DNA of 64,000 bases, taken from assembly GCF_014191255.1 (NCBI RefSeq), contig NZ_JACHWH010000001.1:2170001-2234000 (forward strand). The letters are read 5' to 3'. Made by a program: the position numbers and the translations under genes. Under the pieces are notes generated by a model, which searched no databases, was not told the origin of the DNA, and saw only the letters and a list, made by a program, of their open reading frames with translations. Below are positions 1-64,000 of the stretch, piece after piece. Position 1 is the stretch's first letter; every line of letters begins with the position of its first letter. This DNA is from Amycolatopsis bartoniae (GTDB taxonomy: Bacteria; Actinomycetota; Actinomycetes; Mycobacteriales; Pseudonocardiaceae).

Positions 1-1
1 G

Positions 2-754
2 GGCACGGTGCTCGGCCCGGCGCAGCTGGGTCTCGCGTCCGCGGTGGGGCTGGCCGAGCTGAACGTGTACCGGCCGCTGCGGGTGCTGGTGGTGTCGACG
101 GGCACGGAGCTCGTGGTCCCGCCGCAACCGCTGGAGCACGGGCAGATCTACGAGTCCAACAGCATCACGCTCGCCGCCGGGATCCGCGCGCTGGGCTGCG
201 AGGTCGAGACCGCCATCAGCACCGACGACGTGGGCCTGTTCCGAGACGCCATCGAACCGCGGGTCGGCGAGTTCGACCTCGTCGTCACGTCGGGCGGAGT
301 GAGCGCGGGCGCGTACGAGGTGGTCAAGGACGCGCTGACCGGGCTGGGCGTGACGTTCAAGAAGGTCGCGATGCAGCCGGGCGGACCACAGGGCAACGGC
401 CGGTGGAACGGGGTGCCCGTGGTGACGCTGCCCGGCAACCCGGTGAGCGTGCTGGTGTCGTTCGAGGTGTTCCTGCGCCCGGCGCTGCTGGCCGCGCTCG
501 GCCACCGCGACATCGACCGCCACCGGGTGCGCGCGCGGCTGACGGAGGGCCTGAAGTCCCCGTCCGGTCGGCGTCAGTTCCGCCGCGGCTACTACTGGCA
601 GCGCGAAGGCCAGGTGACCGGCGAGGTCGGCCCGCGCGGGGGCCCCGGCTCGCACCTGCTCGCGGCGTTCACGCAGGCCAACTGCCTGATCGTGCTGCCG
701 GAGGACGTCACCGAGGCGCCCGAGGGCACCGAGGTCGACGTGCTCCTCCTTTAG
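2..754 (+). CDS. moeA: Molybdopterin molybdenumtransferase MoeA, 3' part
   Basis: The reading frame enters from the left edge, so the N-terminus is missing. The protein inserts molybdate into adenylylated molybdopterin to make molybdenum cofactor in the cytoplasm. The visible part starts at the end of the MoeA N-terminal domain. It then shows the MoaB/Mog-like domain, with VLVVSTGTEL, GQIYESNS, DLVVTSGGVSAG and PGNPVSVLVSFE. It finishes with the small beta-barrel domain IV ending EGTEVDVLLL. In Mycobacterium tuberculosis moeA2 sits next to psd and pssA, as here, so this is probably the MoeA2-type paralogue. The next gene starts 12 bases after its stop, so the two may be cotranscribed. Confidence 0.95.
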   Translation, partial: GTVLGPAQLGLASAVGLAELNVYRPLRVLVVSTGTELVVPPQPLEHGQIYESNSITLAAGIRALGCEVETAISTDDVGLFRDAIEPRVGEFDLVVTSGGVSAGAYEVVKDALTGLGVTFKKVAMQPGGPQGNGRWNGVPVVTLPGNPVSVLVSFEVFLRPALLAALGHRDIDRHRVRARLTEGLKSPSGRRQFRRGYYWQREGQVTGEVGPRGGPGSHLLAAFTQANCLIVLPEDVTEAPEGTEVDVLLL

Positions 755-765
755 AGTGAGGCACT

Positions 766-1041
766 GTGGGCTTCTTCTCGTGGATCATCTTCGGGGCGCT
801 GGCGGGCTGGGCGGCGAACCTCGTCATCGGCGGCCGGGAGCGGCGTCGGCAGGGCTGCGTGGTCAGCGTGCTGGTCGGGGTGGTCGGCGCGGCGCTCGGC
901 GGCCTGCTCTACCGGCTCGTGACCGGGCACGAGAAGTCGTTCGAATTCGACTTCCCGAGCTTCGGCGTGGCCGTGCTCGGCTCGGTGGTGCTGCTCGGCG
1001 TCCTGCGGCTGGTGCTGGGCCTGCGTAATCGCGGGAAGTAG
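766..1041 (+). CDS. GlsB/YeaQ/YmgE-like small membrane protein
   Basis: This 91-residue protein starts at a GTG 12 bases after moeA, with GAGTGAGG just upstream. It resembles the GlsB/YeaQ/YmgE (transglycosylase-associated) family: a short first helix FFSWIIFGALAGWAANLVIGG, a cytoplasmic basic turn RERRRQG, a Gly-rich second helix CVVSVLVGVVGAALGGLLYRL, and a third hydrophobic segment near the C-terminus (FGVAVLGSVVLLGVLRLVLGL). The basic C-terminus (RNRGK) fits the positive-inside rule. The family is linked to general and osmotic stress in other bacteria. No enzymatic residues are known, and the exact role here is unknown. Confidence 0.8.
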   Translation: MGFFSWIIFGALAGWAANLVIGGRERRRQGCVVSVLVGVVGAALGGLLYRLVTGHEKSFEFDFPSFGVAVLGSVVLLGVLRLVLGLRNRGK

Positions 1042-1053
1042 TCTACCCTTCAC

Positions 1054-1224
1054 TCACCGTGTCGGCGCTTCGTCGGGGGAAGCGTCGGCACGGCCATTGC
1101 GCACGATCGACACCGCGGTCGCCAGATCCACCAGAGTGGGGATCGGCACGCTCGCAATGTCCCGTCGCCAGCGCTCGAACAGCTCGGCAAGACGCCCTTC
1201 GGGCGAAAAGTCGGGCGCTGTCAT
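1054..1224 (-). CDS. Small conserved-type protein, 56 aa, function unknown
   Basis: A reverse-strand reading frame begins with ATG at 1224 and ends with TGA at 1054-1056. It encodes 56 residues beginning MTAPDFSPEGRLAELF. A good ribosome binding site (AGAGAGGAC) lies 5-6 bases before the ATG. The composition is that of a real small helical protein: an amphipathic helix around GRLAELFERWRRDI, then VDLATAVSIVR. No motif or family is recognised. The gene is transcribed against its neighbours and sits between the GlsB-like gene and psd. A longer frame covering this region on the same strand has unnatural composition and is not favoured. Confidence 0.6.
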   Translation of the reverse strand: MTAPDFSPEGRLAELFERWRRDIASVPIPTLVDLATAVSIVRNGRADASPDEAPTR

Positions 1225-1427
1225 GACGGGTCCTCTCTGCTCTTACTACGTTCTGCATCGGCCGAGCTGACTTTGTGTTAACACGCCGCACGTGGATGGG
1301 TTCCCCCTCACAGCCGGGCCCGCCCACGCCGAGCGGTAGCGTGGTTACCCGGACCGGCGAAACGCCACGCCGGAGCCGTCCCGGTCGATACCGATCGGTG
1401 ACCTTTTCAGCTACCTCCGGGAAAGTG

Positions 1428-2147
1428 ATGAGCCCCAAGACGCCGGAGCAGGCGGGCAACCCCGTTGCCCACGCCCTGCAGCTGGCCCGCGAGACCCTCC
1501 CCCCGATGCACCCCGCGGGACGCCCGTTCGTGGCCGGTGGCATCGCCGCCACCCTGCTGCTGCGCAGGTTGTCGAAGCCACTCGGGCTCGTCGGCGGCCT
1601 GGCCACGCTGGCCACGGCGGCCTTCTTCCGCGAGCCGAAGCGCGTGCCGCCGACCCGCGGCGGGCTGGCGCTCGCGTCGGCCGACGGCATCGTGTCGCTC
1701 ATCGAGGAGGCCACGCCGCCGCCCGAGCTGGGCCTGCCCGCCGAGCCGCGGATGCGCGTGAGCGTCTTCCTGTCGGTGTTCGACGTGCACGTCCAGCGCG
1801 CGCCCGCGACCGGTGTCGTCGAGCGCGTCGCGTACCGGCCCGGCAAGTTCCTGTCCGCCGACCTGGACAAGGCCAGCGACGACAACGAACGGAACTCCGT
1901 GCTGGTGCGGACCGTGGACGGGCACGAGCTCGTCGTGGTCCAGATCGCGGGACTCGTGGCCCGCCGCATCTTGTGCGAGATCGCCGAAGGCGACAAACTC
2001 GCGGCCGGCGACACGTACGGCTTGATCCGCTTCGGCTCCCGCGTGGACCTCTACCTGCCCCCCGGCAGCCGGGTCCTGGTCAGCAAGGGCCAGCGCACGA
2101 TCGGCGGCGAGACGCCGATCGCCGAGCTTCCCCAGGGGAAGGACTGA
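1428..2147 (+). CDS. psd: Phosphatidylserine decarboxylase
   Basis: The 239-residue enzyme converts phosphatidylserine to phosphatidylethanolamine at the membrane. It is a pyruvoyl enzyme made as a proenzyme. The self-cleavage site is visible as RFGSRVDLYLP, with Gly203-Ser204 at the processing point giving a small C-terminal alpha subunit. The typical FxxDVHVQRAP stretch is at residues 117-126, and a hydrophobic segment lies near 38-67. Its length matches the short actinobacterial/archaeal-type Psd. ATG 1428 was chosen because GGGAA precedes it; an adjacent GTG at 1425 is possible. The stop is only 4 bases before pssA, so the two consecutive phospholipid steps are in one operon. Confidence 0.95.
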   Translation: MSPKTPEQAGNPVAHALQLARETLPPMHPAGRPFVAGGIAATLLLRRLSKPLGLVGGLATLATAAFFREPKRVPPTRGGLALASADGIVSLIEEATPPPELGLPAEPRMRVSVFLSVFDVHVQRAPATGVVERVAYRPGKFLSADLDKASDDNERNSVLVRTVDGHELVVVQIAGLVARRILCEIAEGDKLAAGDTYGLIRFGSRVDLYLPPGSRVLVSKGQRTIGGETPIAELPQGKD

Positions 2148-2151
2148 GGGC

Positions 2152-3102
2152 ATGGTCCGGGTGGTGACCCCGAGCGTCCGGCTGCTGCCGAACGCCATCA
2201 CGGTGCTCGCGCTGTGCGCGGGCCTGTCGGCGGTGCAGTTCGCGCTGAGCCACAACTACGTGCTGGCGATCGGCGCGATCGGCGTGGCCGCGGTGCTGGA
2301 CAGCCTCGACGGCCGGATCGCCCGTCTGCTCGACGCGACGTCGAAGATGGGCGCGGAGCTGGACTCGCTGTCCGACGCGATCTCGTTCGGCGTCGCCCCC
2401 GCGCTCGTGCTCTACATCTGGCACACCGACACCGAGCGCATCGGCTGGGTCACGTCGCTGGTGTTCGCGGTGTGCATCGTGCTGCGGCTGGCCCGGTTCA
2501 ACACGCTGCTCGAAGTCGAGAAACCGCCTTACGCGAACGAGTTCTTCGTCGGCGTGCCCGCGCCGGCAGGCGGTCTGCTGGTGCTGCTGCCACTGGTGCT
2601 GGTGCTGGAGTACGGCGACGGCTGGTGGTCCGCCCGGCCCGTGGTGTGGGTGTGGACGGTCGGCATCGCGTTGCTGCTGATCAGCCGCATCCCGACGTTG
2701 TCGCTGAAGACGGTGAAGGCCCCGGCGAAGGCCGTCGCGCCGCTGCTGGTGGGCGTGGGCCTGCTGGCCGCGGCGATCATCCAGTACCCCCTGATCGCGC
2801 TGGCGGTGGCGCTGCTGCTGTACCTCGCGCACATCCCGTACTCGGTCCGCCGCTACCACTGGCTGGCGAACCACCCGGAGGCGTGGCACGTGCCGTTGCG
2901 GGAGCGCCGGGCCATCCGCCGCGCCCGCAGCACCCGCCGGCTGCGGCTGCGCCGCCCGACGCTCGCCGGGGCCGCCCGGCTGTCGCGCCTGCCCCGCAAC
3001 CAGCCGGAGCACGTGGTGCGCGTGCGGACGTTCCCGCCGGACGGCGAGGACCGCAACCGCAGGCGCAGCTGGCGCCGGATGGGCCTGCGCCGCAACCGCT
3101 GA
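2152..3102 (+). CDS. pssA: CDP-diacylglycerol-serine O-phosphatidyltransferase
   Basis: This 316-residue integral membrane enzyme makes phosphatidylserine from CDP-diacylglycerol and serine, supplying the substrate of the upstream Psd. The CDP-alcohol phosphotransferase signature DGxxARxxxxxxxxGxxxDxxxD is complete, at Asp53-Gly54, Ala57-Arg58, Gly67, Asp71 and Asp75. Several transmembrane helices follow up to about residue 235. The last 80 residues are an Arg-rich cytoplasmic tail, longer than in enterobacterial homologues and probably interacting with phospholipid or nucleic acid non-specifically. The order psd-pssA-AAA ATPase is also found in mycobacteria. Confidence 0.95.
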   Translation: MVRVVTPSVRLLPNAITVLALCAGLSAVQFALSHNYVLAIGAIGVAAVLDSLDGRIARLLDATSKMGAELDSLSDAISFGVAPALVLYIWHTDTERIGWVTSLVFAVCIVLRLARFNTLLEVEKPPYANEFFVGVPAPAGGLLVLLPLVLVLEYGDGWWSARPVVWVWTVGIALLLISRIPTLSLKTVKAPAKAVAPLLVGVGLLAAAIIQYPLIALAVALLLYLAHIPYSVRRYHWLANHPEAWHVPLRERRAIRRARSTRRLRLRRPTLAGAARLSRLPRNQPEHVVRVRTFPPDGEDRNRRRSWRRMGLRRNR

Positions 3103-3128
3103 CGCCGGCGCGCCCTTAAGGTGGGCAC

Positions 3129-5324
3129 GTGAGCGAGCCCGAGATCACCCTGACCCTGCGGCACACCCCGTCCGCGCTGGACATCCGCCGCGGTGTGGTC
3201 CGGCTGCACCCGGAGGTGCTCGACGCGCTCGGGCTGCGCGCGTGGGACGCCGTGCACCTCACCGGCGCCCGCCGCACGGCCGCGCTCGCCGCACCCGCCG
3301 ACGGCGCCGGCACGCCGGGCGTGGTGCTGGTGGACGACGTGACGATGTCCAACCTCGGCGTCACGGAAGGCGCTGAGGTGGTGGTCGCCCCGGCCGGGGT
3401 GTCCGCCGCGCGCAGCGTCACGGTCGCGGGTTCGCGGCTGGCCAGCGCGTCGGTCTCGCCGAACACCCTGCGGCTCGCGTTGATCGGGAAGGTGGTCACG
3501 GTCGGGGACGCCGTGTCCCTGCTGCCGCAGGACCTCGCGCCCCCGCCGGGCGCGGACGTGGCGTCGGTGCGCGGGCAGCTGTCCCGCGCGATCGGTGCCA
3601 CGTGGACCAGCGAGCTGCTCACGGTCACCGCGACGGAACCGGTCGGAGCGGTCGCCGTGGGGCAGTCGACGGTGGTGAGCTGGCGCGACGGCACCCGCCC
3701 TGTGTCCACAGTGGAGACTCCTGCGCCCGCTCCCGTTGTCGCTCCGGAGGAGGAAGTCGCGACGATCCCGGTGACGGACCTCATCGGCGCGCAGGCGCAG
3801 GCCCGGACGCTGGCGGAGTGGTTCGACCTCGCGTTCCACCGGCCGGAGCTGCTCGCGCGGCTCGGCGCGACGGCCCAGCTCGGGGTGCTCCTGTCGGGCG
3901 CCGAGGGGGTCGGGAAGGCGACGTTGGTGCGGTCGGTCGCCGCGGCGGAGGACGTGCGGGTGCTCTGCCTCGCCGCGCCCAGCATCGCTGTGCTGGAGCC
4001 GAACGCCGCTGTCACGGCGCTGCGCGAGACGATCGCGAAGGCGCCGGCGGACGGCCCGGCGGTGCTGCTGCTCACCGATGTCGACGCGCTGCTGCCCGTG
4101 GCCAACCAGCCCCCGGTGGCGACGATCGTGCTGGACGAGTTGCGCACGGCGTTGACGAAGCCGAACTTCGCGGTGGTCGCGACGACGGCGCGGCCGGAGT
4201 CGTGTGATCCGCGGCTGCGCAACCCCGACCTGTTGGACCGCGAGCTGGCGATCCCGTTGCCGGACGCGAAGGTCCGCACCGAGTTGTTGCGCCTGCTGTT
4301 GCGGGACGTTCCGGTCGAGTCCGGTGTGGACTGTGGTGCACTGGCGGAGAAAACGCCGGGGTTCGTGGCGGCGGACCTGATCGCCCTCCGCCGGGATGCC
4401 GCGTTGCGAGCGGCGCTGCGTCAGCGTGAGGCCGAGGAGCCCCGGATCGCGCAACAGGATTTGCTCGACGCGCTGGCCACGGTCCGGCCGATTTCGATGT
4501 CCACTTCGGACAGCCTTGCGACGGGCGGGTTGAGCCTGGAGGACGTCGGCGACATGGCCGAGGTGAAGCAGTCGCTGACCGAGGCCGTGCTGTGGCCGTT
4601 GCGCTACCCGGATTCGTTCGCCCGACTGGGGGTCGCGCCGCCGCGTGGGGTGTTGCTGTACGGGCCGCCTGGCGGTGGCAAGACTTTCCTGGTGCGGGCG
4701 CTGGCGGGCACGGGTGCGTTGAACGTGTTCGCCGTCAAGGGCGCCGAGTTGCTGGACAAGTGGGTCGGCGAGTCGGAGCGGGCGGTGCGGGAGCTGTTCC
4801 GCCGGGCCGCGGACGCCGCCCCGGCGTTGATCTTCCTGGACGAGGTGGACGCGCTCGCGCCGCGGCGTGGTCAGTCGAGTGATTCCGGGGTGTCGGACCG
4901 CGTGGTCGCGGCGCTGCTGACGGAGCTGGACGGTGTCGAGCCGATGCGGGACGTGGTGGTGCTGGGTGCCACCAACCGGCCGGAGCTGGTGGATCCGGCG
5001 CTACTGCGTCCGGGCCGCCTGGAGCGCCTGGTGTACGTACCACCGCCGGACGCACAGGCCCGCGCGGACATCCTCCGCGCGACGGCGCGCAACACGCCAC
5101 TGGCGTCCGATGTGGACCTGGCCGAGGTGGCCGCCGGTCTGGACGGGTACTCGGCCGCGGACTGCGCGGGGCTCATCAGGGAGGCCGCACTGACGGCGAT
5201 GCGCGAATCCCTGGAGGCGACGGAGGTCACCGCGGAGCACCTGCGAAAGGCACGGTCCGTGGTGCGACCTTCGTTGGATCCGGCACAGCTGGCCGCCCTG
5301 GAAGCCTACGCCCGGCGGGAGTAA
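3129..5324 (+). CDS. CDC48/VCP-like double AAA ATPase
   Basis: The 731-residue protein resembles actinobacterial CDC48-type ATPases, hexameric unfoldases that remodel or extract proteins. It has an N-terminal double-psi-barrel-like substrate domain (about residues 1-190). The first AAA module has Walker A GAEGVGKAT near 257-265 but a weak Walker B (LLLTDVDAL, lacking the Asp-Glu pair). The second, canonical AAA module has Walker A GPPGGGKT near 512-519, Walker B LIFLDEVDAL near 566, sensor LGATNRPELVDPALLRPGR and the arginine-finger region. GTG 3129 is preceded by AAGGTGG. Only the second ring is likely to hydrolyse ATP strongly. Its stop codon lies inside a perfect inverted repeat shared with the convergent gene. 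Confidence 0.9.
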   Translation: MSEPEITLTLRHTPSALDIRRGVVRLHPEVLDALGLRAWDAVHLTGARRTAALAAPADGAGTPGVVLVDDVTMSNLGVTEGAEVVVAPAGVSAARSVTVAGSRLASASVSPNTLRLALIGKVVTVGDAVSLLPQDLAPPPGADVASVRGQLSRAIGATWTSELLTVTATEPVGAVAVGQSTVVSWRDGTRPVSTVETPAPAPVVAPEEEVATIPVTDLIGAQAQARTLAEWFDLAFHRPELLARLGATAQLGVLLSGAEGVGKATLVRSVAAAEDVRVLCLAAPSIAVLEPNAAVTALRETIAKAPADGPAVLLLTDVDALLPVANQPPVATIVLDELRTALTKPNFAVVATTARPESCDPRLRNPDLLDRELAIPLPDAKVRTELLRLLLRDVPVESGVDCGALAEKTPGFVAADLIALRRDAALRAALRQREAEEPRIAQQDLLDALATVRPISMSTSDSLATGGLSLEDVGDMAEVKQSLTEAVLWPLRYPDSFARLGVAPPRGVLLYGPPGGGKTFLVRALAGTGALNVFAVKGAELLDKWVGESERAVRELFRRAADAAPALIFLDEVDALAPRRGQSSDSGVSDRVVAALLTELDGVEPMRDVVVLGATNRPELVDPALLRPGRLERLVYVPPPDAQARADILRATARNTPLASDVDLAEVAAGLDGYSAADCAGLIREAALTAMRESLEATEVTAEHLRKARSVVRPSLDPAQLAALEAYARRE

Positions 5325-5365
5325 GCGCTTCCAACCTTCGTCCACAAGGGACTGAAAGCGCTTAC
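5321..5365. terminator. Perfect 10-bp inverted repeat holding both convergent stop codons
   Basis: GTAAGCGCTT (5321-5330) and AAGCGCTTAC (5356-5365) are perfect inverted arms around a 25-base loop. The TAA of the AAA ATPase gene lies in the left arm and the TAA of the reverse-strand VirR-like gene lies in the right arm. This is best read as a short bidirectional terminator for the convergent pair. No T-tract follows, so termination may be weak or Rho-assisted. Confidence 0.6.
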
Positions 5366-6021
5366 GAGCCCTTCGCTCGCAGACCCTGGTAGTCCTTCGT
5401 CAGGATGACGATCACGCCAGGGGTCGCGTTCTGGATACCCTCGAAGCGGGGCTCCGCCTTCATTCCGAACCACTCGGCGAGCGCCTTCGCGGCGGTCTCC
5501 TCATCCGTGCCGGGCGTGTAGTACGCCGTGCTGGTCGGGATGATGCCGTACGGGTAGGGCGCCTCCTCGACGACGTTCCAGCCCGCCGCCCGGAAGTCGG
5601 CACCCGCGCGGGCGGCGAGGCCCTGGATGGTGCTGTTGTTGTAGACCCGGACCGGCACCCACTTCGCGTCGGCCTGGTCGGCGGGCACCCCGCCCTGGCC
5701 GTTCTGCGGACCGGTCGGCGCGCCCGGCTGGCCGGTGCCCGGAGCACCACCAGGCGGCACAGCCGTCCCGGCCGGCGGGGGTGTGCTCGTGCCCGGCGGC
5801 GGCACCGTGCTGCTGGGCGGCACCGAAGACGACGGGCTGCTCGGCGCCGCACTGCTGGCGGACGTACCCGGCGGCGTCGTCACGGGCGGCTCGGCCGTGT
5901 TGTTGCCGTTACCGCCCGTGACGGCGGTGACGATGCCAATGATGGCGGCGATGGCCGCGATCCCGAGGAGCGCGACGCCCGCGAGGCGCATCGGCCGGGA
6001 CAGTCCCTGCAGGAAGTTCAT
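5362..6021 (-). CDS. VirR-like membrane protein with LytR_C domain
   Basis: This 219-residue protein has a short cytoplasmic N-terminus and one transmembrane helix (about 13-35). A long Pro/Ser/Thr/Gly-rich linker (about 38-110) follows, which could span the wall. The C-terminus is a LytR_C domain (about 120-219) containing VPVRVYNNSTIQGLAARAGADF and TAYYTPG. The same domain and neighbourhood (DUF3263, def) characterise M. tuberculosis Rv0431/VirR, a cell-envelope protein affecting vesicle release and peptidoglycan organisation. An envelope role is inferred. Its start overlaps the upstream DUF3263 gene in an ATGA arrangement at 6018-6021, so translation is probably coupled. Confidence 0.85.
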   Translation of the reverse strand: MNFLQGLSRPMRLAGVALLGIAAIAAIIGIVTAVTGGNGNNTAEPPVTTPPGTSASSAAPSSPSSSVPPSSTVPPPGTSTPPPAGTAVPPGGAPGTGQPGAPTGPQNGQGGVPADQADAKWVPVRVYNNSTIQGLAARAGADFRAAGWNVVEEAPYPYGIIPTSTAYYTPGTDEETAAKALAEWFGMKAEPRFEGIQNATPGVIVILTKDYQGLRAKGS

Positions 6022-6326
6022 CGTCCCTCAATCCCCAGTCGCCGGGCGACCCGCTTGCGCTGCCGCGTGGTGCGGACCTTGCGCAGCCGCTTCACCAGCA
6101 TGGGATCGGCCTGCAGGGCTTCGGGCTTCTCGAGCAACTGGTTGAGCAGCTGGTAGTACCGTGTCGACGAGAGGCCGAACTTCTCGCGGATCGCCTCCTC
6201 CTTGGCCCCCGCGTAGCGCCACCACTGGCGCTCGAAGGCCAGGATGGCGACCTCGCGCTCGGACAGGCCGGCAGGGGGATCGGGCGGGGACGGCCGCCCG
6301 TCGGCCATCGACTCCGCGGCGTCCAT
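6018..6326 (-). CDS. DUF3263 family protein, probable DNA-binding helical protein
   Basis: The 102-residue protein has the DUF3263 core (LSEREVAILAFERQWWRYAG, then EEAIREKFGLSSTRYYQLLN), which looks like a helix-turn-helix, followed by a basic Arg/Lys-rich tail. It is equivalent in position to M. tuberculosis Rv0430. ATG 6326 was chosen over an upstream in-frame ATG at 6392 because TTGAGGAG lies 5 bases before it. It overlaps the VirR-like gene by 4 bases, which makes a two-gene unit. A role as a regulator of its envelope partner is plausible but not shown. Confidence 0.85.
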   Translation of the reverse strand: MDAAESMADGRPSPPDPPAGLSEREVAILAFERQWWRYAGAKEEAIREKFGLSSTRYYQLLNQLLEKPEALQADPMLVKRLRKVRTTRQRKRVARRLGIEGR

Positions 6327-6454
6327 CTGACTCCTCAAAATCGCCGAAGAACACGGTTGTCGTTCCGCGGCGCCATTGAACCACGGGGACACCCCGCGGG
6401 CGCGGGATCACGGCCCGGCGCGTCACGGTGCACGGATGGGTACGATCGCTCTTC

Positions 6455-7012
6455 GTGACGATTCACCCCATCCGCATCGCCGGTGACCCCGTGCTGCACC
6501 ACCCCACGCGCGAGGTGGAGAAGTTCGACGACGAGCTGCGCACGCTGACCGAGGACATGTTCGAGACGATGTACGCCGCCGAAGGGGTGGGCCTCGCGGC
6601 CAACCAGATCGGCGTCGACCTGCGGGTGTTCGTCTACGACTGCAACGACGACGAGGGCGTCCAGCACAAGGGCCTGGTGGTGAACCCGAAGCTGGAGACG
6701 TCCGAGATCCCCGAGACGATGCCCGACCCCGACGACGACTGGGAGGGCTGCCTGTCCGCGCCCGGCGAGTCGTACCCGACGGGCCGCGCGAAGTGGGCCA
6801 AGGTGACCGGCTTCGACCTCGACGGCAACCCGATCGAGGTGGAGGGCACGGGGTACTTCGCTCGCTGTCTGCAGCACGAGACCGACCACCTGGATGGCTA
6901 CATCTACCTCGATCGGCTGATCGGGCGCCACGCCCGTGACGCGAAGCGCATGCTCAAGCGCAACAAGTGGGGAGTGCCGGGGCTGTCCTGGCTGCCGCCG
7001 AAGGAACCGTGA
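6455..7012 (+). CDS. def: Peptide deformylase
   Basis: This metalloenzyme removes the formyl group from the N-terminal methionine of nascent proteins. Starting at GTG 6455 it is 185 residues long. All three deformylase motifs are present: [10 protein letters not shown] (44-53), EGCLS (97-101, with metal ligand Cys99) and QHETDHLDG (140-148, ligands His141 and His145 and catalytic Glu142). An acidic insertion before motif 2 ([13 protein letters not shown]) is typical of actinobacterial forms. It is divergent from the DUF3263 gene. A further 27 bases upstream are open, but the chosen start gives the usual N-terminus [12 protein letters not shown]. Confidence 0.96.
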
Positions 7013-7022
7013 GCCGCTGACG

Positions 7023-7043
7023 GCCTTTCGCGGCCGCGAAGGC
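7023..7043. terminator. GC-rich hairpin between convergent genes
   Basis: The sequence from GCCTTTCGCG to GCGAAGGC folds as a compact GC-rich stem with one bulged T, between def and the convergent nuclease-like gene. No U-tract is present. Confidence 0.35.
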
Positions 7044-7063
7044 GGCGGAAGGGCTATGACCTG

Positions 7064-7858
7064 CTACTCGCAGGCCACTCCGTCGTTGTCGCGGTCCAGC
7101 TTCGAGCTGTAGCCGGGCTCGCCGCGGTACAGGGGGGCCGCGTGGGCCGCTCTCGCTGCCGCGCAGTTCGGGTAGTACGGGGCCGAACCGCTGTCGCTCT
7201 CGTCCTCGGTCGGTGCCGGGGCGGGTTCGGCCTCCGTGGTGGTCACCTTTGGCTTGGCCGGCGCGGGCGCAGGCGCCGGAGCGGGGTGGTCGATGTCGCC
7301 GGCGCACGGCGGCGCCCACAGCCCCACCGCGGCCGCGTGTGCCTGGGCCTCGGCGGTCCGCAGCGCCGAAACCGCGGCGTCGGCGGCCCGGACGTACCCC
7401 GTCTGCAGCGCGCGCGTCGCATAGTCACTGCCGTCCGCCAGCGCGAGCGACGCGGTGAGGTCGGTCGCGGTCGCGGTCAGGGACGTCAAGGTCACCCGCT
7501 GGTTCAACAACTGCGTCGTGGCCCACGCCACGGACTCCGGCGCGAAACAACCGGACGCCGCCGGCGCCTTCACGCCCAGTACCTGCACCGTCTTCCGCGC
7601 TCCCCGCGGATCGGTCACCTCGACCGTCGCCGCGTTGACGACGCTGACCACCGTGTAGACGTCCGGCGGAGGCGCCACAGAAGTGCTCGTCCGCGTCGAT
7701 GTCGGCGTCGGCGAAGCGGGAGCCGCGGCCTGCTGCCGCACCGGCGGAGGTGACTGCGCACCGAAGATCGCACCCAGCAAGAAAAACACCGCCAGCACGC
7801 CCAGTGTGATCAACAACCAACGCGGCGGGCGAGACGGAACGGGGGCGGCAGAAGTCAT
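7064..7858 (-). CDS. Membrane-anchored SNase-like protein with excalibur domain, probably inactive
   Basis: The 264-residue protein has an N-terminal transmembrane anchor (WLLITLGVLAVFFLLGAIFG), then an Ala/Pro/Thr linker and a staphylococcal-nuclease-like OB domain. A Pro/Ala linker leads to a C-terminal excalibur calcium-binding motif, DRDNDGVACE. In the SNase domain the usual R-x-x-G-x-x-A-P-E signature reads VQVLGVKAPAAS, so both the catalytic Arg and the Glu are replaced. Nuclease activity is therefore doubtful. ATG 7858 is preceded by AGAGGAC; another ATG 30 bases upstream is less likely. It probably acts outside the membrane, perhaps as a wall-bound calcium or nucleic-acid binding protein. 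Confidence 0.75.
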   Translation of the reverse strand: MTSAAPVPSRPPRWLLITLGVLAVFFLLGAIFGAQSPPPVRQQAAAPASPTPTSTRTSTSVAPPPDVYTVVSVVNAATVEVTDPRGARKTVQVLGVKAPAASGCFAPESVAWATTQLLNQRVTLTSLTATATDLTASLALADGSDYATRALQTGYVRAADAAVSALRTAEAQAHAAAVGLWAPPCAGDIDHPAPAPAPAPAKPKVTTTEAEPAPAPTEDESDSGSAPYYPNCAAARAAHAAPLYRGEPGYSSKLDRDNDGVACE

Positions 7859-7993
7859 GACTGTCCTCTGATTTCGGGCGCCGGACATGGCGTACTGCCG
7901 TTTTCTCGGAAATCGCGGCCACGGCGTTACAACCGCGGCCGGAAAAACGATGCACCTTCCGGCAACACACGCTTCCCGGACAGGAGACAGGCC

Positions 7994-9484
7994 GTGCCCG
8001 AAGTCGTCGACGTGCTCCAACTCTCCCGCGACGGCCGGTCCGCGGTGGACGGCTTGGAGTTCACCGCCATCGATTTCGAGACCACCGCGTTGCATCCCGG
8101 GCACATCATCGAACTGGCCGCGGTCCGCACCACCGCCGACGGAACCGTGCTCGGAGAACTCAGCACGCTCGTGAACCCTGGCCCCGGAATCCCTTCCGGC
8201 CCCGTGCGGGTTCATGGAATCACGCGCCGGGAATTGGATTCGGCGCCGACCCTGCCCGAAGCCTTCGCGTTTTTCGCCGACCTGTTCTCGGGCAGCGTGC
8301 TCGTCGCGCACAACCTCGCCTTCGAAGCCCGTTTCCTGCGCCGCGAGCTGGAACGGTACGGGCTACGGCTCGGCGCCCTGCCCGGCGTCTGCACGCTGAC
8401 CACGGCCCGCTCCACGCTCCAGCTGCCGAACTACCGCCTCGCCACGGTGTCGAGCTCGCTCGGTCTCACGGACTTCTCCGCGCACACCGCCCTCGGCGAC
8501 GCCCGCGCCTGCGCTCAGGTCGTCACCACCCTGGTGCGGGCACACGGTTTGCGCCTGAACGAACAACCCGTGTTCGCGCCGTTGCCGAGACTGCCGAAGA
8601 CCCGTGCTCTCACGCCCCGGCAGGTTCCCACGATGAGTCCTGTGTGGACAGCCGAGCTGCCGGAACGCATTGCGGTGACAACCACTTCCGCCGATCCGGT
8701 GCTCGAAGAGGCGTACCTGGAGCTGCTCGGCAACGCGCTGGCGGACCGGCACATCTCGGCCGACGAGGGCGCCGCGCTCACCCGGCTCGCGGCCGAAGCC
8801 GGGTTGACCCGCGAGGACCTGCACCGCATCCACACCGGCTTCGTACAGGGCATGCAGGCCGTCGCGGAAGCCGACGGGATCCTGACCACCGAGGAGGTCG
8901 CCGACCTCAGGACCGTCGCCGCCGCGCTCGACGTGCCCGATCTCGTCGCGGAACTGCGGCCGACCGAGCAGGCCGAGCGGCCCACGCGGGTACTCGTGCT
9001 CGGGCGGGGCGCCGATGCCGACGAACTCCGCGCGGCCGTTCTCATGCAGGGGCTGCAGCTGGCCAAGAACCTGACCGCTTCGGTGACGCACCTGGTGGCC
9101 TGCCCGGACGTACCCGCGTCGGAAACCCGGCTGCGACGGGCGGCGGAGCTGCGGGTTCCGGTCCTCGACAGCCGCACCGCCCGCGCGCGCCTCGGCCTCG
9201 CGGAGCCCGCGGCGCCGGTGCCACCGCCGCGCGTGCCGGTGCCCGCCACGGCGCAGATGCCCGCCACGCCAGCGCCGCCCGCCGTCCCGGCTCCGCGGCA
9301 GGGACCCGCGGTGTGGGGTGGGCGGGTGGTCACGGCGCTCGGCCTGGTGCTCGTCTTCGTGGCGGCGGTCGCCGAGTTCGGTGGGGCGCCGCTGTCGGCC
9401 GGGCTCATGTTCTTCGTGCTCGGCACCGGGATCGCGATCGGCGGCTGGTACCTGGGCGAACGCTGGCGGGTTCGCTCCTCGTGA
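7994..9484 (+). CDS. DnaQ-like exonuclease with TerB-like, BRCT-like and C-terminal membrane segments
   Basis: The 496-residue protein begins with a DEDDh exonuclease domain (about 20-185). Acidic residues Asp27 and Glu29 lie in IDFETT, and His164 and Asp169 lie in AHTALGDA. The ExoII position usually held by Asp is Glu111 (HNLAFEARFL). An acidic helical segment resembling TerB covers about 230-320. A BRCT-like segment covers about 325-395 (VLVLGRG to VPVLDSRTARARLG). A Pro-rich linker then leads to two hydrophobic helices at the C-terminus. GTG 7994 follows AGGAGAC. The membrane segments would tether a DNA-processing enzyme to the membrane. The exact substrate is unknown. Confidence 0.8.
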   Translation: MPEVVDVLQLSRDGRSAVDGLEFTAIDFETTALHPGHIIELAAVRTTADGTVLGELSTLVNPGPGIPSGPVRVHGITRRELDSAPTLPEAFAFFADLFSGSVLVAHNLAFEARFLRRELERYGLRLGALPGVCTLTTARSTLQLPNYRLATVSSSLGLTDFSAHTALGDARACAQVVTTLVRAHGLRLNEQPVFAPLPRLPKTRALTPRQVPTMSPVWTAELPERIAVTTTSADPVLEEAYLELLGNALADRHISADEGAALTRLAAEAGLTREDLHRIHTGFVQGMQAVAEADGILTTEEVADLRTVAAALDVPDLVAELRPTEQAERPTRVLVLGRGADADELRAAVLMQGLQLAKNLTASVTHLVACPDVPASETRLRRAAELRVPVLDSRTARARLGLAEPAAPVPPPRVPVPATAQMPATPAPPAVPAPRQGPAVWGGRVVTALGLVLVFVAAVAEFGGAPLSAGLMFFVLGTGIAIGGWYLGERWRVRSS

Positions 9485-9555
9485 ACGAACCGCACGACCA
9501 CCCGAGGCGGGCGCACACTGGGGTGTAACGGTGTAATCCCGAGAAGGTGGTCGTG

Positions 9556-10470
9556 ATGGAAGACTCCGACGTCCTCGACGCCTATTCGCGCACGGTCAGC
9601 ACCGTCGCCGCCGAGGTGACGCCGCACGTGGCCAGCCTGCGGCTCGGGCGCGGCGGCGGTTCGGGCGTCGTCTTCGCCGCTGACGGGTACCTGATCACCA
9701 ACGCGCACGTGGTCGGGCGTGACCGCAGCGGGGTGGCGACGTTCTCCGACGGCACCGAGCAGGACTTCCGGGTCATCGGTGCGGATCCGCTGTCCGACCT
9801 GGCCGTCGTCCGCGTCGCCGAGTCGCCACCGGCCGCCCGGCTGGGTGACGCCGACAAGCTCGTCGTGGGACAGCTGGTGGTGGCCGTCGGGAGTCCGCTC
9901 GGGCTCGCCGGTTCCGTCACCGCCGGGGTGGTCAGCGCGCTCGGCCGGTCCCTGCCCGTGCGCACGGCACGCGCGGGACGTGTGATCGAGAACGTGATCC
10001 AGACCGACGCGGCACTCAATCCGGGTAATTCGGGCGGCGCACTCGCCGACTCCAGCGGGCGCGTCGTCGGCGTGAACACCGCCGTCGCGGGAATCGGGCT
10101 CGGCATGGCGGTGCCCATCAACGAGACCACCCGCCGCATCGTCGACACGCTGCTGGTCGAGGGCAAGGTGCGGCGCGCGTACCTCGGGCTGGTCGGCGTG
10201 CCCGCGCCGCTGCCCGACGACCTCGCCGAGCACACCGGCCAGCGGGCGGGGCTGCGCGTGGTCGAAGTCGTCCAGGGCGGCCCGGCCGCGCGGGCCGGGC
10301 TGCGACCCGGCGACCTCGTGCTCACCGTCGGGCGTGCCCGCGTCGCCGATGCACAGGACATCCAGCGGCAGCTGTTCGCCGAGGTCATCGGCACCCGGCT
10401 GCCCGTGACGGTCCTGCGCAACGGCGCGATGGTCGACGTCGTCGCGGCGCCGACGGAGCTGCCGGGCTAG
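9556..10470 (+). CDS. HtrA-like trypsin-fold serine protease with PDZ domain, no signal peptide
   Basis: This 304-residue serine protease has a complete triad: His51 in TNAHVV, Asp81 in SDLAVV and Ser159 in NPGNSGGAL. A C-terminal PDZ domain (about 205-300) contains RAYLGLVG and GPAARAGLRPGDLVLTV. Unlike classical HtrA/DegP it has neither a signal peptide nor a membrane anchor, so it is predicted to be cytoplasmic. ATG 9556 was chosen because GAGAAGG stands 8 bases upstream; the GTG at 9547 overlaps that site. Its TAG interlocks with the TAG of the convergent oxidoreductase (10467-10470). Confidence 0.88.
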   Translation: MEDSDVLDAYSRTVSTVAAEVTPHVASLRLGRGGGSGVVFAADGYLITNAHVVGRDRSGVATFSDGTEQDFRVIGADPLSDLAVVRVAESPPAARLGDADKLVVGQLVVAVGSPLGLAGSVTAGVVSALGRSLPVRTARAGRVIENVIQTDAALNPGNSGGALADSSGRVVGVNTAVAGIGLGMAVPINETTRRIVDTLLVEGKVRRAYLGLVGVPAPLPDDLAEHTGQRAGLRVVEVVQGGPAARAGLRPGDLVLTVGRARVADAQDIQRQLFAEVIGTRLPVTVLRNGAMVDVVAAPTELPG

Positions 10471-11387
10471 ACGGTCAGCACGACCTTGCCGCGGACGTGG
10501 CCCTCCTGGCTCAGCTTCCACGCCTGCGCCGCCTCGGCGAGCGGGAACGTGCGGTCGACGTGCACGTTCACCTTGCCGTCGTCGATCAGGCGGGCCAGGT
10601 CGGCCAGCTCGGCGGAGTCCGGGCGCACCCAGACCCAGTGCCCGCCCTTCCCGTCGGCCTCCGGGTTGGCGATCGACGCCACTCGTTCGGGCTGCACGTC
10701 GAGACCCAGCGACACGTCCACCGCGTCCCCGCCGACGAAGTCCACCGCCGCGTCCACCCCGTCGGGTGCGAGCGCGCGGACGCGGTCCGCCAGGCCGTCG
10801 CCGTAAGTGACGGGCTCCGCGCCCAGCGAGCGCAGGTACTCGTGGTTGCGCTCACTCGCCGTGGCGATCACGCGAGCGCCGAACGCGATGGCGAGCTGCA
10901 CGCCGAACGAACCGACGCCACCCGCGGCGTTGTGGATCAGTACGGTGTCCCCCGCGCCGACCCCGACCCGCTTCAGCGACCGGTACGCGGTCTGGCCCGC
11001 GAGCGGGACGCCCGCGGCCTGCGCCCAGTCGAGTGACCGCGGCTTCTTCGCGAGCATCCGGACGCTGGCGGTCACCAGCTCCGCGTACGCGCCCTGCTGC
11101 ACCCAGTCCTTGCGCACGTAGCCGAACACCTCGTCGCCGACCGAGAACTCGGGCGCGTCCGGGCCCACCTGCTCGACGACGCCGGCCACGTCCCAGCCCG
11201 GCACGAGCGGGAAGTGGACCTCCATCATCCCGTCCAGCCCGCCGGAGGCGAGCTTCCAGTCCACGGGGTTCACGGCCGCCGCGCGCACCCGGACGAGCAC
11301 CTCGGCGGGGCCCACCTTCGGGGTCGGCAGGTCGATCAACGCGAGGTCGTCGGCGGAGCCGTACTGCTGCAGTGCGATTGCCTTCAT
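10467..11387 (-). CDS. NADP-dependent zinc-independent alcohol dehydrogenase/quinone oxidoreductase
   Basis: This 306-residue medium-chain dehydrogenase/reductase has a GroES-like N-terminal domain (MKAIALQQYGSADDL, VNPVDWKLASG). Its Rossmann domain carries VLIHNAAGGVGSFGVQLA. The structural zinc cysteines of classical alcohol dehydrogenases are absent, as in quinone oxidoreductases (QOR/zeta-crystallin). It probably reduces quinones or enones with NADPH; the physiological substrate is unknown. ATG 11387 gives the family-typical N-terminus; upstream in-frame codons have poor composition. It is divergent from the thiC riboswitch. Confidence 0.85.
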   Translation of the reverse strand: MKAIALQQYGSADDLALIDLPTPKVGPAEVLVRVRAAAVNPVDWKLASGGLDGMMEVHFPLVPGWDVAGVVEQVGPDAPEFSVGDEVFGYVRKDWVQQGAYAELVTASVRMLAKKPRSLDWAQAAGVPLAGQTAYRSLKRVGVGAGDTVLIHNAAGGVGSFGVQLAIAFGARVIATASERNHEYLRSLGAEPVTYGDGLADRVRALAPDGVDAAVDFVGGDAVDVSLGLDVQPERVASIANPEADGKGGHWVWVRPDSAELADLARLIDDGKVNVHVDRTFPLAEAAQAWKLSQEGHVRGKVVLTV

Positions 11388-11480
11388 GCACAACGCAACG
11401 GGCAGGGCTGAACGGGTTATTCCGGGGGTCACCCTTGAGGTCTGTGTGCGCTCGTGGCATGGTCGGAGGCACAACAGCAA

Positions 11481-14040
<2,560 letters not shown>

Positions 14041-14045
14041 GAGGC

Positions 14046-14867
14046 ATGGGTGTTCCTAGTGCGCTGACGATCGCGGGCTCCGACTCCGGCGGTGCGGCCG
14101 GCTTGCAGGCCGACCTGAGGACGTTCCTGACCTGCGGTGTGCATGGTTTGGTGGCGGTCACGGCGGTGACGGTGCAGAACACCCTGGGCGTGCACGATCG
14201 GGCTGACATCCCGCCGCACATCGTGGCCGGACAGATCGAAGCGGTCGCGGCGGACATGGGCGTGAACGCGGCGAAGACGGGCATGCTGGCGTCGGCGTCG
14301 ATCATCGAGGCGGTCGCGGAGGCGTGCGACCGAGCGAACATCGGCCGGGACCAGGAGGTCCCGTTCGTGGTGGATCCAGTGGCCGCGTCGATGCACGGCC
14401 ACCCCCTGTTCGACGACGCGGGCCTGACAGCGCTACGCGACCTGCTCCTCCCGCGGGCGACGGTGCTCACGCCGAACCTGGACGAGGTGCGCCTGCTGAC
14501 GGGCCTGACCGTGACGGGCCGGGAGGACATGCACGAGGCAGCGGTCGCCCTGCACGGTCTGGGCCCACGGTATGTCCTGGTGAAGAGCGGCCACCTGACA
14601 CAGGACCCGGAATGCGTGGACGTGCTGTACGACGGTGAGACATTCGTGGAACTCCCAGGTCCACGCATCGCCACGCCACACACCCACGGCGCAGGCGACT
14701 CCATGGCGAGCGCACTGACGGCAGCCCTGGCAAGGGGAATGACAGTGCAAGAGGCAGCGCAGTTCGGAAAGTGGTTCGTCAGCAAGGCGGTGGAAAACGC
14801 CTACCCCATGGGCGCAAAAGTAGGCCCAGTATCAGCCTTCTGGCGCCTAGCACCAGAAAACAGATAG
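14046..14867 (+). CDS. thiD: Second ThiD-type HMP-P kinase (tandem paralogue)
   Basis: This 273-residue protein is clearly homologous to the preceding ThiD along its whole length ([69 protein letters not shown]), so a tandem duplication is likely. The GDS motif matches the first copy rather than the GTGCT of typical ThiD. The last 50 codons use unusually many A-ending codons compared with the rest of the operon. It may be a redundant kinase or have a shifted substrate. It ends before a G-rich structured intergenic element. Confidence 0.85.
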
Positions 14868-14903
14868 CCGGACACCAAAAACGCCCGGCACACGCCCGGA
14901 CCT

Positions 14904-14986
14904 CCCCCGTCCCCGATCCCCAGCTGCTAAACGATCAAGGGGATGGGGCGGGGGTGGCCGGGCAGACGAGGGCGCCCAGCGCCCGG
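14904..14986. repeat. Structured intergenic repeat, copy 1 (also terminator-like)
   Basis: This lies between the convergent thiD2 and MarR genes. CCCCCGTCCCCGATCCCC (14904-14921) pairs with GGGGATGGGGCGGGGG (14939-14954), with two one-base bulges. Downstream come GGGCGGGGGTGG (14946-14957), a 10-base spacer and GAGGGCGCCCAGCGCCCGG (14968-14986), itself a hairpin GGGCGC-CCA-GCGCCC. The last two blocks recur with identical sequence and identical spacing at 27017-27057, also between convergent genes. Confidence 0.7.
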
Positions 14987-14987
14987 T

Positions 14988-15419
14988 CTAGTCCTCCTCC
15001 GACAGCAATGCCTCCATCGCCACCAGCCCCGCCGCCAGGTCGCGCTGCAGCTCCTCCGGCAGGCGGTCGATGCGCTTGTTCAGCTCGTGTACCCGGGTGG
15101 ACCGGACGCCCGACAGCAGGCGCTCCCCGTCCTCCGTGGCGGTCGCCAGCCAGGCCCTGCGGTCGATCGGGTCGGGTTCGCGGCGTGCGTAGCCCGATTC
15201 CACGAGCGAGGCGACGATGCGGGACATGGTCGCCGCGGCGACGCCTTCCTTCACCGCCAGGTCACCGAGCCGCATCGGGCCCTGCGCGGCCAGTGTGGCC
15301 AGCGCCGAGATCGATCCGTGCCCCGGCCCGGGCGTGCCGGCCTGCCGCAGCGATCGGGACAGCCTGCCCACCGCCAGGAACAACCGCCCGGCGACGTCTT
15401 CGGTCGTCGACGTGTCCAC
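14988..15419 (-). CDS. MarR family transcriptional regulator
   Basis: The 143-residue protein has a winged helix of the MarR type, with MRLGDLAVKEGVAAATMSRIVASLVESGYARREPDPIDRRAWLATATEDGERLL covering the recognition helix and wing with its DxR motif. GTG 15419 was chosen because AAGGAG lies 6 bases upstream. A longer frame starting at 15497 would include the promoter palindrome. A hairpin-like operator candidate GTCCGCA-N5-TGCGGAC sits at 15441-15459, just before the start, suggesting autoregulation. Targets are unknown; the gene is placed between two thiamine operons but need not control them. Confidence 0.85.
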   Translation of the reverse strand: MDTSTTEDVAGRLFLAVGRLSRSLRQAGTPGPGHGSISALATLAAQGPMRLGDLAVKEGVAAATMSRIVASLVESGYARREPDPIDRRAWLATATEDGERLLSGVRSTRVHELNKRIDRLPEELQRDLAAGLVAMEALLSEED

Positions 15420-15440
15420 CTCGCGCTCCTTCTGCTCGCT

Positions 15441-15459
15441 GTCCGCAAAGAGTGCGGAC
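15441..15459 (-). promoter_or_regulatory. Palindrome before the MarR gene, candidate operator
   Basis: GTCCGCA and TGCGGAC are perfect 7-base inverted arms around AAGAG. The element is 22 bases from the GTG start. TATCGT just upstream (reverse strand) could be a -10 box. Confidence 0.4.
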
Positions 15460-15518
15460 AACGATACGTTGCCTCCTCGCGGCGGCAAGGTGAACACCTG
15501 AAGCGCAACGAACCCGAG

Positions 15519-16485
<967 letters not shown>

Positions 16486-17580
16486 CTACTTCTCTCCCAG
16501 CCGGTGTGGATTCGCCGCCTCGACGTGCGGGGGCGGCGCCGTGCCGTCGAGCAGCGCGACGATCGCGTCCGCGGTAACGGGCGCCATCAGCAGCCCGTTG
16601 CGGTGGTGGCCCGTCGCCGCGAAGAGGCCGTCCCCGAGTTCGCCGACGAACGGCACGGTGTCGGCGCTCGCCGCCCGCAGGCCCGCCGCGCACTCGACCA
16701 GCTCGTACTCGTCGATGCTCGGGAAGATCCGTTCCGCGCCTTCCAGCAGCTCACGTACGCCACGGGCGCTGACAGTCTCGTCGAATCCGGCCTCGTACTG
16801 CGTCGCGCCCAGCACCAACTCCCCGTCCGCGCGCGGCACCAGGTACACCGGCCGCCCCTCGACGACGGCACGCACCGTGCGCGACGGCGGCGGCAGGCTC
16901 GTGCGGCGCGCCCGCAACCGCAGGATTTCGCCCTTGAGCGGGCGCACCGCGAGCGCCGGGTGCAGCCGTCCGCTGCGCGCCCCCGCGGCGATCACCACCA
17001 CGTCGCACGGAACCTCGCCGGCCAGGGTGCGCACCCGGCCCGGCTCGATGCCCGTGGCCTCGTCGTCGACGAACTTCACGCCCCGCCGCACACCCGCGGC
17101 GTGCAGCGCCCGCAACAGCTTGCGGTTGTCGACAGCCAGGTCACCCGGCACGAGCAGCGCCCGCACGGCGTTCACGCCCGGTTCGAGCGCCCGCAGCTGC
17201 CTGCCCGTGACGGACTCGACCGCACGCCCGACCGACGCGAGGTACTCGGCGAGCACACCCAGCTGGTCGGCGTCACCGCGGTCGAGGGCGGCCACGACAG
17301 TGCCTGCCATGGACAGACCAGGGTCACCGCCGTCTGCGGTCAGCTCCGCGGCGAACGACGGCCAGCGCCGCAGGGACTCCTCGCCCAGGTGCAGCCCCGC
17401 CTCCTCGCCGGGCCACGCCTCGGTGACCGGCGCGAGCATTCCGCCCGCGACCCACGACGCCCCGCGCCCCGGCGCCGGGTCGACCACCGTGACGTCGTGC
17501 CCTGCGGCCGCGGCCCGCCAGGCCACGGAAAGACCGATGACTCCGCCGCCGATCACGGCTACTCGTTCCACAGAAATCAC
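16486..17580 (-). CDS. thiO: Glycine oxidase ThiO
   Basis: This FAD-dependent enzyme oxidises glycine to iminoglycine (dehydroglycine) for thiazole synthesis. The 364-residue protein has the dinucleotide-binding motif [15 protein letters not shown] at its N-terminus, then [20 protein letters not shown], the substrate-side GQV-like strands and a C-terminal [14 protein letters not shown] 17580 is the first codon after the TPP riboswitch and seems to lie in its closing helix; GTG 17571 is an alternative. It heads the thiO-thiS-thiG operon. Confidence 0.94.
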
Positions 17581-17668
17581 GCTCCCTGCGCCGGCATGAT
17601 CCGGATCAGGTTCCACGGTCGGAGCGGCCCAGCTCCCTCTCAGCCCGTGCCCCGGGCTCCCGTGCGGA
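17578..17668 (-). promoter_or_regulatory. TPP riboswitch upstream of thiO-thiS-thiG
   Basis: On the reverse strand the sequence runs ACGGGAGCCCGGGGC, then GGGCTGAGAGGGAGC, then GAACCTGATCCGGATCATGCC and GGCGCAGGGAGCGTG, matching the THI-box consensus. The P1 helix appears to pair CACG (5' side) with CGTG at 17578-17581, which contains the GTG start codon of thiO. TPP binding would thus occlude the translation start. Confidence 0.93.
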
Positions 17669-17703
17669 CCCCTCCACGGTACCTCTCGGCTACCGTGGCG
17701 ACC

Positions 17704-18363
17704 ATGCCAGGGCTCAGCGGGGACCAGATCAGGAAGCGGCTCGACGAGGCACGGCTCTACCTGTGCACCGACGCCCGCGCCGAGCGCGGTGACCTCGCCG
17801 AGTTCGCCGACGCGGCGCTCGCCGGCGGCGTCGACATCATCCAGCTCCGGGACAAGACCAGCGGCGCGCCGCTGGAGGCGAAGCAGGAGCTGGCGGCGCT
17901 GGAGGTGCTCGCGGAAGCGTGCGCGCGGCACGGCGCGCTGCTCGCGGTGAACGACCGGGCCGACGTGGCGCTCGCCGTGGACGCCGACGTGCTGCACCTG
18001 GGCCAGGACGACCTGCCGGTGCCCGTGGCCCGGCGCATTCTCGGGGACGGCCCGGTGATCGGGCGCTCCACGCACTCGGTCGAGCAGGCCCGGGCGGCGG
18101 AAGCCGAGCCGGGCGTGGACTACTTCTGCACCGGCCCCTGCTGGCCGACGCCGACCAAGCCCGGCCGGCCCGCGCCCGGCCTGGACCTGGTGCGTGCGAT
18201 GACCGGGGCGCGGCGGCCGTGGTTCGCCATCGGCGGCATCGACGACGAGCGCCTGCCCGAGGTGCTCGACGCAGGCGCTTCGCGCGTCGTGGTGGTCCGC
18301 GCCATCACCGAGGCCGACGACCCGCGGGCCGCCGCGCGGCGGCTGGCCGACCGACTGCGCTGA
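17704..18363 (+). CDS. thiE: Thiamine-phosphate synthase ThiE
   Basis: This enzyme joins HMP-PP and thiazole phosphate into thiamine phosphate. The 219-residue TIM barrel shows [63 protein letters not shown] and FAIGGID. The expected final glycine-rich phosphate loop is slightly changed ([10 protein letters not shown]). ATG 17704 lies 36 bases from the divergent riboswitch, with only a weak GTGGCG as a binding site, so a short or absent leader is possible. No riboswitch precedes this gene. Confidence 0.95.
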
Positions 18364-18367
18364 CCCC

Positions 18368-19216
18368 TCAGCCGCTGGTCGGCGCGGCGCTCTGCGTCGG
18401 GCTCGCCGACTCCGTCGGCTCCGCGCTGCTCTGCGACTGCGTCTGCTGAGGCGTGGCCGTCGCGGTCTGCGACTGCTGGCTCTCCTCGGTGGTCGAGGTG
18501 GCCGTCGAACGTGGGTGCGACGTCTGCGTCCTGGTGACCGTCGTGGTCTCGTCCGTGGTGGTCGGCGTGCTGCCCTTGTTCCCGCCGACGACCTGGCTGA
18601 ACGTGGTGCCCGAGCCGCCCGACGCGGCGTGCCCGGTCAGCGCCTCGAAGCCCGTCAGAGCCAGCATCCCGATCAGGAAGGCCGCGACGCTGGTGCCGAC
18701 GATGAGCGTCCAGCGGTTCTTCCACCACGGCTTCTTCGCGGGCGTCTCCGGCGTCGCCAGCAGCGTCGTCGGCGCACCAGGCGCTCCGGGGCCGCCGGGC
18801 GCTCCGGGCATCCCCGGCTTCGGGATGTAGACCGTGCGCTCGCCGCCCATCGACTGGCCCGCGCCCGCCCGCGGGAGGTAGCGCGTCGCGGCCGTCGCGT
18901 TGGCCTGCTGCGGCTGCACCAGCGGGTTCGCCGGCGCCGGTGGCGGCGGTTCGACGAACCGCGTCTCCTGCCGCAGCCGCGTGTCGCTGAGCGCCAGCAT
19001 CTCGGCCGTCTTGCGCGCGGCCTCCTTGGTGCGCCGCAGCGACCGCAGGTACACCTCGCTGCCGATCGTGGTGATGACGCTGGCGATGCCCGCGCCGGCG
19101 ACCGTGCCACCCACGCCGAGCGTCGAGCCCAGGAACGCGGCCGTGACCGCGGCCAGCGCCGAAGCGACTATCTGTGCCGGTTTGAGTCCGGTCTTCTGTT
19201 CCTTCTCCTCGGCCAT
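18368..19216 (-). CDS. Membrane protein with Pro/Gly- and Ser/Thr-rich tails, unknown function
   Basis: The 282-residue protein begins with a charged stretch (MAEEKEQKTGLKP). An Ala/Gly-rich hydrophobic pair of segments follows (about 12-50), then a cytoplasmic-type region with RSLRRTKEAARKTAEML and a Pro/Gly-rich collagen-like stretch (GMPGAPGGPGAPGAP). A transmembrane helix (WTLIVGTSVAAFLIGMLALTGF, near 169-190) and a long Ser/Thr/Gln-rich external tail complete it. No domain is recognised. It is convergent with thiE, 4 bases away. A GlcNAc or sporulation link cannot be claimed. Confidence 0.7.
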   Translation of the reverse strand: MAEEKEQKTGLKPAQIVASALAAVTAAFLGSTLGVGGTVAGAGIASVITTIGSEVYLRSLRRTKEAARKTAEMLALSDTRLRQETRFVEPPPPAPANPLVQPQQANATAATRYLPRAGAGQSMGGERTVYIPKPGMPGAPGGPGAPGAPTTLLATPETPAKKPWWKNRWTLIVGTSVAAFLIGMLALTGFEALTGHAASGGSGTTFSQVVGGNKGSTPTTTDETTTVTRTQTSHPRSTATSTTEESQQSQTATATPQQTQSQSSAEPTESASPTQSAAPTSG

Positions 19217-19287
19217 GATTCCGATCTGCTCGCAGTTGCCCCCACCGTGACCCCATGGTGTTCAACGTGTTAGTCGATTGGAATGCT

Positions 19288-19323
19288 CCCCGTGTTAGCA
19301 GCTTCGTGAGCAGCGACACGGGG
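19288..19323 (-). terminator. Inverted repeat after the MFS gene
   Basis: CCCCGTGT (19288-19295) and ACACGGGG (19316-19323) form perfect 8-base arms about 60 bases downstream of the reverse-strand MFS gene. It could terminate that operon before the next gene on the same strand. No U-tract is evident. Confidence 0.4.
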
Positions 19324-19383
19324 TACCGTCCATTGTGGACACGACAGGGCTCACACGGTTCTCATACCCGCTATCGCCCGCGC

Positions 19384-20859
19384 TCACCCACGCAGTTGCG
19401 TCGGCGGCCCGTCCACCCCGCAGTGCAGGCACTTCCCAAGATCGGTTTTCCCTTGTGGCGCACCGTGTTCCGGCGCCAACACGGAGTTGCGGACGCCGAG
19501 TCCGAGCAGGCCACCGAGAACGGCGAGCGCCGCGCAGACGAGCATCGCCGTGCGCCAGCCCGCGGTGAGCACGGCCGGATCGGTGTACGCGCCGCCGGAA
19601 AGCCCGGCGACCGTGGGCAGGACGGCGATCGCGATGAGGTTGCCCGCCCGCGCGATCGCGTTGTTCACCCCGGAGGCCACCCCGGCGTGCTCGGCCGGCG
19701 CCGCGGCGAGCACGGTCGCCGTCACGGGCGCCACCACCGTGGCCAGCCCGAGCCCGAACACCACGACCGCGGGCAGCACCGCCCCGAGGTAGGACGCGCC
19801 GGGGCCGACCCGCGTCAGCAGGAGCATGCCCGCGGCCAGCAAGAACGGCCCCACGGCGAGCTGCACGCGCGGCCCGATCCGCTGGGCGAGCGCGCCGGAC
19901 CGGGCCGACAGCAGCAGCATGATGACGGTGATGGGCAGCCCGGCGAGGCCCGCCGCCGTCGGCGCGTACCCGAGCGAGACCTGCAGCTGGAGCACGAGCA
20001 GCGTCATCACGCCACCGAGCGCCGCGTAGACGACGAACGTGAGCGCGTTGGCCACGGTGAACGTGCGTTCGGCGAACATCCGCGGCGGCACCAGTGGGAT
20101 CGCCGCGCGCCGCTGCCGCAGGACGAACGCGGCGAGCCCCACGACCCCGAGCACGCCCGTGACCAGCACCAACGCGTCCCCGACCCCGCGAGCGGGAGCC
20201 TCGACGAGCGCCGCGGTGACGCCCGCGAGCCCGATCGCGCCCAGCACCGCCCCGGTGACGTCGAGCCGCCCGCCCGCCGTCTCGTCGCGGGACTCGGGCA
20301 CGTACTTGCGGGCGAGCCAGACGCACGCGACGGCGACCGGCAGGTTGATCAGGAAACCCAGCCGCCACGACCAGACCTGCACGAGCACGCCGCCGACCAG
20401 CGGACCGGCCGCGGCCGCGAGCCCGCCCAGCCCGGACCACGAGCCGATCGCGCGCGAGCGGTCCTCCGGCACGAACGCCGACTGCAGGATCGCCAGCGAC
20501 CCGGGCGTGAGCAGGGCGCCACCGACGCCCTGCAGCACCCGGGTCGCGACGAGCATCGGCGTGGACACCGCGACCCCGCACAGCACCGACGCCGCGCCGA
20601 ACCACACCACGCCGATCGTGAACACCCGCCGCCTGCCGAAGCGGTCGCCGAGCGAGCCGGCGATCAGGATCAGCGACGCGAGTGCGAGCAGGTACCCGTC
20701 GAGGATCCACTGGAGACCGGCGACCGAGGCGTCGAGCTCCTCGCCGATCCGGGGCAGCGCGACGTTCACGATCGACCCGTCGAGCATCGCCATCCCCGAG
20801 CCGAGGATGGTCGTGGCGAGGACACCGCGCGCGGGCGCGGTGCCCCAGCGCACGGTCAC
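19384..20859 (-). CDS. MFS drug exporter, DHA2 (EmrB/QacA) type
   Basis: The 491-residue protein has 14 predicted membrane helices. The family motifs are visible: motif A GSLGDRFGRRRVF after helix 2, motif D-like LDGSIVNVALP in helix 1 and motif C-like RVLQGVGGALLTPGSLAI. It should use the proton gradient to export a hydrophobic drug or metabolite. Its GTG start overlaps the stop of the GntR gene (GTGA, 20856-20859), so it is coupled to and probably controlled with that regulator. The final 25 residues are a cytoplasmic tail with two Cys (LGKCLHCG). Confidence 0.9.
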   Translation of the reverse strand: MTVRWGTAPARGVLATTILGSGMAMLDGSIVNVALPRIGEELDASVAGLQWILDGYLLALASLILIAGSLGDRFGRRRVFTIGVVWFGAASVLCGVAVSTPMLVATRVLQGVGGALLTPGSLAILQSAFVPEDRSRAIGSWSGLGGLAAAAGPLVGGVLVQVWSWRLGFLINLPVAVACVWLARKYVPESRDETAGGRLDVTGAVLGAIGLAGVTAALVEAPARGVGDALVLVTGVLGVVGLAAFVLRQRRAAIPLVPPRMFAERTFTVANALTFVVYAALGGVMTLLVLQLQVSLGYAPTAAGLAGLPITVIMLLLSARSGALAQRIGPRVQLAVGPFLLAAGMLLLTRVGPGASYLGAVLPAVVVFGLGLATVVAPVTATVLAAAPAEHAGVASGVNNAIARAGNLIAIAVLPTVAGLSGGAYTDPAVLTAGWRTAMLVCAALAVLGGLLGLGVRNSVLAPEHGAPQGKTDLGKCLHCGVDGPPTQLRG

Positions 20860-21584
20860 GGGGTGGTGAGGGTGGTGACGAACTTGTACCGGTCACCCCG
20901 GTAGATGGAACGGACGAACTCGACGGGCTTGCCGTCCGACCCGAACGAGTGCCGCGACAGCAGCAGCACGGGCATCCCGACGTCGGCGCCGAGCAGCTCG
21001 GCCTCGACGGGACCCGCCAGCGACGTCTCGATGGTCTCCTCGGCCCGTTCCATCTGGACGCCGAACTGCTCGCGCAGGACCGCGTACAGCGAGCCACCAC
21101 CGGAGATGTGCTTGCGCAGCCCGCGGAAGCGGGACAGCGGCAGGTGGGTGGTCTCGAGCGCCATCGGCTCGCCGTCGGCCAGCCGTAGCCGCCGCATGCG
21201 CAGGATCTTGGCGCCGCTGCGGATGCCGAGCAGCTTCGACATCTCCGGTTCGGACGGCAGCTCTTCGATCTCGATGAGCTTGGACGACGGCTCACGCCCC
21301 TGAGCCCGCATGTCCTCCGTGTACGACGACAGCTGCAGCCGCTGCGCGAGCTTCGGCTCGGCGGCGAACGTGCCCTTGCCCTGGACCCGGTGCAGGCGGC
21401 CCTCCGCGGTGAGGTCGGCCAGCGCCTGGCGCACGGTGGTGCGGGAGACCCCGAAGTCGGTCGCGAGGGCGCGCTCGGTGGGGATCGGCGAACCGGGCGG
21501 CAGGCTGTCGAGGAGATCGAGCAGGTGCTGTTTCAACGCCCAGTACTTCGGCTCGCGCTGACCGCGCGTGGGTGATTCCAACAT
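20856..21584 (-). CDS. dasR: GntR/HutC regulator, DasR-like
   Basis: The 242-residue protein has a GntR winged helix (about 14-75: PIPTERALATDFGVSRTTVRQALADLTAEGRLHRVQGKGTF) and a UbiC-type effector domain (about 90-240). Length and sequence fit DasR, the GlcNAc-metabolism regulator that responds to glucosamine-6-phosphate and GlcNAc-6-phosphate. ATG 21584 has GAGGGAG 8 bases upstream. A perfect dre core lies in the intergenic region, and the divergent genes encode amino-sugar enzymes. The name is therefore supported by context as well as by sequence. Confidence 0.8.
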   Translation of the reverse strand: MLESPTRGQREPKYWALKQHLLDLLDSLPPGSPIPTERALATDFGVSRTTVRQALADLTAEGRLHRVQGKGTFAAEPKLAQRLQLSSYTEDMRAQGREPSSKLIEIEELPSEPEMSKLLGIRSGAKILRMRRLRLADGEPMALETTHLPLSRFRGLRKHISGGGSLYAVLREQFGVQMERAEETIETSLAGPVEAELLGADVGMPVLLLSRHSFGSDGKPVEFVRSIYRGDRYKFVTTLTTP

Positions 21585-21663
21585 GACCGACTCCCTCTTT
21601 GAACACGCGTCCCGGGCGCGAGAAGAAACTACCCTTTCGCCCCGCACCCGCACCCGGGTTATA

Positions 21664-21677
21664 TTGGTCTAGACCTT
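21664..21677. promoter_or_regulatory. DasR-responsive element (dre)
   Basis: TTGGTCTAGACCTT has the perfect palindromic core GGTCTAGACC (21666-21675) and matches the known dre consensus closely. It lies between the divergent dasR-like and SIS-domain genes and could control both. Confidence 0.85.
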
Positions 21678-21784
21678 AACGTGGTAATGCTGCGAAGATG
21701 CAGCAAAACCTACCGGATTCCGGCCCCGGTTCGCCCTGGCCACGCGGCGGAGACCGCGCGCACAATCGCAGGAGCACGAAAGGG

Positions 21785-22819
21785 ATGACTATGACCAGCC
21801 CCGGACAGCACATGGCAGCAGAGATCGCGGAGCAACCCGCCGTGCTGGCCGGCCTGGTGGCCCGCCGCACGGAGTTCGCCGAGGTGGCACGGGTGGTCGC
21901 CCAGCGGCCGCCGCGGTTCGCGCTGCTGGCCGCACGCGGATCCAGCGATCACGCGGCGCTCTACGCGAAATACCTGATCGAGGTAATGCTCGGGCTTCCC
22001 GCGGGGCTGGTGTCCCCGTCGACCGTGACACTCTACGGCGCGCGTCCCGACCTGCGCGACGTGCTGCTCGTGTCGGTGAGCCAGAGCGGCGGCTCCCCCG
22101 ACCTGCTGGAGTTCACCGACACCGCCCGTAAGCAGGGCGCGCTGACGGTCGCCGTCACCAACACCCCGTCCTCGCCCCTGCACCAGGCCGCCGAGCTGGC
22201 GGTGGACATCGGCGCCGGCACCGAGCAGGCGGTGGCGGCCACCAAGACGTACTCGGCCACGCTGCTGGCGCTGTACCTGCTCGTCGACGCCGCGCGCGGT
22301 GGCGACGGCTCGGCCGCGGCTGGGCTGGGCGAGCTGGCCGAGCAGGCGCTGAAGGCGCCGGTGCAGCGGGCGATCGACCGGTACCGCTTCGTCGACCGCA
22401 TCATCACCACCGGCCGCGGTTACTCGTACGCGACGGCGCTGGAGTCGGCGCTGAAGCTCGCGGAGACCAGCTACCTCGCCGCCCGCGCGTACAGCGGTGC
22501 GGACCTGTTGCACGGCCCGGTCGCGGCGATCGACGGCGACACCGCGGTGCTCGCGATCACCGGCAGGGGCCGCGGCGGTTCGGCGATGCACGACGTGCTG
22601 AAAGCGGTTGCCGAGCGCGGCGCGGACGTGCTGGCGCTGGGTTCCGCGGCCAGCGAGGTGCCCGCCGCGGTGCGGGTCCCGGTGCCGGAGGTGGCCGAGG
22701 AGCTGGCGCCGGTGCTGGAGGTGCTGCCGGTGCAGCGGCTCGCACTGGGCCTGGCGCTGGCCCGCGGTGGCGACCCGGACAGCCCGCGCGGCCTGCTGAA
22801 GGTGACCAAGACGCGATGA
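21785..22819 (+). CDS. SIS-domain amino-sugar phosphate deaminase (NagB-II/AgaS type)
   Basis: The 344-residue protein has two SIS domains resembling the isomerase half of GlmS. It shows FALLAARGSSDHAALYAKY, SVSQSGGSPDLLEF and GTEQAVAATKTYSATLLAL in the first, and TTGRGYSYATALESALKLAETSYLAARAYSGADLLHGP in the second. The glutaminase domain is absent, so a catabolic glucosamine-6-phosphate deaminase of type II is likelier than a synthase. It starts at ATG 21785 or, better placed behind AAAGGG, ATG 21791. It overlaps the kinase gene by 4 bases and follows a dre site. Confidence 0.87.
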   Translation: MTMTSPGQHMAAEIAEQPAVLAGLVARRTEFAEVARVVAQRPPRFALLAARGSSDHAALYAKYLIEVMLGLPAGLVSPSTVTLYGARPDLRDVLLVSVSQSGGSPDLLEFTDTARKQGALTVAVTNTPSSPLHQAAELAVDIGAGTEQAVAATKTYSATLLALYLLVDAARGGDGSAAAGLGELAEQALKAPVQRAIDRYRFVDRIITTGRGYSYATALESALKLAETSYLAARAYSGADLLHGPVAAIDGDTAVLAITGRGRGGSAMHDVLKAVAERGADVLALGSAASEVPAAVRVPVPEVAEELAPVLEVLPVQRLALGLALARGGDPDSPRGLLKVTKTR

Positions 22820-23739
22820 GCTTCGTCCTCGGGGTGGACGCGGGCGGGACGTCCACCCGCGCGGTCGCGGTGGCCGCGGACGGAACGGTCCTGGGCACCG
22901 GCCGCTCCGGCGGCGGGAACCCGAACTCGCATCCCGTCGCGACGGCGGTGGCGCACCTGGCCGAGGCGGTCGGCGAGTGCCTGACGGGGCTGGACGTCCA
23001 GGACGCAAACGCTTGCGTGGTCGGTATGGCCGGTACCAGCAAGCTGACCGACCCCGCGGTGGCGGAGCTGTTCGAGGCGATGTGGCGGCGGTTGGGGCTG
23101 ACCGGCGTGCAGGTGCGCACGGACCCCGAGGTCGCCTTCGCTTCGGCGACTTCCGCCGTCGACGGCACGGTGCTCGTCGCGGGCACGGGCTCGATCGCGG
23201 GCCGTATCCGCAAGCGGCGGCTGGTGTCCACCGTCGGCGGTTACGGCTGGCTGCTCGGCGACGAGGGGTCGGCGTTCTGGCTGGGCCGCGAGGCGGTGCG
23301 CACGACGCTCGAGGCGTTGAGCGGCACCGGTGAGCTGGGCGAACTGGCGCGCGCGGTGCTGGCCGAGGCAGGCGTGGAGGTGACCGATCGCGCCACGGCG
23401 TGGAAGCGGCTGATCACGGTCGCGAACGCCGAGGCGCCCATCCGGCTCGCCCGGTTCGCCCCGTTGGTCAGCGCGGCGCCCGACGCGGGTCCCATCCTCG
23501 ACCGGGCCGCGGACCTGCTCGCGGACATGGCACGGGCGGCGCGGGAGCCGGGCGAGGACACGCCGGTGGTGCTGGTCGGCAGCGTGCTGAACGGCCCCGT
23601 CGGCGAGCGCGTGCGGGCCCGGCTGGCCGATCTGGAGGTCCTGACCAGCGACGACGGCGTGCTGGGCGCCGCGTGGCTCGCCGCCGTCGAGGCGTACGGC
23701 GAGCACGCCGCGCGGCCTACTCGTCCTCGGGTTCCTTGA
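22816..23739 (+). CDS. N-acetylglucosamine kinase, BadF/BadG-type ATPase
   Basis: This 307-residue ASKHA-fold kinase has the phosphate-1 loop VLGVDAGGTSTRAVAV, the catalytic region DPEVAFASA, the phosphate-2 loop VLVAGTGSIAGR, GGYGWLLGDEGSAFWLGREAV and a C-terminal adenosine loop VLVGSVLNG. These fit actinobacterial NagK-like proteins. It would phosphorylate GlcNAc (or glucosamine) for the deaminase encoded just upstream. ATG 22816 overlaps the preceding stop (ATGA). Its 3' end overlaps the convergent DUF3159 gene by about 23 bases. Confidence 0.85.
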   Translation: MSFVLGVDAGGTSTRAVAVAADGTVLGTGRSGGGNPNSHPVATAVAHLAEAVGECLTGLDVQDANACVVGMAGTSKLTDPAVAELFEAMWRRLGLTGVQVRTDPEVAFASATSAVDGTVLVAGTGSIAGRIRKRRLVSTVGGYGWLLGDEGSAFWLGREAVRTTLEALSGTGELGELARAVLAEAGVEVTDRATAWKRLITVANAEAPIRLARFAPLVSAAPDAGPILDRAADLLADMARAAREPGEDTPVVLVGSVLNGPVGERVRARLADLEVLTSDDGVLGAAWLAAVEAYGEHAARPTRPRVP

Positions 23740-24367
23740 GCCGCAGCCCCGGGTGGTCGTCGGGCAGGGTGCGGTAGAGCACCCAGCCGCTGACGGCGAT
23801 GGTCAGCGCCTGCAACGGCCACGTCAGCACCGTGCGGGCCACGCCCAGCGCCACCAGCTGCCCCGCCCACCACAGCGGCAGGTAGACCGCCACGCGCAGC
23901 AGGTACTGGCACGACCACGTCAGGCTCGCCCGCGAGTACGCGCGCAGCAGGTCCGGGTCCCGCCGCCAGCGCGTCTTCTGCCCCAGCAGCAGCCCCACCA
24001 CGACGCCCAGCAGCGGCCACCGCACCACCACGCTCGCCGCCCACAGCAGCGCGCTCGCCATGTTCGACAGCAGCTGGATCAGGAAGAAGTCCTGGGCGCG
24101 GCCGGTGTGCAGCGCGACCAGCGCCGCGATGATCACCGCCGCGAGGCTCACCACCACCGCCCGGGCCTTGTCGCCGCGCACCAGGCGGAACACGCCCACG
24201 ACGACGGCCGTCGCGATCGCGGCCACCGAACCCCACGCGATCGAGTTGCCCGCGATCAGCCAGCCGAGTACGAAGGCCAGCGGCGGCAGGCTCGCGTCCA
24301 CCGCACCCTTGCGCCCACCCAGCACGCTCGCCAGGGACTCCCGCTCACGCGTCGCTTGTGAGGTCAC
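23717..24367 (-). CDS. DUF3159 family membrane protein
   Basis: The 216-residue protein has about five membrane helices and the DUF3159 core (SVLGGRKGAVDASLPPLAFVLGW, WRRDPDLLRAYSRASLTW, LRVAVYLPLWWAGQ). The family is common in Actinobacteria and has no known function. GTG 24367 gives the usual N-terminus TSQATRERESLASVLGG. An upstream in-frame start at 24424 would add an atypical segment. The C-terminal tail is acidic (LKEPEDE). Confidence 0.85.
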   Translation of the reverse strand: MTSQATRERESLASVLGGRKGAVDASLPPLAFVLGWLIAGNSIAWGSVAAIATAVVVGVFRLVRGDKARAVVVSLAAVIIAALVALHTGRAQDFFLIQLLSNMASALLWAASVVVRWPLLGVVVGLLLGQKTRWRRDPDLLRAYSRASLTWSCQYLLRVAVYLPLWWAGQLVALGVARTVLTWPLQALTIAVSGWVLYRTLPDDHPGLRLKEPEDE

Positions 24368-24591
24368 CCTTACATGCTGCCCGATAACTCCTGTTGGTGG
24401 AACATCCCGCGAGATCTTCCCCACACACCGTCTTCACATCCAGTAATAAAGAGGCGTGCATGGCCGACAAGGTAAGAGGATGTGACAGGTGGGAGAACCG
24501 ACGGTGGCGTAGGTCGGGAACAGGGGTGCATCCTCGCGATGTTGCTCTGTGGGGGATTTGCGCGCAGGTGCGGGAGAGAGGGGATCGCAGC

Positions 24592-25398
24592 ATGTACGGC
24601 TACGACAGCTACGTCGCTTTGGGTGACAGTTTCACCGAAGGACTCAACGACAGGCTCCCCGACGGCACCTTCCGCGGCTGGGCCGACCGGCTCGCCGAGA
24701 TCCTCGCCGGTGACCGCCCCGGTTTCCAGTACGCCAACCTCGCGCTGCGCGGCAAGATGCTCGCCGAGATCGTCGAGGAGCAGGTGCCGATCGCGCTCGA
24801 ACTCAAGCCCGACCTGGTGACCTTCTGCGGCGGCGGCAACGATGTCATCGTGCCCGGCACCGACGTGGACGAGATCTGCGCGCAAATCGACTCCGTGGTC
24901 GCGGCGCTACGCGGCGCGGGCATCGAGGTGCTGCTGTTCAACGGTCCCGATCCCAAGGCACTGTCGGTGGTGAGTGTGCTGCGCGGCAAGATCGCCATCT
25001 ACAACACGAACCTGTGGGCGATCGCCGCCAGGTACGGCGCCCGTGTCGTCGACCTGTGGACCATGGACCCGCTGCGCGACCACCGGGCGTGGAGCGACGA
25101 CCGGCTGCACTTCACGGCCGAGGGGCACCGCCGCATCGCGCTGCGGGCCGCGGAACTGCTGGGCGTGTCGGTGGCCGAGGACTGGCGCGAGCCCTGGCCC
25201 GCGCTGGACATCCCGCAGAACTGGATCACCTCCCGCCGGGCGGACGTCGCGTGGACCAAGACGCACCTGCTGCCGTGGATCCGCCGCCAGCTGCGTGGCG
25301 AGTCCATGGGCGACGGCCTGTCCCCGAAGCGCCCGCAGCTCACGCCGTTCGGAATCCAGTCGCTGGCCGTTGAGGAGCAGCACGCCCCCACGCCCTGA
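24592..25398 (+). CDS. SGNH/GDSL-type hydrolase
   Basis: This 268-residue protein is a cytoplasmic-type esterase/lipase of the SGNH fold. Block I is YVALGDSFTEGLNDR (Ser12), block II Gly lies in NLALRGKM, block III is FCGGGNDV and block V is SDDRLHFTAEGHRRIA, supplying Asp and His. No signal peptide is present, and the substrate is unknown. ATG 24592 was chosen because GGGAGAGAGGGG lies upstream; the frame stays open further upstream but with poor coding character. Confidence 0.88.
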   Translation: MYGYDSYVALGDSFTEGLNDRLPDGTFRGWADRLAEILAGDRPGFQYANLALRGKMLAEIVEEQVPIALELKPDLVTFCGGGNDVIVPGTDVDEICAQIDSVVAALRGAGIEVLLFNGPDPKALSVVSVLRGKIAIYNTNLWAIAARYGARVVDLWTMDPLRDHRAWSDDRLHFTAEGHRRIALRAAELLGVSVAEDWREPWPALDIPQNWITSRRADVAWTKTHLLPWIRRQLRGESMGDGLSPKRPQLTPFGIQSLAVEEQHAPTP

Positions 25399-25482
25399 GA
25401 CTGGCTTCACCCACTGCTAGCGCCAGCCCCTCCCCACCACCGCCCTCAACGGAGGCGCGAGCGCCGCTGCTAGTTTCTTGGC

Positions 25483-25962
25483 ATGCCGCTCCCGCACTGG
25501 ACCATGGAGGGCGTGCTCCCGCCAGGGCGGCTCCACGCCGATCTCGCCGACATCTACGAGCGCCTGGTGTTCGACGCGCCGCACCAGAACGAGCGCGAGA
25601 TCCTGTTCAGCGCGCTGAACAGCTACCTGGGGGCGGTGGCCCGCATCATTCCGGCCGGGCGGGCGTGGGTCGGCGGCGCGTTCATCGTCCGCACCGAGCG
25701 CGTGCCGGTCGGGCTGGACGTGGTCCTCATGCCCGACGACTGGGGCAGCCTCAAGCGCATGACCGGCCCGGTCCGCGACTCGCTGTACGGGCTGCTCACG
25801 CTGCGCGGCGTGATCATCGGGCAGCCCGCCATGTACCTCGACCAGGTGCAGCCGGTGGGCGGCCTGCTCGACGGTTTCCTGTGCTTCCCCGGTGACGAGG
25901 AGACGTGGTTCAACACGTGGTCGGTGTCGGGTACCCGCGGCTTCCCCGAGGTGGTCTGGTGA
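25483..25962 (+). CDS. DUF6932-like nucleotidyltransferase-fold protein
   Basis: The 159-residue protein begins PLPHWTMEGVLPPGRLHADL, resembling the DUF6932 opening (xxGLLPPGxY). It has a GG-A-F then G-LDVV pattern (WVGGAFIVRTERVPVGLDVVLMP) where nucleotidyltransferase-fold relatives show GG/GS and a DxD pair. Here the first acidic position appears to be Gly (VGLDVV), so catalysis is doubtful. The last codons overlap the next gene (GTGA, 25959-25962), so the two form a coupled pair. Function is unknown; related nucleotidyltransferases occur in toxin-antitoxin and defence loci. Confidence 0.6.
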   Translation: MPLPHWTMEGVLPPGRLHADLADIYERLVFDAPHQNEREILFSALNSYLGAVARIIPAGRAWVGGAFIVRTERVPVGLDVVLMPDDWGSLKRMTGPVRDSLYGLLTLRGVIIGQPAMYLDQVQPVGGLLDGFLCFPGDEETWFNTWSVSGTRGFPEVVW

Positions 25963-26840
25963 CGGAGTTCCGCAGGATCGCCGACGACATCCCCGGCGGC
26001 ACCTGGCTCGACGACCTCGCCCGCGCGTCGGCGATGGCCGCGCACGCGAAGTTCGAGCGCACATCCCGCTCCCCGCTGCTGCGGGTGTCGATGCTGGGCT
26101 CGACCAACCTCGACGCGTACACGTTCTCCGACATCAGCCGCGCGCTGCAGGACGCCACGGCGAAGGTCGGGCACATCATCCGGAATCCGCAGGCCGAGGT
26201 CACCTACGTCCAGCCGACCGACCGCGACAAGGCGCCGCTCATCCAGCGCGGCCAGGCGGGCAACACGATCTTCTTCGGCTTCCCGGAGCCGGCGCTCGAC
26301 GACGCGCTGATCCACGACGGGATCGAAAGCCTGTCCGAGCGCGCGGTGAAGGAGCTGTGCGACTTCCTGCCCGCGAACGGCTCCGACGACGGCGCACTGG
26401 ACGCCGTGCTGCTGCAACGCGACACGGTGCGCAACGCGGTCAGCGACATCGTCAACGCGGTGGTCAAGAACGTCGGCATCGGCATCCAGCTGACCCCCAC
26501 CTCGGGCGACGACGTGGCCCGCAGCATGACGCTGGACCAGGCGAAGGTGCTGCACAGCAGCCTGCGGGAGTCCCGCGAGGCGGTGGGGTACGAGACGGTC
26601 TCCGGGCGCCTGGACGGCGTCCGCACGCGGCGGCGGATCTTCTACCTGGAGCGCGAGTCCGGCGGGACCATCCAGGGCGCGGTCGCGCCGGACCTGCTGG
26701 GGCAGATCAAGGAGAACCTGGACCGCCCCGTGACCGCGCGGTTGAGGGTGGTCCGGACGACGACGATCGACGGCCGCCGAGGCCGCCCGGTGCACGAACT
26801 GCTGGAGATCACCCCCGAGGTGAACCTCTTCGACCAGTGA
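25959..26840 (+). CDS. Unrecognised protein coupled to the DUF6932-like gene
   Basis: The 293-residue protein starts at GTG 25959, overlapping the stop of the preceding gene. No family is recognised. It is soluble, with a helical N-terminal part (DDLARASAMAAHAKFERTS). Three later parts look regular: MLGSTNLDAYTFSDISRALQDATAKVGHI, a central ERAVKELCDFLPANG, and a C-terminal region with TVSGRLDGVRTRRRIFYLE and VTARLRVVRTTTI that looks like an OB- or beta-barrel-like domain. Coupled translation suggests that the two proteins act together. The pair ends before a structured intergenic element. Confidence 0.65.
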   Translation: MTEFRRIADDIPGGTWLDDLARASAMAAHAKFERTSRSPLLRVSMLGSTNLDAYTFSDISRALQDATAKVGHIIRNPQAEVTYVQPTDRDKAPLIQRGQAGNTIFFGFPEPALDDALIHDGIESLSERAVKELCDFLPANGSDDGALDAVLLQRDTVRNAVSDIVNAVVKNVGIGIQLTPTSGDDVARSMTLDQAKVLHSSLRESREAVGYETVSGRLDGVRTRRRIFYLERESGGTIQGAVAPDLLGQIKENLDRPVTARLRVVRTTTIDGRRGRPVHELLEITPEVNLFDQ

Positions 26841-26885
26841 GGCACTGCTCCTCACCGTCGCACCCGGCACTCCCCACGCACCACC

Positions 26886-27057
26886 CCCCACCCTCGCCCC
26901 CGATCCCAAGCCGCCCTTACGGCCGGCGCGGCGGGTCAAGGGTCGCGCAGCGATCGCGAAGCGACGCCGCAGGCGCCCTTGACGCGTCGTGACGGCCGTT
27001 CACACTAAGAGATCGGGGGCGGGGGTGGGGAACGCAAGGAGGGCGCCCAGCGCCCGG
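26886..27057. repeat. Structured intergenic repeat, copy 2, in a 459-base gene-free stretch
   Basis: The convergent gap 26841-27299 holds no gene. CCCCACCCTCGCCCCCGATC (26886-26905) and GATCGGGGGCGGGGGTGGGG (27011-27030) are inverted, with 19 of 20 positions matching, around 105 bases. The interior has further inverted pieces (GTCAAGGG with CCCTTGAC, and GGCCGGCG with GACGGCC). The block GGGCGGGGGTGG, 10 bases, GAGGGCGCCCAGCGCCCGG (27017-27057) matches 14946-14986 exactly in both blocks and in spacing. A reverse-strand terminator follows at 27082-27126. Confidence 0.7.
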
Positions 27058-27081
27058 CCCACAACCGCCACCACAAAACGA

Positions 27082-27126
27082 AACGGCCCCGTGCCACCAG
27101 TCCCGATCTGGTGGCGCGAGGCCGTT
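27082..27126 (-). terminator. Rho-independent-type terminator of the ectoine operon
   Basis: AACGGCC and GCCACCAG pair with CTGGTGGC and GGCCGTT across a 7-base loop. The reverse-strand transcript then continues into TCGTTTTGTGG, a T-rich tail. It lies about 170 bases beyond the ectD stop. Confidence 0.75.
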
Positions 27127-27299
27127 CCGGGATGAAACATTGTCAGCGGTCGTACAGGACTCACCCGAGCAAGGAGAACCCACACCACCGACGACAACCT
27201 TGGGCCGCTTCGGCGCCAGCCGAGTGCGGTGGCGACACCGTAACAGCCTGCTGTGGAGTCGCTACAACCGACCCACAGGTTCGCGGTGTGAGTTCCGAC

Positions 27300-28202
27300 T
27301 CAGCGGGTGATCGGCGTGAAGTCCCGGCTGCCGATGAACGTCGGCCGGGGCTTGCTCGCCGCGAACGGTTCCACCAGTGCGTTCTCCACGCTGTTGAACA
27401 CCAGGAAGATGTTCGAGCGCGGGAACGGCGTGATGTTGTTACCGGAGCCGTGCATGATGTTGGAGTCGAACCACAGCGCCGAGCCCGCCGGGCCGGTGAA
27501 CTGGTCGATGCCGTACTCCGCCGCCAGCTTCGTGATGTCCTGCTGGCTCGGGACGCCGATCTCCTGCTCCTTGAGCGAGGACTTGTAGTAGTCCTCCGGA
27601 GTTTCCCCCACACACGGCACGAAGGTGCGCTGCGAACCCGGCATGACCATCAGACCGCCGTTGAACGGGTAGTTGTCGGTCAGTGCGATCGAACAGCTCA
27701 CGGCACGCGGCCGGGGCATGCCGTCCTCGGCGTGCCACGTCTCGAAGTCCGAGTGCCAGTAGAACCCGGTCCCCTTGAAACCCGGCATGTAGTTCACCCG
27801 GCTCTGGTGGATGTAGACCTCCGAGCCGAGGATCTGCCGCGCCCGGTCCAGGATCCGCGGGTCACGGATCAGCTCGCTGATGAGCTCGCTGATCCGGTGC
27901 ACCTCGAAGATCGACCGGACCTCGCCGCTCGCCTTCTCGGTGATCACCCGCTCGTCGGCCTTGAGCTCTTCGTCGCCGGACAACCGGACCAGTTCCTGCC
28001 AGTAGGTCTGCACCTCGGCGGGGGACAGCATCCCCTCGACGATGTGGAAACCCTTCGCGTCGTGCGACGCGAGCGTCGCGGCGTCGACCGGGCCGTCCGC
28101 CTCCGTTCCCCAGACCGTCGGATCGGTCCGGTCGAACGGCTGCGCGGTGCCCGTCACCCGCGTCGGGTACAGGTCCTCGACACCGGTGTCCATGGTGGTC
28201 AA
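27300..28202 (-). CDS. ectD: Ectoine hydroxylase EctD
   Basis: This Fe(II)/2-oxoglutarate dioxygenase hydroxylates ectoine to 5-hydroxyectoine. The 300-residue protein contains the signature FYWHSDFETWHAEDGMPRPR, giving iron ligands His150 and Asp152; the third is His251 in SNIMHGSGNN. Arg near the C-terminal strand would bind 2-oxoglutarate. TTG 28202 has GGGAGG 9 bases upstream; ATG 28193 is the alternative. It is the fourth gene of the ect operon, 47 bases after ectC, and is followed by a strong terminator. Confidence 0.96.
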   Translation of the reverse strand: MTTMDTGVEDLYPTRVTGTAQPFDRTDPTVWGTEADGPVDAATLASHDAKGFHIVEGMLSPAEVQTYWQELVRLSGDEELKADERVITEKASGEVRSIFEVHRISELISELIRDPRILDRARQILGSEVYIHQSRVNYMPGFKGTGFYWHSDFETWHAEDGMPRPRAVSCSIALTDNYPFNGGLMVMPGSQRTFVPCVGETPEDYYKSSLKEQEIGVPSQQDITKLAAEYGIDQFTGPAGSALWFDSNIMHGSGNNITPFPRSNIFLVFNSVENALVEPFAASKPRPTFIGSRDFTPITR

Positions 28203-28249
28203 GACGGTTCGCCTCCCTTGGCTTCCCCTTTTGTTCGTGCGGCGGGACG

Positions 28250-28642
28250 TCAGTCGTTCTCGGTGATCAGCGGGTACACGCCGTTCTCGTCGTGCACCTC
28301 ACGGCCGGTGACCGGCGGGTTGAACACGCACACGGTCTTCATGTCGGTCTTCGGCCGGACCTGGTGCTTGTCGTGGTCGTTCAGCACGTAGATGGTGCCC
28401 GGCCGCAGCTGGTGCACCTCCCCGGTCGCCTTGTTCTCGACCTCGCCTTCGCCCTCGAAAACGAACACGGCCTCGATGTGGTTCGCGTACCAGAAGTCGT
28501 TCACGGTACCCGCGTAGAGGGTGGTTTCGTGGACCGAGAACCCGACCCCGTCCTTGGCGAGCAGGATGCGCTTGCTCCGCCAGTTCGGCTCCTTGATGTC
28601 GGCGTCGGTGTCGGTGATCTCGTCGAGGGTGCGGACGATCAA
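28250..28642 (-). CDS. ectC: Ectoine synthase EctC
   Basis: This 130-residue cupin enzyme cyclises N-gamma-acetyl-diaminobutyrate to ectoine. The family motifs are present: [25 protein letters not shown], then [36 protein letters not shown] and [19 protein letters not shown]. The start is TTG 28642, with GGAG 7 bases upstream and the expected N-terminus IVRTLDEI. It is 14 bases from the ectB stop. Confidence 0.97.
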
Positions 28643-28656
28643 AACTTTCTCCCGTT

Positions 28657-29910
28657 CTACTTGCCCAGTACAGCCTTGACGGAGGCGTCGATGATCTCGA
28701 GGCCCTCGCCCACCTCGGCGTCGGTCAGCGTGAGCGGCGGCAGCATCTTGGCCACCTCGCCGTCCGGGCCGGAGGTCTCCATCAGCAGGCCGCGCTCGAA
28801 CGCGGCCGCGCACACCTTCCCGGCGGTCTCCCCGTTCTCGAACTCGAGACCGCGGGCCAGGCCACGGCCCTTCGCCGTCAGGTTCGCCTCGGGGTACGCC
28901 TCGACGATGCCCTGCAGCGCCGCCCCGATCCGCTCGCCTTTGGCGCGCGTGGACTTCTCCAGCTCGTCGTCGGCCCAGTAGGTGCGCAGCGCCTCGGCGG
29001 CGGTGACGAACGCGGGGCTGATGCCGCGGAAGGTGCCGTTGTGCTCACCCGGCTCCCACACGTCGAGCTCGGGCTTGATCAGGGTCAGCGCCATCGGGAG
29101 GCCGTAGCCGCCGATGGACTTCGACAGGCACACCATGTCCGGCTTGATGCCGGCGTCCTCGAAGCTGAAGAACGGGCCGGTGCGGCCGCAGCCCATCTGC
29201 ACGTCGTCGACGATGAGCAGGATGTTGTGCCGCTGGCACAGGTCGGACAGGCCACGCAGCCATTCCAGGCTCGCCGCGTTGATCCCGCCCTCGCCCTGCA
29301 CGGTTTCCACGATCACCGCGGCGGGCTCGTTCAGACCACTGCCGGAGTCGTCGAGCAGGCGCTCGAAGTACAGGAAGTCCGGGTAGGCGCCGTCGAAGTA
29401 GTGGTCGTACGGCATGGGCGTGGCGTGCACCAGCGGGATACCGGCGCCGCTGCGCTTCATCGAGTTGCCGGTGACCGACAGCGCGCCCAGCGTCATGCCG
29501 TGGAAGGCGTTGGTGAAGTTGATGACCGACTCCTTGCCGGTCACCTTGCGCGCCAGCTTCAGCGCGGCCTCGACGGCGTTCGCCCCGCCAGGACCGGGGA
29601 AGATCAGCTTGTAGTCCAGCTCGCGCGGCTGGAGGATGTTCTGCTGGAAGGTCTCCAGCAGGTCCCGCTTGGCGACGGTGAACATGTCCAGCGCGTGGGT
29701 CACGCCGTCACGCGCGATGTAGTCCAGCAGCGCCTGCTTGAGGACCGGGTTGTTGTGCCCGTAGTTCAGCGCGCCCGCCCCGGCGAAGAAGTCGAGGTAC
29801 GGGGTGCCGTCCTCGGCGTAGAGGCGGCTGCCGACGGCGCGGTCGAACACGACCGGCCAGCCGCGGCTGTAGCTGCGCACCTCGGACTCGAGTTTTTCGA
29901 AGATACTCAT
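28657..29910 (-). CDS. ectB: Diaminobutyrate-2-oxoglutarate transaminase EctB
   Basis: This 417-residue class III PLP aminotransferase makes L-2,4-diaminobutyrate from aspartate semialdehyde, using glutamate as donor. It begins [27 protein letters not shown]. It carries the cofactor residues in [15 protein letters not shown] and the Schiff-base Lys in [16 protein letters not shown]. The length and the N-terminus are characteristic of EctB rather than other class III enzymes. It is the second gene of the operon. Confidence 0.97.
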
Positions 29911-29961
29911 GCTTTTCCCACTCCCGGCTGCTGCTGCCTCATTCGATCCCGCATTCCCGCG

Positions 29962-30462
29962 CTATTGCGCGGAAAGCGGTCCGATTCGGTAGAGATCCTC
30001 TTGCTCGTGGCGTCCGCTGTCCGCCGGAAAGTCGGAGCTGGCGAACAGATCGGAGCGCTCCATCGGTGCGTTCCAGCGCTTCGCGAACGACGCGAACGTC
30101 CTTATCGATGCCTCGTTGTCCGGGGTCACGGTGGTCTCCAGGTAGCGGACCCCCTGTGCCACCAGACGCGTGAACAGCTCGTCCAGCAACGCCCCGGCCA
30201 GGCCACGCCCCCGCTGTGACGCGTCGACGGCCACCTGCCACACCAGCGCCGTGTCCGGCGCCGAAGGCCGACGGTACCCGATCACGAACCCGACCGCCTG
30301 ACCGTCCACTTTGGCCACAACAGAGGTGTCGGCGAAATCCCGGCACCACAACAAATAGGCGTACGGCGTGTTGAGATCCAGCTTCTGCGAATCGCGTGCG
30401 ATTCGCCACAGCGCAGCGCCGTCGGCCTTGGTCGGGAACTCGATCAAGTGCTTTCCGGACAT
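29962..30462 (-). CDS. ectA: Diaminobutyrate acetyltransferase EctA
   Basis: This 166-residue GNAT enzyme acetylates L-2,4-diaminobutyrate at the gamma nitrogen. The acetyl-CoA loop is VDASQRGRGLAGALLDELF, and the substrate region LDLNTPYAYLLWCRDFADTSVVA is typical of EctA. The start is ATG 30462. It is the first gene of the ectABCD operon. The 227-base region upstream (30463-30689) should carry the promoter, but I see no confident -35/-10 pair there; a short palindrome ACACGTGT is the only regular feature. Confidence 0.96.
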   Translation of the reverse strand: MSGKHLIEFPTKADGAALWRIARDSQKLDLNTPYAYLLWCRDFADTSVVAKVDGQAVGFVIGYRRPSAPDTALVWQVAVDASQRGRGLAGALLDELFTRLVAQGVRYLETTVTPDNEASIRTFASFAKRWNAPMERSDLFASSDFPADSGRHEQEDLYRIGPLSAQ

Positions 30463-30689
30463 GTCAAAACAAGCTAACAGAGAGTCTTAGCCCGTTCAGC
30501 GCAAGACGAACCGCGCACGCTGACTACCTGCAACAACCACGAAACACGTGTGACAATGCCAACACAAACGTATCTTTTGCGCAGGTGATGTGGTATGAGC
30601 CCAGCACAGAGCCGCCGCGGCACTTTGTTCACCCCGGACACCGGGTTAGCGCTGTAGCGCGAGGACTCGTTACACGGTAGTGGCAGGGG

Positions 30690-31433
30690 TCACGGAACGC
30701 GAGTCAGGGCCGCCGGATCGCACGCCGCCCAGAAGCGCGCGCCGAACCGGGACAGTCGCAGCGTGTGACGAACGAGCCTCGTCCGCCGGGCCCCGGCACG
30801 TGCCGCGCGGACCAGTTCGTCGGTGGCGAGCACCTCGTACTGCGGGTCCAGCTCCGGGTCCTCGGCGGTGAGGTCGACCAGCCCGAGCCCGGCGAGGCGG
30901 GTGAGGTAGCTGGGCACCTCGTCGGGCAGGGTCACGCCGGCGGCCGTGCCGACTGTCGAAGCGTTGCGCAGCAGGATGCGCTCGCCGCGAGCGACCACGT
31001 CGACGGCGGGGTAGGCGTCGCCGTCCGACAGCACGGTGAGGATGCGGGCCTCGTCCGGGGTCAGCTGGCGCAGGACGGTGGCGTAGAGGTACTCGCGCGC
31101 CCGCTCCTGGTCGAAGGTGACCGAGCGGTCCAGCAGCTCCTTCATCGCCGACCGCAGCGGTTCCGCCGCGGGCACGACCTCTCCGGCGGGCTCTCGCGAG
31201 GAGGCCGCGCTGAGCGCCACCACGTACGGGTCGTCGACCTCGTCCAGCCGCTTGCGCAGCTCGTTCAGCACCTGCCGCTCGACCTGGCGCAGGCTCTCGC
31301 CCGCGTTGCCGAGCCCGGGCAGCCGTCCGGCCAGCGACACGCCGGTGCGGGCGGCCCAGCCGGCCAGGCGTCCGGCGCGGCGCACCAGGCCGTCGTCCTC
31401 GGCTGCCACGACGGGAAGGTCTTCGCTGGTCAC
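30690..31433 (-). CDS. Abi-alpha (DUF4393) family protein
   Basis: The 247-residue protein has an N-terminal helical part with two weakly hydrophobic stretches. The family-typical core follows: FDQERAREYLYATVLRQLTPDEARILTVLSDG, then VPSYLTRLAGLGLVDL and YEVLATDELVRAA. Abi-alpha proteins are named for a phage-exclusion homologue, but most are uncharacterised. It ends 227 bases from ectA and lies in the same direction. A defence role is possible but not supported by neighbours. Confidence 0.7.
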   Translation of the reverse strand: MTSEDLPVVAAEDDGLVRRAGRLAGWAARTGVSLAGRLPGLGNAGESLRQVERQVLNELRKRLDEVDDPYVVALSAASSREPAGEVVPAAEPLRSAMKELLDRSVTFDQERAREYLYATVLRQLTPDEARILTVLSDGDAYPAVDVVARGERILLRNASTVGTAAGVTLPDEVPSYLTRLAGLGLVDLTAEDPELDPQYEVLATDELVRAARAGARRTRLVRHTLRLSRFGARFWAACDPAALTRVP

Positions 31434-31456
31434 GCCCGGAATGCTAGTTCGGCCGG

Positions 31457-31864
31457 TCAGCGGAGCCCGCGGCTGGCCCGCTTGGTCGCCTTCCGCAGCT
31501 GCAGGATGCGCGCCGCGCCGATGAGCGCGACCAGCACCGCGCCCGCGATCGCCGAGAACAGCATCGCGACGGCCAGCGGGAGGCTGCCGCTCATGCCGAG
31601 GAAGTTGACGGTGGCGGTGGCCAGGTTCTGCAGGATGAAGATCAGCAGGAAGACGAGGATGACCAGCGCGACGATGACGGCCACCCAGGTGCCGCTGACC
31701 CGGGTCCGCTTGATCGGCGCGGGGCGCGGCGGGGCGACGGGGGTGGCCGGGGTATCGGGGGTGGCCGGCTCCCCGGGGCGTTCGACGGAGGCCGCCGGGT
31801 CCGGGCCTGCGATGCCCGGTTCGGGGCGAGCGGTGGTCGGCTCGGGATCCTGCGCGGAGGTCAT
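31457..31864 (-). CDS. LapA-like small membrane protein
   Basis: The 135-residue protein has a Pro-rich cytoplasmic N-terminus (about 1-50) and two transmembrane helices (GTWVAVIVALVILVFLLIFIL and PLAVAMLFSAIAGAVLVALIGAARI), separated by the conserved QNLATATVNFLGMSGSLP. It ends in a basic tail (RKATKRASRGLR). This is the LapA/DUF1049 pattern. The family helps lipopolysaccharide assembly in Gram-negatives; in Actinobacteria its role is unknown. Confidence 0.8.
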   Translation of the reverse strand: MTSAQDPEPTTARPEPGIAGPDPAASVERPGEPATPDTPATPVAPPRPAPIKRTRVSGTWVAVIVALVILVFLLIFILQNLATATVNFLGMSGSLPLAVAMLFSAIAGAVLVALIGAARILQLRKATKRASRGLR

Positions 31865-31871
31865 ACCGGGA

Positions 31872-32678
31872 TTATCGACCGATCGGCGGTGCCCCGCTGG
31901 TTCTTCCCGTCCGATCGGGTGACCAGACGAGTGTGCGGAGTCGCCGCTTCTCCAGCGGAGTGGCCTTCAGGACGGCAGCCAACTCGTCCGTGTGGTCCGG
32001 CCCCAGGCACAGGCGACGCCGGGTGAGCTCCACCAGCTCGTCGAACGGCATCGGCGACGCTTCCCTTTCCCAGCTCACCACCTCGGGTTCGACGCCCAGC
32101 TCGCGCACGGCGGCCACGGCGTCGTCGGCCGTCGGCCCGTCCGGGCGTTCGACGCCGTGGAAGTGCCGCCACAGCGGGTTCATCCGCGCCATGGGATGCC
32201 GCTCGGTCAGCTCCACGACCACGCGCCGGGCGTGGCGATTCAGCGCGGCGACGAAGGCCGGAAGGTCGCGGACGTTGTAGAGGACGTTCGCGCAGACCGC
32301 GACGTCGAACCCGCCGAGTCGCTCGTGCACGTCGGGCCAACGGCCCTCGACGGTCTCGTGCGGCAGGGACAACGCGGCGGCGCGTTCGGCGAACTCCGCG
32401 AGCAGCGCGGCGTCGGTGTCGACCGCCGTCACGCGAGTGAGCGCGGACGCGCACGGCAGGCTCGCGGCGCCCGCCCCGGCGCCGACGTCCAGAGCCGCAC
32501 CGCCGGCCGCTCGCACCGCCTCGTGCGTCGGGGTGGCGGACTCGCCGAGCTGCCGGTCGACGCGCCGGACGAACATCGAACGGGCGGGCGCCCACGGCGA
32601 TTCGGGCGCTCGGGCCAGGATTTCGCGCGGGATCGCCCACTCCGCGAGCTTCGTGGCCCAGCGCTCGACAGCGGTCAT
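31872..32678 (-). CDS. Class I SAM-dependent methyltransferase
   Basis: The 268-residue protein has the SAM-binding GxGxG motif in AALDVGAGAGAASLP, followed by the acidic end of strand 2 in VTAVDTDAALLAEF and motif FDVAVCANVLYNVRDLP. The substrate is unknown. It is the third gene of a coupled operon: its ATG overlaps the stop of the alpha/beta hydrolase (ATGA, 32675-32678), and that gene overlaps the glyoxalase-type dioxygenase. Methylation of phenolic or quinoid compounds would fit the context. Confidence 0.8.
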   Translation of the reverse strand: MTAVERWATKLAEWAIPREILARAPESPWAPARSMFVRRVDRQLGESATPTHEAVRAAGGAALDVGAGAGAASLPCASALTRVTAVDTDAALLAEFAERAAALSLPHETVEGRWPDVHERLGGFDVAVCANVLYNVRDLPAFVAALNRHARRVVVELTERHPMARMNPLWRHFHGVERPDGPTADDAVAAVRELGVEPEVVSWEREASPMPFDELVELTRRRLCLGPDHTDELAAVLKATPLEKRRLRTLVWSPDRTGRTSGAPPIGR

Positions 32679-33283
32679 GCCTGCCGAGTCAACCAGGACT
32701 TCGCTTCCGACACCGCGTCCAGGGTGATCTGGTGCCCGCCGGGGTGGCGGTGCACGGTGACGTCCGCGCCGCGTTCCTTGAGCAGTGCGAGGAATTCCTC
32801 GTTCGACGGCAGCGGGGCCATCGGGTCCTGCAGGCCGTTGGAGAGGAAGACGCGGGTGCCGGTCAGGTCGTGCTGCGGCGGGTCGGGCACGGGCAGCATC
32901 GAGGCGAACAACGCGGCCTCGGTGAGCACGTCGGGCCGCAGGAGGGTGAGCGCCCCGGCGATGTTGGCGCCATTGGAGAAGCCGACGGCGACCAGCCTGC
33001 GGTCGGTGAGTCCGTAGCGTTTCCGGGCATCGCCGAGGAAGTCCGCGAGCTGGTTCGCCCGCGCGACAACGTCTTCGTAGTCGAAGACGCCCTCGCGCAG
33101 CCGGCGGAACCACCTGGCGGCGCCGTACTCGTTCACCGGACCCTGGGGCGCCAGCATCGGGGAACCGGGACTCAGCTCGCGGGCGAGCGGCATCAGGTCG
33201 CGTGGGCCGCCGCCGGTGCCGTGCAGCAGCAACAGCACCGGCGTGGCGTCCTCGCCCTCGACGAACTCGTGTTCGAGCGTCAT
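32675..33283 (-). CDS. Alpha/beta hydrolase, carboxylesterase/MhqD-like
   Basis: The 202-residue protein has the oxyanion strand VLLLLHGTGGGPRDL, a nucleophile elbow VAVGFSNGANIAG (Ser), an Asp in LSNGLQDPMAPL and a His in HPGGHQITLDA. The length fits small phospholipase/carboxylesterase-type hydrolases such as Bacillus MhqD. It overlaps its neighbours on both sides by 4 bases. Together with the adjacent ring-cleaving dioxygenase it recalls the mhq quinone-resistance operon. Confidence 0.85.
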   Translation of the reverse strand: MTLEHEFVEGEDATPVLLLLHGTGGGPRDLMPLARELSPGSPMLAPQGPVNEYGAARWFRRLREGVFDYEDVVARANQLADFLGDARKRYGLTDRRLVAVGFSNGANIAGALTLLRPDVLTEAALFASMLPVPDPPQHDLTGTRVFLSNGLQDPMAPLPSNEEFLALLKERGADVTVHRHPGGHQITLDAVSEAKSWLTRQA

Positions 33284-34242
33284 GCCAGTTCCGGGTTGTT
33301 CTCGCTCGGCAGGTTGAGCTTCGGCAGGGTGTGCTCGATCTGCTCGCGGTTCGGCTCCAGCCACGGCGGCAGCTTGAGCGCGCGGCCCAGCTCCAGCAGC
33401 GGCTCGTCGATCGCGAAACCCGGCGCGTCGGTGGCCACTTCGAGCAGCGTGCCGCCCGGTTCGCGGAAGTAGATCGAGCGGAAGTACTGGCGGTCGAGGA
33501 TCGAGGTGACGTTCACCCCGCGGTCCACCAGCTCCTCGCGCCACGACGCCTGGGTGTCCTCGTCCGGCGCCCGCCACGCGACGTGGTGCACGGTGCCCGC
33601 GGCGACCAGACCACGCGGCGCGTCCGGGGTGACCAGCACGTCGACCGTCGCGCCGGGGCCGCCGTTCCCGGCGGTGAAGCGCAGGCGGTTCGACTCCTGG
33701 CCGGCGAAGGACAGGCCCAGCTCGCGGAACATCTCGGCGGTGGCGTCCTCCTCGGCGACGGACAGGGTCACCGAGTGCAGACCGCGGATGGCGTGCTCGG
33801 CCGGGACGTCCGGGGTGTCCCACGGCTCGCGCGGGTCGCCCTGCGGGTGCGCGACGAGGGCCAGCTGCAGGCCGTCGGGATCGTCGAAGGTCAGCACGTC
33901 CTCGCCGTCGCGGGTGGTGATGCGGCCGGTGGTGATGCCGGCACCGGCGAGGTGGTCCTTCCACCACCCGATGGAGTTCGCGGGGACGGAGAACGACGTC
34001 GTGGTGGCCTGCCCGGTGCCGCGGCGGCCGCGCGGGGCGTCCTTCCAGGGGAAGAACGTCATGAGCGTGCCGGGCTTGCCGGACGCGTCGCCGTAGTAGA
34101 GGTGGTAGGTGCCCGGGTCGTCGAAGTTGACGGTGGTCTTCACCAGCCGCAGGCCGAGGGTGCGCAGGTAGAAGTCCGCGTTGCGCTGCGGGTCGCCGCC
34201 GATCGCGGTGACGTGGTGCAGGCCGCTGGTCTTGATGGACAT
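33280..34242 (-). CDS. VOC-family ring-cleaving dioxygenase, MhqO-like
   Basis: The 320-residue protein has two vicinal-oxygen-chelate modules. The metal ligand His lies in SGLHHVTAIGGDPQRN (N-terminal) and IRGLHSVTLSV (middle), with a Glu in PGGTLLEVATD. MhqA/MhqO-type proteins act in hydroquinone or catechol detoxification. ATG 34242 has GGAGG a few bases upstream. It is the first gene of the operon and is divergent from a MarR regulator, as expected for MhqR-like control. Confidence 0.87.
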   Translation of the reverse strand: MSIKTSGLHHVTAIGGDPQRNADFYLRTLGLRLVKTTVNFDDPGTYHLYYGDASGKPGTLMTFFPWKDAPRGRRGTGQATTTSFSVPANSIGWWKDHLAGAGITTGRITTRDGEDVLTFDDPDGLQLALVAHPQGDPREPWDTPDVPAEHAIRGLHSVTLSVAEEDATAEMFRELGLSFAGQESNRLRFTAGNGGPGATVDVLVTPDAPRGLVAAGTVHHVAWRAPDEDTQASWREELVDRGVNVTSILDRQYFRSIYFREPGGTLLEVATDAPGFAIDEPLLELGRALKLPPWLEPNREQIEHTLPKLNLPSENNPELA

Positions 34243-34287
34243 CGGTCCTCCTTCGAGGGGCTCGTTGCCGAAGCTATCGCTGAAACA

Positions 34288-34330
34288 TCTCGCGCGCAAG
34301 ATATATTCCATGCAGATTCTTGCGTATACT
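34288..34330. promoter_or_regulatory. Divergent promoter/operator region of the MarR-dioxygenase pair
   Basis: TCTCGCGCGCAAGA (34288-34301) is a near-perfect palindrome, with one mismatched pair, and GCAAGA is repeated inverted as TCTTGC 18 bases on. TATACT (34325-34330) is a good -10 box ending 6 bases before the GTG 34337 start of the MarR gene. That suggests a leaderless transcript. On the reverse strand TTGCGC with a 17-base spacer to TAGCTT may serve the dioxygenase operon. Confidence 0.5.
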
Positions 34331-34336
34331 GGGCGG

Positions 34337-34780
34337 GTGGCGGAGGACGACGAGATCGTGACGTGGTGGGGCCTGGTGATCGAGGGCTACGTCGCGACGC
34401 AGGAGAAGCTGATGGGCGAGATCGGCGAGCGGTTCGGGTTGGCGCCCGCCCAGTTCGACATCCTGCTGCGGCTCATCCGCACCCCCGGGTACCGGATGCC
34501 GATGACGCGGCTGGCCACCGAGGCGGCGCTGTCGAGCGGCGGTTTCACCAAGGTGGCGGACCGCCTGGTGGCGGCGGACCTGATAGTGCGCCGCCCGAGC
34601 CCCGACGACCGCCGGGTGACGTACGCGTGCCTGACCGACCACGGCCGCGAAGTGGCCGAGAAGGCACGCCGGGTGTGCGCGGAGATCCTCCGGCAGCGGG
34701 TGCTGGAGCCACTGGGCCCGGAGGCGTCGAAGGCCCTCGCGGAGGCGATGCGCAAGCTACGCGAGGTCAACGCGGACTAA
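34337..34780 (+). CDS. MarR family regulator, MhqR-like
   Basis: The 147-residue protein has a MarR winged helix: FDILLRLIRTPGYRMPMTRLATEAALSSGGFTKVADRLVAADLIVRRPSPDDRRVTYACLTDHG spans the recognition helix and wing. GTG 34337 is preferred because a TATACT box ends 6 bases upstream, leaving no leader. An ATG at 34310 would lie before that box. It is divergent from the ring-cleaving dioxygenase operon. The likely function is derepression by quinone-like electrophiles, although no conserved Cys of MhqR is obvious apart from two in the helices. Confidence 0.82.
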   Translation: MAEDDEIVTWWGLVIEGYVATQEKLMGEIGERFGLAPAQFDILLRLIRTPGYRMPMTRLATEAALSSGGFTKVADRLVAADLIVRRPSPDDRRVTYACLTDHGREVAEKARRVCAEILRQRVLEPLGPEASKALAEAMRKLREVNAD

Positions 34781-35167
34781 CCCCGTCCGCCGGTGGGCGT
34801 CGACCTCGATTTCGATCTTCATTCGCGGGTCCGCGAGACCGCAGACCTGCATCGTGGCGGCGGGGCGGACGGCCGCGAAGCGTTCACGCAGCACCGGCCA
34901 GCACGGTTCGAAGTCGGCGCGGTCCGGCAGCAGGTACCGCACGCGGACCACGTCCGCGAACGTGGCCCCCGCCTCGGTCAGCGCCGCTTCGATGTTGCGC
35001 AGGCACTGCGCCGCCTGCTCGACCACGTCGTCGGAAATGGTCATCGTCGCGTAGTCGAAGCCGGTGGTTCCGGACACGTGCACCCACTCGCCGTCGACCA
35101 CGGCCCTGGCGTAGCCGATCTGCTCCTCGAAGGTGGAACCGCTGAGGATCGCGCGTCGCTCCGTCAC
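34757..35167 (-). CDS. RidA/YjgF-family protein
   Basis: The 136-residue protein has the RidA fold with GYARAVVDGEWVHVSGTTGFD, QAAQCLRNIEAALTEAGATFADVVRVRYLLPD, and the C-terminal PAATMQVCGLADPRMKIEIEVDAH with the usual Glu/acidic end. RidA enzymes hydrolyse reactive imines/enamines; many paralogues act in specific catabolic pathways. It is the last gene of the box operon, 18 bases after the amidohydrolase. Its 3' end overlaps the convergent MarR gene by 24 bases. Confidence 0.88.
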   Translation of the reverse strand: MTERRAILSGSTFEEQIGYARAVVDGEWVHVSGTTGFDYATMTISDDVVEQAAQCLRNIEAALTEAGATFADVVRVRYLLPDRADFEPCWPVLRERFAAVRPAATMQVCGLADPRMKIEIEVDAHRRTGLVRVDLA

Positions 35168-35185
35168 GTGGGCAACGTTAACCCC

Positions 35186-36043
35186 TCAAACACCCAATCC
35201 CGGGAACAGCTTCGCCGCGTTGCCGGACAGGGCGTCCGACAGCACGGCGTCCGGCAGGCCCAGCGCGGCGAGCGCGCGGACGTTCGCCGCGGTGCCAGGG
35301 ACGCCCGGCCAGTCCGTGCCGAACACGAACTTCCCCGCCAGGCGCACCAGGTCGAAGCGTGCGTAGTACTCCGGCAGCTTCTTCGGCGGCAACCCGGCCA
35401 GGTCGAGCCACACGTTGTCCTTCGCCAGCGCCAGGAACGCCGCCACGTCGTACCACCAGCCGCGGCCACCGTGCGCGAACACGAAGTTCACGCCGGGAAA
35501 GTCTTCCACCACATCGGACATCAGCTCGGGGTTGCCGAAACTCGTTCGTGCGCCGGGGAAACTGCTCGTGCCGGAATGGATGATCACCGGCACCCCGCGT
35601 TCCGCGCACACCTGGTACGCGGCGTACAACTCCTTCTCCGCGGGCGAAAACGCGCCGTGTACGGGGTGGATCTTCAACGCCACCGCGCCGAGGTCCAGCT
35701 GGCGCTCCACCTCCGCGGACACCGGGTGGTGCAGGTACGGGTTGACGTTCGCCACCAACCGGAACCGCTCCGGGTTGTGCTCGACGATCGGCAGCAGGTC
35801 CTCGATCGGCTGGATTCCCGTGGCGCGCGGGCTGTACTCGCAGAACAACAAGGCGCGATCCACGCCCTGCTCCGCCAGCAGACTGTCCAAAGCGGACGGT
35901 ACCGGGTCGCCATTCGCGTCGTACGCCGCGCGCCAGTCGTGCGGGCCGGAGAACTTCTCCGCCCACTCCAGCCACGCGGGCTTCAACGTGCTGAGCCGGG
36001 GAACGTGGACGTGTGCGTCCACCACCACGTGGCCGTCGATCAC
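35186..36043 (-). CDS. Amidohydrolase-family (ACMSD-like) metal enzyme
   Basis: This 285-residue TIM-barrel protein has the metal motif VVDAHVHVPR at the N-terminus, HSGTSSFPG and FAHGGRGWWYD in the middle, and the catalytic Asp in VFGTDWPGVPGT. This is the amidohydrolase-2 pattern, which contains decarboxylases and hydrolases. Its ATG overlaps the stop of the benzoate-CoA ligase gene (36040-36043). No known step of the box pathway needs this enzyme, so it may process an upstream aromatic substrate. Confidence 0.85.
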   Translation of the reverse strand: MIDGHVVVDAHVHVPRLSTLKPAWLEWAEKFSGPHDWRAAYDANGDPVPSALDSLLAEQGVDRALLFCEYSPRATGIQPIEDLLPIVEHNPERFRLVANVNPYLHHPVSAEVERQLDLGAVALKIHPVHGAFSPAEKELYAAYQVCAERGVPVIIHSGTSSFPGARTSFGNPELMSDVVEDFPGVNFVFAHGGRGWWYDVAAFLALAKDNVWLDLAGLPPKKLPEYYARFDLVRLAGKFVFGTDWPGVPGTAANVRALAALGLPDAVLSDALSGNAAKLFPGLGV

Positions 36044-37602
36044 GCGAGCGCCCCCGGGCGCAGCGCGTCGCGGACCTGCTCACGCAGCACGTTGCGGCGG
36101 ATCTTGCCCGTCGCGGTCTTCGGCAGCTCGGCCACCTCGACCACCGCCCGCGGCCGCTTGAACGACGCGAGCCCCTCCCGGCAGAAGTCGATCAGCGCAT
36201 CCGCCTCGACCACGCGGCCGACCGCCGGGACCACGCACGCCACCGGCTTGTCGATCCCGTCCTCGTCCGGCGCCGCCACCACGGCCGCCTCCGCCACATC
36301 GGGGTGCTGCAACAGTCTCTGCTCCACTTCGGCCGGAGACACCCAGATCCCGCCGGCCTTCAGCATGTCGTTGAACCGGCCCAGGCAAGTGTAGGTGCCG
36401 TCCGGGTTGCGCACGTAGCTGTCACCCGTCCGAAGCCACTCGCCCTGGAACACGCGCTTGCTCGTCTCGTACCGGCTCCAGTACCCGAACGCCGTCGACG
36501 GCCCGCGCACGTAAAGCTCACCCGGCTCGCCGACCGCCTCGACGGGCGCACCGAGCGGGTCCCGGATCTCGACCTCGTACCCGGGCACGGCCACGCCGGT
36601 GGTGCCGGGCACGACGGTGCCCGGCCGGTTGGACAGGAAGATGTGCAGCGCCTCGGTGGACCCGATGCCGTCGAGGATCTCCACGCCGAACCGGCTGCGG
36701 AACCGCTCGAACAACACGGCAGGCAACGGCTCCCCGGCGGAAACCGCTTGGCGCACCGAGGAAAACGTGTCATCCGGGATGCCGCTGGCGAGCAGTGCCG
36801 AGTAGAACGTGGGCACGCCGAAGAACAACGACGGCCGCTCCGCCCGCACCCGGTCGGCCACCAGCTGCGGCGTCGAACGGCCCGCTTCCAGCACCACGCT
36901 CGCCCCCACCGACAACGGGAAGAACGCCGAATTCCCGATGCCGTAGGCGAAGAACAGCTTGGCGACCGACAGGCACCGGTCGTCCGGCCGGATGCCGAGC
37001 ACCTGCGTGCCATAGGTTTCGCACACCGCGCGGATGCTCGCGTGCCGGTGCATCGCACCCTTGGGCTCGCCCGTCGTGCCCGAGGTGTACAGCCACAGCG
37101 CGGGCGAGTCCTCCCAGGTCTCGAACGACAACACCGGGTCCGATGTAGACAATTCGGACCAGTCGAAAGCACGCAGCGAAGGGAAATCCGCCGCGTCAGC
37201 CCGGTCCAGCACCACCGTCGTGACCTCCGGCGCCGACTCCACCGCGACCTTGGCCGCCTCGGCGAACTCGCCGGACACGCACAGCACGCGCGCCCGCGAA
37301 TCCGCCAGCACCTTGCCCAGCTCGGGCCCGGTGAACATCGTCGAGACGGGCACCGGAACCGCCCCCGCGTACATCGCGCCGAGGATGCCGGTGAGCAGCT
37401 CGACGCCGTCCACCATGCACAGCATCACGCGCTCCTCGGGCCGCACGCCGATCGCCGCCAGCCCTCCCGCGACGCGGTGCACGGCGTCGGCGAGCTCGCT
37501 GTACGTCAGCTTCCTGGCCGGGGTGAGCACGGCGGTGCGCGCGCCGTCACCGTTCCGGACGTGTCTGTCGAGCAGGTACTCCGCCGCGTTGAACCCCACC
37601 AT
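36040..37602 (-). CDS. Benzoate-CoA ligase family protein
   Basis: This 520-residue member of the adenylate-forming family activates an aromatic acid with ATP and CoA. The AMP-binding motif is LWLYTSGTTGEPKGAMHRH. Further motifs are YGIGNSAFFPL, DGIGSTEALHIFLSN, GELYVRGPSTAFGYWSR, WLRTGDSYVRNPDGTY and the C-terminal catalytic Lys in PKTATGKIRRNVLRE. The N-terminus MVGFNAAEYLLDRHV is typical of benzoate-CoA ligases. It lies 10 bases after boxB, so benzoyl-CoA would be handed directly to BoxB. Confidence 0.92.
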   Translation of the reverse strand: MVGFNAAEYLLDRHVRNGDGARTAVLTPARKLTYSELADAVHRVAGGLAAIGVRPEERVMLCMVDGVELLTGILGAMYAGAVPVPVSTMFTGPELGKVLADSRARVLCVSGEFAEAAKVAVESAPEVTTVVLDRADAADFPSLRAFDWSELSTSDPVLSFETWEDSPALWLYTSGTTGEPKGAMHRHASIRAVCETYGTQVLGIRPDDRCLSVAKLFFAYGIGNSAFFPLSVGASVVLEAGRSTPQLVADRVRAERPSLFFGVPTFYSALLASGIPDDTFSSVRQAVSAGEPLPAVLFERFRSRFGVEILDGIGSTEALHIFLSNRPGTVVPGTTGVAVPGYEVEIRDPLGAPVEAVGEPGELYVRGPSTAFGYWSRYETSKRVFQGEWLRTGDSYVRNPDGTYTCLGRFNDMLKAGGIWVSPAEVEQRLLQHPDVAEAAVVAAPDEDGIDKPVACVVPAVGRVVEADALIDFCREGLASFKRPRAVVEVAELPKTATGKIRRNVLREQVRDALRPGALA

Positions 37603-37612
37603 GAGCTGCCCC

Positions 37613-39031
37613 TTAGAGGTACACGTACTCGTAGTCGAAGGGCTTGCCGTTGATCCCCTGGCGCGGCGGCGCGACCCAGCTCGCGATCTTCCCGCGCTCG
37701 TACACCGGCCGCATCAGCGACCGGACGAACGCGAGGTCCTCGTCCGTCGGCAGCCAGTGCTTCCGTCCGTCCTGCCAGGTCTGCTCGTCCACGATCGTCC
37801 CGTCCGGCGTGATGTGGTGGCCGGAGTTTATGCCGACGTGGCGGTTGAAACCAGGGTGCGGCAACGCGAACCGGAACGAGATCCCCGCGTCGTCGAGGAT
37901 CCGGTTCCACCGTTTGATCCCCGACTCGCAGTCGGCGATGTACTCCCCGCGCAGGTCCAGGTTCAACAGCAGGATCCGCTGCATCTCCTCGGACTCCCAC
38001 GTGCCGTCGTCGCGCGGTAACGGAAGCATCGCGGAGTCATCCAAGAGCTGGTGGTCGTCCTTGCGCCGCGTCTCCATCCAGCGGCCCTTGAGCCCGGCGG
38101 TGTAGTAGTTCGCCGCGTTGGTCGAGGTCTCACTGCCGAACAGGTCCAGCGACACGGTGTAGTGGAAGTTCAGGTACCGCTGGATCACGTCGAGCGGAAT
38201 GCCGCCGTGCGACGCGATGTCCATCGTGTCGTGCTCGCGGATCAGCTCGGCGGAGCGCTGCACCACCCGGTCGACGCCGGTGGTGCCCACGAACATGTGG
38301 TGCGCCTCCTCCTTGAGCATGAACTCGCACGTGCGTGACAACGGGTCGAACGCGGACTCCTTGAGCGTGCCCAGCTGATACTTTCCGTCGCGGTCGGTGA
38401 AGTACGTGAACATGTAGAACGCCAGCCAGTCCGCGGTCTCCTCGTTGAACGCGCCGAGGATGCGTGGCGCGTCGGGGCTGCCGGAGTTGCGGTGCAGCAA
38501 CGCTTCGGCTTCCTCGCGGCCTTCACGGCCGAAGTACGCGTGCAGCAGGTAGACCATCGCCCACAGGTGCCTGCCCTCCTCGACGTTGACCTGGAACAGG
38601 TTCCGCAGGTCGTACAGCGAGGGCGCGGTCAGGCCGAGGAGTTTCTGCTGCTCCACCGAGGCCGGTTCGGTGTCGCCCTGGATCACGATCAGCCGTTGCA
38701 GGTCCGCGCGGTACTCGCCCGGCACCTGCTGCCACACCGGCTCGCCCTTGTGCTGCCCGAAGGCGATGCGGCGGTCCGGGTCGCGTTCGGAGAGGAAGAT
38801 GCCCCACCGGTAGTCGGGCACGTTGACGTGGTCGAAGTGCGCCCACCCCTCGCGGCCGACGCTGACCGCGGTGCGCAGGTAGACGCCCTGGGTTTCGAGC
38901 GTGGGCCCCATCTCGGCCCACCAGTTCATGAACTTCGGCTGCCAGCCCTCCAGCGCCCGCTGCAGCCGCCGGTCGTCGGCGAGGTCGACGTTGTTGGGGA
39001 TCTTGCTGTCGTAGTCGATCTTCTCCGGCAT
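37613..39031 (-). CDS. boxB: Benzoyl-CoA 2,3-epoxidase subunit BoxB
   Basis: This 472-residue diiron oxygenase epoxidises benzoyl-CoA in aerobic hybrid benzoate degradation. The N-terminus contains IPNNVDLADDRRLQRALEGWQPKFMNWW. Iron-ligand segments are visible as VNVEEGRHLWAMVY and FMLKEEAHHMFVGTTG. The C-terminus ends PRQGINGKPFDYEYVYL, characteristic of BoxB. It requires a reductase (BoxA), which is not encoded in this operon. It is 3 bases from boxC. Confidence 0.96.
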   Translation of the reverse strand: MPEKIDYDSKIPNNVDLADDRRLQRALEGWQPKFMNWWAEMGPTLETQGVYLRTAVSVGREGWAHFDHVNVPDYRWGIFLSERDPDRRIAFGQHKGEPVWQQVPGEYRADLQRLIVIQGDTEPASVEQQKLLGLTAPSLYDLRNLFQVNVEEGRHLWAMVYLLHAYFGREGREEAEALLHRNSGSPDAPRILGAFNEETADWLAFYMFTYFTDRDGKYQLGTLKESAFDPLSRTCEFMLKEEAHHMFVGTTGVDRVVQRSAELIREHDTMDIASHGGIPLDVIQRYLNFHYTVSLDLFGSETSTNAANYYTAGLKGRWMETRRKDDHQLLDDSAMLPLPRDDGTWESEEMQRILLLNLDLRGEYIADCESGIKRWNRILDDAGISFRFALPHPGFNRHVGINSGHHITPDGTIVDEQTWQDGRKHWLPTDEDLAFVRSLMRPVYERGKIASWVAPPRQGINGKPFDYEYVYL

Positions 39032-39034
39032 CGT

Positions 39035-40633
39035 TCACACCCGCTTGCGGTCGAAGGTGGCCTGCTGCCCGGTGCCGTAGCGGCGCAGCGCGCCCTCGGG
39101 CCCGGAGGCGTTCGGTCTGGTGAAGATCCAGTTCTGCCAGGCGGTGAGCCGCCCGAAGATCTTGGTCTCGATGGTTTCCGGCCCGACGAACCGGTGGTTG
39201 GCCTCCATTCCGGTCAGCGCGTCGGGGGACAGCGCGGCGCGGCCCTCCAGCGCGAGGCGGATCTCGTCCTCCCAGTCGATGTCGTCGGGCGCGTCGGTGA
39301 CCAGGCCCAGCTCCACGGCGTCGGCGGCGGTCAGCGGGCGTTCGCGCTCCCGTTTGAGCCAGTCGAGGTGCTCGGGCTCGCCGTAGAACCGGGATTCGAG
39401 CCGCGACAGCCCGTTGCCCATCGGGAAGGCGCCGAAGTTGGCCTCGGTGAGCACGATCGACGCGCGCTCTTCGCTGTCCTCGTCGTCGAGCGGAGGCCCG
39501 TCGAGCAGGTACTGCCGGTCGCACGCCAGCGCCAGCTCCAGCAGCAGGCCCGCGAAGCAGCTCCCGGGCTCAATGAGGGCGAACAGGCTGCGGCTGGTGA
39601 CGTCGAGCCGCTTCAGCGTGCGCTTGTAGTAGTGCACGATCTCGTTCGACAGCCAGTCCCCCGCGCCGAGCACGCGCCGCTCGTGCGCCAGCACGGCCTC
39701 CGGGTCGCCCTCGGTGCGGAACACCCACGTGCCGCGCTCGGGCTCGTTGGTCCGCAGGCGCAGGATCAGGTCGTCGAGTTCGCGGGTCATGGCGAGCAGC
39801 CAGTCGTCGCCGCGCGGGCCGTGGACGGTGATCTCGACGGTGCCCTCGCCGAGCTTCGCCGTGACGTTCGGGTAGCGGATCTCGTCGTCGGTGACCGTCC
39901 GGTCGAGTGGTTCCAGCCGGATGCCCTCGCCACCGCGAGGGCGGGCCATCTCGCGGGCACGGGCCGCGACGACCTCCCGGAACTCCTGGCGCGGCACCAG
40001 CTCATCGACCAGCCGCCAGTCCACCGCGGTCTTCCCCTTGACGCCGTCCGGGCGGGTGGCGAAAACGTCCGCGCGGTCCTTGCGCACGCGGCGCTTGTCC
40101 GTCACGCGGGTGAGGCCGCCGGTGCCGGGCAGGACGCCGAGCAGCGGGACCTCCGGCAGCGCGACGGTCGAGGAGTTGTCGTCGACCAGCAGGATCTTCC
40201 CGCAGGCCAGCGCGATCTCGTAGCCGCCGCCGGCGCAGCTGCCGTTCACCGCGGCGAGGTAGACCTGCCCGGAGTTCTCGGTGGCGTCCTCGATGCCGTT
40301 GCGGGTCTCGTTGGTGAACTTGCAGAAGTTCACCTTCCACTCGTGCGAGGACGAGGCGAGCATCCGGATGTTCGCGCCCGCGCAGAACACCTTGTCCTTG
40401 GCGCTGGTGATGACCACGGCGCCGACCTCGGGGTGCTCGAAGCGCAGGCGCTGCACGGCGTCGTACAGCTCGATGTCGACGCCGAGGTCGTAGGAGTTGA
40501 GCTTGAGCTCGTAGCCTTCGACGAGCCCGCCGTGCTCGTCGACGTCGAGTTCGAGCCACGCGATCGGCGGCTCGACGCGCAGCTTCCAGTGCCGGTAGGA
40601 GCCGGGTTCCCGATCGAATGACACCATCGTCAT
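39035..40633 (-). CDS. boxC: 2,3-epoxybenzoyl-CoA dihydrolase BoxC
   Basis: This 532-residue enoyl-CoA hydratase-superfamily enzyme opens the epoxide ring, giving 3,4-dehydroadipyl-CoA semialdehyde and formate. The crotonase region shows AVVITSAKDKVFCAGANIRML, then YLAAVNGSCAGGGYEIALACGKIL and LPEVPLLGVLPGTGGLTRV. The long C-terminal half and the final PNASGPEGALRRYGTGQQATFDRKRV are typical of BoxC. ATG 40633 is 74 bases from ilvD and divergent from it. This is the first gene of the operon. Confidence 0.96.
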   Translation of the reverse strand: MTMVSFDREPGSYRHWKLRVEPPIAWLELDVDEHGGLVEGYELKLNSYDLGVDIELYDAVQRLRFEHPEVGAVVITSAKDKVFCAGANIRMLASSSHEWKVNFCKFTNETRNGIEDATENSGQVYLAAVNGSCAGGGYEIALACGKILLVDDNSSTVALPEVPLLGVLPGTGGLTRVTDKRRVRKDRADVFATRPDGVKGKTAVDWRLVDELVPRQEFREVVAARAREMARPRGGEGIRLEPLDRTVTDDEIRYPNVTAKLGEGTVEITVHGPRGDDWLLAMTRELDDLILRLRTNEPERGTWVFRTEGDPEAVLAHERRVLGAGDWLSNEIVHYYKRTLKRLDVTSRSLFALIEPGSCFAGLLLELALACDRQYLLDGPPLDDEDSEERASIVLTEANFGAFPMGNGLSRLESRFYGEPEHLDWLKRERERPLTAADAVELGLVTDAPDDIDWEDEIRLALEGRAALSPDALTGMEANHRFVGPETIETKIFGRLTAWQNWIFTRPNASGPEGALRRYGTGQQATFDRKRV

Positions 40634-40647
40634 GATTCGATTGTCTA

Positions 40648-40682
40648 CACTTCCTCGCGCAACGTCAACGTTGTGTAGAGAG
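40648..40682. promoter_or_regulatory. Inverted repeat between boxC and ilvD, candidate operator
   Basis: CTACAC and GTGTAG form inverted arms around AACGTCAACGTT-containing sequence in the 74-base divergent region. TGTCTACA resembles half of a FadR/GntR-type operator. No dedicated box regulator (BoxR) is encoded nearby. Confidence 0.4.
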
Positions 40683-40707
40683 TGGATCTCCGGCCTATCG
40701 TGCTCCT

Positions 40708-42375
40708 ATGGCCGACCTCAAGCCGCGATCCCGGGACGTGACCGATGGTCTGGAGCGCGCCGCCGCCCGCGGCATGCTCCGGGCAGTGGGCATGGGCGAC
40801 GACGACTTCGCGAAACCCCAGGTGGGGATCGCGTCGTCGTGGAACGAGATCACGCCCTGCAACCTTTCGCTGCAACGGCTCGCGCAGGCGGGCAAACAGG
40901 GCGTGCACGCCGGCGGCGGGTTCCCGATGGAGTTCGGCACGATCTCCGTGTCCGACGGGATCTCCATGGGACACGAGGGGATGCACTACTCGCTGGTCTC
41001 GCGGGAGGTCATCGCCGACTCCGTCGAGACCGTGATGCAGGCCGAGCGGCTCGACGGCGCGCTGCTGCTCGCGGGCTGCGACAAGAGCCTGCCCGGGATG
41101 CTGATGGCCGCCGCCCGGCTCGACGTCGCGTCGGTGTTCCTCTACGCGGGCTCGATCCTGCCGGGCACGGTGGACGGCCGCGAAGTCACGATCATCGACG
41201 CGTTCGAGGCCGTCGGCGCGTGCGCGCGAGGGCTCATCTCGCGCGAGGAGGTCGACAAGATCGAGCGCGCCATCTGCCCCGGCGAGGGCGCGTGTGGCGG
41301 GATGTACACGGCGAACACGATGGCGTGCGCGGCCGAAGCGCTGGGCATGTCGCTGCCGGGGTCGGCGAGCCCGCCGTCGGTGGACCGGCGGCGCGACCGG
41401 TTCGCGCGTGAGAGCGGCGAAGCCGTGGTGGGCCTGCTCGCCGCGGGGCTGACGGCGCGGGACATTTTGACACGCGAGGCGTTCGAGAACGCGATCGCCG
41501 TGGTGATGGCGCTGGGCGGCTCGACGAACGCCGTGCTGCACCTGCTCGCGATCGCGCACGAGGCCGAGGTGGAGCTGACGCTCGACGACTTCACCCGCAT
41601 CGGTGACCGCGTGCCGCACCTGGCGGACGTGAAGCCGTTCGGGCGGCACGTCATGACGGCGGTCGACCGCGTCGGCGGGGTGCCCGTGGTGATGAAGGCG
41701 CTGCTGGACGCGGGCCTGCTGCACGGCGACTGCGTGACGGTCACGGGGAAGACGCTGGCGGAGAACCTCGCCGAACTGGCCCCGCCGGAGCTGGACGGCG
41801 AGGTGCTGCGGAGGCTGGCCGACCCGATCCACCCGACGGGCGGCATCACGATCCTGCACGGGTCGCTCGCCCCCGAGGGCGCGGTGGTCAAGAGCGCCGG
41901 CTTCGACTCGTCGCGTTTCGAAGGCAGGGCAAGGGTTTTCGACGGCGAGAAGGCCGCGATGGACGCGCTCGGCACGCTCGAACCCGGCGACGTCGTGGTG
42001 ATCCGCTACGAGGGTCCGCGGGGCGGGCCGGGGATGCGGGAAATGCTGGCGGTGACGGGCGCGATCAAGGGCGCCGGGCTGGGCAAGGACGTCCTGCTGC
42101 TGACCGACGGCCGGTTCTCCGGCGGCACGACGGGCCTGTGCATCGGCCACGTCGCCCCGGAGGCGGCGCACGGCGGTCCGATCGCGTTCGTGCGCGACGG
42201 CGACCCGATCGTGCTGGACATGGAAACGCGGACGCTCGACGTGCTGGTCGACCCGGCCGAGCTGGACCGGCGGCGCGAGGGGTGGACCGCACCCCCGGCC
42301 CCGCGCCGGACGGGCGTGCTGGCGAAGTACTCGGCGCTGGTGGGCTCCGCCGCCCAGGGCGCGGTCTGCTCATGA
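40708..42375 (+). CDS. ilvD: Dihydroxy-acid dehydratase
   Basis: This 555-residue iron-sulfur enzyme acts in valine, isoleucine and pantothenate biosynthesis. The cluster Cys residues lie in [22 protein letters not shown] and [12 protein letters not shown]. Further motifs are [43 protein letters not shown] and [16 protein letters not shown]. It is a full-length enzyme, divergent from the box operon, and followed by a strong hairpin. It is the only biosynthetic gene in this catabolic stretch. Confidence 0.96.
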
Positions 42376-42376
42376 C

Positions 42377-42413
42377 ACCGCCCTGGCCGGAGAGGGGGCC
42401 CAGCCAGGGCGGT
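42377..42413 (+). terminator. Terminator hairpin of ilvD
   Basis: ACCGCCCTGGC (42377-42387) and GCCAGGGCGGT (42403-42413) are perfect 11-base arms. They begin 2 bases after the ilvD stop and are followed by GGTTGTTG. Confidence 0.75.
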
Positions 42414-42486
42414 GGTTGTTGCGAATGTGCTTTTCGAAGCGGCGGAGCCGCTTGCCGCGGGCTGTCAGCTTGCGCCGCCGCGGGTT

Positions 42487-42571
42487 CTGAGGCGGCTTCT
42501 CGCGAGGACAGCTCGAACGTGGTGAACCGGCGTTCATGAGTTCGAGATCCCGGAGTGAGAAGCCGCCTCAG
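42487..42571. other. Nested perfect inverted repeats in intergenic DNA
   Basis: The outer arms CTGAGGCGGCTTCTC (42487-42501) and GAGAAGCCGCCTCAG (42557-42571) match perfectly over 15 bases. Inside are CTCGAAC with GTTCGAG (42512-42518, 42540-42546), and inside those TGAAC-CGGC-GTTCA (42524-42537). All three tiers are coaxial, so a single long hairpin or cruciform of about 85 bases could form. It lies between convergent ilvD and a membrane-protein gene and is additional to the ilvD terminator. Confidence 0.6.
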
Positions 42572-42617
42572 GTTCCGCTACCCGCACCGGCCAGCAAGCC
42601 GATCCAGCGAGACTTCC

Positions 42618-43106
42618 TTACAGACGACCGTCGCCGGAGGTGTAGGGGCCGCCCTGTTCCAGGTTGGGGCTGACGCGGGCCATGCGGCCCTCCTGCCCCG
42701 GCACCGGCTGCACCGTCGGTTCGGCCAGCTGGCGGTCCACCGGGGCGCGGCTCTCCACGACCCGGGTGTTGTAGTCCTCCACGGCCTGCTCCTCCCGCTG
42801 CCGGGCGAGCACGCTGATCGCGACACCGTGCGCCACCGCGATGATCAGCAGCGTCACCCCGAGCCGCCCGACGACGGACGGCAGCGAGCTGCCCCCGGGG
42901 AACGGGATGGTGGACAGCAGCGCCAGCGCCCCCAGCACCACCAGGTGGAACAGCACCGTGATGAGGCGGGTCATCGACGCTTCGGCCTCGGGGTTCCCCC
43001 GCGAGTTCTCCAGGTACCGCTTACCGCTGTGGTAGATGATCTGACCGTCGATCACGACCATCAGGATCCCCACCACCAGGTAAGCCACATAGGCGTTCGT
43101 GTCCAC
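42618..43106 (-). CDS. Three-helix membrane protein, unknown function
   Basis: The 162-residue protein has membrane helices at about 7-27, 49-69 and 80-103 (VVGRLGVTLLIIAVAHGVAISVLA). A cytoplasmic C-terminal tail of about 60 residues follows (REEQAVEDYNTRVVESRAPVD). No family is recognised with certainty. GTG 43106 was chosen because GAGAGGAG lies 6 bases upstream. It is divergent from the CoA-binding protein gene. Confidence 0.75.
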   Translation of the reverse strand: MDTNAYVAYLVVGILMVVIDGQIIYHSGKRYLENSRGNPEAEASMTRLITVLFHLVVLGALALLSTIPFPGGSSLPSVVGRLGVTLLIIAVAHGVAISVLARQREEQAVEDYNTRVVESRAPVDRQLAEPTVQPVPGQEGRMARVSPNLEQGGPYTSGDGRL

Positions 43107-43199
43107 GACGGGCTCCTCTCCTACCGTCCGTGGACTACCCGCGACGCTGCGGCGCAAAACGCCCGGAATTCCCGCTCGACCTGCGGAGTTGTTCGTAGT

Positions 43200-43607
43200 A
43201 TGGCGGACCTTGCCGAACGCGCCCTCGCCGCCGCGAACACCATCGCCGTGGTGGGGCTGAGCCGGAACCCCGCGAAGGCCGCGCACTCCGTGCCGGCGAA
43301 CCTGCAGGCGGCGGGGTTCCGCGTGATCCCGGTCCACCCGTCCGCCGACGTGCTGCTGGGCGAGCGGGTCTACCGCTCGCTCGCCGACATCCCCGAGCCG
43401 GTCGACCTCGTCGACGTCTTCCGTCCCGCCACCGAGGCGCCGGAGATCGCGCGGCAGGCCGTCGCGATCGGCGCGAAGACGCTGTGGCTGCAGCAGGGCA
43501 TCGTGTCGCCCGAGGCGCGGCGGATCGCGGAGGAAGCCGGGCTGACGTACGTCGAAGACCGGTGCACGGCGGTGGTCCGTGCGCTCGGGAGGATCACCAA
43601 GCGGTAG
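43200..43607 (+). CDS. CoA-binding (YccU-like) protein
   Basis: This 135-residue single-domain Rossmann protein shows the succinyl-CoA-synthetase-like CoA-binding fold: IAVVGLSRNPAKAAHSVPANLQAAGFRVIPVHPS, YRSLADIPEPVDLVDVFR, and AKTLWLQQGIVSPEARRIAEEAGLTYVEDRC. The single conserved Cys near the C-terminus is typical of the family. Its physiological role is unknown. A binding site is not clear; ATG 43200 gives the normal family length. Confidence 0.88.
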   Translation: MADLAERALAAANTIAVVGLSRNPAKAAHSVPANLQAAGFRVIPVHPSADVLLGERVYRSLADIPEPVDLVDVFRPATEAPEIARQAVAIGAKTLWLQQGIVSPEARRIAEEAGLTYVEDRCTAVVRALGRITKR

Positions 43608-43720
43608 TCCGGCGTAAAACGCCCCCTCGGGCCCGAGGACTTTCGGCCCTCTTCGTGGTTACCCGCTATATGGCGCAATGTCACGAGGACCCCGAGCGGG
43701 CACGAGAAGGAGCGGACGCC

Positions 43721-44254
43721 GTGACCGTCGAGAACGCAGCACCCACGACCCTGCTGGACCAGTTCACGCCGCACTACGACTTCATGCTGCGGGAACACCT
43801 GCTCGTGCACGCCCGGCCCGAAGAGACCTACGAACGGTTCTCCGTGCTGCCGGAGGTCTTCGACTGGTCGTTCGGCGTGCCGGTGCCCCTGCGGCCGCAC
43901 GAGTGCGCGCCCGGTTTCGACGAGATCCTCGCCAACGGCCGCTGGACGGAGCTGGGCAGGCGGCAGGACGAGGAGATCGTGCTCGGCACGGCGGGCCGGT
44001 TCTGGACCTCGTTCTCCGACTGGCAGCAGGTCAGCGCCCAGGAGTTCCCGACGTTCTCCCGTCCTCGTCGCGGTACGATCGCGATCGCTTTCGTCCACCG
44101 GCCGTACGGCGAGGAGCAGACCCTGGTGACCTTCGAGGCACGCGCGACCACCACCGACGCGGTCGCCTACCGCTGGGCCGACTGGTACTGGCACACGATC
44201 AAACCCACCGCGCGGCTCGTCATCCGCGAGGTCCTGCGGCAGGCCGCGAACTGA
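43721..44254 (+). CDS. SRPBCC-like protein of unknown function, upstream of aftA
   Basis: The 177-residue protein contains DQFTPHYDFMLREHLLVHARPEETYERFSVL, GRFWTSFSDWQQVSAQEFPTFSRPRRGTIAIAFVHRPYG and a C-terminal helix YWHTIKPTARLVIREVL. This resembles a START/SRPBCC-type ligand-binding fold, but I cannot name the family with certainty. GTG 43721 has AGAAGGAG 9 bases upstream. Its TGA overlaps the apparent CTG start of aftA (44251-44254), so the pair is probably cotranslated. Confidence 0.75.
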   Translation: MTVENAAPTTLLDQFTPHYDFMLREHLLVHARPEETYERFSVLPEVFDWSFGVPVPLRPHECAPGFDEILANGRWTELGRRQDEEIVLGTAGRFWTSFSDWQQVSAQEFPTFSRPRRGTIAIAFVHRPYGEEQTLVTFEARATTTDAVAYRWADWYWHTIKPTARLVIREVLRQAAN

Positions 44255-46116
44255 CCGCGCAGGACGTCCGGCCGGCCCCGGCGCCGGCCGGTCCTCGGCT
44301 GCGCCCCGGCAGGTGGGCCGCGGAACTCGTACTCGGCGCGGTCTTCGCGGCCCTGCTCAGCCTCGTGCTGCAGGCGGCCGCGGGACGGCTGCACATCACT
44401 CCCGGCACGTACGTCCCGCAGGCACTGATGGTGCTCGCGAGCACCGTGCTCGTCGTGGTCGTCTTCGGGGTGCTGGCGTTCCGCCGCGACGCCCGGCTTC
44501 GTCCCTGGCTCCGGACGGGCGGGGCGTGGGCCGCGCTCAGTGCGCTCGCCACGCTGATGCTCGCGCTTCCGTTGCAGGCGACGCGCTACTACCTCTACGG
44601 CGCCTCGGTCGACAACCCGTTCCGGCTGCAGTACATGGAGCGGATGGCGTCCGGTCTCGGGCTCGCCGACATGAACTACGCCGACCTGCCGCCGTACTAC
44701 CCCGCCGGCTGGTTCTGGCTCGGCGGCCGCTTCGCGAACGTCGTGGGCTTGGAAGGCTGGGCCGCGTACAAGCCGTACGCGATCACGTGGCTCGCGATCA
44801 CGCCCGTGGTGGCGTTCGCGTTGTGGAGCCTCGTCGTGCGGCGCAGGCTCGCGCTGCTCGCCTCGGTCGCGACGATCTTCACCGGGTTCCTGTCGCAGGG
44901 GGTGGAGGAGCCGTACGCGTGGCCGACCTCGGCGTGGTTGCCGCCGGTCGCCGTGCTCGCCTGGAGCCTGCTGCGCAAGCGCGACGGCGTGCGGTTCTGG
45001 CCGTTGGCGGTCGTCGGCGGGTACCTCGGGATCGCGGCGGTCACGTACACGCTGAACTTCTTCTTCGGTGTCCTGGTGGTGGTCGCGCTCGCCGTGATCG
45101 CCGGACTCCTGGAGCGGCAGTGGGCCGCGGTCGTGCGGCGGGGGGCGGTGATCGCGGGCGTGGCGGCGCCGCTCGCGCTGGTCACGTGGGGCCCGTACCT
45201 GCTCGCGGGCGGGCTGGGGAAACCGAACATCGCGGCCCACCACCTGCCCGCGAAGTCGGTGTCGTTCCCGACGCCGTTCCTGCCGGGCAGCGTCTTCGGC
45301 GTGCTGTGCCTGGCGGGTCTGGTGTGGCTGCTGGTGCGGGCGCGCCAGGACCGGCTCGCGTTCCCGCTGCTCGCGATCACGGCGCTGGTGTACGTCTGGT
45401 TCGCGGCGTCGACGCTCGCCCTCGCCGCGCACACGACGCTGCTGGCGTTCCGGGTGATCGTGCCGCTGGACGTGACGCTCGCGGTGGCCGGGGTGTTCGC
45501 CGCGGTCGAACTGGTGCGCCGGGTGCCCGTTCCCGCGGTGGCACTGGTGGTCGCGTCGGGCGCGGCGGTCGTGCTCACGCAGACGGGCGTGTCCGACAGC
45601 GTTCGCGAGGGGCTGCAGGCCGCGGAGTCCGACTCGTACCCGACGGGTGTGAACGCGCGCGGGCAGCACAATCCCGACGAGGACAGGGCGTGGGCGGGGC
45701 AGTTGATCAGCGCGATCAACGACCTGTCCGGCAAGCCGCCGACGGACGAGATCGTGTTGTCCGCCAACGGGTATCTGTTGTCGTACCAGCCGTACTGGGG
45801 TTTCCAGCACACCAGCGAGCAGTACGCGAACCCGCTCGCGGACTACGACGAGCGCAACGCGGAGATCCGCCAATGGGCGACGTCCACGACCCCGGCCGAG
45901 CTGTTGTCCCGCCTCGACACGAACCCGAAGCCGCCGCCGAACGTGTTCGTGCTGCGCAACTCCGGAGGCGCACTGACGACCGGCGTGGTGACCGACGTCT
46001 TCCCCCGCACACCGGACATCCGTGTCGACGACGTGTCGTTCTCGCCGCAGGTCTTCGAGGCACCGGAGTTCGCACAACGAGTGGTCGGCCCGTTCACGGT
46101 GATCGTGCGCCGTTAG
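44251..46116 (+). CDS. aftA: Galactan 5-O-arabinofuranosyltransferase AftA
   Basis: This 621-residue GT-C membrane glycosyltransferase adds the first arabinofuranose residue to galactan in arabinogalactan synthesis, using decaprenyl-phosphoryl arabinose. About eleven helices (from about residue 25 to 445) precede an extracytoplasmic C-terminal domain. YLYGASVDNPFRLQYMERM, LPPYYPAGWFWLGGR and LAAHTTLLAFRVIVPLDV match actinobacterial AftA. No ATG, GTG or TTG exists upstream in frame before the previous gene is deeply overlapped. The likely start is therefore CTG at 44251, overlapping the previous stop. The first alternative GTG lies within the first helix. Confidence 0.88.
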   Translation: MTAQDVRPAPAPAGPRLRPGRWAAELVLGAVFAALLSLVLQAAAGRLHITPGTYVPQALMVLASTVLVVVVFGVLAFRRDARLRPWLRTGGAWAALSALATLMLALPLQATRYYLYGASVDNPFRLQYMERMASGLGLADMNYADLPPYYPAGWFWLGGRFANVVGLEGWAAYKPYAITWLAITPVVAFALWSLVVRRRLALLASVATIFTGFLSQGVEEPYAWPTSAWLPPVAVLAWSLLRKRDGVRFWPLAVVGGYLGIAAVTYTLNFFFGVLVVVALAVIAGLLERQWAAVVRRGAVIAGVAAPLALVTWGPYLLAGGLGKPNIAAHHLPAKSVSFPTPFLPGSVFGVLCLAGLVWLLVRARQDRLAFPLLAITALVYVWFAASTLALAAHTTLLAFRVIVPLDVTLAVAGVFAAVELVRRVPVPAVALVVASGAAVVLTQTGVSDSVREGLQAAESDSYPTGVNARGQHNPDEDRAWAGQLISAINDLSGKPPTDEIVLSANGYLLSYQPYWGFQHTSEQYANPLADYDERNAEIRQWATSTTPAELLSRLDTNPKPPPNVFVLRNSGGALTTGVVTDVFPRTPDIRVDDVSFSPQVFEAPEFAQRVVGPFTVIVRR

Positions 46117-46125
46117 GCGAACTTC

Positions 46126-47100
46126 TCAGCCCACGTATGCGGTGAAGGCGTGGTCGGCGGTGTAGCGCAAGGAAACCCCGACCGGCTGACGGCCGTCGGG
46201 ATGGCGGGGGATCGCGATCGGGCCCGGGCGGTCCGGGTCGAACACGTGGTCCTCGACCGTGCCCGAGCCCCAGCCGGCGTCCGGTACGTACTCGGCGTAG
46301 GGCGAGTTCGGGTCCGTCGGCATGACGTATGCGCACTGGTGCACCGTGACGCGCCGGCCGTACGCCGTGTACAGGTACCAGTAGAGGGGGCGGCCGGCGC
46401 ACGGCAGGACGATGTGTTCGTCGGTACCGGCGGGGACGAGCATGGTGGTCTCCTCATCGTTGTTCGTCACGGGCGCGTCGCCGAGCACGGCGGCGAGCTC
46501 GTCGCGAGTGCCGCGGAAGGCGTCGGCGTCGAGGGGCGAGTAGCCCGCGATGCTGGCGGAGCTGGTGAACTGCAGGACGGCGACGTCGAGCCCGCCGTAG
46601 CCGTCCCAGTAACTGGCCGGGACCTTCGCCCACTGTTCGGCCAGGCTGCCGACGGCGGTGTCCGGGTAACGGCTCGACCACAGCGGCGGCAATCCGGCCA
46701 GTGACGGCGAGCCGAGCTGTTGCCAGTACCAGCGCGGCAGGTACAGCAGCGGCACGCGGTACCCCGCGACGCGGAGCCGGTCGACGAGCTGCCGCGTGAG
46801 CGCGACATCTCCCGAACCGGATTCGACATCCGGTATCACCGGCACGTCCCTTGGCACCACCTGGGCGACCCGGTCGACGTGCGCCTGTGCCGAGGAGTCC
46901 GACCGCTGGTACACGTAGGCGGCGGCGAGCATCCCGGCGGCGCGGGCTTCGGCGAGGTTGGCCGTGAAGGCGGAGTCGGTGATCGTCGCACCCTCGGTGG
47001 CCTTGAGGAACACGAACTCGCAGCCCTCGGCCCGCGCCTTGGCGAGGCTGAGCGCCGCGTTCTGGTAGTGGCTTATGTCCAGCCCGAACGTGATGGCCAT
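46126..47100 (-). CDS. GH25-type muramidase-like protein without signal peptide
   Basis: This 324-residue protein has a GH25 barrel (about 1-205) with the expected acidic residues: Asp8 in GLDISHYQ, and Asp91 and Glu93 in IPDVESGSG. A beta-rich C-terminal region (about 215-324) of unknown type follows. It should cleave peptidoglycan between MurNAc and GlcNAc, but no signal peptide or membrane anchor is present. ATG 47100 is chosen; a GTG 9 bases upstream is possible. It is followed upstream by a TlpA-like lipoprotein on the same strand. Confidence 0.82.
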   Translation of the reverse strand: MAITFGLDISHYQNAALSLAKARAEGCEFVFLKATEGATITDSAFTANLAEARAAGMLAAAYVYQRSDSSAQAHVDRVAQVVPRDVPVIPDVESGSGDVALTRQLVDRLRVAGYRVPLLYLPRWYWQQLGSPSLAGLPPLWSSRYPDTAVGSLAEQWAKVPASYWDGYGGLDVAVLQFTSSASIAGYSPLDADAFRGTRDELAAVLGDAPVTNNDEETTMLVPAGTDEHIVLPCAGRPLYWYLYTAYGRRVTVHQCAYVMPTDPNSPYAEYVPDAGWGSGTVEDHVFDPDRPGPIAIPRHPDGRQPVGVSLRYTADHAFTAYVG

Positions 47101-47124
47101 GATCCCCACACGGGGGAACGATCA

Positions 47125-47688
47125 TCACGGTTCAGCGGCGACCCGCTGTATTTCCGGCAGGACGTCGGACGCGAGCACCTGCCCGATGTACACGGCGGCG
47201 ACCCGCTGCTGCCTGTCGACGACGACGGTGATCGGTATCGCGGCGAGCGGAATCCCCCGCAGCGCCAGGCCGACCCGCTGACCGGGGTCGGCGATCGAGG
47301 GGTAGCCGATCTGGAAGTTCCGCACGAAGTCGGCGGCGCTGTCACGCCCGTCGCGCACGTCGATGCCGAGCAGCCGCACCGGCAGGCCGGCCGTGCTGTC
47401 CGCGAGCTTCCGCAGCTCGTAGGTCTCCACCCGGCAGGGCGGGCACCAGGACGCCCAGATGTTCAGCACCACGACGTTCCCGGCGTAGTCGGCGAGGTCG
47501 AGCCGCTTCCCCGGCTCGGCGACGCTCTCCCCGGCGACCTCCCCGATGCGGTGCCGCTCGGCCGGCTCGTAGGTCAGCCGCGTCTTGCCATCCGGCGAGA
47601 CGAACTGGTAGGCACCGGGATCGGCTCCCGCCGAGCAGGCGGCCAGCAACAGCGCCGCAGCCAGCAGGGAGCCGAGTCTCGGGATCAC
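47125..47688 (-). CDS. TlpA/ResA-like thioredoxin lipoprotein
   Basis: The 187-residue protein has a lipoprotein signal (MIPRLGSLLAAALLLAACSAG, lipobox LAAC with Cys18), then a thioredoxin fold with active site WASWCPPCRVE (Cys82, Cys85) and the cis-Pro region IPITVVVDR. It would act outside the membrane as a thiol-disulfide reductant or in cytochrome c maturation. It overlaps the CPBP gene by 4 bases (47685-47688). Confidence 0.92.
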   Translation of the reverse strand: MIPRLGSLLAAALLLAACSAGADPGAYQFVSPDGKTRLTYEPAERHRIGEVAGESVAEPGKRLDLADYAGNVVVLNIWASWCPPCRVETYELRKLADSTAGLPVRLLGIDVRDGRDSAADFVRNFQIGYPSIADPGQRVGLALRGIPLAAIPITVVVDRQQRVAAVYIGQVLASDVLPEIQRVAAEP

Positions 47689-48584
47689 TTCGCGATGCTA
47701 TCCACCTTGCGCAACCCGTCGGCCGTGCTGGTGACGATCGCCTCCTGGCGGTAACCGAGCCGTCCGCGGGTCAGCGCGATGATCACCACGGCGACGACCG
47801 CCGACGCGACCAGCAGCACCCGGGACGTGTCCTGCGGTCCGAGCCCCGGGAACATGTCCGACCACATCACCGAGAAGTAGTTGTTCACGCTGGTGTGCAG
47901 CACCATCGCGACCGGCAGGCTCTCGCCCGACCGGTTGAACACCCACGTCATCACGAAGCTGAACGCCGTGGCGGCCGCGATGAACTCCAGCGGCGTCTCC
48001 CACTGCACGTGCGGCCAGCCGCCCCATTCGGTCAGGAACAGCGGCAGGTGCCAGGCGCCCCACAGCGGCCCGAGGACGAGCGTGCCGCGCAGCGCGCCGA
48101 ACCGCGGCTGCAGGTGGGGCAGCGCGAAGTCCCGCCAGCCGGGCTCCTCCGCGAGCCCCGTGGTGAGCAGCTGCAGCACCAGCGCGGGCAGGTACGCGGC
48201 CAGCGCGGTCGCCGACGGCGCGGCAATCGCGCCGGTGAACGGAATGGTCGTCACCGCGAGCACCACCGGAACGCCGAGCAGCACCGCCACGTACCAGCGC
48301 CAGCCGACGCGCCACCGCAGCAGCCGTCCGGTCCACCGCCGCAGCCCGGGCCTGCCTTCGGCGACCGCGGTGACGATGAACGCCGACAGGATCGGGCCGA
48401 GGTAGGCACCCGGCAGGACGCCGAGCAGCTGCGTGGTGCCCAGCAGCTCGGGGAAGTCCAGCGGCACGACCCCGAGTCCCTGCTTCGAGAGCACGTAAGG
48501 GATCCAGGCCAGCCAGCTGAGCGCGAAGGCCAGTACGAAGAACGTGATGAGCTTGTGGCGGCGGATGAAGATGTGCAGTTTCAC
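47685..48584 (-). CDS. CPBP family intramembrane metalloprotease
   Basis: The 299-residue membrane protein has eight or so helices and the CPBP (CAAX/Abi) motifs: motif 1 TTGLAEEPGWRDFALPHLQ, motif 2 LGPLWGAWHLPLFL and motif 3 AMVLHTSVNNYF. These supply the glutamates and histidines thought to bind zinc. It starts at ATG 48584, 19 bases after the ABC permease stop. The substrate is unknown; relatives process peptides or bacteriocin self-immunity. Confidence 0.88.
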   Translation of the reverse strand: MKLHIFIRRHKLITFFVLAFALSWLAWIPYVLSKQGLGVVPLDFPELLGTTQLLGVLPGAYLGPILSAFIVTAVAEGRPGLRRWTGRLLRWRVGWRWYVAVLLGVPVVLAVTTIPFTGAIAAPSATALAAYLPALVLQLLTTGLAEEPGWRDFALPHLQPRFGALRGTLVLGPLWGAWHLPLFLTEWGGWPHVQWETPLEFIAAATAFSFVMTWVFNRSGESLPVAMVLHTSVNNYFSVMWSDMFPGLGPQDTSRVLLVASAVVAVVIIALTRGRLGYRQEAIVTSTADGLRKVDSIAK

Positions 48585-48603
48585 GATTGTCTCCTGTGGA
48601 CGG

Positions 48604-51021
48604 TCATTCGCCGACGCGCATGGCGGCCACGGGGGCCGGGCGCAGGGCGAAACGGGCGGGCAGTGCGATGGAGCCCCAGCCGAGCGCGACCGCGACGGCC
48701 ACGATGGCGAGGTAGAGCAGCGGAGGTACTGTCGGCAAGGCGAACCCCGTGACGCTGAGGCTGATGCCGACGAGCGGCGGCACCGCGACGAGCGAACCGA
48801 GCACCACCGACGCCACCACCACGACGGCCGCTTCGCCGCGCATCATCGAGCGCACCTGCCGCGGTTTCGCCCCCACCAGCCGCAGCAGGGCGAACTCGCG
48901 CACTCGCGCGGCCGTGGCGAGCACCAGGATGTTCACCACCGCGATCGCGATGAACGCCAGCAGCACCAGGTTGAGCAGCAGGGTGACCGACGACTGCCCG
49001 TCATCCCGCTGGGCGGCCTGGAGCGCGTCGGTGGCCTGGATCTCCGGGTAGTTCGCGAGCATCCCGTTCAGCGCGCTGAAGTCGGTGCCCGCCAAGAGGA
49101 TCTCGTCGTCGAGTCGGCTGGTGGTATGCGCGACGACGACGTCGTGCGGCAGCGTCAGGTCCCCGAAACCGAGACCGTTGCCGTAAATCCCGACAACCCT
49201 TGCCTGGTAAGGAGTTCCGTCACCGAGTTGCAGTGACAACGTCGAGCCCACGTCCACGCCGAACGTCCCGGCGGCGAACTGGCTCACCGCCACCGTGCCG
49301 TCCGTGAGCGCGTCGAGGCTGCCGCGCCGCAGGTCGAGGTTCAGCACCGAGCCGAGCCCGTCCGGCGTGACGCCCTGCGCGGCGTACGACTCCGTCGCCG
49401 GGTCGCCCATCTCCTGGTAGTTCACCAGCACCTGCGTGTGCGCCACGGGCACCGCGGCCGTCACGCCCGGCGTCCGCCGCACGGCGTCGGCCACCGCGGG
49501 CGCGATCCCGCCCTGCGCGACGAGGACGCGGTCGGCGAGCAGACCGTCTTCGGCCTGGCGCTGCGCGGCGCCGTCGGTGGTGGTGAGCGTGAAGATCTGC
49601 ACCGCGGCCAGCGCGACGCCCATGATCAGCGGGGTGGTGGCGGAACCGACGCGCCGCGAGCGGGCCCGCGTGTTCGCCTCGGCGAGGAAACCCAGCCCCA
49701 GCCGGCCGAGCACCCCGGCCGTCGCGGTGAGCAACCGCGGCCCGAGCAACGCCACCGCGATCACCAGCACCAGCACCGAACCGGCCGCGCCGCCGGTGGC
49801 CGCGTCACCGCCGACCGTCATCGGCAGCCCCACGCTCAGCGCGACGCCGAGCGGGATGAGCGACCAGCCGAGGACCAGCCGGGCCCTGCCGAGCGTCGGC
49901 GGTTCCACCTTCGCCTCGCCGAGCGCCGCGACCGGGCTGACCCGCGCCGCCCGCCGCGCCGCGATCAGCCCCGCTCCCAGTGCGGCAACCACGGAGGTCA
50001 CCACCGCCGCGACGACGGGCAGCGGGCCGAGGACGAACTGGAAGTTCTCCGGCACGGCACCGTATCCGGCGAGTGCGTGCCGCAGCAGGAAAGTCAGCCC
50101 GACACCCGGCAGCGCGCCGAGGACAGCGGCCACTGTGGACAGTAGGAGCGTCTCCGTCGCGACCAGCCGGGAAACCTGCTTCGGCGTCGCCGCGATCGCC
50201 CGTAGCAGCGCGAACTCCTGGCGCCGCTGCTGGATCGTGAGGCCGAGCGTGCTGGCGACCACGAGCAGCACGATGATCAGCATGGTGCCGCCGAACGAAC
50301 CGGCGATCAGGACGAGGAACGAGCGCGCCGCGCCGACGTCGAGGAACTCCGCGTCCGCGCGGTCGTTGCCGGTGAGGACGTCCGCGCCGGGAACCGCCTG
50401 CCGGATCCGGGCCGCGAGCCCGTCGGCGTCGGTTCCGGGGTCGGCGAGCACGGCGACGGCGTCCACCCGATCCGGTCGGCCGGAGAGCGTGCGGGCCTGC
50501 TCGTCGGTGACGAAAGCACCGGATCCGGTGGTACCGACCACCCGGTAAGGGGACGCGATCGCACCGACCGCGAGTGAGACAGTGTCACCGACGTGAGCTC
50601 CCGCGAGCGCGACCTCGTCGGCGGCGGCAGGCATCCGGCCGTCGACGAGTCCCGTTTCGAGCTGCGCCGAGGACGCGCCGTGCACGACCACCGGAACGCT
50701 CCCGTCCGGCCCGCGCAACCCCGCCTGCACACTCACGTCACCCACAGCCGCCCGTACCCCGGGCACGCGGGCGACGTCGGCGACGCGCTCGACGGACAGC
50801 GGAACCCGTTCCGCGAAACGCTGTCCGAACGAGACGTCCTGCCCCGCCGCCACCACGACCGGCGCGGCCGCGTAGCGCTCGGGCGCGATCCCGGACCGCA
50901 ACCCGGAGTCGAGGAGCACCCCACTCGCCGTGATCAACGCGGAACCGCAGAACACCGCGACGAAGGCGGCGGCGAACGAGCCCCGCCGGGCGCGGATCGT
51001 CTTCCAGGCCAAGGAGAACAC
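48604..51021 (-). CDS. FtsX-type ABC transporter permease
   Basis: This 805-residue protein has an N-terminal helix (about 17-37), an extracytoplasmic domain (about 40-215) and then FtsX membrane modules. The first spans about 235-365 (LTIQQRRQEFALLRAIAATPKQVSRLV). A second extracytoplasmic part and a second FtsX module near the C-terminus follow (REFALLRLVGAKPRQVRSMM). It is a MacB/BceB-like mechanotransmission or export permease, served by the ATPase encoded 3 bases upstream. The divergent two-component system probably controls it. It may export a peptide or confer antibiotic resistance. Confidence 0.88.
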   Translation of the reverse strand: MFSLAWKTIRARRGSFAAAFVAVFCGSALITASGVLLDSGLRSGIAPERYAAAPVVVAAGQDVSFGQRFAERVPLSVERVADVARVPGVRAAVGDVSVQAGLRGPDGSVPVVVHGASSAQLETGLVDGRMPAAADEVALAGAHVGDTVSLAVGAIASPYRVVGTTGSGAFVTDEQARTLSGRPDRVDAVAVLADPGTDADGLAARIRQAVPGADVLTGNDRADAEFLDVGAARSFLVLIAGSFGGTMLIIVLLVVASTLGLTIQQRRQEFALLRAIAATPKQVSRLVATETLLLSTVAAVLGALPGVGLTFLLRHALAGYGAVPENFQFVLGPLPVVAAVVTSVVAALGAGLIAARRAARVSPVAALGEAKVEPPTLGRARLVLGWSLIPLGVALSVGLPMTVGGDAATGGAAGSVLVLVIAVALLGPRLLTATAGVLGRLGLGFLAEANTRARSRRVGSATTPLIMGVALAAVQIFTLTTTDGAAQRQAEDGLLADRVLVAQGGIAPAVADAVRRTPGVTAAVPVAHTQVLVNYQEMGDPATESYAAQGVTPDGLGSVLNLDLRRGSLDALTDGTVAVSQFAAGTFGVDVGSTLSLQLGDGTPYQARVVGIYGNGLGFGDLTLPHDVVVAHTTSRLDDEILLAGTDFSALNGMLANYPEIQATDALQAAQRDDGQSSVTLLLNLVLLAFIAIAVVNILVLATAARVREFALLRLVGAKPRQVRSMMRGEAAVVVVASVVLGSLVAVPPLVGISLSVTGFALPTVPPLLYLAIVAVAVALGWGSIALPARFALRPAPVAAMRVGE

Positions 51022-51024
51022 GGC

Positions 51025-51774
51025 TCACCACTCCCCGAGGCGGGTCATGTGCTCGGCGATGGCCTCCGGCGACGACGGGCCGACCTCGCCCGCGATCCGG
51101 CCGTCCGCCAGGAACACCACCGAGTCCGCGTAGGACGCCGCGACCGGGTCGTGGGTGACCATCAACGCGGTCTGCCCCCAGCGGTTCACCGTCTGCCGCA
51201 ACGTGCTCAGCACCTGCCGCGCGGTACGGGTGTCCAGCGCGCCGGTGGGCTCGTCCAGGAACATCACGTCCGGCCGGGTGACCAGCGCCCGCGCGATCGC
51301 CACGCGTTGCTGCTGGCCGCCGGAGAGCTTGCCGGGCCTGCGGTCCAGCGGCACGTTCACCTCGACCGACCGCACCACCTCGGCCAGGAACTCCGGGTCG
51401 AACGGCCGGTTCGCGAGCCGCAGCGGCAGCACGATGTTCTGCTCGACGGTCAGCGCGTCGAGCAGGTTGTACGCCTGGAACACGAACCCGATGCGGTTGC
51501 GGCGCAGCTCGGTCAGCGCGGCCTCCCGCTGCCCCGTCAGCTCCGTGTCGCCCAGCAGCACCCGGCCCGACGTCGGCCGGTCCAGACCGGCGGCGCAGTG
51601 CAGGAACGTGCTCTTGCCGGAGCCCGACGGACCCATCAGCGCCGTGAAACTGCCTCGCCGCAGGCCGATCGACACGCGGTCCAGCGCCCGCACCGCCGTC
51701 TCACCGCTGCCGTAGACCTTGCTCACGGACTCCATCCGCACCGCGCAGACGAGGCCGTCTTCGACCGTGGTCAT
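51025..51774 (-). CDS. ABC transporter ATP-binding protein, MacB/LolD type
   Basis: The 249-residue ATPase has Walker A GPSGSGKST, Q-loop in FVFQAYNLLDALT, signature LSGGQQQRVAIARAL, Walker B VMFLDEPTGALD and H-loop MVTHDP. It pairs with the adjacent FtsX-type permease. ATG 51774 is preceded by GGAAAAGAGACGACG; it is close to a palindrome at 51797-51808. It is divergent from the histidine kinase gene. Confidence 0.93.
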   Translation of the reverse strand: MTTVEDGLVCAVRMESVSKVYGSGETAVRALDRVSIGLRRGSFTALMGPSGSGKSTFLHCAAGLDRPTSGRVLLGDTELTGQREAALTELRRNRIGFVFQAYNLLDALTVEQNIVLPLRLANRPFDPEFLAEVVRSVEVNVPLDRRPGKLSGGQQQRVAIARALVTRPDVMFLDEPTGALDTRTARQVLSTLRQTVNRWGQTALMVTHDPVAASYADSVVFLADGRIAGEVGPSSPEAIAEHMTRLGEW

Positions 51775-51796
51775 CGTCGTCTCTTTTCCCTGTCGT

Positions 51797-51808
51797 GGAA
51801 GTACTTCC
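51797..51808. promoter_or_regulatory. Perfect palindrome in the ABC/two-component divergent region
   Basis: GGAAGTACTTCC is a perfect 12-base palindrome, flanked by CGT and GACG, lying 23 bases before the ABC ATPase start. It is a good candidate binding site for the neighbouring NarL-type response regulator. Confidence 0.45.
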
Positions 51809-51933
51809 GACGCTAGGGAGGAGCCGGGCACGGCACACTGGCGCTGAGTCCCGAACCGGGGGTGTAGCCAGGTACACCACGGCGGGGGCGCCCAGTAGAG
51901 TTCAGCGGCATCGTCCCAGGCCAGGGGAGCCGG

Positions 51934-53103
51934 ATGAAGAAAGCGATCAGACGCAGTGCCGACGCCACCGGGGCGCTGGTCGGCGGCCTCCTGACCGCCG
52001 TGCCGGCGTTGCTCGGGCTGTTCGCGGTGCCGCTGCTGGTGCTCGCCCTGCCACTGGTGCCCGCCGCCGCCGGGCCGCTGCGGTTCGTGGCGGACCTCGA
52101 ACGCGAGCGCGTCAAGCTGCCGTCGCCCTACCGCCGCGTCGCGCCCGTGCGGGACTCCGCGACGTGGCGCGACGTGGCGTGGATCGTGGTGCACGGGGTG
52201 TTCGGCACGTTCCTCGGCGTGACGGCGGTGGCGTTGTGGCCGGCGATCGTGCAGAACGTGACGCTGCCGCTGTGGTGGTGGCTCCTGCCGCCGGGCTCGG
52301 TCTCGGCGTTCGTGTGGGACGTCCGGACCTGGCCGCAGGCGCTCACGCTGCCGCTCGTGATGGCCGCGTTGTACGGCGCGATGCTGTGGTGGTTGATACC
52401 GCTCGCCGCGCGGGCGCAGGCGTGGCTGGCCCGGGCGCTGCTCGGACCGTCCGATCGGGACCTGCTGGCGCAGGAGGTCGAACGGCTCACCGAGACGCGG
52501 ACCGAGGCGCTGGAGTCGCACGGCGCGGAGCTGCGCCGCATCGAGCGTGACCTGCACGACGGGATCCAGGCGCAGCTGGTGGCGGTCGCGGTGCGGCTCG
52601 GGCTGGCGGAGCGGGCGTTGCGGGCGGACCCCGAGATGGTGCGGACGTTGCTGCGGGACGCGCGGACCGGGATCGAGGACTCGCTGGGCAACCTGCGGGG
52701 CGTGATCCGCGGCATCTACCCGCCGATCCTCGCCGACCGCGGGCTCGGCGGGGCGGTGCACGCGCTCGCGAGCGGGCAGCGCGTGCCGGTTTCCGTGCAC
52801 ATCCAGGAGGACCTGCCGCGCCCGCCCGCGCCGATCGAGGCGGCGGCGTACTTCGTCGTGGCCGAGGGGCTGACGAACGTGACCAAGCACAGCGCCGCGC
52901 GGCACGCCGAGGTGGCGGTTTCGCGGCAGGGACAGCACCTGCGGGTGCTGGTGCGCGACGACGGGCAGGGCGGCGCGGACGCCGCCGGCGGAACGGGACT
53001 GGCCGGCATCCGCCGGCGGGTGGCCGCGCTGGACGGCACCGCCAGGATCGAAAGTCCCGCCGACGGAGGAACGACGATCGAGGTGCTGCTGCCGTGCGGA
53101 TAG
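51934..53103 (+). CDS. Sensor histidine kinase, NarL/DesK-type
   Basis: The 389-residue protein has four membrane helices in its first 175 residues and little outside the membrane, as in kinases that sense through partner transporters or the membrane itself. The HisKA_3 dimerisation helix has His208 in RIERDLHDGIQAQLVAVA. The HATPase region has AEGLTNVTKHSAARHAEV and DDGQGGADAAGGTGLAGIRRRVAALDG. It overlaps the response regulator gene by 10 bases. ATG 51934 follows GGGGAGCCGG. Confidence 0.92.
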   Translation: MKKAIRRSADATGALVGGLLTAVPALLGLFAVPLLVLALPLVPAAAGPLRFVADLERERVKLPSPYRRVAPVRDSATWRDVAWIVVHGVFGTFLGVTAVALWPAIVQNVTLPLWWWLLPPGSVSAFVWDVRTWPQALTLPLVMAALYGAMLWWLIPLAARAQAWLARALLGPSDRDLLAQEVERLTETRTEALESHGAELRRIERDLHDGIQAQLVAVAVRLGLAERALRADPEMVRTLLRDARTGIEDSLGNLRGVIRGIYPPILADRGLGGAVHALASGQRVPVSVHIQEDLPRPPAPIEAAAYFVVAEGLTNVTKHSAARHAEVAVSRQGQHLRVLVRDDGQGGADAAGGTGLAGIRRRVAALDGTARIESPADGGTTIEVLLPCG

Positions 53104-53729
53104 TGATCGCCGAGGACAACGCGTTGCTGCGGGAGGGCATCGCCCTGCTGACGCGCACGGCCGGGCACGAGATCGTGGGGATAGTCGCGAGCGGCCCGGA
53201 GATCGTGCCCGCGTTGCTGGAGCACCGGCCGGACATCGCCGTGCTCGACGTCCGGATGCCCCCGACGTTCCGCGACGAGGGCCTGCGGGCGGCGATCGAG
53301 GCGCGGGAAAAGCTGCCCGGGTTGCCGATCCTGGTGCTGTCGCAGTACGTCGAGCACACGTACGCGACGGAGCTGCTGGCCAGCGGCGCGAGCGGGATCG
53401 GTTACCTGTTGAAGGACCGCGTCGGCCGGGTGGAGGAGTTCCTGGACGCGCTGAACCGGGTGGCCGGCGGGGGTACCGCGCTGGACCCGGAGGTGGTGTC
53501 GCAGCTGATGAACCGGCGCGACCCGCTGGACGCCCTGACGGCGCGGGAGCGGGAAGTGCTGCACCTGATGGCGCAGGGCCACGACAACGCCGCGATCGCC
53601 CGCCAGCTGGTGGTGACCGAACGAGCGGTGACGAAGCACATCGGCAACATCTTCCGGAAGCTGGACCTACCCCCGTCGGACAGCGGACATCGAAGGGTGC
53701 TGGCGGTACTGGCGTACGTGAACGCCTGA
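53094..53729 (+). CDS. LuxR/NarL-type response regulator
   Basis: The 211-residue protein has a receiver domain with phosphoacceptor Asp52 (VLDVRMPP), conserved acidic EDN at 7-9 and Lys in YLLKDRVG. The LuxR-type HTH covers about 145-205 (LTAREREVLHLMAQGHDNAAIARQLVVTERAVTKHIGNIFRKL). GTG 53094 overlaps the kinase gene. It likely controls the divergent ABC exporter operon. It is the last chromosomal gene before the truncated tRNA. Confidence 0.94.
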   Translation: MRIVIAEDNALLREGIALLTRTAGHEIVGIVASGPEIVPALLEHRPDIAVLDVRMPPTFRDEGLRAAIEAREKLPGLPILVLSQYVEHTYATELLASGASGIGYLLKDRVGRVEEFLDALNRVAGGGTALDPEVVSQLMNRRDPLDALTAREREVLHLMAQGHDNAAIARQLVVTERAVTKHIGNIFRKLDLPPSDSGHRRVLAVLAYVNA

Positions 53730-53738
53730 GGTGCGAAG

Positions 53739-53780
53739 AGCCGACTAGGGGACTCGAACCCCTGACCTGCTGTTTACAAG
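53739..53780 (-). tRNA. tRNA-Thr (TGT) 3' fragment, attachment-site remnant
   Basis: Read on the reverse strand, the segment starts in an anticodon loop (CTTGTAA, anticodon TGT) and goes on with the 3' anticodon strand ACAGC. The variable loop, T arm AGGGG-TTCGAGT-CCCCT, acceptor strand AGTCGGC and discriminator T follow. The bases before the anticodon loop (CAACAG) do not pair with ACAGC, and no D arm or 5' acceptor strand (GCCGACT) is found. Only the 3' half is present. This is the expected scar of a site-specific integration into the 3' end of tRNA-Thr, and the 42 bases are the probable att core. Confidence 0.82.
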
Positions 53781-54014
53781 CTGTTGGGTGCAGGGTGCGC
53801 GACGGTCCTCTTGACAGGAATGTGCAGGTCACAGGGGACGCGCGTCCCGTTGTATCCCTCGAAGGTCTAAGAGGAATGAGACGGCAACTGAGACGAACCG
53901 ACAGTCTGGGGAGCGGTCACAGAGATCCTGATCAGCACTCGGCTTGATCAGTACCCACCTGGAGGCGCGCGGGACCGGATCACACACCCTGTGACGCGAC
54001 GAGGGCTGACAGCG

Positions 54015-55511
54015 ATGTACCCGGGCATGAGATTCGGACTACCGCGATGGCGCCGCTCTCGGAATCAGCCCAGGGAGTTGAGACCGATCTCGGGTTGGCT
54101 GCTGTTGCCGGCCTTGGTGCTGGTGGTGGTCGTGACGTGGCTGGTGTACGTCGTGGCCACCCATCTCGCCGGGCCTGGAGTAGGTCCGAGCGACCGGATC
54201 GACATCGTCAAGATCACGTTGTCGACTGCGGCGGGCACCGGCGGTGCGGTGGCGCTGCTGCTGACCTTCCGCCGCCAGCGCACCAGCGAGATCACCGGCG
54301 CGCACACCATTCAGGACGCGACCTCCCGGCGGATCACCGAGCTCTACACCAAGGCGGTTGAGCAACTCGGCTCGGACAAAGGCGCGGTCCGGCTCGGCGG
54401 GCTCTACGCCCTCGAGCGCCTGGCCCAGGACAACCCCGACCAGCGGCAGACCATCGTTAACGTGCTGTGCGCCTACCTGCGCATGCCCCACACCCCGCCG
54501 CCCGCGCCACCACAGAACGTCAGCCCTCGACCAGGGACCTCCCGACAGACGCGCCGCCCAGTCCGGCTGGCCGGAACCACGGCCGCCGCGCAGCGGGCCA
54601 GTGACCAGCTGCGCCGCCAGGAACACGAGGTCCGCCTCACCGCGCAGAGAATCCTCGAACGCCACCTCCAGGTCGGCGACAACCCCCGGCGGCCACTCCA
54701 GACCTTCTGGGCCGATCTGGATCTCGACCTCACCGGCGCCGTCCTCACTGGGATTAACCTGTCACACTGCCGAGTGCGAACTGGCCGGTTCACCGGCGTG
54801 ACCTTCACCGGGGACGCCTCGTTCACCGACGCGACCTTCACCGAGGACGCCTCGTTCGACGACGCGACCTTCACCGGGGAGGCCTCGTTCACCCACGCGA
54901 CCTTCACCGGGGACGCCTCGTTCACCGGCGTGACCTTCACCAGGGGCGCCTGGTTCGACGGCGTGACCTTCACCGGGCACGCCTCGTTCGAGGACGTGAC
55001 CTTCACCGGGGACGCCTCGTTCACCGGCGTGACCTTCACCGGGGGCGCCTGGTTCGGCGGCGTGACCTTCACCGGGCACGCCTCGTTCGAGGACGTGACC
55101 TTCACCGGGGGCGCCTCGTTCACCGGCGTGACCTTCACCAGGGGCGCCTCGTTCGACGAGGCGGCCTTCACCGGGGGCGCCTCGTTCACCGGCGTGACCT
55201 TCACCGGGGACGCCTGGTTCGACGGCGTGACCTTCACCGGGTACGCCTCGTTCACCCGCGCGACCTTCACCAGGGACGCCTCGTTCGACGACGCGACCTT
55301 CACCGGGCACGCCTCGTTCGACGGCGTGACCTTCACCGGGGGCGCCGGGTTCGGCGGCACGCTCAGCAAGGCAGCCGCATGGGACTTCACCGGCGCCAGG
55401 GTGACCCAGGACGCGGTGCACGACTCCACGTGGCCGGCGGGATGGGGCGCCCCTGTGCTGGGCGAGGCGCGCGGAACCAAGTGGGTGCTCATTGAGCGTG
55501 TGGCTCCGTAG
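54015..55511 (+). CDS. Membrane protein with tandem 11-residue pentapeptide-like repeats
   Basis: This 498-residue protein has two membrane helices (about 28-50 and 65-82). A conserved helical region with LYTKAVEQLGSDKGAVRLGGLYALERLAQDNPDQRQTIVNVLCAYLR follows, then a Pro-rich linker. At about 258-450 come some 17 tandem copies of an 11-residue unit, F-x-G-V-T-F-T-G-x-A-S. The last part (about 455-498) is non-repetitive. The repeat matches the Pentapeptide_3 style of right-handed beta-helix. At the DNA level the unit is 33 bases with very few silent differences, indicating recent expansion. ATG 54015 has GAGGG upstream. Confidence 0.8.
   Translation: MYPGMRFGLPRWRRSRNQPRELRPISGWLLLPALVLVVVVTWLVYVVATHLAGPGVGPSDRIDIVKITLSTAAGTGGAVALLLTFRRQRTSEITGAHTIQDATSRRITELYTKAVEQLGSDKGAVRLGGLYALERLAQDNPDQRQTIVNVLCAYLRMPHTPPPAPPQNVSPRPGTSRQTRRPVRLAGTTAAAQRASDQLRRQEHEVRLTAQRILERHLQVGDNPRRPLQTFWADLDLDLTGAVLTGINLSHCRVRTGRFTGVTFTGDASFTDATFTEDASFDDATFTGEASFTHATFTGDASFTGVTFTRGAWFDGVTFTGHASFEDVTFTGDASFTGVTFTGGAWFGGVTFTGHASFEDVTFTGGASFTGVTFTRGASFDEAAFTGGASFTGVTFTGDAWFDGVTFTGYASFTRATFTRDASFDDATFTGHASFDGVTFTGGAGFGGTLSKAAAWDFTGARVTQDAVHDSTWPAGWGAPVLGEARGTKWVLIERVAP
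54784..55360 (+). repeat. 33-base coding tandem repeat, about 17 copies
   Basis: Within the pentapeptide-like gene, a 33-base unit of the type GTGACCTTCACCGGGGACGC followed by CTCGTTCACCGGC is repeated in tandem without spacers. Copies alternate among a few variants (FTGV, FDGV, FEDV, FTHA). The near-identity makes slippage or unequal recombination probable. Confidence 0.85.
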
Positions 55512-55564
55512 GGAGCGGTGTGCGGTCGTGGATATCGCAGGGAGCGTCCCATTAGCTGCGATCG

Positions 55565-55737
55565 TCACTTTTCCGAGTCGTGGATGAGCTGCGTCACCCG
55601 ATCCAGGCTCCCGGGAGCTCAGTCCTGTGATGTCGCCCAGCTCCTCCAGCGTGAGTCCAGCTCCTCGCGGCGTACAGAGTGGCCAGCGAAACCGCTCTGA
55701 GCAGCACGTTCGACGCGGTGAACCGACCCGTTGCCAT
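55565..55737 (-). pseudogene. Frameshifted remnant of a small HTH-type protein
   Basis: A reverse-strand start at 55737 gives MATGRFTASNVLLRAVSLATLYAA. The coding sense then continues in a second frame as GLTLEELGDITGLS, and in a third as LDRVTQLIHDSEK with a TGA at 55565-55567. Joined, these would make a helix-turn-helix-like protein of about 57 residues. At least two frameshifts separate the pieces, so the gene is dead or the reading is by chance. The stretch 55512-55885 otherwise holds only a hairpin. Confidence 0.35.
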
Positions 55738-55833
55738 GTCTTTGCCATCGGAGACCGACTGTGAGGCACAGGATGGCAAAGTGCGGCATGTGCCCCTAGC
55801 TGGTGTTGCTTACATGCGTTACGGTGCGACATA

Positions 55834-55872
55834 ACAGAGGACCACGCCGTCGTGACCGGCGTGGTCCTCTGT
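55834..55872. terminator. Perfect 16-base hairpin
   Basis: ACAGAGGACCACGCCG (55834-55849) and CGGCGTGGTCCTCTGT (55857-55872) pair perfectly around a 7-base loop. It lies 14 bases beyond the reverse-strand DUF2188 gene and probably terminates it; it could work in both directions. Confidence 0.75.
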
Positions 55873-55885
55873 CTCATTGGCAGCG

Positions 55886-56107
55886 TCAGCCGCGCGGGGG
55901 GAACGGGTCGCCCCCGTAGGTGCGCTCATCCTCGATCGTGCCGTCTTGCCGCATGATCTTGAGCTGGCTCGGGGCATTAGCCTTCGCGACCTTCACGCCA
56001 GCGTCCACGGCCGTCGACTTGATCGCGTGCTGTGACAGCACCCGCGAGTCATGCTTCACTTGCCAGTTCGTGCCATTGGGCACCACGAAGTACTGCTTCC
56101 GCGCCAT
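55886..56107 (-). CDS. DUF2188 family small protein
   Basis: The 73-residue protein carries the DUF2188 pattern: YFVVPNGTNWQVKHDSRVLSQHAIKSTAVDAGVKVAKANAPSQLKIMRQDGTIEDERTYGGDP, a beta-alpha-beta unit with a Gly-Asp end. The family is widespread and of unknown function. It is preceded 3 bases upstream by a 54-residue partner gene, which often accompanies it. Confidence 0.85.
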   Translation of the reverse strand: MARKQYFVVPNGTNWQVKHDSRVLSQHAIKSTAVDAGVKVAKANAPSQLKIMRQDGTIEDERTYGGDPFPPRG

Positions 56108-56110
56108 GAC

Positions 56111-56275
56111 TTACTTCTCCTTCCGTACACCCTTAAAGGGCTGCCCGTCCTTCTTGCCGTCCAGGAACCGGCCGCCCTCTCCCCGCTTGGTCCATTCCCC
56201 TGTCTTCGGGTTCATGACCTGGCTGCGCCCGCGGACCGCGCCGACACGCGATCCGTTCCCCGTGTTCTTTGCCAT
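56111..56275 (-). CDS. Small basic Gly/Lys-rich protein, partner of DUF2188
   Basis: The 54-residue protein reads MAKNTGNGSRVGAVRGRSQV, then NPKTGEWTKRGEGGRFLDGKKDGQPFKGVRKE. The charge pattern and the absence of hydrophobic segments suggest an unstructured or nucleic-acid-binding peptide. ATG 56275 was chosen because AAGGAG lies 4 bases upstream. Similar proteins next to DUF2188 genes are common in bacteria, from my recollection; the function is unknown. Confidence 0.8.
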   Translation of the reverse strand: MAKNTGNGSRVGAVRGRSQVMNPKTGEWTKRGEGGRFLDGKKDGQPFKGVRKEK

Positions 56276-56469
56276 GCTGCTCCTTATGTTTGTCTCACTG
56301 ACGGACCGTCGATCGATCCGTTGGCACGAGACCCTAGCTGACGGAGTCCGGATGGTCAACCACGCATGTGACGCGTCTGACCAGCGGAGATGGTTGTCCG
56401 TTTGCCAGCCAAACCCTTTGGGCGTTACGGTACGTCCGTACGGGTTGCAAGTTCGGGCGTGGAGATGGC

Positions 56470-56826
56470 ATGACCTGGTCTAGGGACGCGATCAAACGAC
56501 TGTATGTAGAGGTCGGCATCCGGGTCAGGAATGCGAGAAAACAGGCTGAGTGGAGTCAAACCGGTCTGGGTGACGCCATCGGGCTCACGCGCTCTTCGGT
56601 GGCAAATATAGAAGCTGGTCGACAGCATGCGCCTGCTCATGTAATCGTATTAATTGCGCAAACGCTCAAATTGCCATACGACGAGCTGCTGCCCAGCGGT
56701 GAAGAGTTGAATGAAATCGCACGAGCTTCTGCGCCAGATTTCGACCTAAGTGAACTTTCGGAAACCTCCCAAGAATTTGTCACTGCGACGATTCGCCGAG
56801 CCATGGGAGAGGTAGGCGGAGAATGA
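56470..56826 (+). CDS. XRE-family regulator (ImmR-like)
   Basis: The 118-residue protein has an XRE helix-turn-helix near residues 15-70 (RNARKQAEWSQTGLGDAIGLTRSSVANIEAGRQHAP) and a C-terminal part of unknown fold. Its ATG at 56470 has GGAGATGGC upstream, and its stop overlaps the next ATG (56823-56826). GC content is visibly lower than in flanking genes. With the coupled ImmA-like peptidase it forms a pair analogous to ImmR/ImmA of ICEBs1. Confidence 0.85.
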   Translation: MTWSRDAIKRLYVEVGIRVRNARKQAEWSQTGLGDAIGLTRSSVANIEAGRQHAPAHVIVLIAQTLKLPYDELLPSGEELNEIARASAPDFDLSELSETSQEFVTATIRRAMGEVGGE

Positions 56827-57350
56827 TGCGACGTGATGCGGTTCAGCAAGCTGAACGACTTCTATCGCAATGGGGAATCGTCGCTCCTCCTGTGCCGGTC
56901 GAGAAGATGGCAGTGAATCAGGGTATTGCAGTCGTGCGACGAGCTGCCGACTGGAGCGAGTCCGGCTTCCTCTTGAGGCAAAGAGGAAGTGTCATGATCG
57001 GAATTAACAGCAGACATTCCCCTAAGCGGCAACGATTCACGATCGCGCACGAACTCGGACATTGGCTACTTCATGATGGAAAGCCGCTTATTGTGGATCA
57101 GTCTGTAATGATGATCAACAAGCGCGACGATCTATCCAGCCAAGCTACTAATCTTGAAGAGATCGAGGCAAACGGCTTCGCTGCTGAACTGCTGATGCCG
57201 CGGACTCTCATGATGGAAGCGATTAGAAGACAGCTAAGCTTTGGGCATTCTTCGCGAGAAGAGTTTGTGACGGCAATAGCAAAAGAGTTCGACGTCAGTG
57301 TCGACGCGATGGGGTTTAGATTGATGAACCTCGGAGTGTTCAGTAATTAG
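56823..57350 (+). CDS. ImmA/IrrE family metallopeptidase
   Basis: This 175-residue protein has the zinc motif FTIAHELGHWLLH (His76, Glu77, His80), followed by the IEANGFAAELLMP block that supplies the third ligand (Glu at about 113-115). ImmA proteins cleave partner repressors after DNA damage or quorum signals, releasing element excision genes. It overlaps the XRE gene and has the same low GC. A hairpin (GCTTTC-N5-GAAAGC, 57372-57388) follows. This suggests element-specific control of excision. Confidence 0.88.
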   Translation: MMRRDAVQQAERLLSQWGIVAPPVPVEKMAVNQGIAVVRRAADWSESGFLLRQRGSVMIGINSRHSPKRQRFTIAHELGHWLLHDGKPLIVDQSVMMINKRDDLSSQATNLEEIEANGFAAELLMPRTLMMEAIRRQLSFGHSSREEFVTAIAKEFDVSVDAMGFRLMNLGVFSN

Positions 57351-57371
57351 CGATCGTGGGAGCTTGTCTAG

Positions 57372-57388
57372 GCTTTCATCGCGAAAGC
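57372..57388 (+). terminator. Short hairpin after the ImmA-like gene
   Basis: GCTTTC and GAAAGC are perfect 6-base arms around ATCGC, 22 bases after the stop codon. Confidence 0.35.
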
Positions 57389-57488
57389 TGAACAGAACGT
57401 CATCGTTTCAATCTGACTAGCTGAAAGTGTCCACTGCGACTGGGGTCTCTAGTGATTGGCGGCTCTAGTTACACCGGTACGACGCAGT

Positions 57489-57755
57489 TCAGCCCCGCCC
57501 GCGTTTCCGCAGGCCGGAGGGCTTTAACCCGCGCATCAGCTCCCCGGGGTCGACGCCCAGCTGATCGGCGATCGTCACGATGACGTCGAACGTCGGGTTC
57601 GCGAGGCCGCGCTCAAGGTTCGAGTAGTAGCTCGCCGTGAGGCCGCTTGCGTGCGCCATCCGCTCCTGAGTCAGGCCCTCGATCCGCTCGCGCGCAGCGC
57701 GCACGCGGGCGCCGAACTCCTCGGACTCTGGGGTCTTGACCGTCACGTCGGCAAC
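57489..57755 (-). CDS. XRE-family transcriptional regulator
   Basis: This 88-residue protein is almost entirely an XRE helix-turn-helix domain: EFGARVRAARERIEGLTQERMAHASGLTASYYSNLERGLANPTFDVIVTIADQLGVDPGELMRG. The C-terminus is a basic tail (LRKRGRG). ATG 57755 follows AGGA; an upstream GTG (57773) is possible. It is divergent from the GntR gene at 57905 and shares with it an intergenic palindrome. Confidence 0.88.
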   Translation of the reverse strand, partial: VADVTVKTPESEEFGARVRAARERIEGLTQERMAHASGLTASYYSNLERGLANPTFDVIVTIADQLGVDPGELMRGLKPSGLRKRGRG

Positions 57756-57793
57756 CATGGCCAGTCCTGGCACTAAAGACCATAGTTATGAGT

Positions 57794-57813
57794 ACTTGCT
57801 GTATATAGCAAGT
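57794..57813. promoter_or_regulatory. Palindromic operator between XRE and GntR genes
   Basis: ACTTGCT-GTATAT-AGCAAGT is a perfect 7-base inverted repeat with a 6-base AT-rich centre, in an AT-rich divergent promoter region. Either neighbouring regulator could bind it. Confidence 0.55.
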
Positions 57814-57904
57814 GCTATGTAGCATCCTTCCTTGTAGTTCCTCGCCGAACGCGCAGGTCAGAACGCTATAGACCGCGGCAGGCCGGACGACTCACGGAAG
57901 GTAC

Positions 57905-58282
57905 ATGAGCCAGATGAGCGACGACGCAACGGACGACCAGCTTCCCGCGTTCGACCCGGATAGTGGAGCCCCGGCCTACCTCTATGACAGGCTCGCCGAC
58001 CATCTCGCCGGGCTGATCACCCAAGGGCACTTCCGTCTGTACGAGCAGTTCCCGGGCGAGGTCAAGCTCTCCCAGGTGTTCGGCGTCGCCCTGGGCACCG
58101 CTCGGCACGCCATTGAGCGTCTGCGAGAGCGGGGTTTGGTCGCGACAGTGAGGTCCAAGGGCACCTACGTCACGTACGACGCAGAGGCCACCTGCGGCGA
58201 ACAGGCAGACCACCACGGCGACCGCGGGCCGCACGACGAGGCGCAGCCAGGAACGCCGGACGTCGCAGACGATCGCTCCTAG
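57905..58282 (+). CDS. GntR-family regulator, DNA-binding domain only
   Basis: The 125-residue protein has a winged helix (about 25-95: LYDRLADHLAGLITQGHFRLYEQFPGEVKLSQVFGVALGTARHAIERLRERGLVATVRSKGTYV) and an acidic/His-rich tail without an effector domain. Such short GntR proteins (KorSA/TraR-like) typically control plasmid transfer or replication in actinomycetes. ATG 57905 has GGAAGG upstream. Confidence 0.83.
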   Translation: MSQMSDDATDDQLPAFDPDSGAPAYLYDRLADHLAGLITQGHFRLYEQFPGEVKLSQVFGVALGTARHAIERLRERGLVATVRSKGTYVTYDAEATCGEQADHHGDRGPHDEAQPGTPDVADDRS

Positions 58283-58375
58283 GCGTGGTAGGTCGCGGTG
58301 AGGCGGAATCGCCGACCAACTCTCTCCAGGACCTGCGGTTCAATCCGCCGAGCACGCCCAACGGAAGGATTTGTG

Positions 58376-58930
58376 GTGAACGTCGTGACACAACCGCCTG
58401 CCTGGCGGGAGTTCCCGAGCGGGCTGGTTCCGGCCGCCGACGGGCCGATTCAGTGCGTGAGGTGTGAGCGGCCAGCTCAGCTCTACGTCCTCGACCTGCG
58501 CGAGGACATGTGGTTCAGCTGCCTGGATCACCATGCGGCGCTGGTGCTGGACCTCCTCAGCGGCAACCTCGACGACGAGCAGCCGCCCGAGGTCAGCCAG
58601 TCGGAGCAGCCCGGCACGGACCGGCCGGACCAGGCCGCCGAGGAGCGGCTACAGGCTTGGCGTGAGGTCCTGGCATTCCGTGCGCAAGCTGCTCGGCTGC
58701 GCGCCCTGACCGAACAACTTCGATCCGCGATCTACGCCTTGGACGAGACCTCGGAGCCCCTGCGGGCAGTGCTCGGCGCCAACCCCGAGCTTGCCGCACT
58801 GGGCGACCGAGAGGTGCGAGAACTACCGAAGAGCTTCGAGTCGGCCACTCGCACGGCTCGTGCAGTGGAACGTCTCATCCTGGATTTCGTCCATGCCCTC
58901 TCTCTGGAACGGTCCCGGAAGACGCGCTGA
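58376..58930 (+). CDS. Protein with Cys-rich N-terminal zinc-like site, unknown
   Basis: The 184-residue protein has CVRC (Cys27, Cys30) and a later SCLDHH (Cys49, His52, His53), which would make a small zinc-binding unit. A long helical region (about 80-180) follows, likely a coiled coil: EERLQAWREVLAFRAQAARLRALTEQLRSAIYAL. GTG 58376 was chosen because GAAGGA lies just upstream; the frame also opens further upstream. No family is recognised. Confidence 0.6.
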   Translation: MNVVTQPPAWREFPSGLVPAADGPIQCVRCERPAQLYVLDLREDMWFSCLDHHAALVLDLLSGNLDDEQPPEVSQSEQPGTDRPDQAAEERLQAWREVLAFRAQAARLRALTEQLRSAIYALDETSEPLRAVLGANPELAALGDREVRELPKSFESATRTARAVERLILDFVHALSLERSRKTR

Positions 58931-59006
58931 CGACCCGGCCGGGGGTTCGCCGTGCGTGGAACACTGGGCACGCGGGATGAGACCTCCGGAGTGAAGGGGC
59001 AGCGGG

Positions 59007-59903
59007 TTGACGAAGGCACGAGCCTTGACCGAGGAGACAGCGCATCGAACGCTGGTCGCCGTCTGCGAGCGGGTCGGCCTCGATCCGGCCGGCGCCGAAC
59101 TCATCCGCATCGGCTCGAACGCCGTGTACCGCCTGGCCAAGCCAGTCATCGTCCGTATCGGCCGTGACGGCGAGACCGTCGAGAACGCGCGCAGGCAGGT
59201 CGCCGTGGCGCGCTGGCTCGCGAGCGAGAACTACCCGGCGACGAGGGCCCTCGACGTCGACCAGCCGGTCGAGCTGGACGGGCACGTATCGACGTTGTGG
59301 GAGTCGGCTTCCGAGCGGGAGGAGTACGCGCCACTCGCGCAGGTGGCGGAGCTGATCCGCCGTCTTCACGAGCTGGAGGCGCCCGCATCGCTGGCGCTGC
59401 CTCGGATCCAGCCGTTCGCCAAGCTGGACGAGTACCTGCCCGACCTTGAGCGCGTCGACGGCGCCGATGCCGCGTTCATGCGCGAGCGAATCGAGCAGTT
59501 GCGGAGCAGGTACGAAGCGTTGGACTTCGCGCTGAAGCCGGGCGTCATCCACGGCGACGCGAACGTGGGCAACGTGATCCTCGACCGCGAGGGCCACCCG
59601 CTCCTGATCGACCTCGACAGCTTCTGTACCGGTCCGCGGGAGTGGGACCTGGTGCAGACCGCGCTGTTCTTCGAGCGCTTCGCCTGGCACACCGAGGAGG
59701 AGTACCGCCAGTTCGTCGAGGTCTACGGGTTCGACGTGATGACGTGGCCCGGATACCCGGTGCTCGCCGAGTACCGAGAGATCTCGATGACCCTGTGGTT
59801 GTGCGGAAAGGCCGTGGCCGACGAGGGCGCGGCCGCCGAGGTGCGCAAGCGCATCGAGGCCATCAGGACAGGGGGAAGCCGCCGCGACTGGGCGCCCTTC
59901 TAG
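59007..59903 (+). CDS. Aminoglycoside phosphotransferase-fold kinase
   Basis: The 298-residue protein is APH/choline-kinase-like. The nucleotide Lys/Arg region lies in LAKPVIVRIGRDGE, the catalytic loop is VIHGDANVGNVILDREG, and the metal-binding Asp is in LLIDLDSFCTGPREWDL. The substrate is unknown; the fold also covers sugar and small-molecule kinases. TTG 59007 is the start favoured by GAAGGGGCAG upstream. Its end overlaps the convergent XRE-TPR gene by 41 bases. Confidence 0.82.
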   Translation: MTKARALTEETAHRTLVAVCERVGLDPAGAELIRIGSNAVYRLAKPVIVRIGRDGETVENARRQVAVARWLASENYPATRALDVDQPVELDGHVSTLWESASEREEYAPLAQVAELIRRLHELEAPASLALPRIQPFAKLDEYLPDLERVDGADAAFMRERIEQLRSRYEALDFALKPGVIHGDANVGNVILDREGHPLLIDLDSFCTGPREWDLVQTALFFERFAWHTEEEYRQFVEVYGFDVMTWPGYPVLAEYREISMTLWLCGKAVADEGAAAEVRKRIEAIRTGGSRRDWAPF

Positions 59904-61278
59904 CGTCGTCCGGGGTCCAGAGCCGCGTTTCCGATGCCTGCTCGATGAAGTCCGCGACCGCGGCCGTCTTGCCCACGCGGGACAGGCGCGCGCGGAACTC
60001 ATCCACGTAGGAGCCGCACCGCGCCGACTTCAGCCGTTCGGCAATTTGCAGCGCTTCCAACGCGACTTCGCAAGCCTGTTCCGCCTCGCCCTGGTCCATG
60101 TAGGCGTCCGCGAGAACCATCGTGGCGAAGAAGTCGCTTCGCACGTAACCGCTGGCCGTGGGTCCGAGCGACTGCGAGGCGTAGGTGGACGCGTCGACTG
60201 CCCGGCCGAGATCGCGGTTGCAGTGCCCCAGTTCGGCGGCAAGCTCCGAGTCGTTGAAGTAGCCGAACCAGTCCGCCGGGTCGTTGTCCGGGTTCCGGCG
60301 CTCGAACTCGCGTACCGCGCCCGCCATCGCCTGATCGCAACCCGCGACGTCGCCGAGTCGCGCGAGTGCGCGTGCTTCCATCGCGTAGAAGTGCGCGAGC
60401 GCGCTAGCCGATCCGGCCGTCTCCGTGCCCATCCGCGCCGCGCGGGCGAGGTTCGCGGCTTCCCGATACCTGCCGAGGAAGGTTGCCTGGTGGCTCATCG
60501 CGTCCAAAATGGACGCACCAAGCAGGCGGTCTCCCGTCGACTCCGCGAGCCGTAGTGCCTGGATGAAGTACCGCTGAGCGAGTCCGTGCAGGCCGGAGTC
60601 GTAGGACATCCACGCCGCGAGCAGCGTCGCTTGCGCGGCCTCCGCATACAGCTGTCGCCCGGTCTCCTCGGAGTACGTGCCGTCCAGCAGCGCGGCGACA
60701 TCCGTCCGCAGGAACTCGACGAGCGCCCGGCGTGCGTGGCCGCCGCCGTGCTGGCCGTCGAGGCGGTCGAACATCATCGTCGTGTCGCGAAGGCCCGCGA
60801 TGTCCGCAGGCCCGACGCGCCGCTTCCCGGTGCCATTGATCATGTCCTGTCGCGTGGTGACCAACCATGACAGGGACGTCTCGCTCCAGGCCGCGATGTT
60901 GGCGGGCGCCGTCAGCAGCGCCGAGACGTTGTCCAGGTCAGCCTGCCAAAGCCCGGTCAGCGCGGCGATCCCGTCCGAGACGTCGTCCGGATAGGTCAAC
61001 CCGAGATCCGCCGAGATCTTCCGCGGACCGCCGAAGCCCACCTCATGCTGTGCGACCGGCCTGCCTAGCCGCTCAGCGAGCGCGGTCGTGATCGCCCGGC
61101 GCGTCTGCTCGTCGCGGGGCACCATGCCGCCGAGCCACCGCCGGACGTAGGTGTGCGTGAAGGTGCGGCCCGCCTGGCGGCCGACTGCTCGTGCGAACAC
61201 CTTCAGGCCGACCGAACCGTCGTCCTTCAGGAATCCCGCCTCGCGCATCAGGGCAGCGAGCTGTTCGTTGCCCTCCAT
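59863..61278 (-). CDS. HTH regulator with TPR-like helical repeats
   Basis: This 471-residue protein has an N-terminal helix-turn-helix-like region (about 20-70: FARAVGRQAGRTFTHTYVRRWLGGMVPRDEQTRRAITTALAERL). A long all-helical region (about 180-440) of TPR-like repeats follows, such as LLAAWMSYDSGLHGLAQRYFIQALRLAE and AEQACEVALEALQIAERL. Regulators of this type are very common in actinomycete genomes and plasmids and probably sense a peptide or small ligand. ATG 61278 is chosen. It is convergent with the APH-like gene. Confidence 0.8.
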   Translation of the reverse strand: MEGNEQLAALMREAGFLKDDGSVGLKVFARAVGRQAGRTFTHTYVRRWLGGMVPRDEQTRRAITTALAERLGRPVAQHEVGFGGPRKISADLGLTYPDDVSDGIAALTGLWQADLDNVSALLTAPANIAAWSETSLSWLVTTRQDMINGTGKRRVGPADIAGLRDTTMMFDRLDGQHGGGHARRALVEFLRTDVAALLDGTYSEETGRQLYAEAAQATLLAAWMSYDSGLHGLAQRYFIQALRLAESTGDRLLGASILDAMSHQATFLGRYREAANLARAARMGTETAGSASALAHFYAMEARALARLGDVAGCDQAMAGAVREFERRNPDNDPADWFGYFNDSELAAELGHCNRDLGRAVDASTYASQSLGPTASGYVRSDFFATMVLADAYMDQGEAEQACEVALEALQIAERLKSARCGSYVDEFRARLSRVGKTAAVADFIEQASETRLWTPDDARRAPSRGGFPLS

Positions 61279-61399
61279 CGCTACCTCCGACTGTGCCCCG
61301 ACTGTTCGAGTGTGCCCCCGAGTGTGCCCTGTTTGCGCTGGTCAGGGGACGCTTTCATAGAGGCATGACACAGAACAGCGCACTCCCGAACCACTCGGG

Positions 61400-61762
61400 T
61401 CACCCGTTCGACTCCCCCTCCAGCCGGTCCAAACGCTCTTCGATCGCGGAGACCGCCGCCCGTAACTCGATCACCGCGCGCCGCAGGTCGCTCACGGTCA
61501 CGGCCGGGCGTTCCTTCGGCGGATCGTCCGAGACGTACACGCCGACCGAGGGCCGCGGCACGAGCCAGCCTTCTTCCTGGAGCAGGGCCACCGCCTTCTG
61601 CAAGGTCGGCAGGGACACCCCGTGCTGCTGCGCCAAGTCCCGGTTTCCGGGCAAGCGGGCGCCTGGCGCGAGCTCGCCGGTCGCGACGGCTTCTCGAATG
61701 GAGGCGGCGACCCGTTCGTATGCCGCCAGGCCCGCGGCTTCGCTTCCCACGGGTCCGAGCAT
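61400..61762 (-). CDS. GntR-family regulator with coiled-coil tail
   Basis: This 120-residue protein has a GntR winged helix (about 12-75: YERVAASIREAVATGELAPGARLPGNRDLAQQHGVSLPTLQKAVALLQEEGWLVPRPSVGVYV) and a short coiled coil (LRRAVIELRAAVSAIEERLDRLEGE). No effector domain is present. ATG 61762 has no clear ribosome site, so a leaderless transcript is possible; an in-frame GTG lies 24 bases upstream. The intergenic region carries several TGACCAA half-sites, suggesting autoregulation. Confidence 0.8.
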   Translation of the reverse strand: MLGPVGSEAAGLAAYERVAASIREAVATGELAPGARLPGNRDLAQQHGVSLPTLQKAVALLQEEGWLVPRPSVGVYVSDDPPKERPAVTVSDLRRAVIELRAAVSAIEERLDRLEGESNG

Positions 61763-61766
61763 AGCC

Positions 61767-61846
61767 AGCTGACCAACCCTGACCAATCTTCACGCGGATG
61801 GCCTAACGACGAACTGACCAATGCTGACTAATGTCAGCATTGGTCA
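61767..61846. promoter_or_regulatory. Operator cluster: TGACCAA half-sites and a 14-base palindrome
   Basis: TGACCAA occurs twice in direct orientation 10 bases apart (61769-61786), and TGACCAATGCTGAC-TAAT-GTCAGCATTGGTCA at 61815-61846 is a perfect inverted repeat. The palindrome lies between the GntR gene and the divergent operon, with the operon's likely start at 61873. This is probably the GntR operator. Confidence 0.7.
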
Positions 61847-61872
61847 ACAAGGCCACGACGAGAGGAATCCTG

Positions 61873-62190
61873 ATGAGGTCCGCACACATGAGCCGCCGAC
61901 AGGCCGAAGCGCATTTCGACGGCTTGGACACCGACTACGACGAGGTTTTCGCTGTTCAGGCGCACGCGACACAGCGTGCCGATGCTGAGGAGCTGGCCGC
62001 CGCGCACACGTTGCTCGACGAGCTGGACGCAGAGCTTGAGGCGGCAGGACTCGCCGCGCTGGTCCGGGTTCCGCGGTTCCTCGACTCGCGTCGAGCGGGT
62101 CGCTCGCGCCGCCGGGTCGACCGGACGGCGTTGCGGTCGCTGCCGACGCGCCTGGACGCCACCGACCTGATGGAGGGAGACGCCGCCTGA
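61873..62190 (+). CDS. First gene of a coupled element operon, unknown
   Basis: The 105-residue protein has a helical middle (AEELAAAHTLLDELDAELEAAGLAALV) and an Arg-rich C-terminal part. ATG 61873 is chosen because GAGAGGA lies 7 bases upstream; an ATG inside the palindrome (61831) is an alternative. Its TGA shares a base with the ATG of the following small gene (TGATG). No family is recognised. Confidence 0.6.
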   Translation: MRSAHMSRRQAEAHFDGLDTDYDEVFAVQAHATQRADAEELAAAHTLLDELDAELEAAGLAALVRVPRFLDSRRAGRSRRRVDRTALRSLPTRLDATDLMEGDAA

Positions 62191-62345
62191 TGGTCCGACT
62201 CCTGATCACTGACCCCGGCGCGGCGCATCCCGCCAAGAACGCCGCCGCGCCGGGACTCCCCAAGCAGCCAACAAACCGTTCGGAGAGGGGTCTCATGGTA
62301 GGCACTTCTGCTTCCCGCGTGCACCACGTCGGGGGTGGCCACTGA
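62190..62345 (+). CDS. 51-residue peptide gene in the coupled operon
   Basis: ATG 62190 overlaps the preceding stop by one base, and the TGA (62343-62345) overlaps the next ATG at 62345 by one base. The product is Pro/Ala-rich and basic (HPAKNAAAPGLPKQPTNRSERG). The position, with both ends coupled, suggests a real gene or a translational relay. No family is recognised. Confidence 0.5.
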   Translation: MVRLLITDPGAAHPAKNAAAPGLPKQPTNRSERGLMVGTSASRVHHVGGGH

Positions 62346-62770
62346 TGTCACTCCACAGCCTGACCCTTCCGCTGTGGGCGGAGTGGGAGGACGCATCCAG
62401 CGAGGTGCTTGAGCTGCGCCCGATCCGGGTGAAGTTCCGGTACCGCTCTGATGACCCCTTCGCGATCCTGCTCGACTTCGCTGTCGGCTCCGAGTTGTGG
62501 GTTCGCTGGACGATCGCCCGTGAGCTACTGGCTGATGGCCTGGTGCAGGACTCGGGGGAGGGGGATGTGCACATCGCGCCGGACTCGGACCTGTCGTCGC
62601 GCGTCTGGCTGGCCTTCTCGACGCCAACCGGCGTCGCGGTGTTCGCCTTCCAGCGCTCGGACCTGGAAACGGCGCTTGCCGAGACCGAAGTGCTCGTACC
62701 GATCGGAAGCGAGTCAGCACTCATCGACTGGGACCGCGAGCTGAAGCACCTTCGAGGTGATGCCGCATGA
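62345..62770 (+). CDS. SsgA-family (SALP) protein
   Basis: The 141-residue protein shows the SALP signature: VKFRYRSDDPFAILLDFAVGSELWVRWTIARELLADGLVQDSGEGDVHIAPD, then VWLAFSTPTGVAVFAF and an acidic C-terminus with LIDWDRELKHL. SALPs (SsgA/SsgB) mark and regulate sporulation septa in streptomycetes by localising FtsZ. Its presence on an integrated element is unusual and may influence the host's septation during transfer. It overlaps the next gene by 4 bases. Confidence 0.88.
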   Translation: MSLHSLTLPLWAEWEDASSEVLELRPIRVKFRYRSDDPFAILLDFAVGSELWVRWTIARELLADGLVQDSGEGDVHIAPDSDLSSRVWLAFSTPTGVAVFAFQRSDLETALAETEVLVPIGSESALIDWDRELKHLRGDAA

Positions 62771-63081
62771 CTTCCCACTCGGTTCTGTACATCCTCGCCG
62801 GACTCGCCGCTGTTGGTCTCTTCTCGACGTGGCGTTCTGGCCGGAAGTCCGCCCTCAAGGCGCGCAACGGGGTCCGCGAAGTCACCCGCATGACCGGCAA
62901 CGCCGTTCGGACCTTGCTCACGGCCGCGCTGATCGTCGGCGTGCAATGGCTGGTCATTCGCTTCTGGCACAACACAACCGCGCTGCTCATCGTGCTCATC
63001 GTTCCGGCGCTGTTCGCCGGCGCCGCGGTCGCGCGTCTGCTCGCGGTGACCGAGATCGTCACGACCAGGGGGCACTCATGA
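62767..63081 (+). CDS. Small membrane protein of the transfer-like operon
   Basis: The 104-residue protein has three hydrophobic segments (about 6-22, 49-66 and 70-95: LLIVLIVPALFAGAAVARLLAV), with basic residues between the first and second (WRSGRKSALKARNG). No family is recognised. It overlaps both neighbours by 4 bases, so it is coupled to the SsgA-like and DUF2637 proteins. Small membrane (Spd-type) proteins of this sort accompany conjugation genes in actinomycete elements. Confidence 0.7.
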   Translation: MTSHSVLYILAGLAAVGLFSTWRSGRKSALKARNGVREVTRMTGNAVRTLLTAALIVGVQWLVIRFWHNTTALLIVLIVPALFAGAAVARLLAVTEIVTTRGHS

Positions 63082-63896
63082 CAGAGACTCGGGAAGACGT
63101 GCCGTCGACGGCGGACAAGCTGAGGCAGGAGGCCGCTACCGCGGCTCAGGTGCGGGCGCTGTCGAACAACCCGGACGTGGTCGCGCTACGGGTGGAGAAA
63201 GTCCGGTCCTTCGTGGACTCACTGGTGTGGGTTGGGATCTTCCTCGGACTTGCCTTCACGATGGTCAACGTCCAGACCTTCGCGGCCTCCGGTGCCGTCA
63301 CCGGGTCGTTGCCGTGGCTCGCGGCCTGGTTGCTGGACCCGATGGTGTCGCTCGTGCTCGTCGCTGTGCTGCGGGCGGAGCAGATCACCGCTCGATACCA
63401 AGTCCACGTAGGAACGTGGGCGCACCGGACGAAGTGGTTCGCGTTCCTCGCCACGTACGCGATGAACACGTGGCGCTCGTGGACGCGGGTGGACGTGGCC
63501 GGAGTGGTGCTGCACTCGGTTCCGCCGGTGCTGGTCTTCCTGGCAGCCGAGACCGCGCCGGTGCTCCGGGATCGACTCACCGAGGCCGTTGCTCGCGCCG
63601 CTGCTCCGGCGTTCACGGGCGCTCCTGCGGAGACCGTTCACGAGACACGCGAGGAGGCCCCGTCGCGACCGGTCGTTCAGCGGCGCAAGCCGAAGGCGAA
63701 GCCCGGGCGGAAGTTGCGCGCGGACTACCTGGCGGAAGCGCGAGCGGCGTGGACCCCGGGGATCGAGGTCACTCCCGCGTGGGTGCGGTCGGTCTGCCCG
63801 GAGATTTCGCGGGGGACCAGCAAGAACGTCGCGGACGAGTTGCGCGCTGAGGTTGTCAGCGCTCCGACCGACGAGCCACGTGAGGAGGCCGCCTGA
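63078..63896 (+). CDS. DUF2637 membrane protein
   Basis: The 272-residue protein has an N-terminal soluble helix, then four membrane helices (about 45-170) and the DUF2637-typical VWVGIFLGLAFTMVNVQTFAASGAVTGSLPWLAAWLLDPMVSLVLVAVLRAEQ. A cytoplasmic C-terminal domain with basic residues follows (RRKPKAKPGRKLR) and an HTH-like segment (VRSVCPEISRGTSKNVADEL). DUF2637 proteins are found mainly next to FtsK-type transfer genes of actinomycete integrative elements. It is coupled to the preceding gene (ATGA) and to the following one (TGATG). Confidence 0.85.
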   Translation: MTETREDVPSTADKLRQEAATAAQVRALSNNPDVVALRVEKVRSFVDSLVWVGIFLGLAFTMVNVQTFAASGAVTGSLPWLAAWLLDPMVSLVLVAVLRAEQITARYQVHVGTWAHRTKWFAFLATYAMNTWRSWTRVDVAGVVLHSVPPVLVFLAAETAPVLRDRLTEAVARAAAPAFTGAPAETVHETREEAPSRPVVQRRKPKAKPGRKLRADYLAEARAAWTPGIEVTPAWVRSVCPEISRGTSKNVADELRAEVVSAPTDEPREEAA

Positions 63897-64000
63897 TGCC
63901 CGCTTCCGACGACCAAGGCCGTGATGACGACTTCCACCGTGAGGAGCCCATGAACACCTCCGATCAGGAGCCCGTGAACACCGGCGACAGCGAGGCCACC
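63896..64000 (+). CDS. Partial gene, N-terminus only, possible transfer protein
   Basis: ATG 63896 overlaps the DUF2637 stop by one base and the frame stays open to the window edge. The visible 35 residues are acidic and repetitive (HREEPMNTSDQEPVNTGDSEAT), resembling disordered N-termini of FtsK/TraB-like translocases that usually follow DUF2637 genes. The identity cannot be shown from this fragment. Confidence 0.4.
   Translation, partial: MPASDDQGRDDDFHREEPMNTSDQEPVNTGDSEAT

Follow-up and report, generated by a model that had tools for sequence, protein, structure and literature searches.

A predicted integrative and conjugative element of Amycolatopsis bartoniae with an SsgA-like gene in its tra operon

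Introduction

Actinomycete integrative and conjugative elements (AICEs) of the RepAM type, the pSE211 and pMEA100 group, are described in PMC3218068 as carrying a tyrosine integrase directed to a tRNA 3' end, an excisionase (Xis), the DUF3631 protein RepAM and an FtsK-type Tra, together with GntR (KorSA-like), XRE and NsdA-like regulators. According to the same source, six closely related pSE211-type integrases are found at tRNA-Thr, and NsdA negatively regulates sporulation and antibiotic production. How conjugative elements pass the septa of filamentous actinomycetes was presented as an open question in PMC4170104 (2014), which also notes that none of the predicted Spd proteins is similar to any protein of characterised function. 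SsgA-like proteins (SALPs) are related to proteins that position septa in cell division; of these, SsgB recruits FtsZ (PMC8061694), and one SALP gene has been reported on a Pseudonocardia plasmid (PMC3814722). The element described here lies at the right end of a 64,000-nucleotide stretch of the A. bartoniae genome (the window). It is of an already known kind, a standard AICE, and its unusual part is an SsgA-like gene in the tra operon.

Results and Discussion

Boundaries and target tRNA

Window positions 53738–53780 (minus strand) hold the 3' half of a tRNA-Thr(TGT) gene, from the anticodon loop to the 3' end. An exact second copy of these 43 bp lies at C1:2241073–2241115, within a complete tRNA-Thr(TGT) gene on the minus strand (C1:2241073–2241146, or L004 18073–18146). 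Core to core, the element measures 17,335 bp, of which 10.3 kb falls within the window. A sequence-only reading of the window had proposed an actinomycete-type integrative element that uses a tRNA half as att core, extends past the window and ends in a complete tRNA-Thr; this is borne out, except that the core is 43 bp long rather than the 42 then given. The check it had suggested, a search to the right for a full tRNA with the direct repeat and an adjoining integrase, found both. Neither of the contrary outcomes it named was seen: no intact tRNA-Thr leaves this site without a repeat, and ARAGORN detects no complete tRNA anywhere in the window.

With a 101-bp query the third and last match is tRNA-Thr(CGT) at C1:2312077 (88% over 43 bp). 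A full-tRNA query gives nine matches in the genome, two of them the core places and the other seven, tRNA-Thr(CGT) included, 77–84% identical; a single copy of a close full tRNA-Thr(TGT) was found, the one holding the second core. It lies 77 bp from the end of the tyrosine integrase gene, which is preceded by that of the excisionase. The G+C content of the element is 66.7%, against 71.0% both for window positions 1–53700 and for 1.85 kb on the right side. Just inside both ends is a 20-bp direct repeat whose copies differ by 2 mismatches, and which is absent from window positions 1–53600 at up to 4 mismatches. The left copy contains two TGAGAC units spaced 12 bp apart, and the repeat is a candidate integrase arm site.

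Gene content

The features, from the left end to the tRNA gene, are as follows.

53738..53780, minus: attL core, displaced 3' half of tRNA-Thr(TGT) (43-bp exact repeat)
53877..53896, plus: 20-bp direct repeat, left copy
54015..55511, plus: pentapeptide-repeat protein with one N-terminal hydrophobic segment (PF13576, 8e-52); variable cargo
55886..56107, minus: small DUF2188 protein (PF09954, 6.5e-14; PADLOC PDC-S16, 4.7e-17); variable cargo
56111..56275, minus: small ORF, no family match in Pfam or NCBIfam
56470..56826, plus: XRE regulator, CapH-like (HTH_3, 1.6e-11; capH, 2.3e-6); variable cargo
56823..57350, plus: ImmA/IrrE metallopeptidase, CapP-like (PF06114, 2.2e-25; capP, 4.4e-33); variable cargo, low G+C (52% for this and the preceding gene)
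57489..57773, minus: XRE regulator (HTH_3, 7e-14; homologue in L153 and L154); backbone
57905..58282, plus: GntR regulator 1 (PF00392, 4e-11); backbone
58376..58930, plus: orf8, no family match (homologue in L153 and L154); backbone
59007..59903, plus: APH-fold phosphotransferase (PF01636, 6e-25; 22 bits with the APH(3') model, far below its cut-off of 205), overlapping the next gene tail to tail; backbone
59863..61278, minus: NsdA-family TPR regulator (NF053720, 3.4e-125, above cut-off); backbone
61400..61786, minus: GntR regulator 2, in KorSA-like position, divergent from the tra operon (PF00392, 3e-16)
61873..62190, plus: orf12, first gene of the tra operon, one-base overlap with orf13
62190..62345, plus: orf13, 51 aa, one-base overlap on either side
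62345..62770, plus: SsgA-like protein, SALP (PF04686, 5e-27; PDB 3cm1, 5e-19; 6slc, 9.6e-18)
62767..63081, plus: orf14, small membrane protein with 3 hydrophobic segments, four-base overlap with ssgA
63078..63896, plus: orf15, membrane protein with 3 hydrophobic segments, in Spd-like position
63896..64000, plus: start of the FtsK/SpoIIIE-type Tra gene (PF01580, 7e-8; whole gene L004 10896–13142)
L004 14667–16139, beyond the window: DUF3631 RepAM (PF12307, 9.5e-62)
L004 16336–16635, beyond the window: excisionase (TIGR01764, 7e-11, above cut-off)
L004 16649–17995, beyond the window: tyrosine integrase (PF00589, 2e-17; PF14659, 3.7e-8)
L004 18005–18024, beyond the window: 20-bp repeat, right copy
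L004 18073–18115: attR core, inside tRNA-Thr(TGT) (L004 18073–18146, minus)

The xre, gntR, orf8, phosphotransferase, NsdA-like and second gntR genes and the tra-rep-xis-int block also occur in related elements, and in a relative from A. pithecellobii the gene order is identical from the phosphotransferase gene through int. The variable cargo takes up roughly the left 3.7 kb (about 53781–57480). The earlier view that the cargo genes form an unusual set is only partly right, most of them being backbone common to related AICEs; the unusual gene is the SsgA-like one in the transfer operon.

Class of the element

The locus has an integrase, an excisionase whose ORF ends 13 bp ahead of the int ORF, RepAM (DUF3631), a single FtsK/SpoIIIE-type Tra (32.6 bits with PF01580 against a cut-off of 24; just 18 of 800 bits with the NCBIfam TraB model) and direct repeats at a tRNA 3' end. 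We are confident that it is a 17.3-kb AICE of the RepAM/tyrosine-integrase type. From the anatomy, recombination by the integrase between the tRNA-Thr(TGT) gene and an attP bearing a duplicate of its 3' half would have rebuilt the tRNA beside int and displaced the old 3' half to the far end. By analogy with the families concerned, Xis and Int would excise the element as a circle, RepAM would replicate it, the FtsK-like Tra would move double-stranded DNA into recipients, and the GntR/KorSA-like and NsdA-like regulators would keep it silent.

An immobile relic is an unlikely alternative: int, xis, rep and tra are all open frames and the two att cores match at all 43 bp, even though remnants of the same integrase adjoin the tRNA in G008 (three pieces) and in G016 (two, both short), so that decay does occur at the tRNA-Thr(TGT) site. 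Tyrosine integrases, excisionases, XRE regulators and ImmA-like proteins, all encoded here, are found in prophages too, but a prophage is highly improbable and was rejected, since FtsK-type Tra and DUF3631 are present and none of the 20 proteins searched against Pfam and NCBIfam matched capsid, tail, portal or terminase families at E≤0.01. Least credible of all is that a piece of tRNA arose here by chance or duplication, without any element. tRNA genes do share sequence, as the 88% match of the other tRNA-Thr illustrates, but the repeat is exact and ends in the anticodon loop, int and xis lie inside the second copy, and the end repeats are paired; the far end of the element refutes this explanation.

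Related elements and integration sites

Integrases 84–91% identical to that of the element adjoin tRNA-Thr(TGT) or a fragment of it, and those 69–74% identical adjoin tRNA-Arg. More distant ones lie beside many tRNAs, two of them (54–56%) again at tRNA-Thr(TGT). Outside this element, the 20-bp repeat is present at 11 of 16 scanned loci, which represent 9 of 14 distinct places, and in six of those nine it adjoins an integrase homologue.

In the genomes examined, the left flank was nowhere joined to an intact tRNA, and neither a clean empty site nor an exact attB was found. The best flank match is in G011, where homology ends 5 bp before the core and the tRNA-Thr(TGT), which is divergent, lies 1.7 kb from the response regulator gene of that flank. 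Of the 18 other genomes of the genus, just two have a close homologue of this attL-adjoining response regulator, G011 (93%) and G017 (84%), the remainder giving 65% or less; in G017 the regulator and the tRNA are on separate contigs. In G015, G007 and G018 the tRNA is intact, and the 10 kb fetched contains no further copy of the core. These sites may be scars, since the 20-bp repeat is retained in G015 and, weakly, in G018 (4 mismatches).

The SsgA-like gene

The SALP scores 94 bits with PF04686 (gathering score 25) and 79.5 bits with the NCBIfam SsgD model, below its cut-off of 185. Its gene stands inside the tra operon, not at its end, in a chain (orf12-orf13-ssgA-orf14-orf15-tra) joined by one- and four-base overlaps. 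The sequence-only reading had not foreseen it. Twelve of the 15 element copies were aligned (L138–L149; L150–L152 were left out), and all twelve keep the V, G and E of the SsgB VPxGxE loop, which correspond to V115, G118 and E120 in the numbering of PMC8061694, as mapped by the motif and not by aligning that SsgB. All twelve also have a C-terminal IDW motif that is absent from the three chromosomal copies of the A. bartoniae genome aligned with them. The dN/dS values of the SALP are 0.11–0.26. It evolves faster than tra and orf14. In the tree the element SALPs do not cleanly form one clade.

SALP and Tra genes are linked. Across 19 genomes of the genus, a Tra homologue is found within 10 kb of 11 of the 15 low-scoring SsgA-like genes (that of this element among them) but of only 1 of the 56 high-scoring ones (Fisher p 6e-9, which is only a guide, the genomes being related and the split of 100 bits having been set after the scores were seen). 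The high-scoring exception, at 5.8 kb in G002, is a SALP gene beside a tRNA cluster that adjoins a SALP-bearing element. Four low-scoring genes are not near a Tra match (two in G002, one each in G004 and G015); of those four, three are close to a GntR homologue and two to an integrase homologue. Within the stretches fetched, an FtsK/Tra homologue is present at 12 of the 14 other SALP loci, and SALP-bearing elements lie beside six tRNA types.

The gene is not needed for transfer as such, because 4 of the 12 Tra places in the genus (at least 51% identity, own included) have neither SALP nor orf14 nor orf15, and of 30 integrase-linked stretches, several of them short, a SALP is present in just one, L007. 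Nor does it seem a general plasmid transfer gene, a candidate role that was rejected: a SALP match occurs in 44 of 72,556 plasmid records, and on the four plasmids inspected, of 20 listed, no annotated Tra lies within 7 kb of it in the PLSDB gene tables, which are incomplete. One of 50,697 phage records has a match. Class-wide, 9 of 393 genomes besides A. bartoniae match at 1e-21, and these sequences group with chromosomal copies in the tree.

Possible role of the SALP

Being coupled to two membrane proteins and to Tra, the SALP may act at hyphal tips or septa, where it could let the element pass cross-walls and spread in the mycelium. We offer tentatively, as one possible reading of this coupling, that it helps the element through septa and across the mycelium. 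It is conceivable in the same measure that a branch of AICEs captured a septum-placing protein into its transfer operon, so that the element itself would decide where or how cross-walls become permeable. The SALP would then be a spread protein of known fold and with known partners.

Alternatively, the SALP may be a passenger that affects how the host develops, or that provides exclusion, without contributing to DNA transfer; we consider this possible and slightly less likely. Related AICEs do without it, host development might likewise be a target of the element's NsdA-like regulator, and the SALPs of the four inspected plasmids are away from annotated Tra genes. Against a passenger stand the position of the gene among the overlapping tra-operon genes and the recurrence of the linkage in elements beside six tRNA types. 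If the SALP does serve passage through septa, it may help to explain how elements spread through branching bacterial threads. Its link to tra offers a direct genetic test of how they cross septa.

Comparison with known systems

At its left end the element resembles CBASS islands, in which CapH and CapP are likewise encoded by adjacent XRE and M78 metallopeptidase genes. ImmR and ImmA of ICEBs1 are also such an adjoining pair. CBASS with CapH/CapP has a cyclase and an effector as well, and neither was matched among the 20 proteins searched against Pfam and NCBIfam, ten of which were also searched with PADLOC.

With the RepAM-type AICEs of PMC3218068 the element has in common the integrase at a tRNA 3' end, Xis, DUF3631 RepAM, FtsK-type Tra and the GntR (KorSA-like), XRE and NsdA-like regulators. 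Its agreement with the pSE211 sub-group consists of the tRNA-Thr target and the RepAM type, likened by description and not by sequence. It differs in its SsgA-like gene within the tra operon; "ssga" has no occurrence in the main text of PMC3218068, and in the literature searched, including the portions consulted of PMC3218068, PMC3814722, PMC4255298 and PMC4457907, we found no conjugative or integrative element reported to carry a SALP and no description of an SsgA-like gene recurring in AICE tra operons. Compared with SsgA, SsgB and SsgD of streptomycetes, the element SALP shares the PF04686 family and the VPxGxE loop, but its gene is part of a mobile element and coupled with tra. The Spd proteins of Streptomyces plasmids likewise adjoin tra together with small membrane proteins; in contrast to these, as portrayed in PMC4170104, the SALP does resemble a characterised protein.

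Element ends and att cores

On the minus strand at window 53738-53780 (window C1:2170001-2234000 of a 7.76 Mb draft genome), a tRNA-Thr(TGT) gene is represented by its 3' half alone (anticodon loop through 3' end), and ARAGORN found no complete tRNA in the window. The sequence-only reading had expected an intact tRNA-Thr at the far end of an integrative element, and it is there: a second exact copy of the 43-bp core occurs 17,335 bp rightward, within a complete tRNA-Thr(TGT). The third match to the query in this genome is tRNA-Thr(CGT), 88% identical over 43 bp. The %G+C is 66.7 between the cores versus 71.0 outside.

One copy of a 20-bp direct repeat with two TGAGAC units starts 97 bp in from the left core, and the other ends 49 bp short of the right core; window 1-53600 holds no copy at up to 4 mismatches. 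Of 16 further loci scanned, 11 contain the repeat, which amounts to nine of 14 distinct places (L008 and L103 are the same record, as are L010 and L043). An integrase homologue adjoins it in six of the nine (A. pithecellobii, G017, G008, Prauserella muralis, G030 and G164), and in genomes G003, G015 and G018 (4 mismatches) it lies by the tRNA without an adjoining integrase homologue. The repeat is a candidate arm site for the integrase.

Just after the tRNA 3' end (18030-18066 of L004, the fetched stretch covering the right part of the element) is a hairpin with a perfect 14-bp stem. Similar hairpins, judged by eye, follow the tRNA 3' end in G015, G007 and G018, where no second core was seen. 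At the other end, a response regulator gene (window 53094-53729) stops 8 bp ahead of the attL core. Only two of the other 18 genus genomes have close homologues of it; the left flank, too, is therefore variable.

The tRNA-Thr site in relatives

Integrase homologues (E<=1e-100) were found in 24 of 200 family genomes, this one included. Those 84-91% identical adjoin tRNA-Thr(TGT), or a fragment of it in G017, those 69-74% identical adjoin tRNA-Arg(ACG), and more distant ones adjoin Ser, Arg, Phe, Pro and other tRNAs, two of them (54-56%) tRNA-Thr(TGT) again. The tRNA-Thr site is repeatedly used. In G017 (L103 3858-15997) a core fragment lies 12.07 kb from the intact tRNA-Thr, with an element of ~12.07 kb between, and a second, distant tyrosine integrase (24% identity) sits beside the intact tRNA; these are tandem elements. 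Pieces of integrase are retained at the site in G008 and G016, and in G003 another, imperfect core lies 2.1 kb off. Successive elements at one site have been described as accretion (PMC9513070). The tRNA-Thr(TGT) of G011 (L102 6335-6408) is just 83% identical to that studied here, with no closer copy in its genome, and is possibly a replaced tRNA gene.

Backbone and cargo

Genes for a tyrosine integrase and an excisionase adjoin the complete tRNA, followed leftward by those for a DUF3631 replication protein (RepAM) and an FtsK/SpoIIIE-type Tra. Judging from their families, Int/Xis would excise the element, RepAM would replicate it and Tra would transfer double-stranded DNA. The A. pithecellobii element (L007) has the same gene order (phosphotransferase, NsdA-like, gntR, orf12, SsgA-like, orf14, orf15, Tra, rep, xis, int), with xre, gntR and orf8 homologues left of that block. 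Among 30 integrase-linked stretches, which differ greatly in length, six contain both the phosphotransferase and the NsdA-like gene, and a predicted phosphotransferase is mentioned for a pSE101/pSE211-like region of Saccharopolyspora (PMC3733707); on these grounds and the L007 order, these genes are counted as backbone. In the window (59007-61278) the phosphotransferase and NsdA-like genes overlap tail to tail.

Variable cargo occupies the left 3.7 kb, which encodes a pentapeptide-repeat protein, a DUF2188 protein and a CapH/CapP-like pair (GC 52%). DUF2188 is a PADLOC candidate defence family, here matching PDC-S16. A pentapeptide homologue also occurs in loci L131 and L155, and a weak CapP homologue in L222. 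The DUF2188 gene and the CapH/CapP-like pair (window 55886-57350) stand without CBASS genes and are possibly a small defence or damage-response cargo.

An SsgA-like gene in the transfer operon

Adjacent genes in the series orf12, orf13, ssgA, orf14, orf15, tra all overlap, by one or four bases, suggesting a single coupled operon. The SsgA-like protein (SALP) encoded by ssgA scores 94 bits against PF04686 (cut-off 25) and also matches two solved SsgA-type proteins. Close homologues (E<=1e-22) occur in 15 of 297 family genomes, this one included. A Tra homologue lies within the fetched stretch at 12 of the 14 other SALP loci, orf14 at eight, and the set orf12, ssgA, orf14, orf15 and Tra at seven. 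A control compared the positions of 71 SsgA-like genes from 19 genus genomes with those of 65 Tra homologues (E<=1e-15): of the SsgA-like genes below 100 bits, 11 of 15 (the present gene included) have a Tra homologue no more than 10 kb away, versus one of 56 at 100 bits or more. In a 61-row tree a branch (support 86/79) sets apart the high-scoring genus copies together with nine from the wider class; the element SALPs do not form a clean single group, with one other, long-branched sequence placed among them.

Far ends were fetched for 11 of the 14 other SALP loci. The nearest tRNAs are Tyr (five), Phe (two, each ending a Glu-Asp-Phe cluster), Thr, Leu, Arg and Val (one each, Val ending a Gly-Cys-Val cluster), giving six tRNA types beside SALP-bearing elements, the present one counted. 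Profiles detect an integrase in four of the 11 (one weakly, 3e-5), and in G009; in the remaining six a tyrosine-recombinase C-terminus (RPYDLRHA or similar) was recognised by eye, in G003 2 kb from the tRNA. At four of 12 places with Tra of at least 51% identity a GntR gene is near Tra, and nothing between them matches the SALP, orf14 or orf15. A relative of orf14 or orf15, but no SALP match, occurs at five integrase-linked loci; the SALP itself is present at just one of the 30, L007. The SALP therefore recurs in the transfer operon as an optional component.

The main rival to a role in transfer is that the SALP is passenger cargo or serves host control. Its reading frame is intact in the three elements compared, and the copy in G005 has a stop codon inside the match. 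Its dN/dS is 0.11-0.26, versus 0.07-0.13 for orf14 and tra; this more rapid evolution than in the adjacent genes might reflect adaptation to host partners that themselves change. The VPxGxE loop, in which SsgB substitutions misplace septa (PMC8061694), is kept in all 12 element SALPs aligned (L150-L152 left out). A septal role, which would be novel, is put forward tentatively: together with the orf14/orf15 products, encoded in the position of spd genes, the SALP would act on septa, tips or local peptidoglycan, and so let DNA through cross-walls.

Comparison with known elements

pSE101 likewise targets tRNA-Thr. The gene outfit of the present element is that of an actinomycete integrative and conjugative element (AICE) as described in PMC3218068, with a DUF3631 RepAM, an FtsK-like Tra and recurrent KorSA-like GntR and NsdA-like regulators. 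There tRNA-Thr is the target of six closely related pSE211-type integrases.
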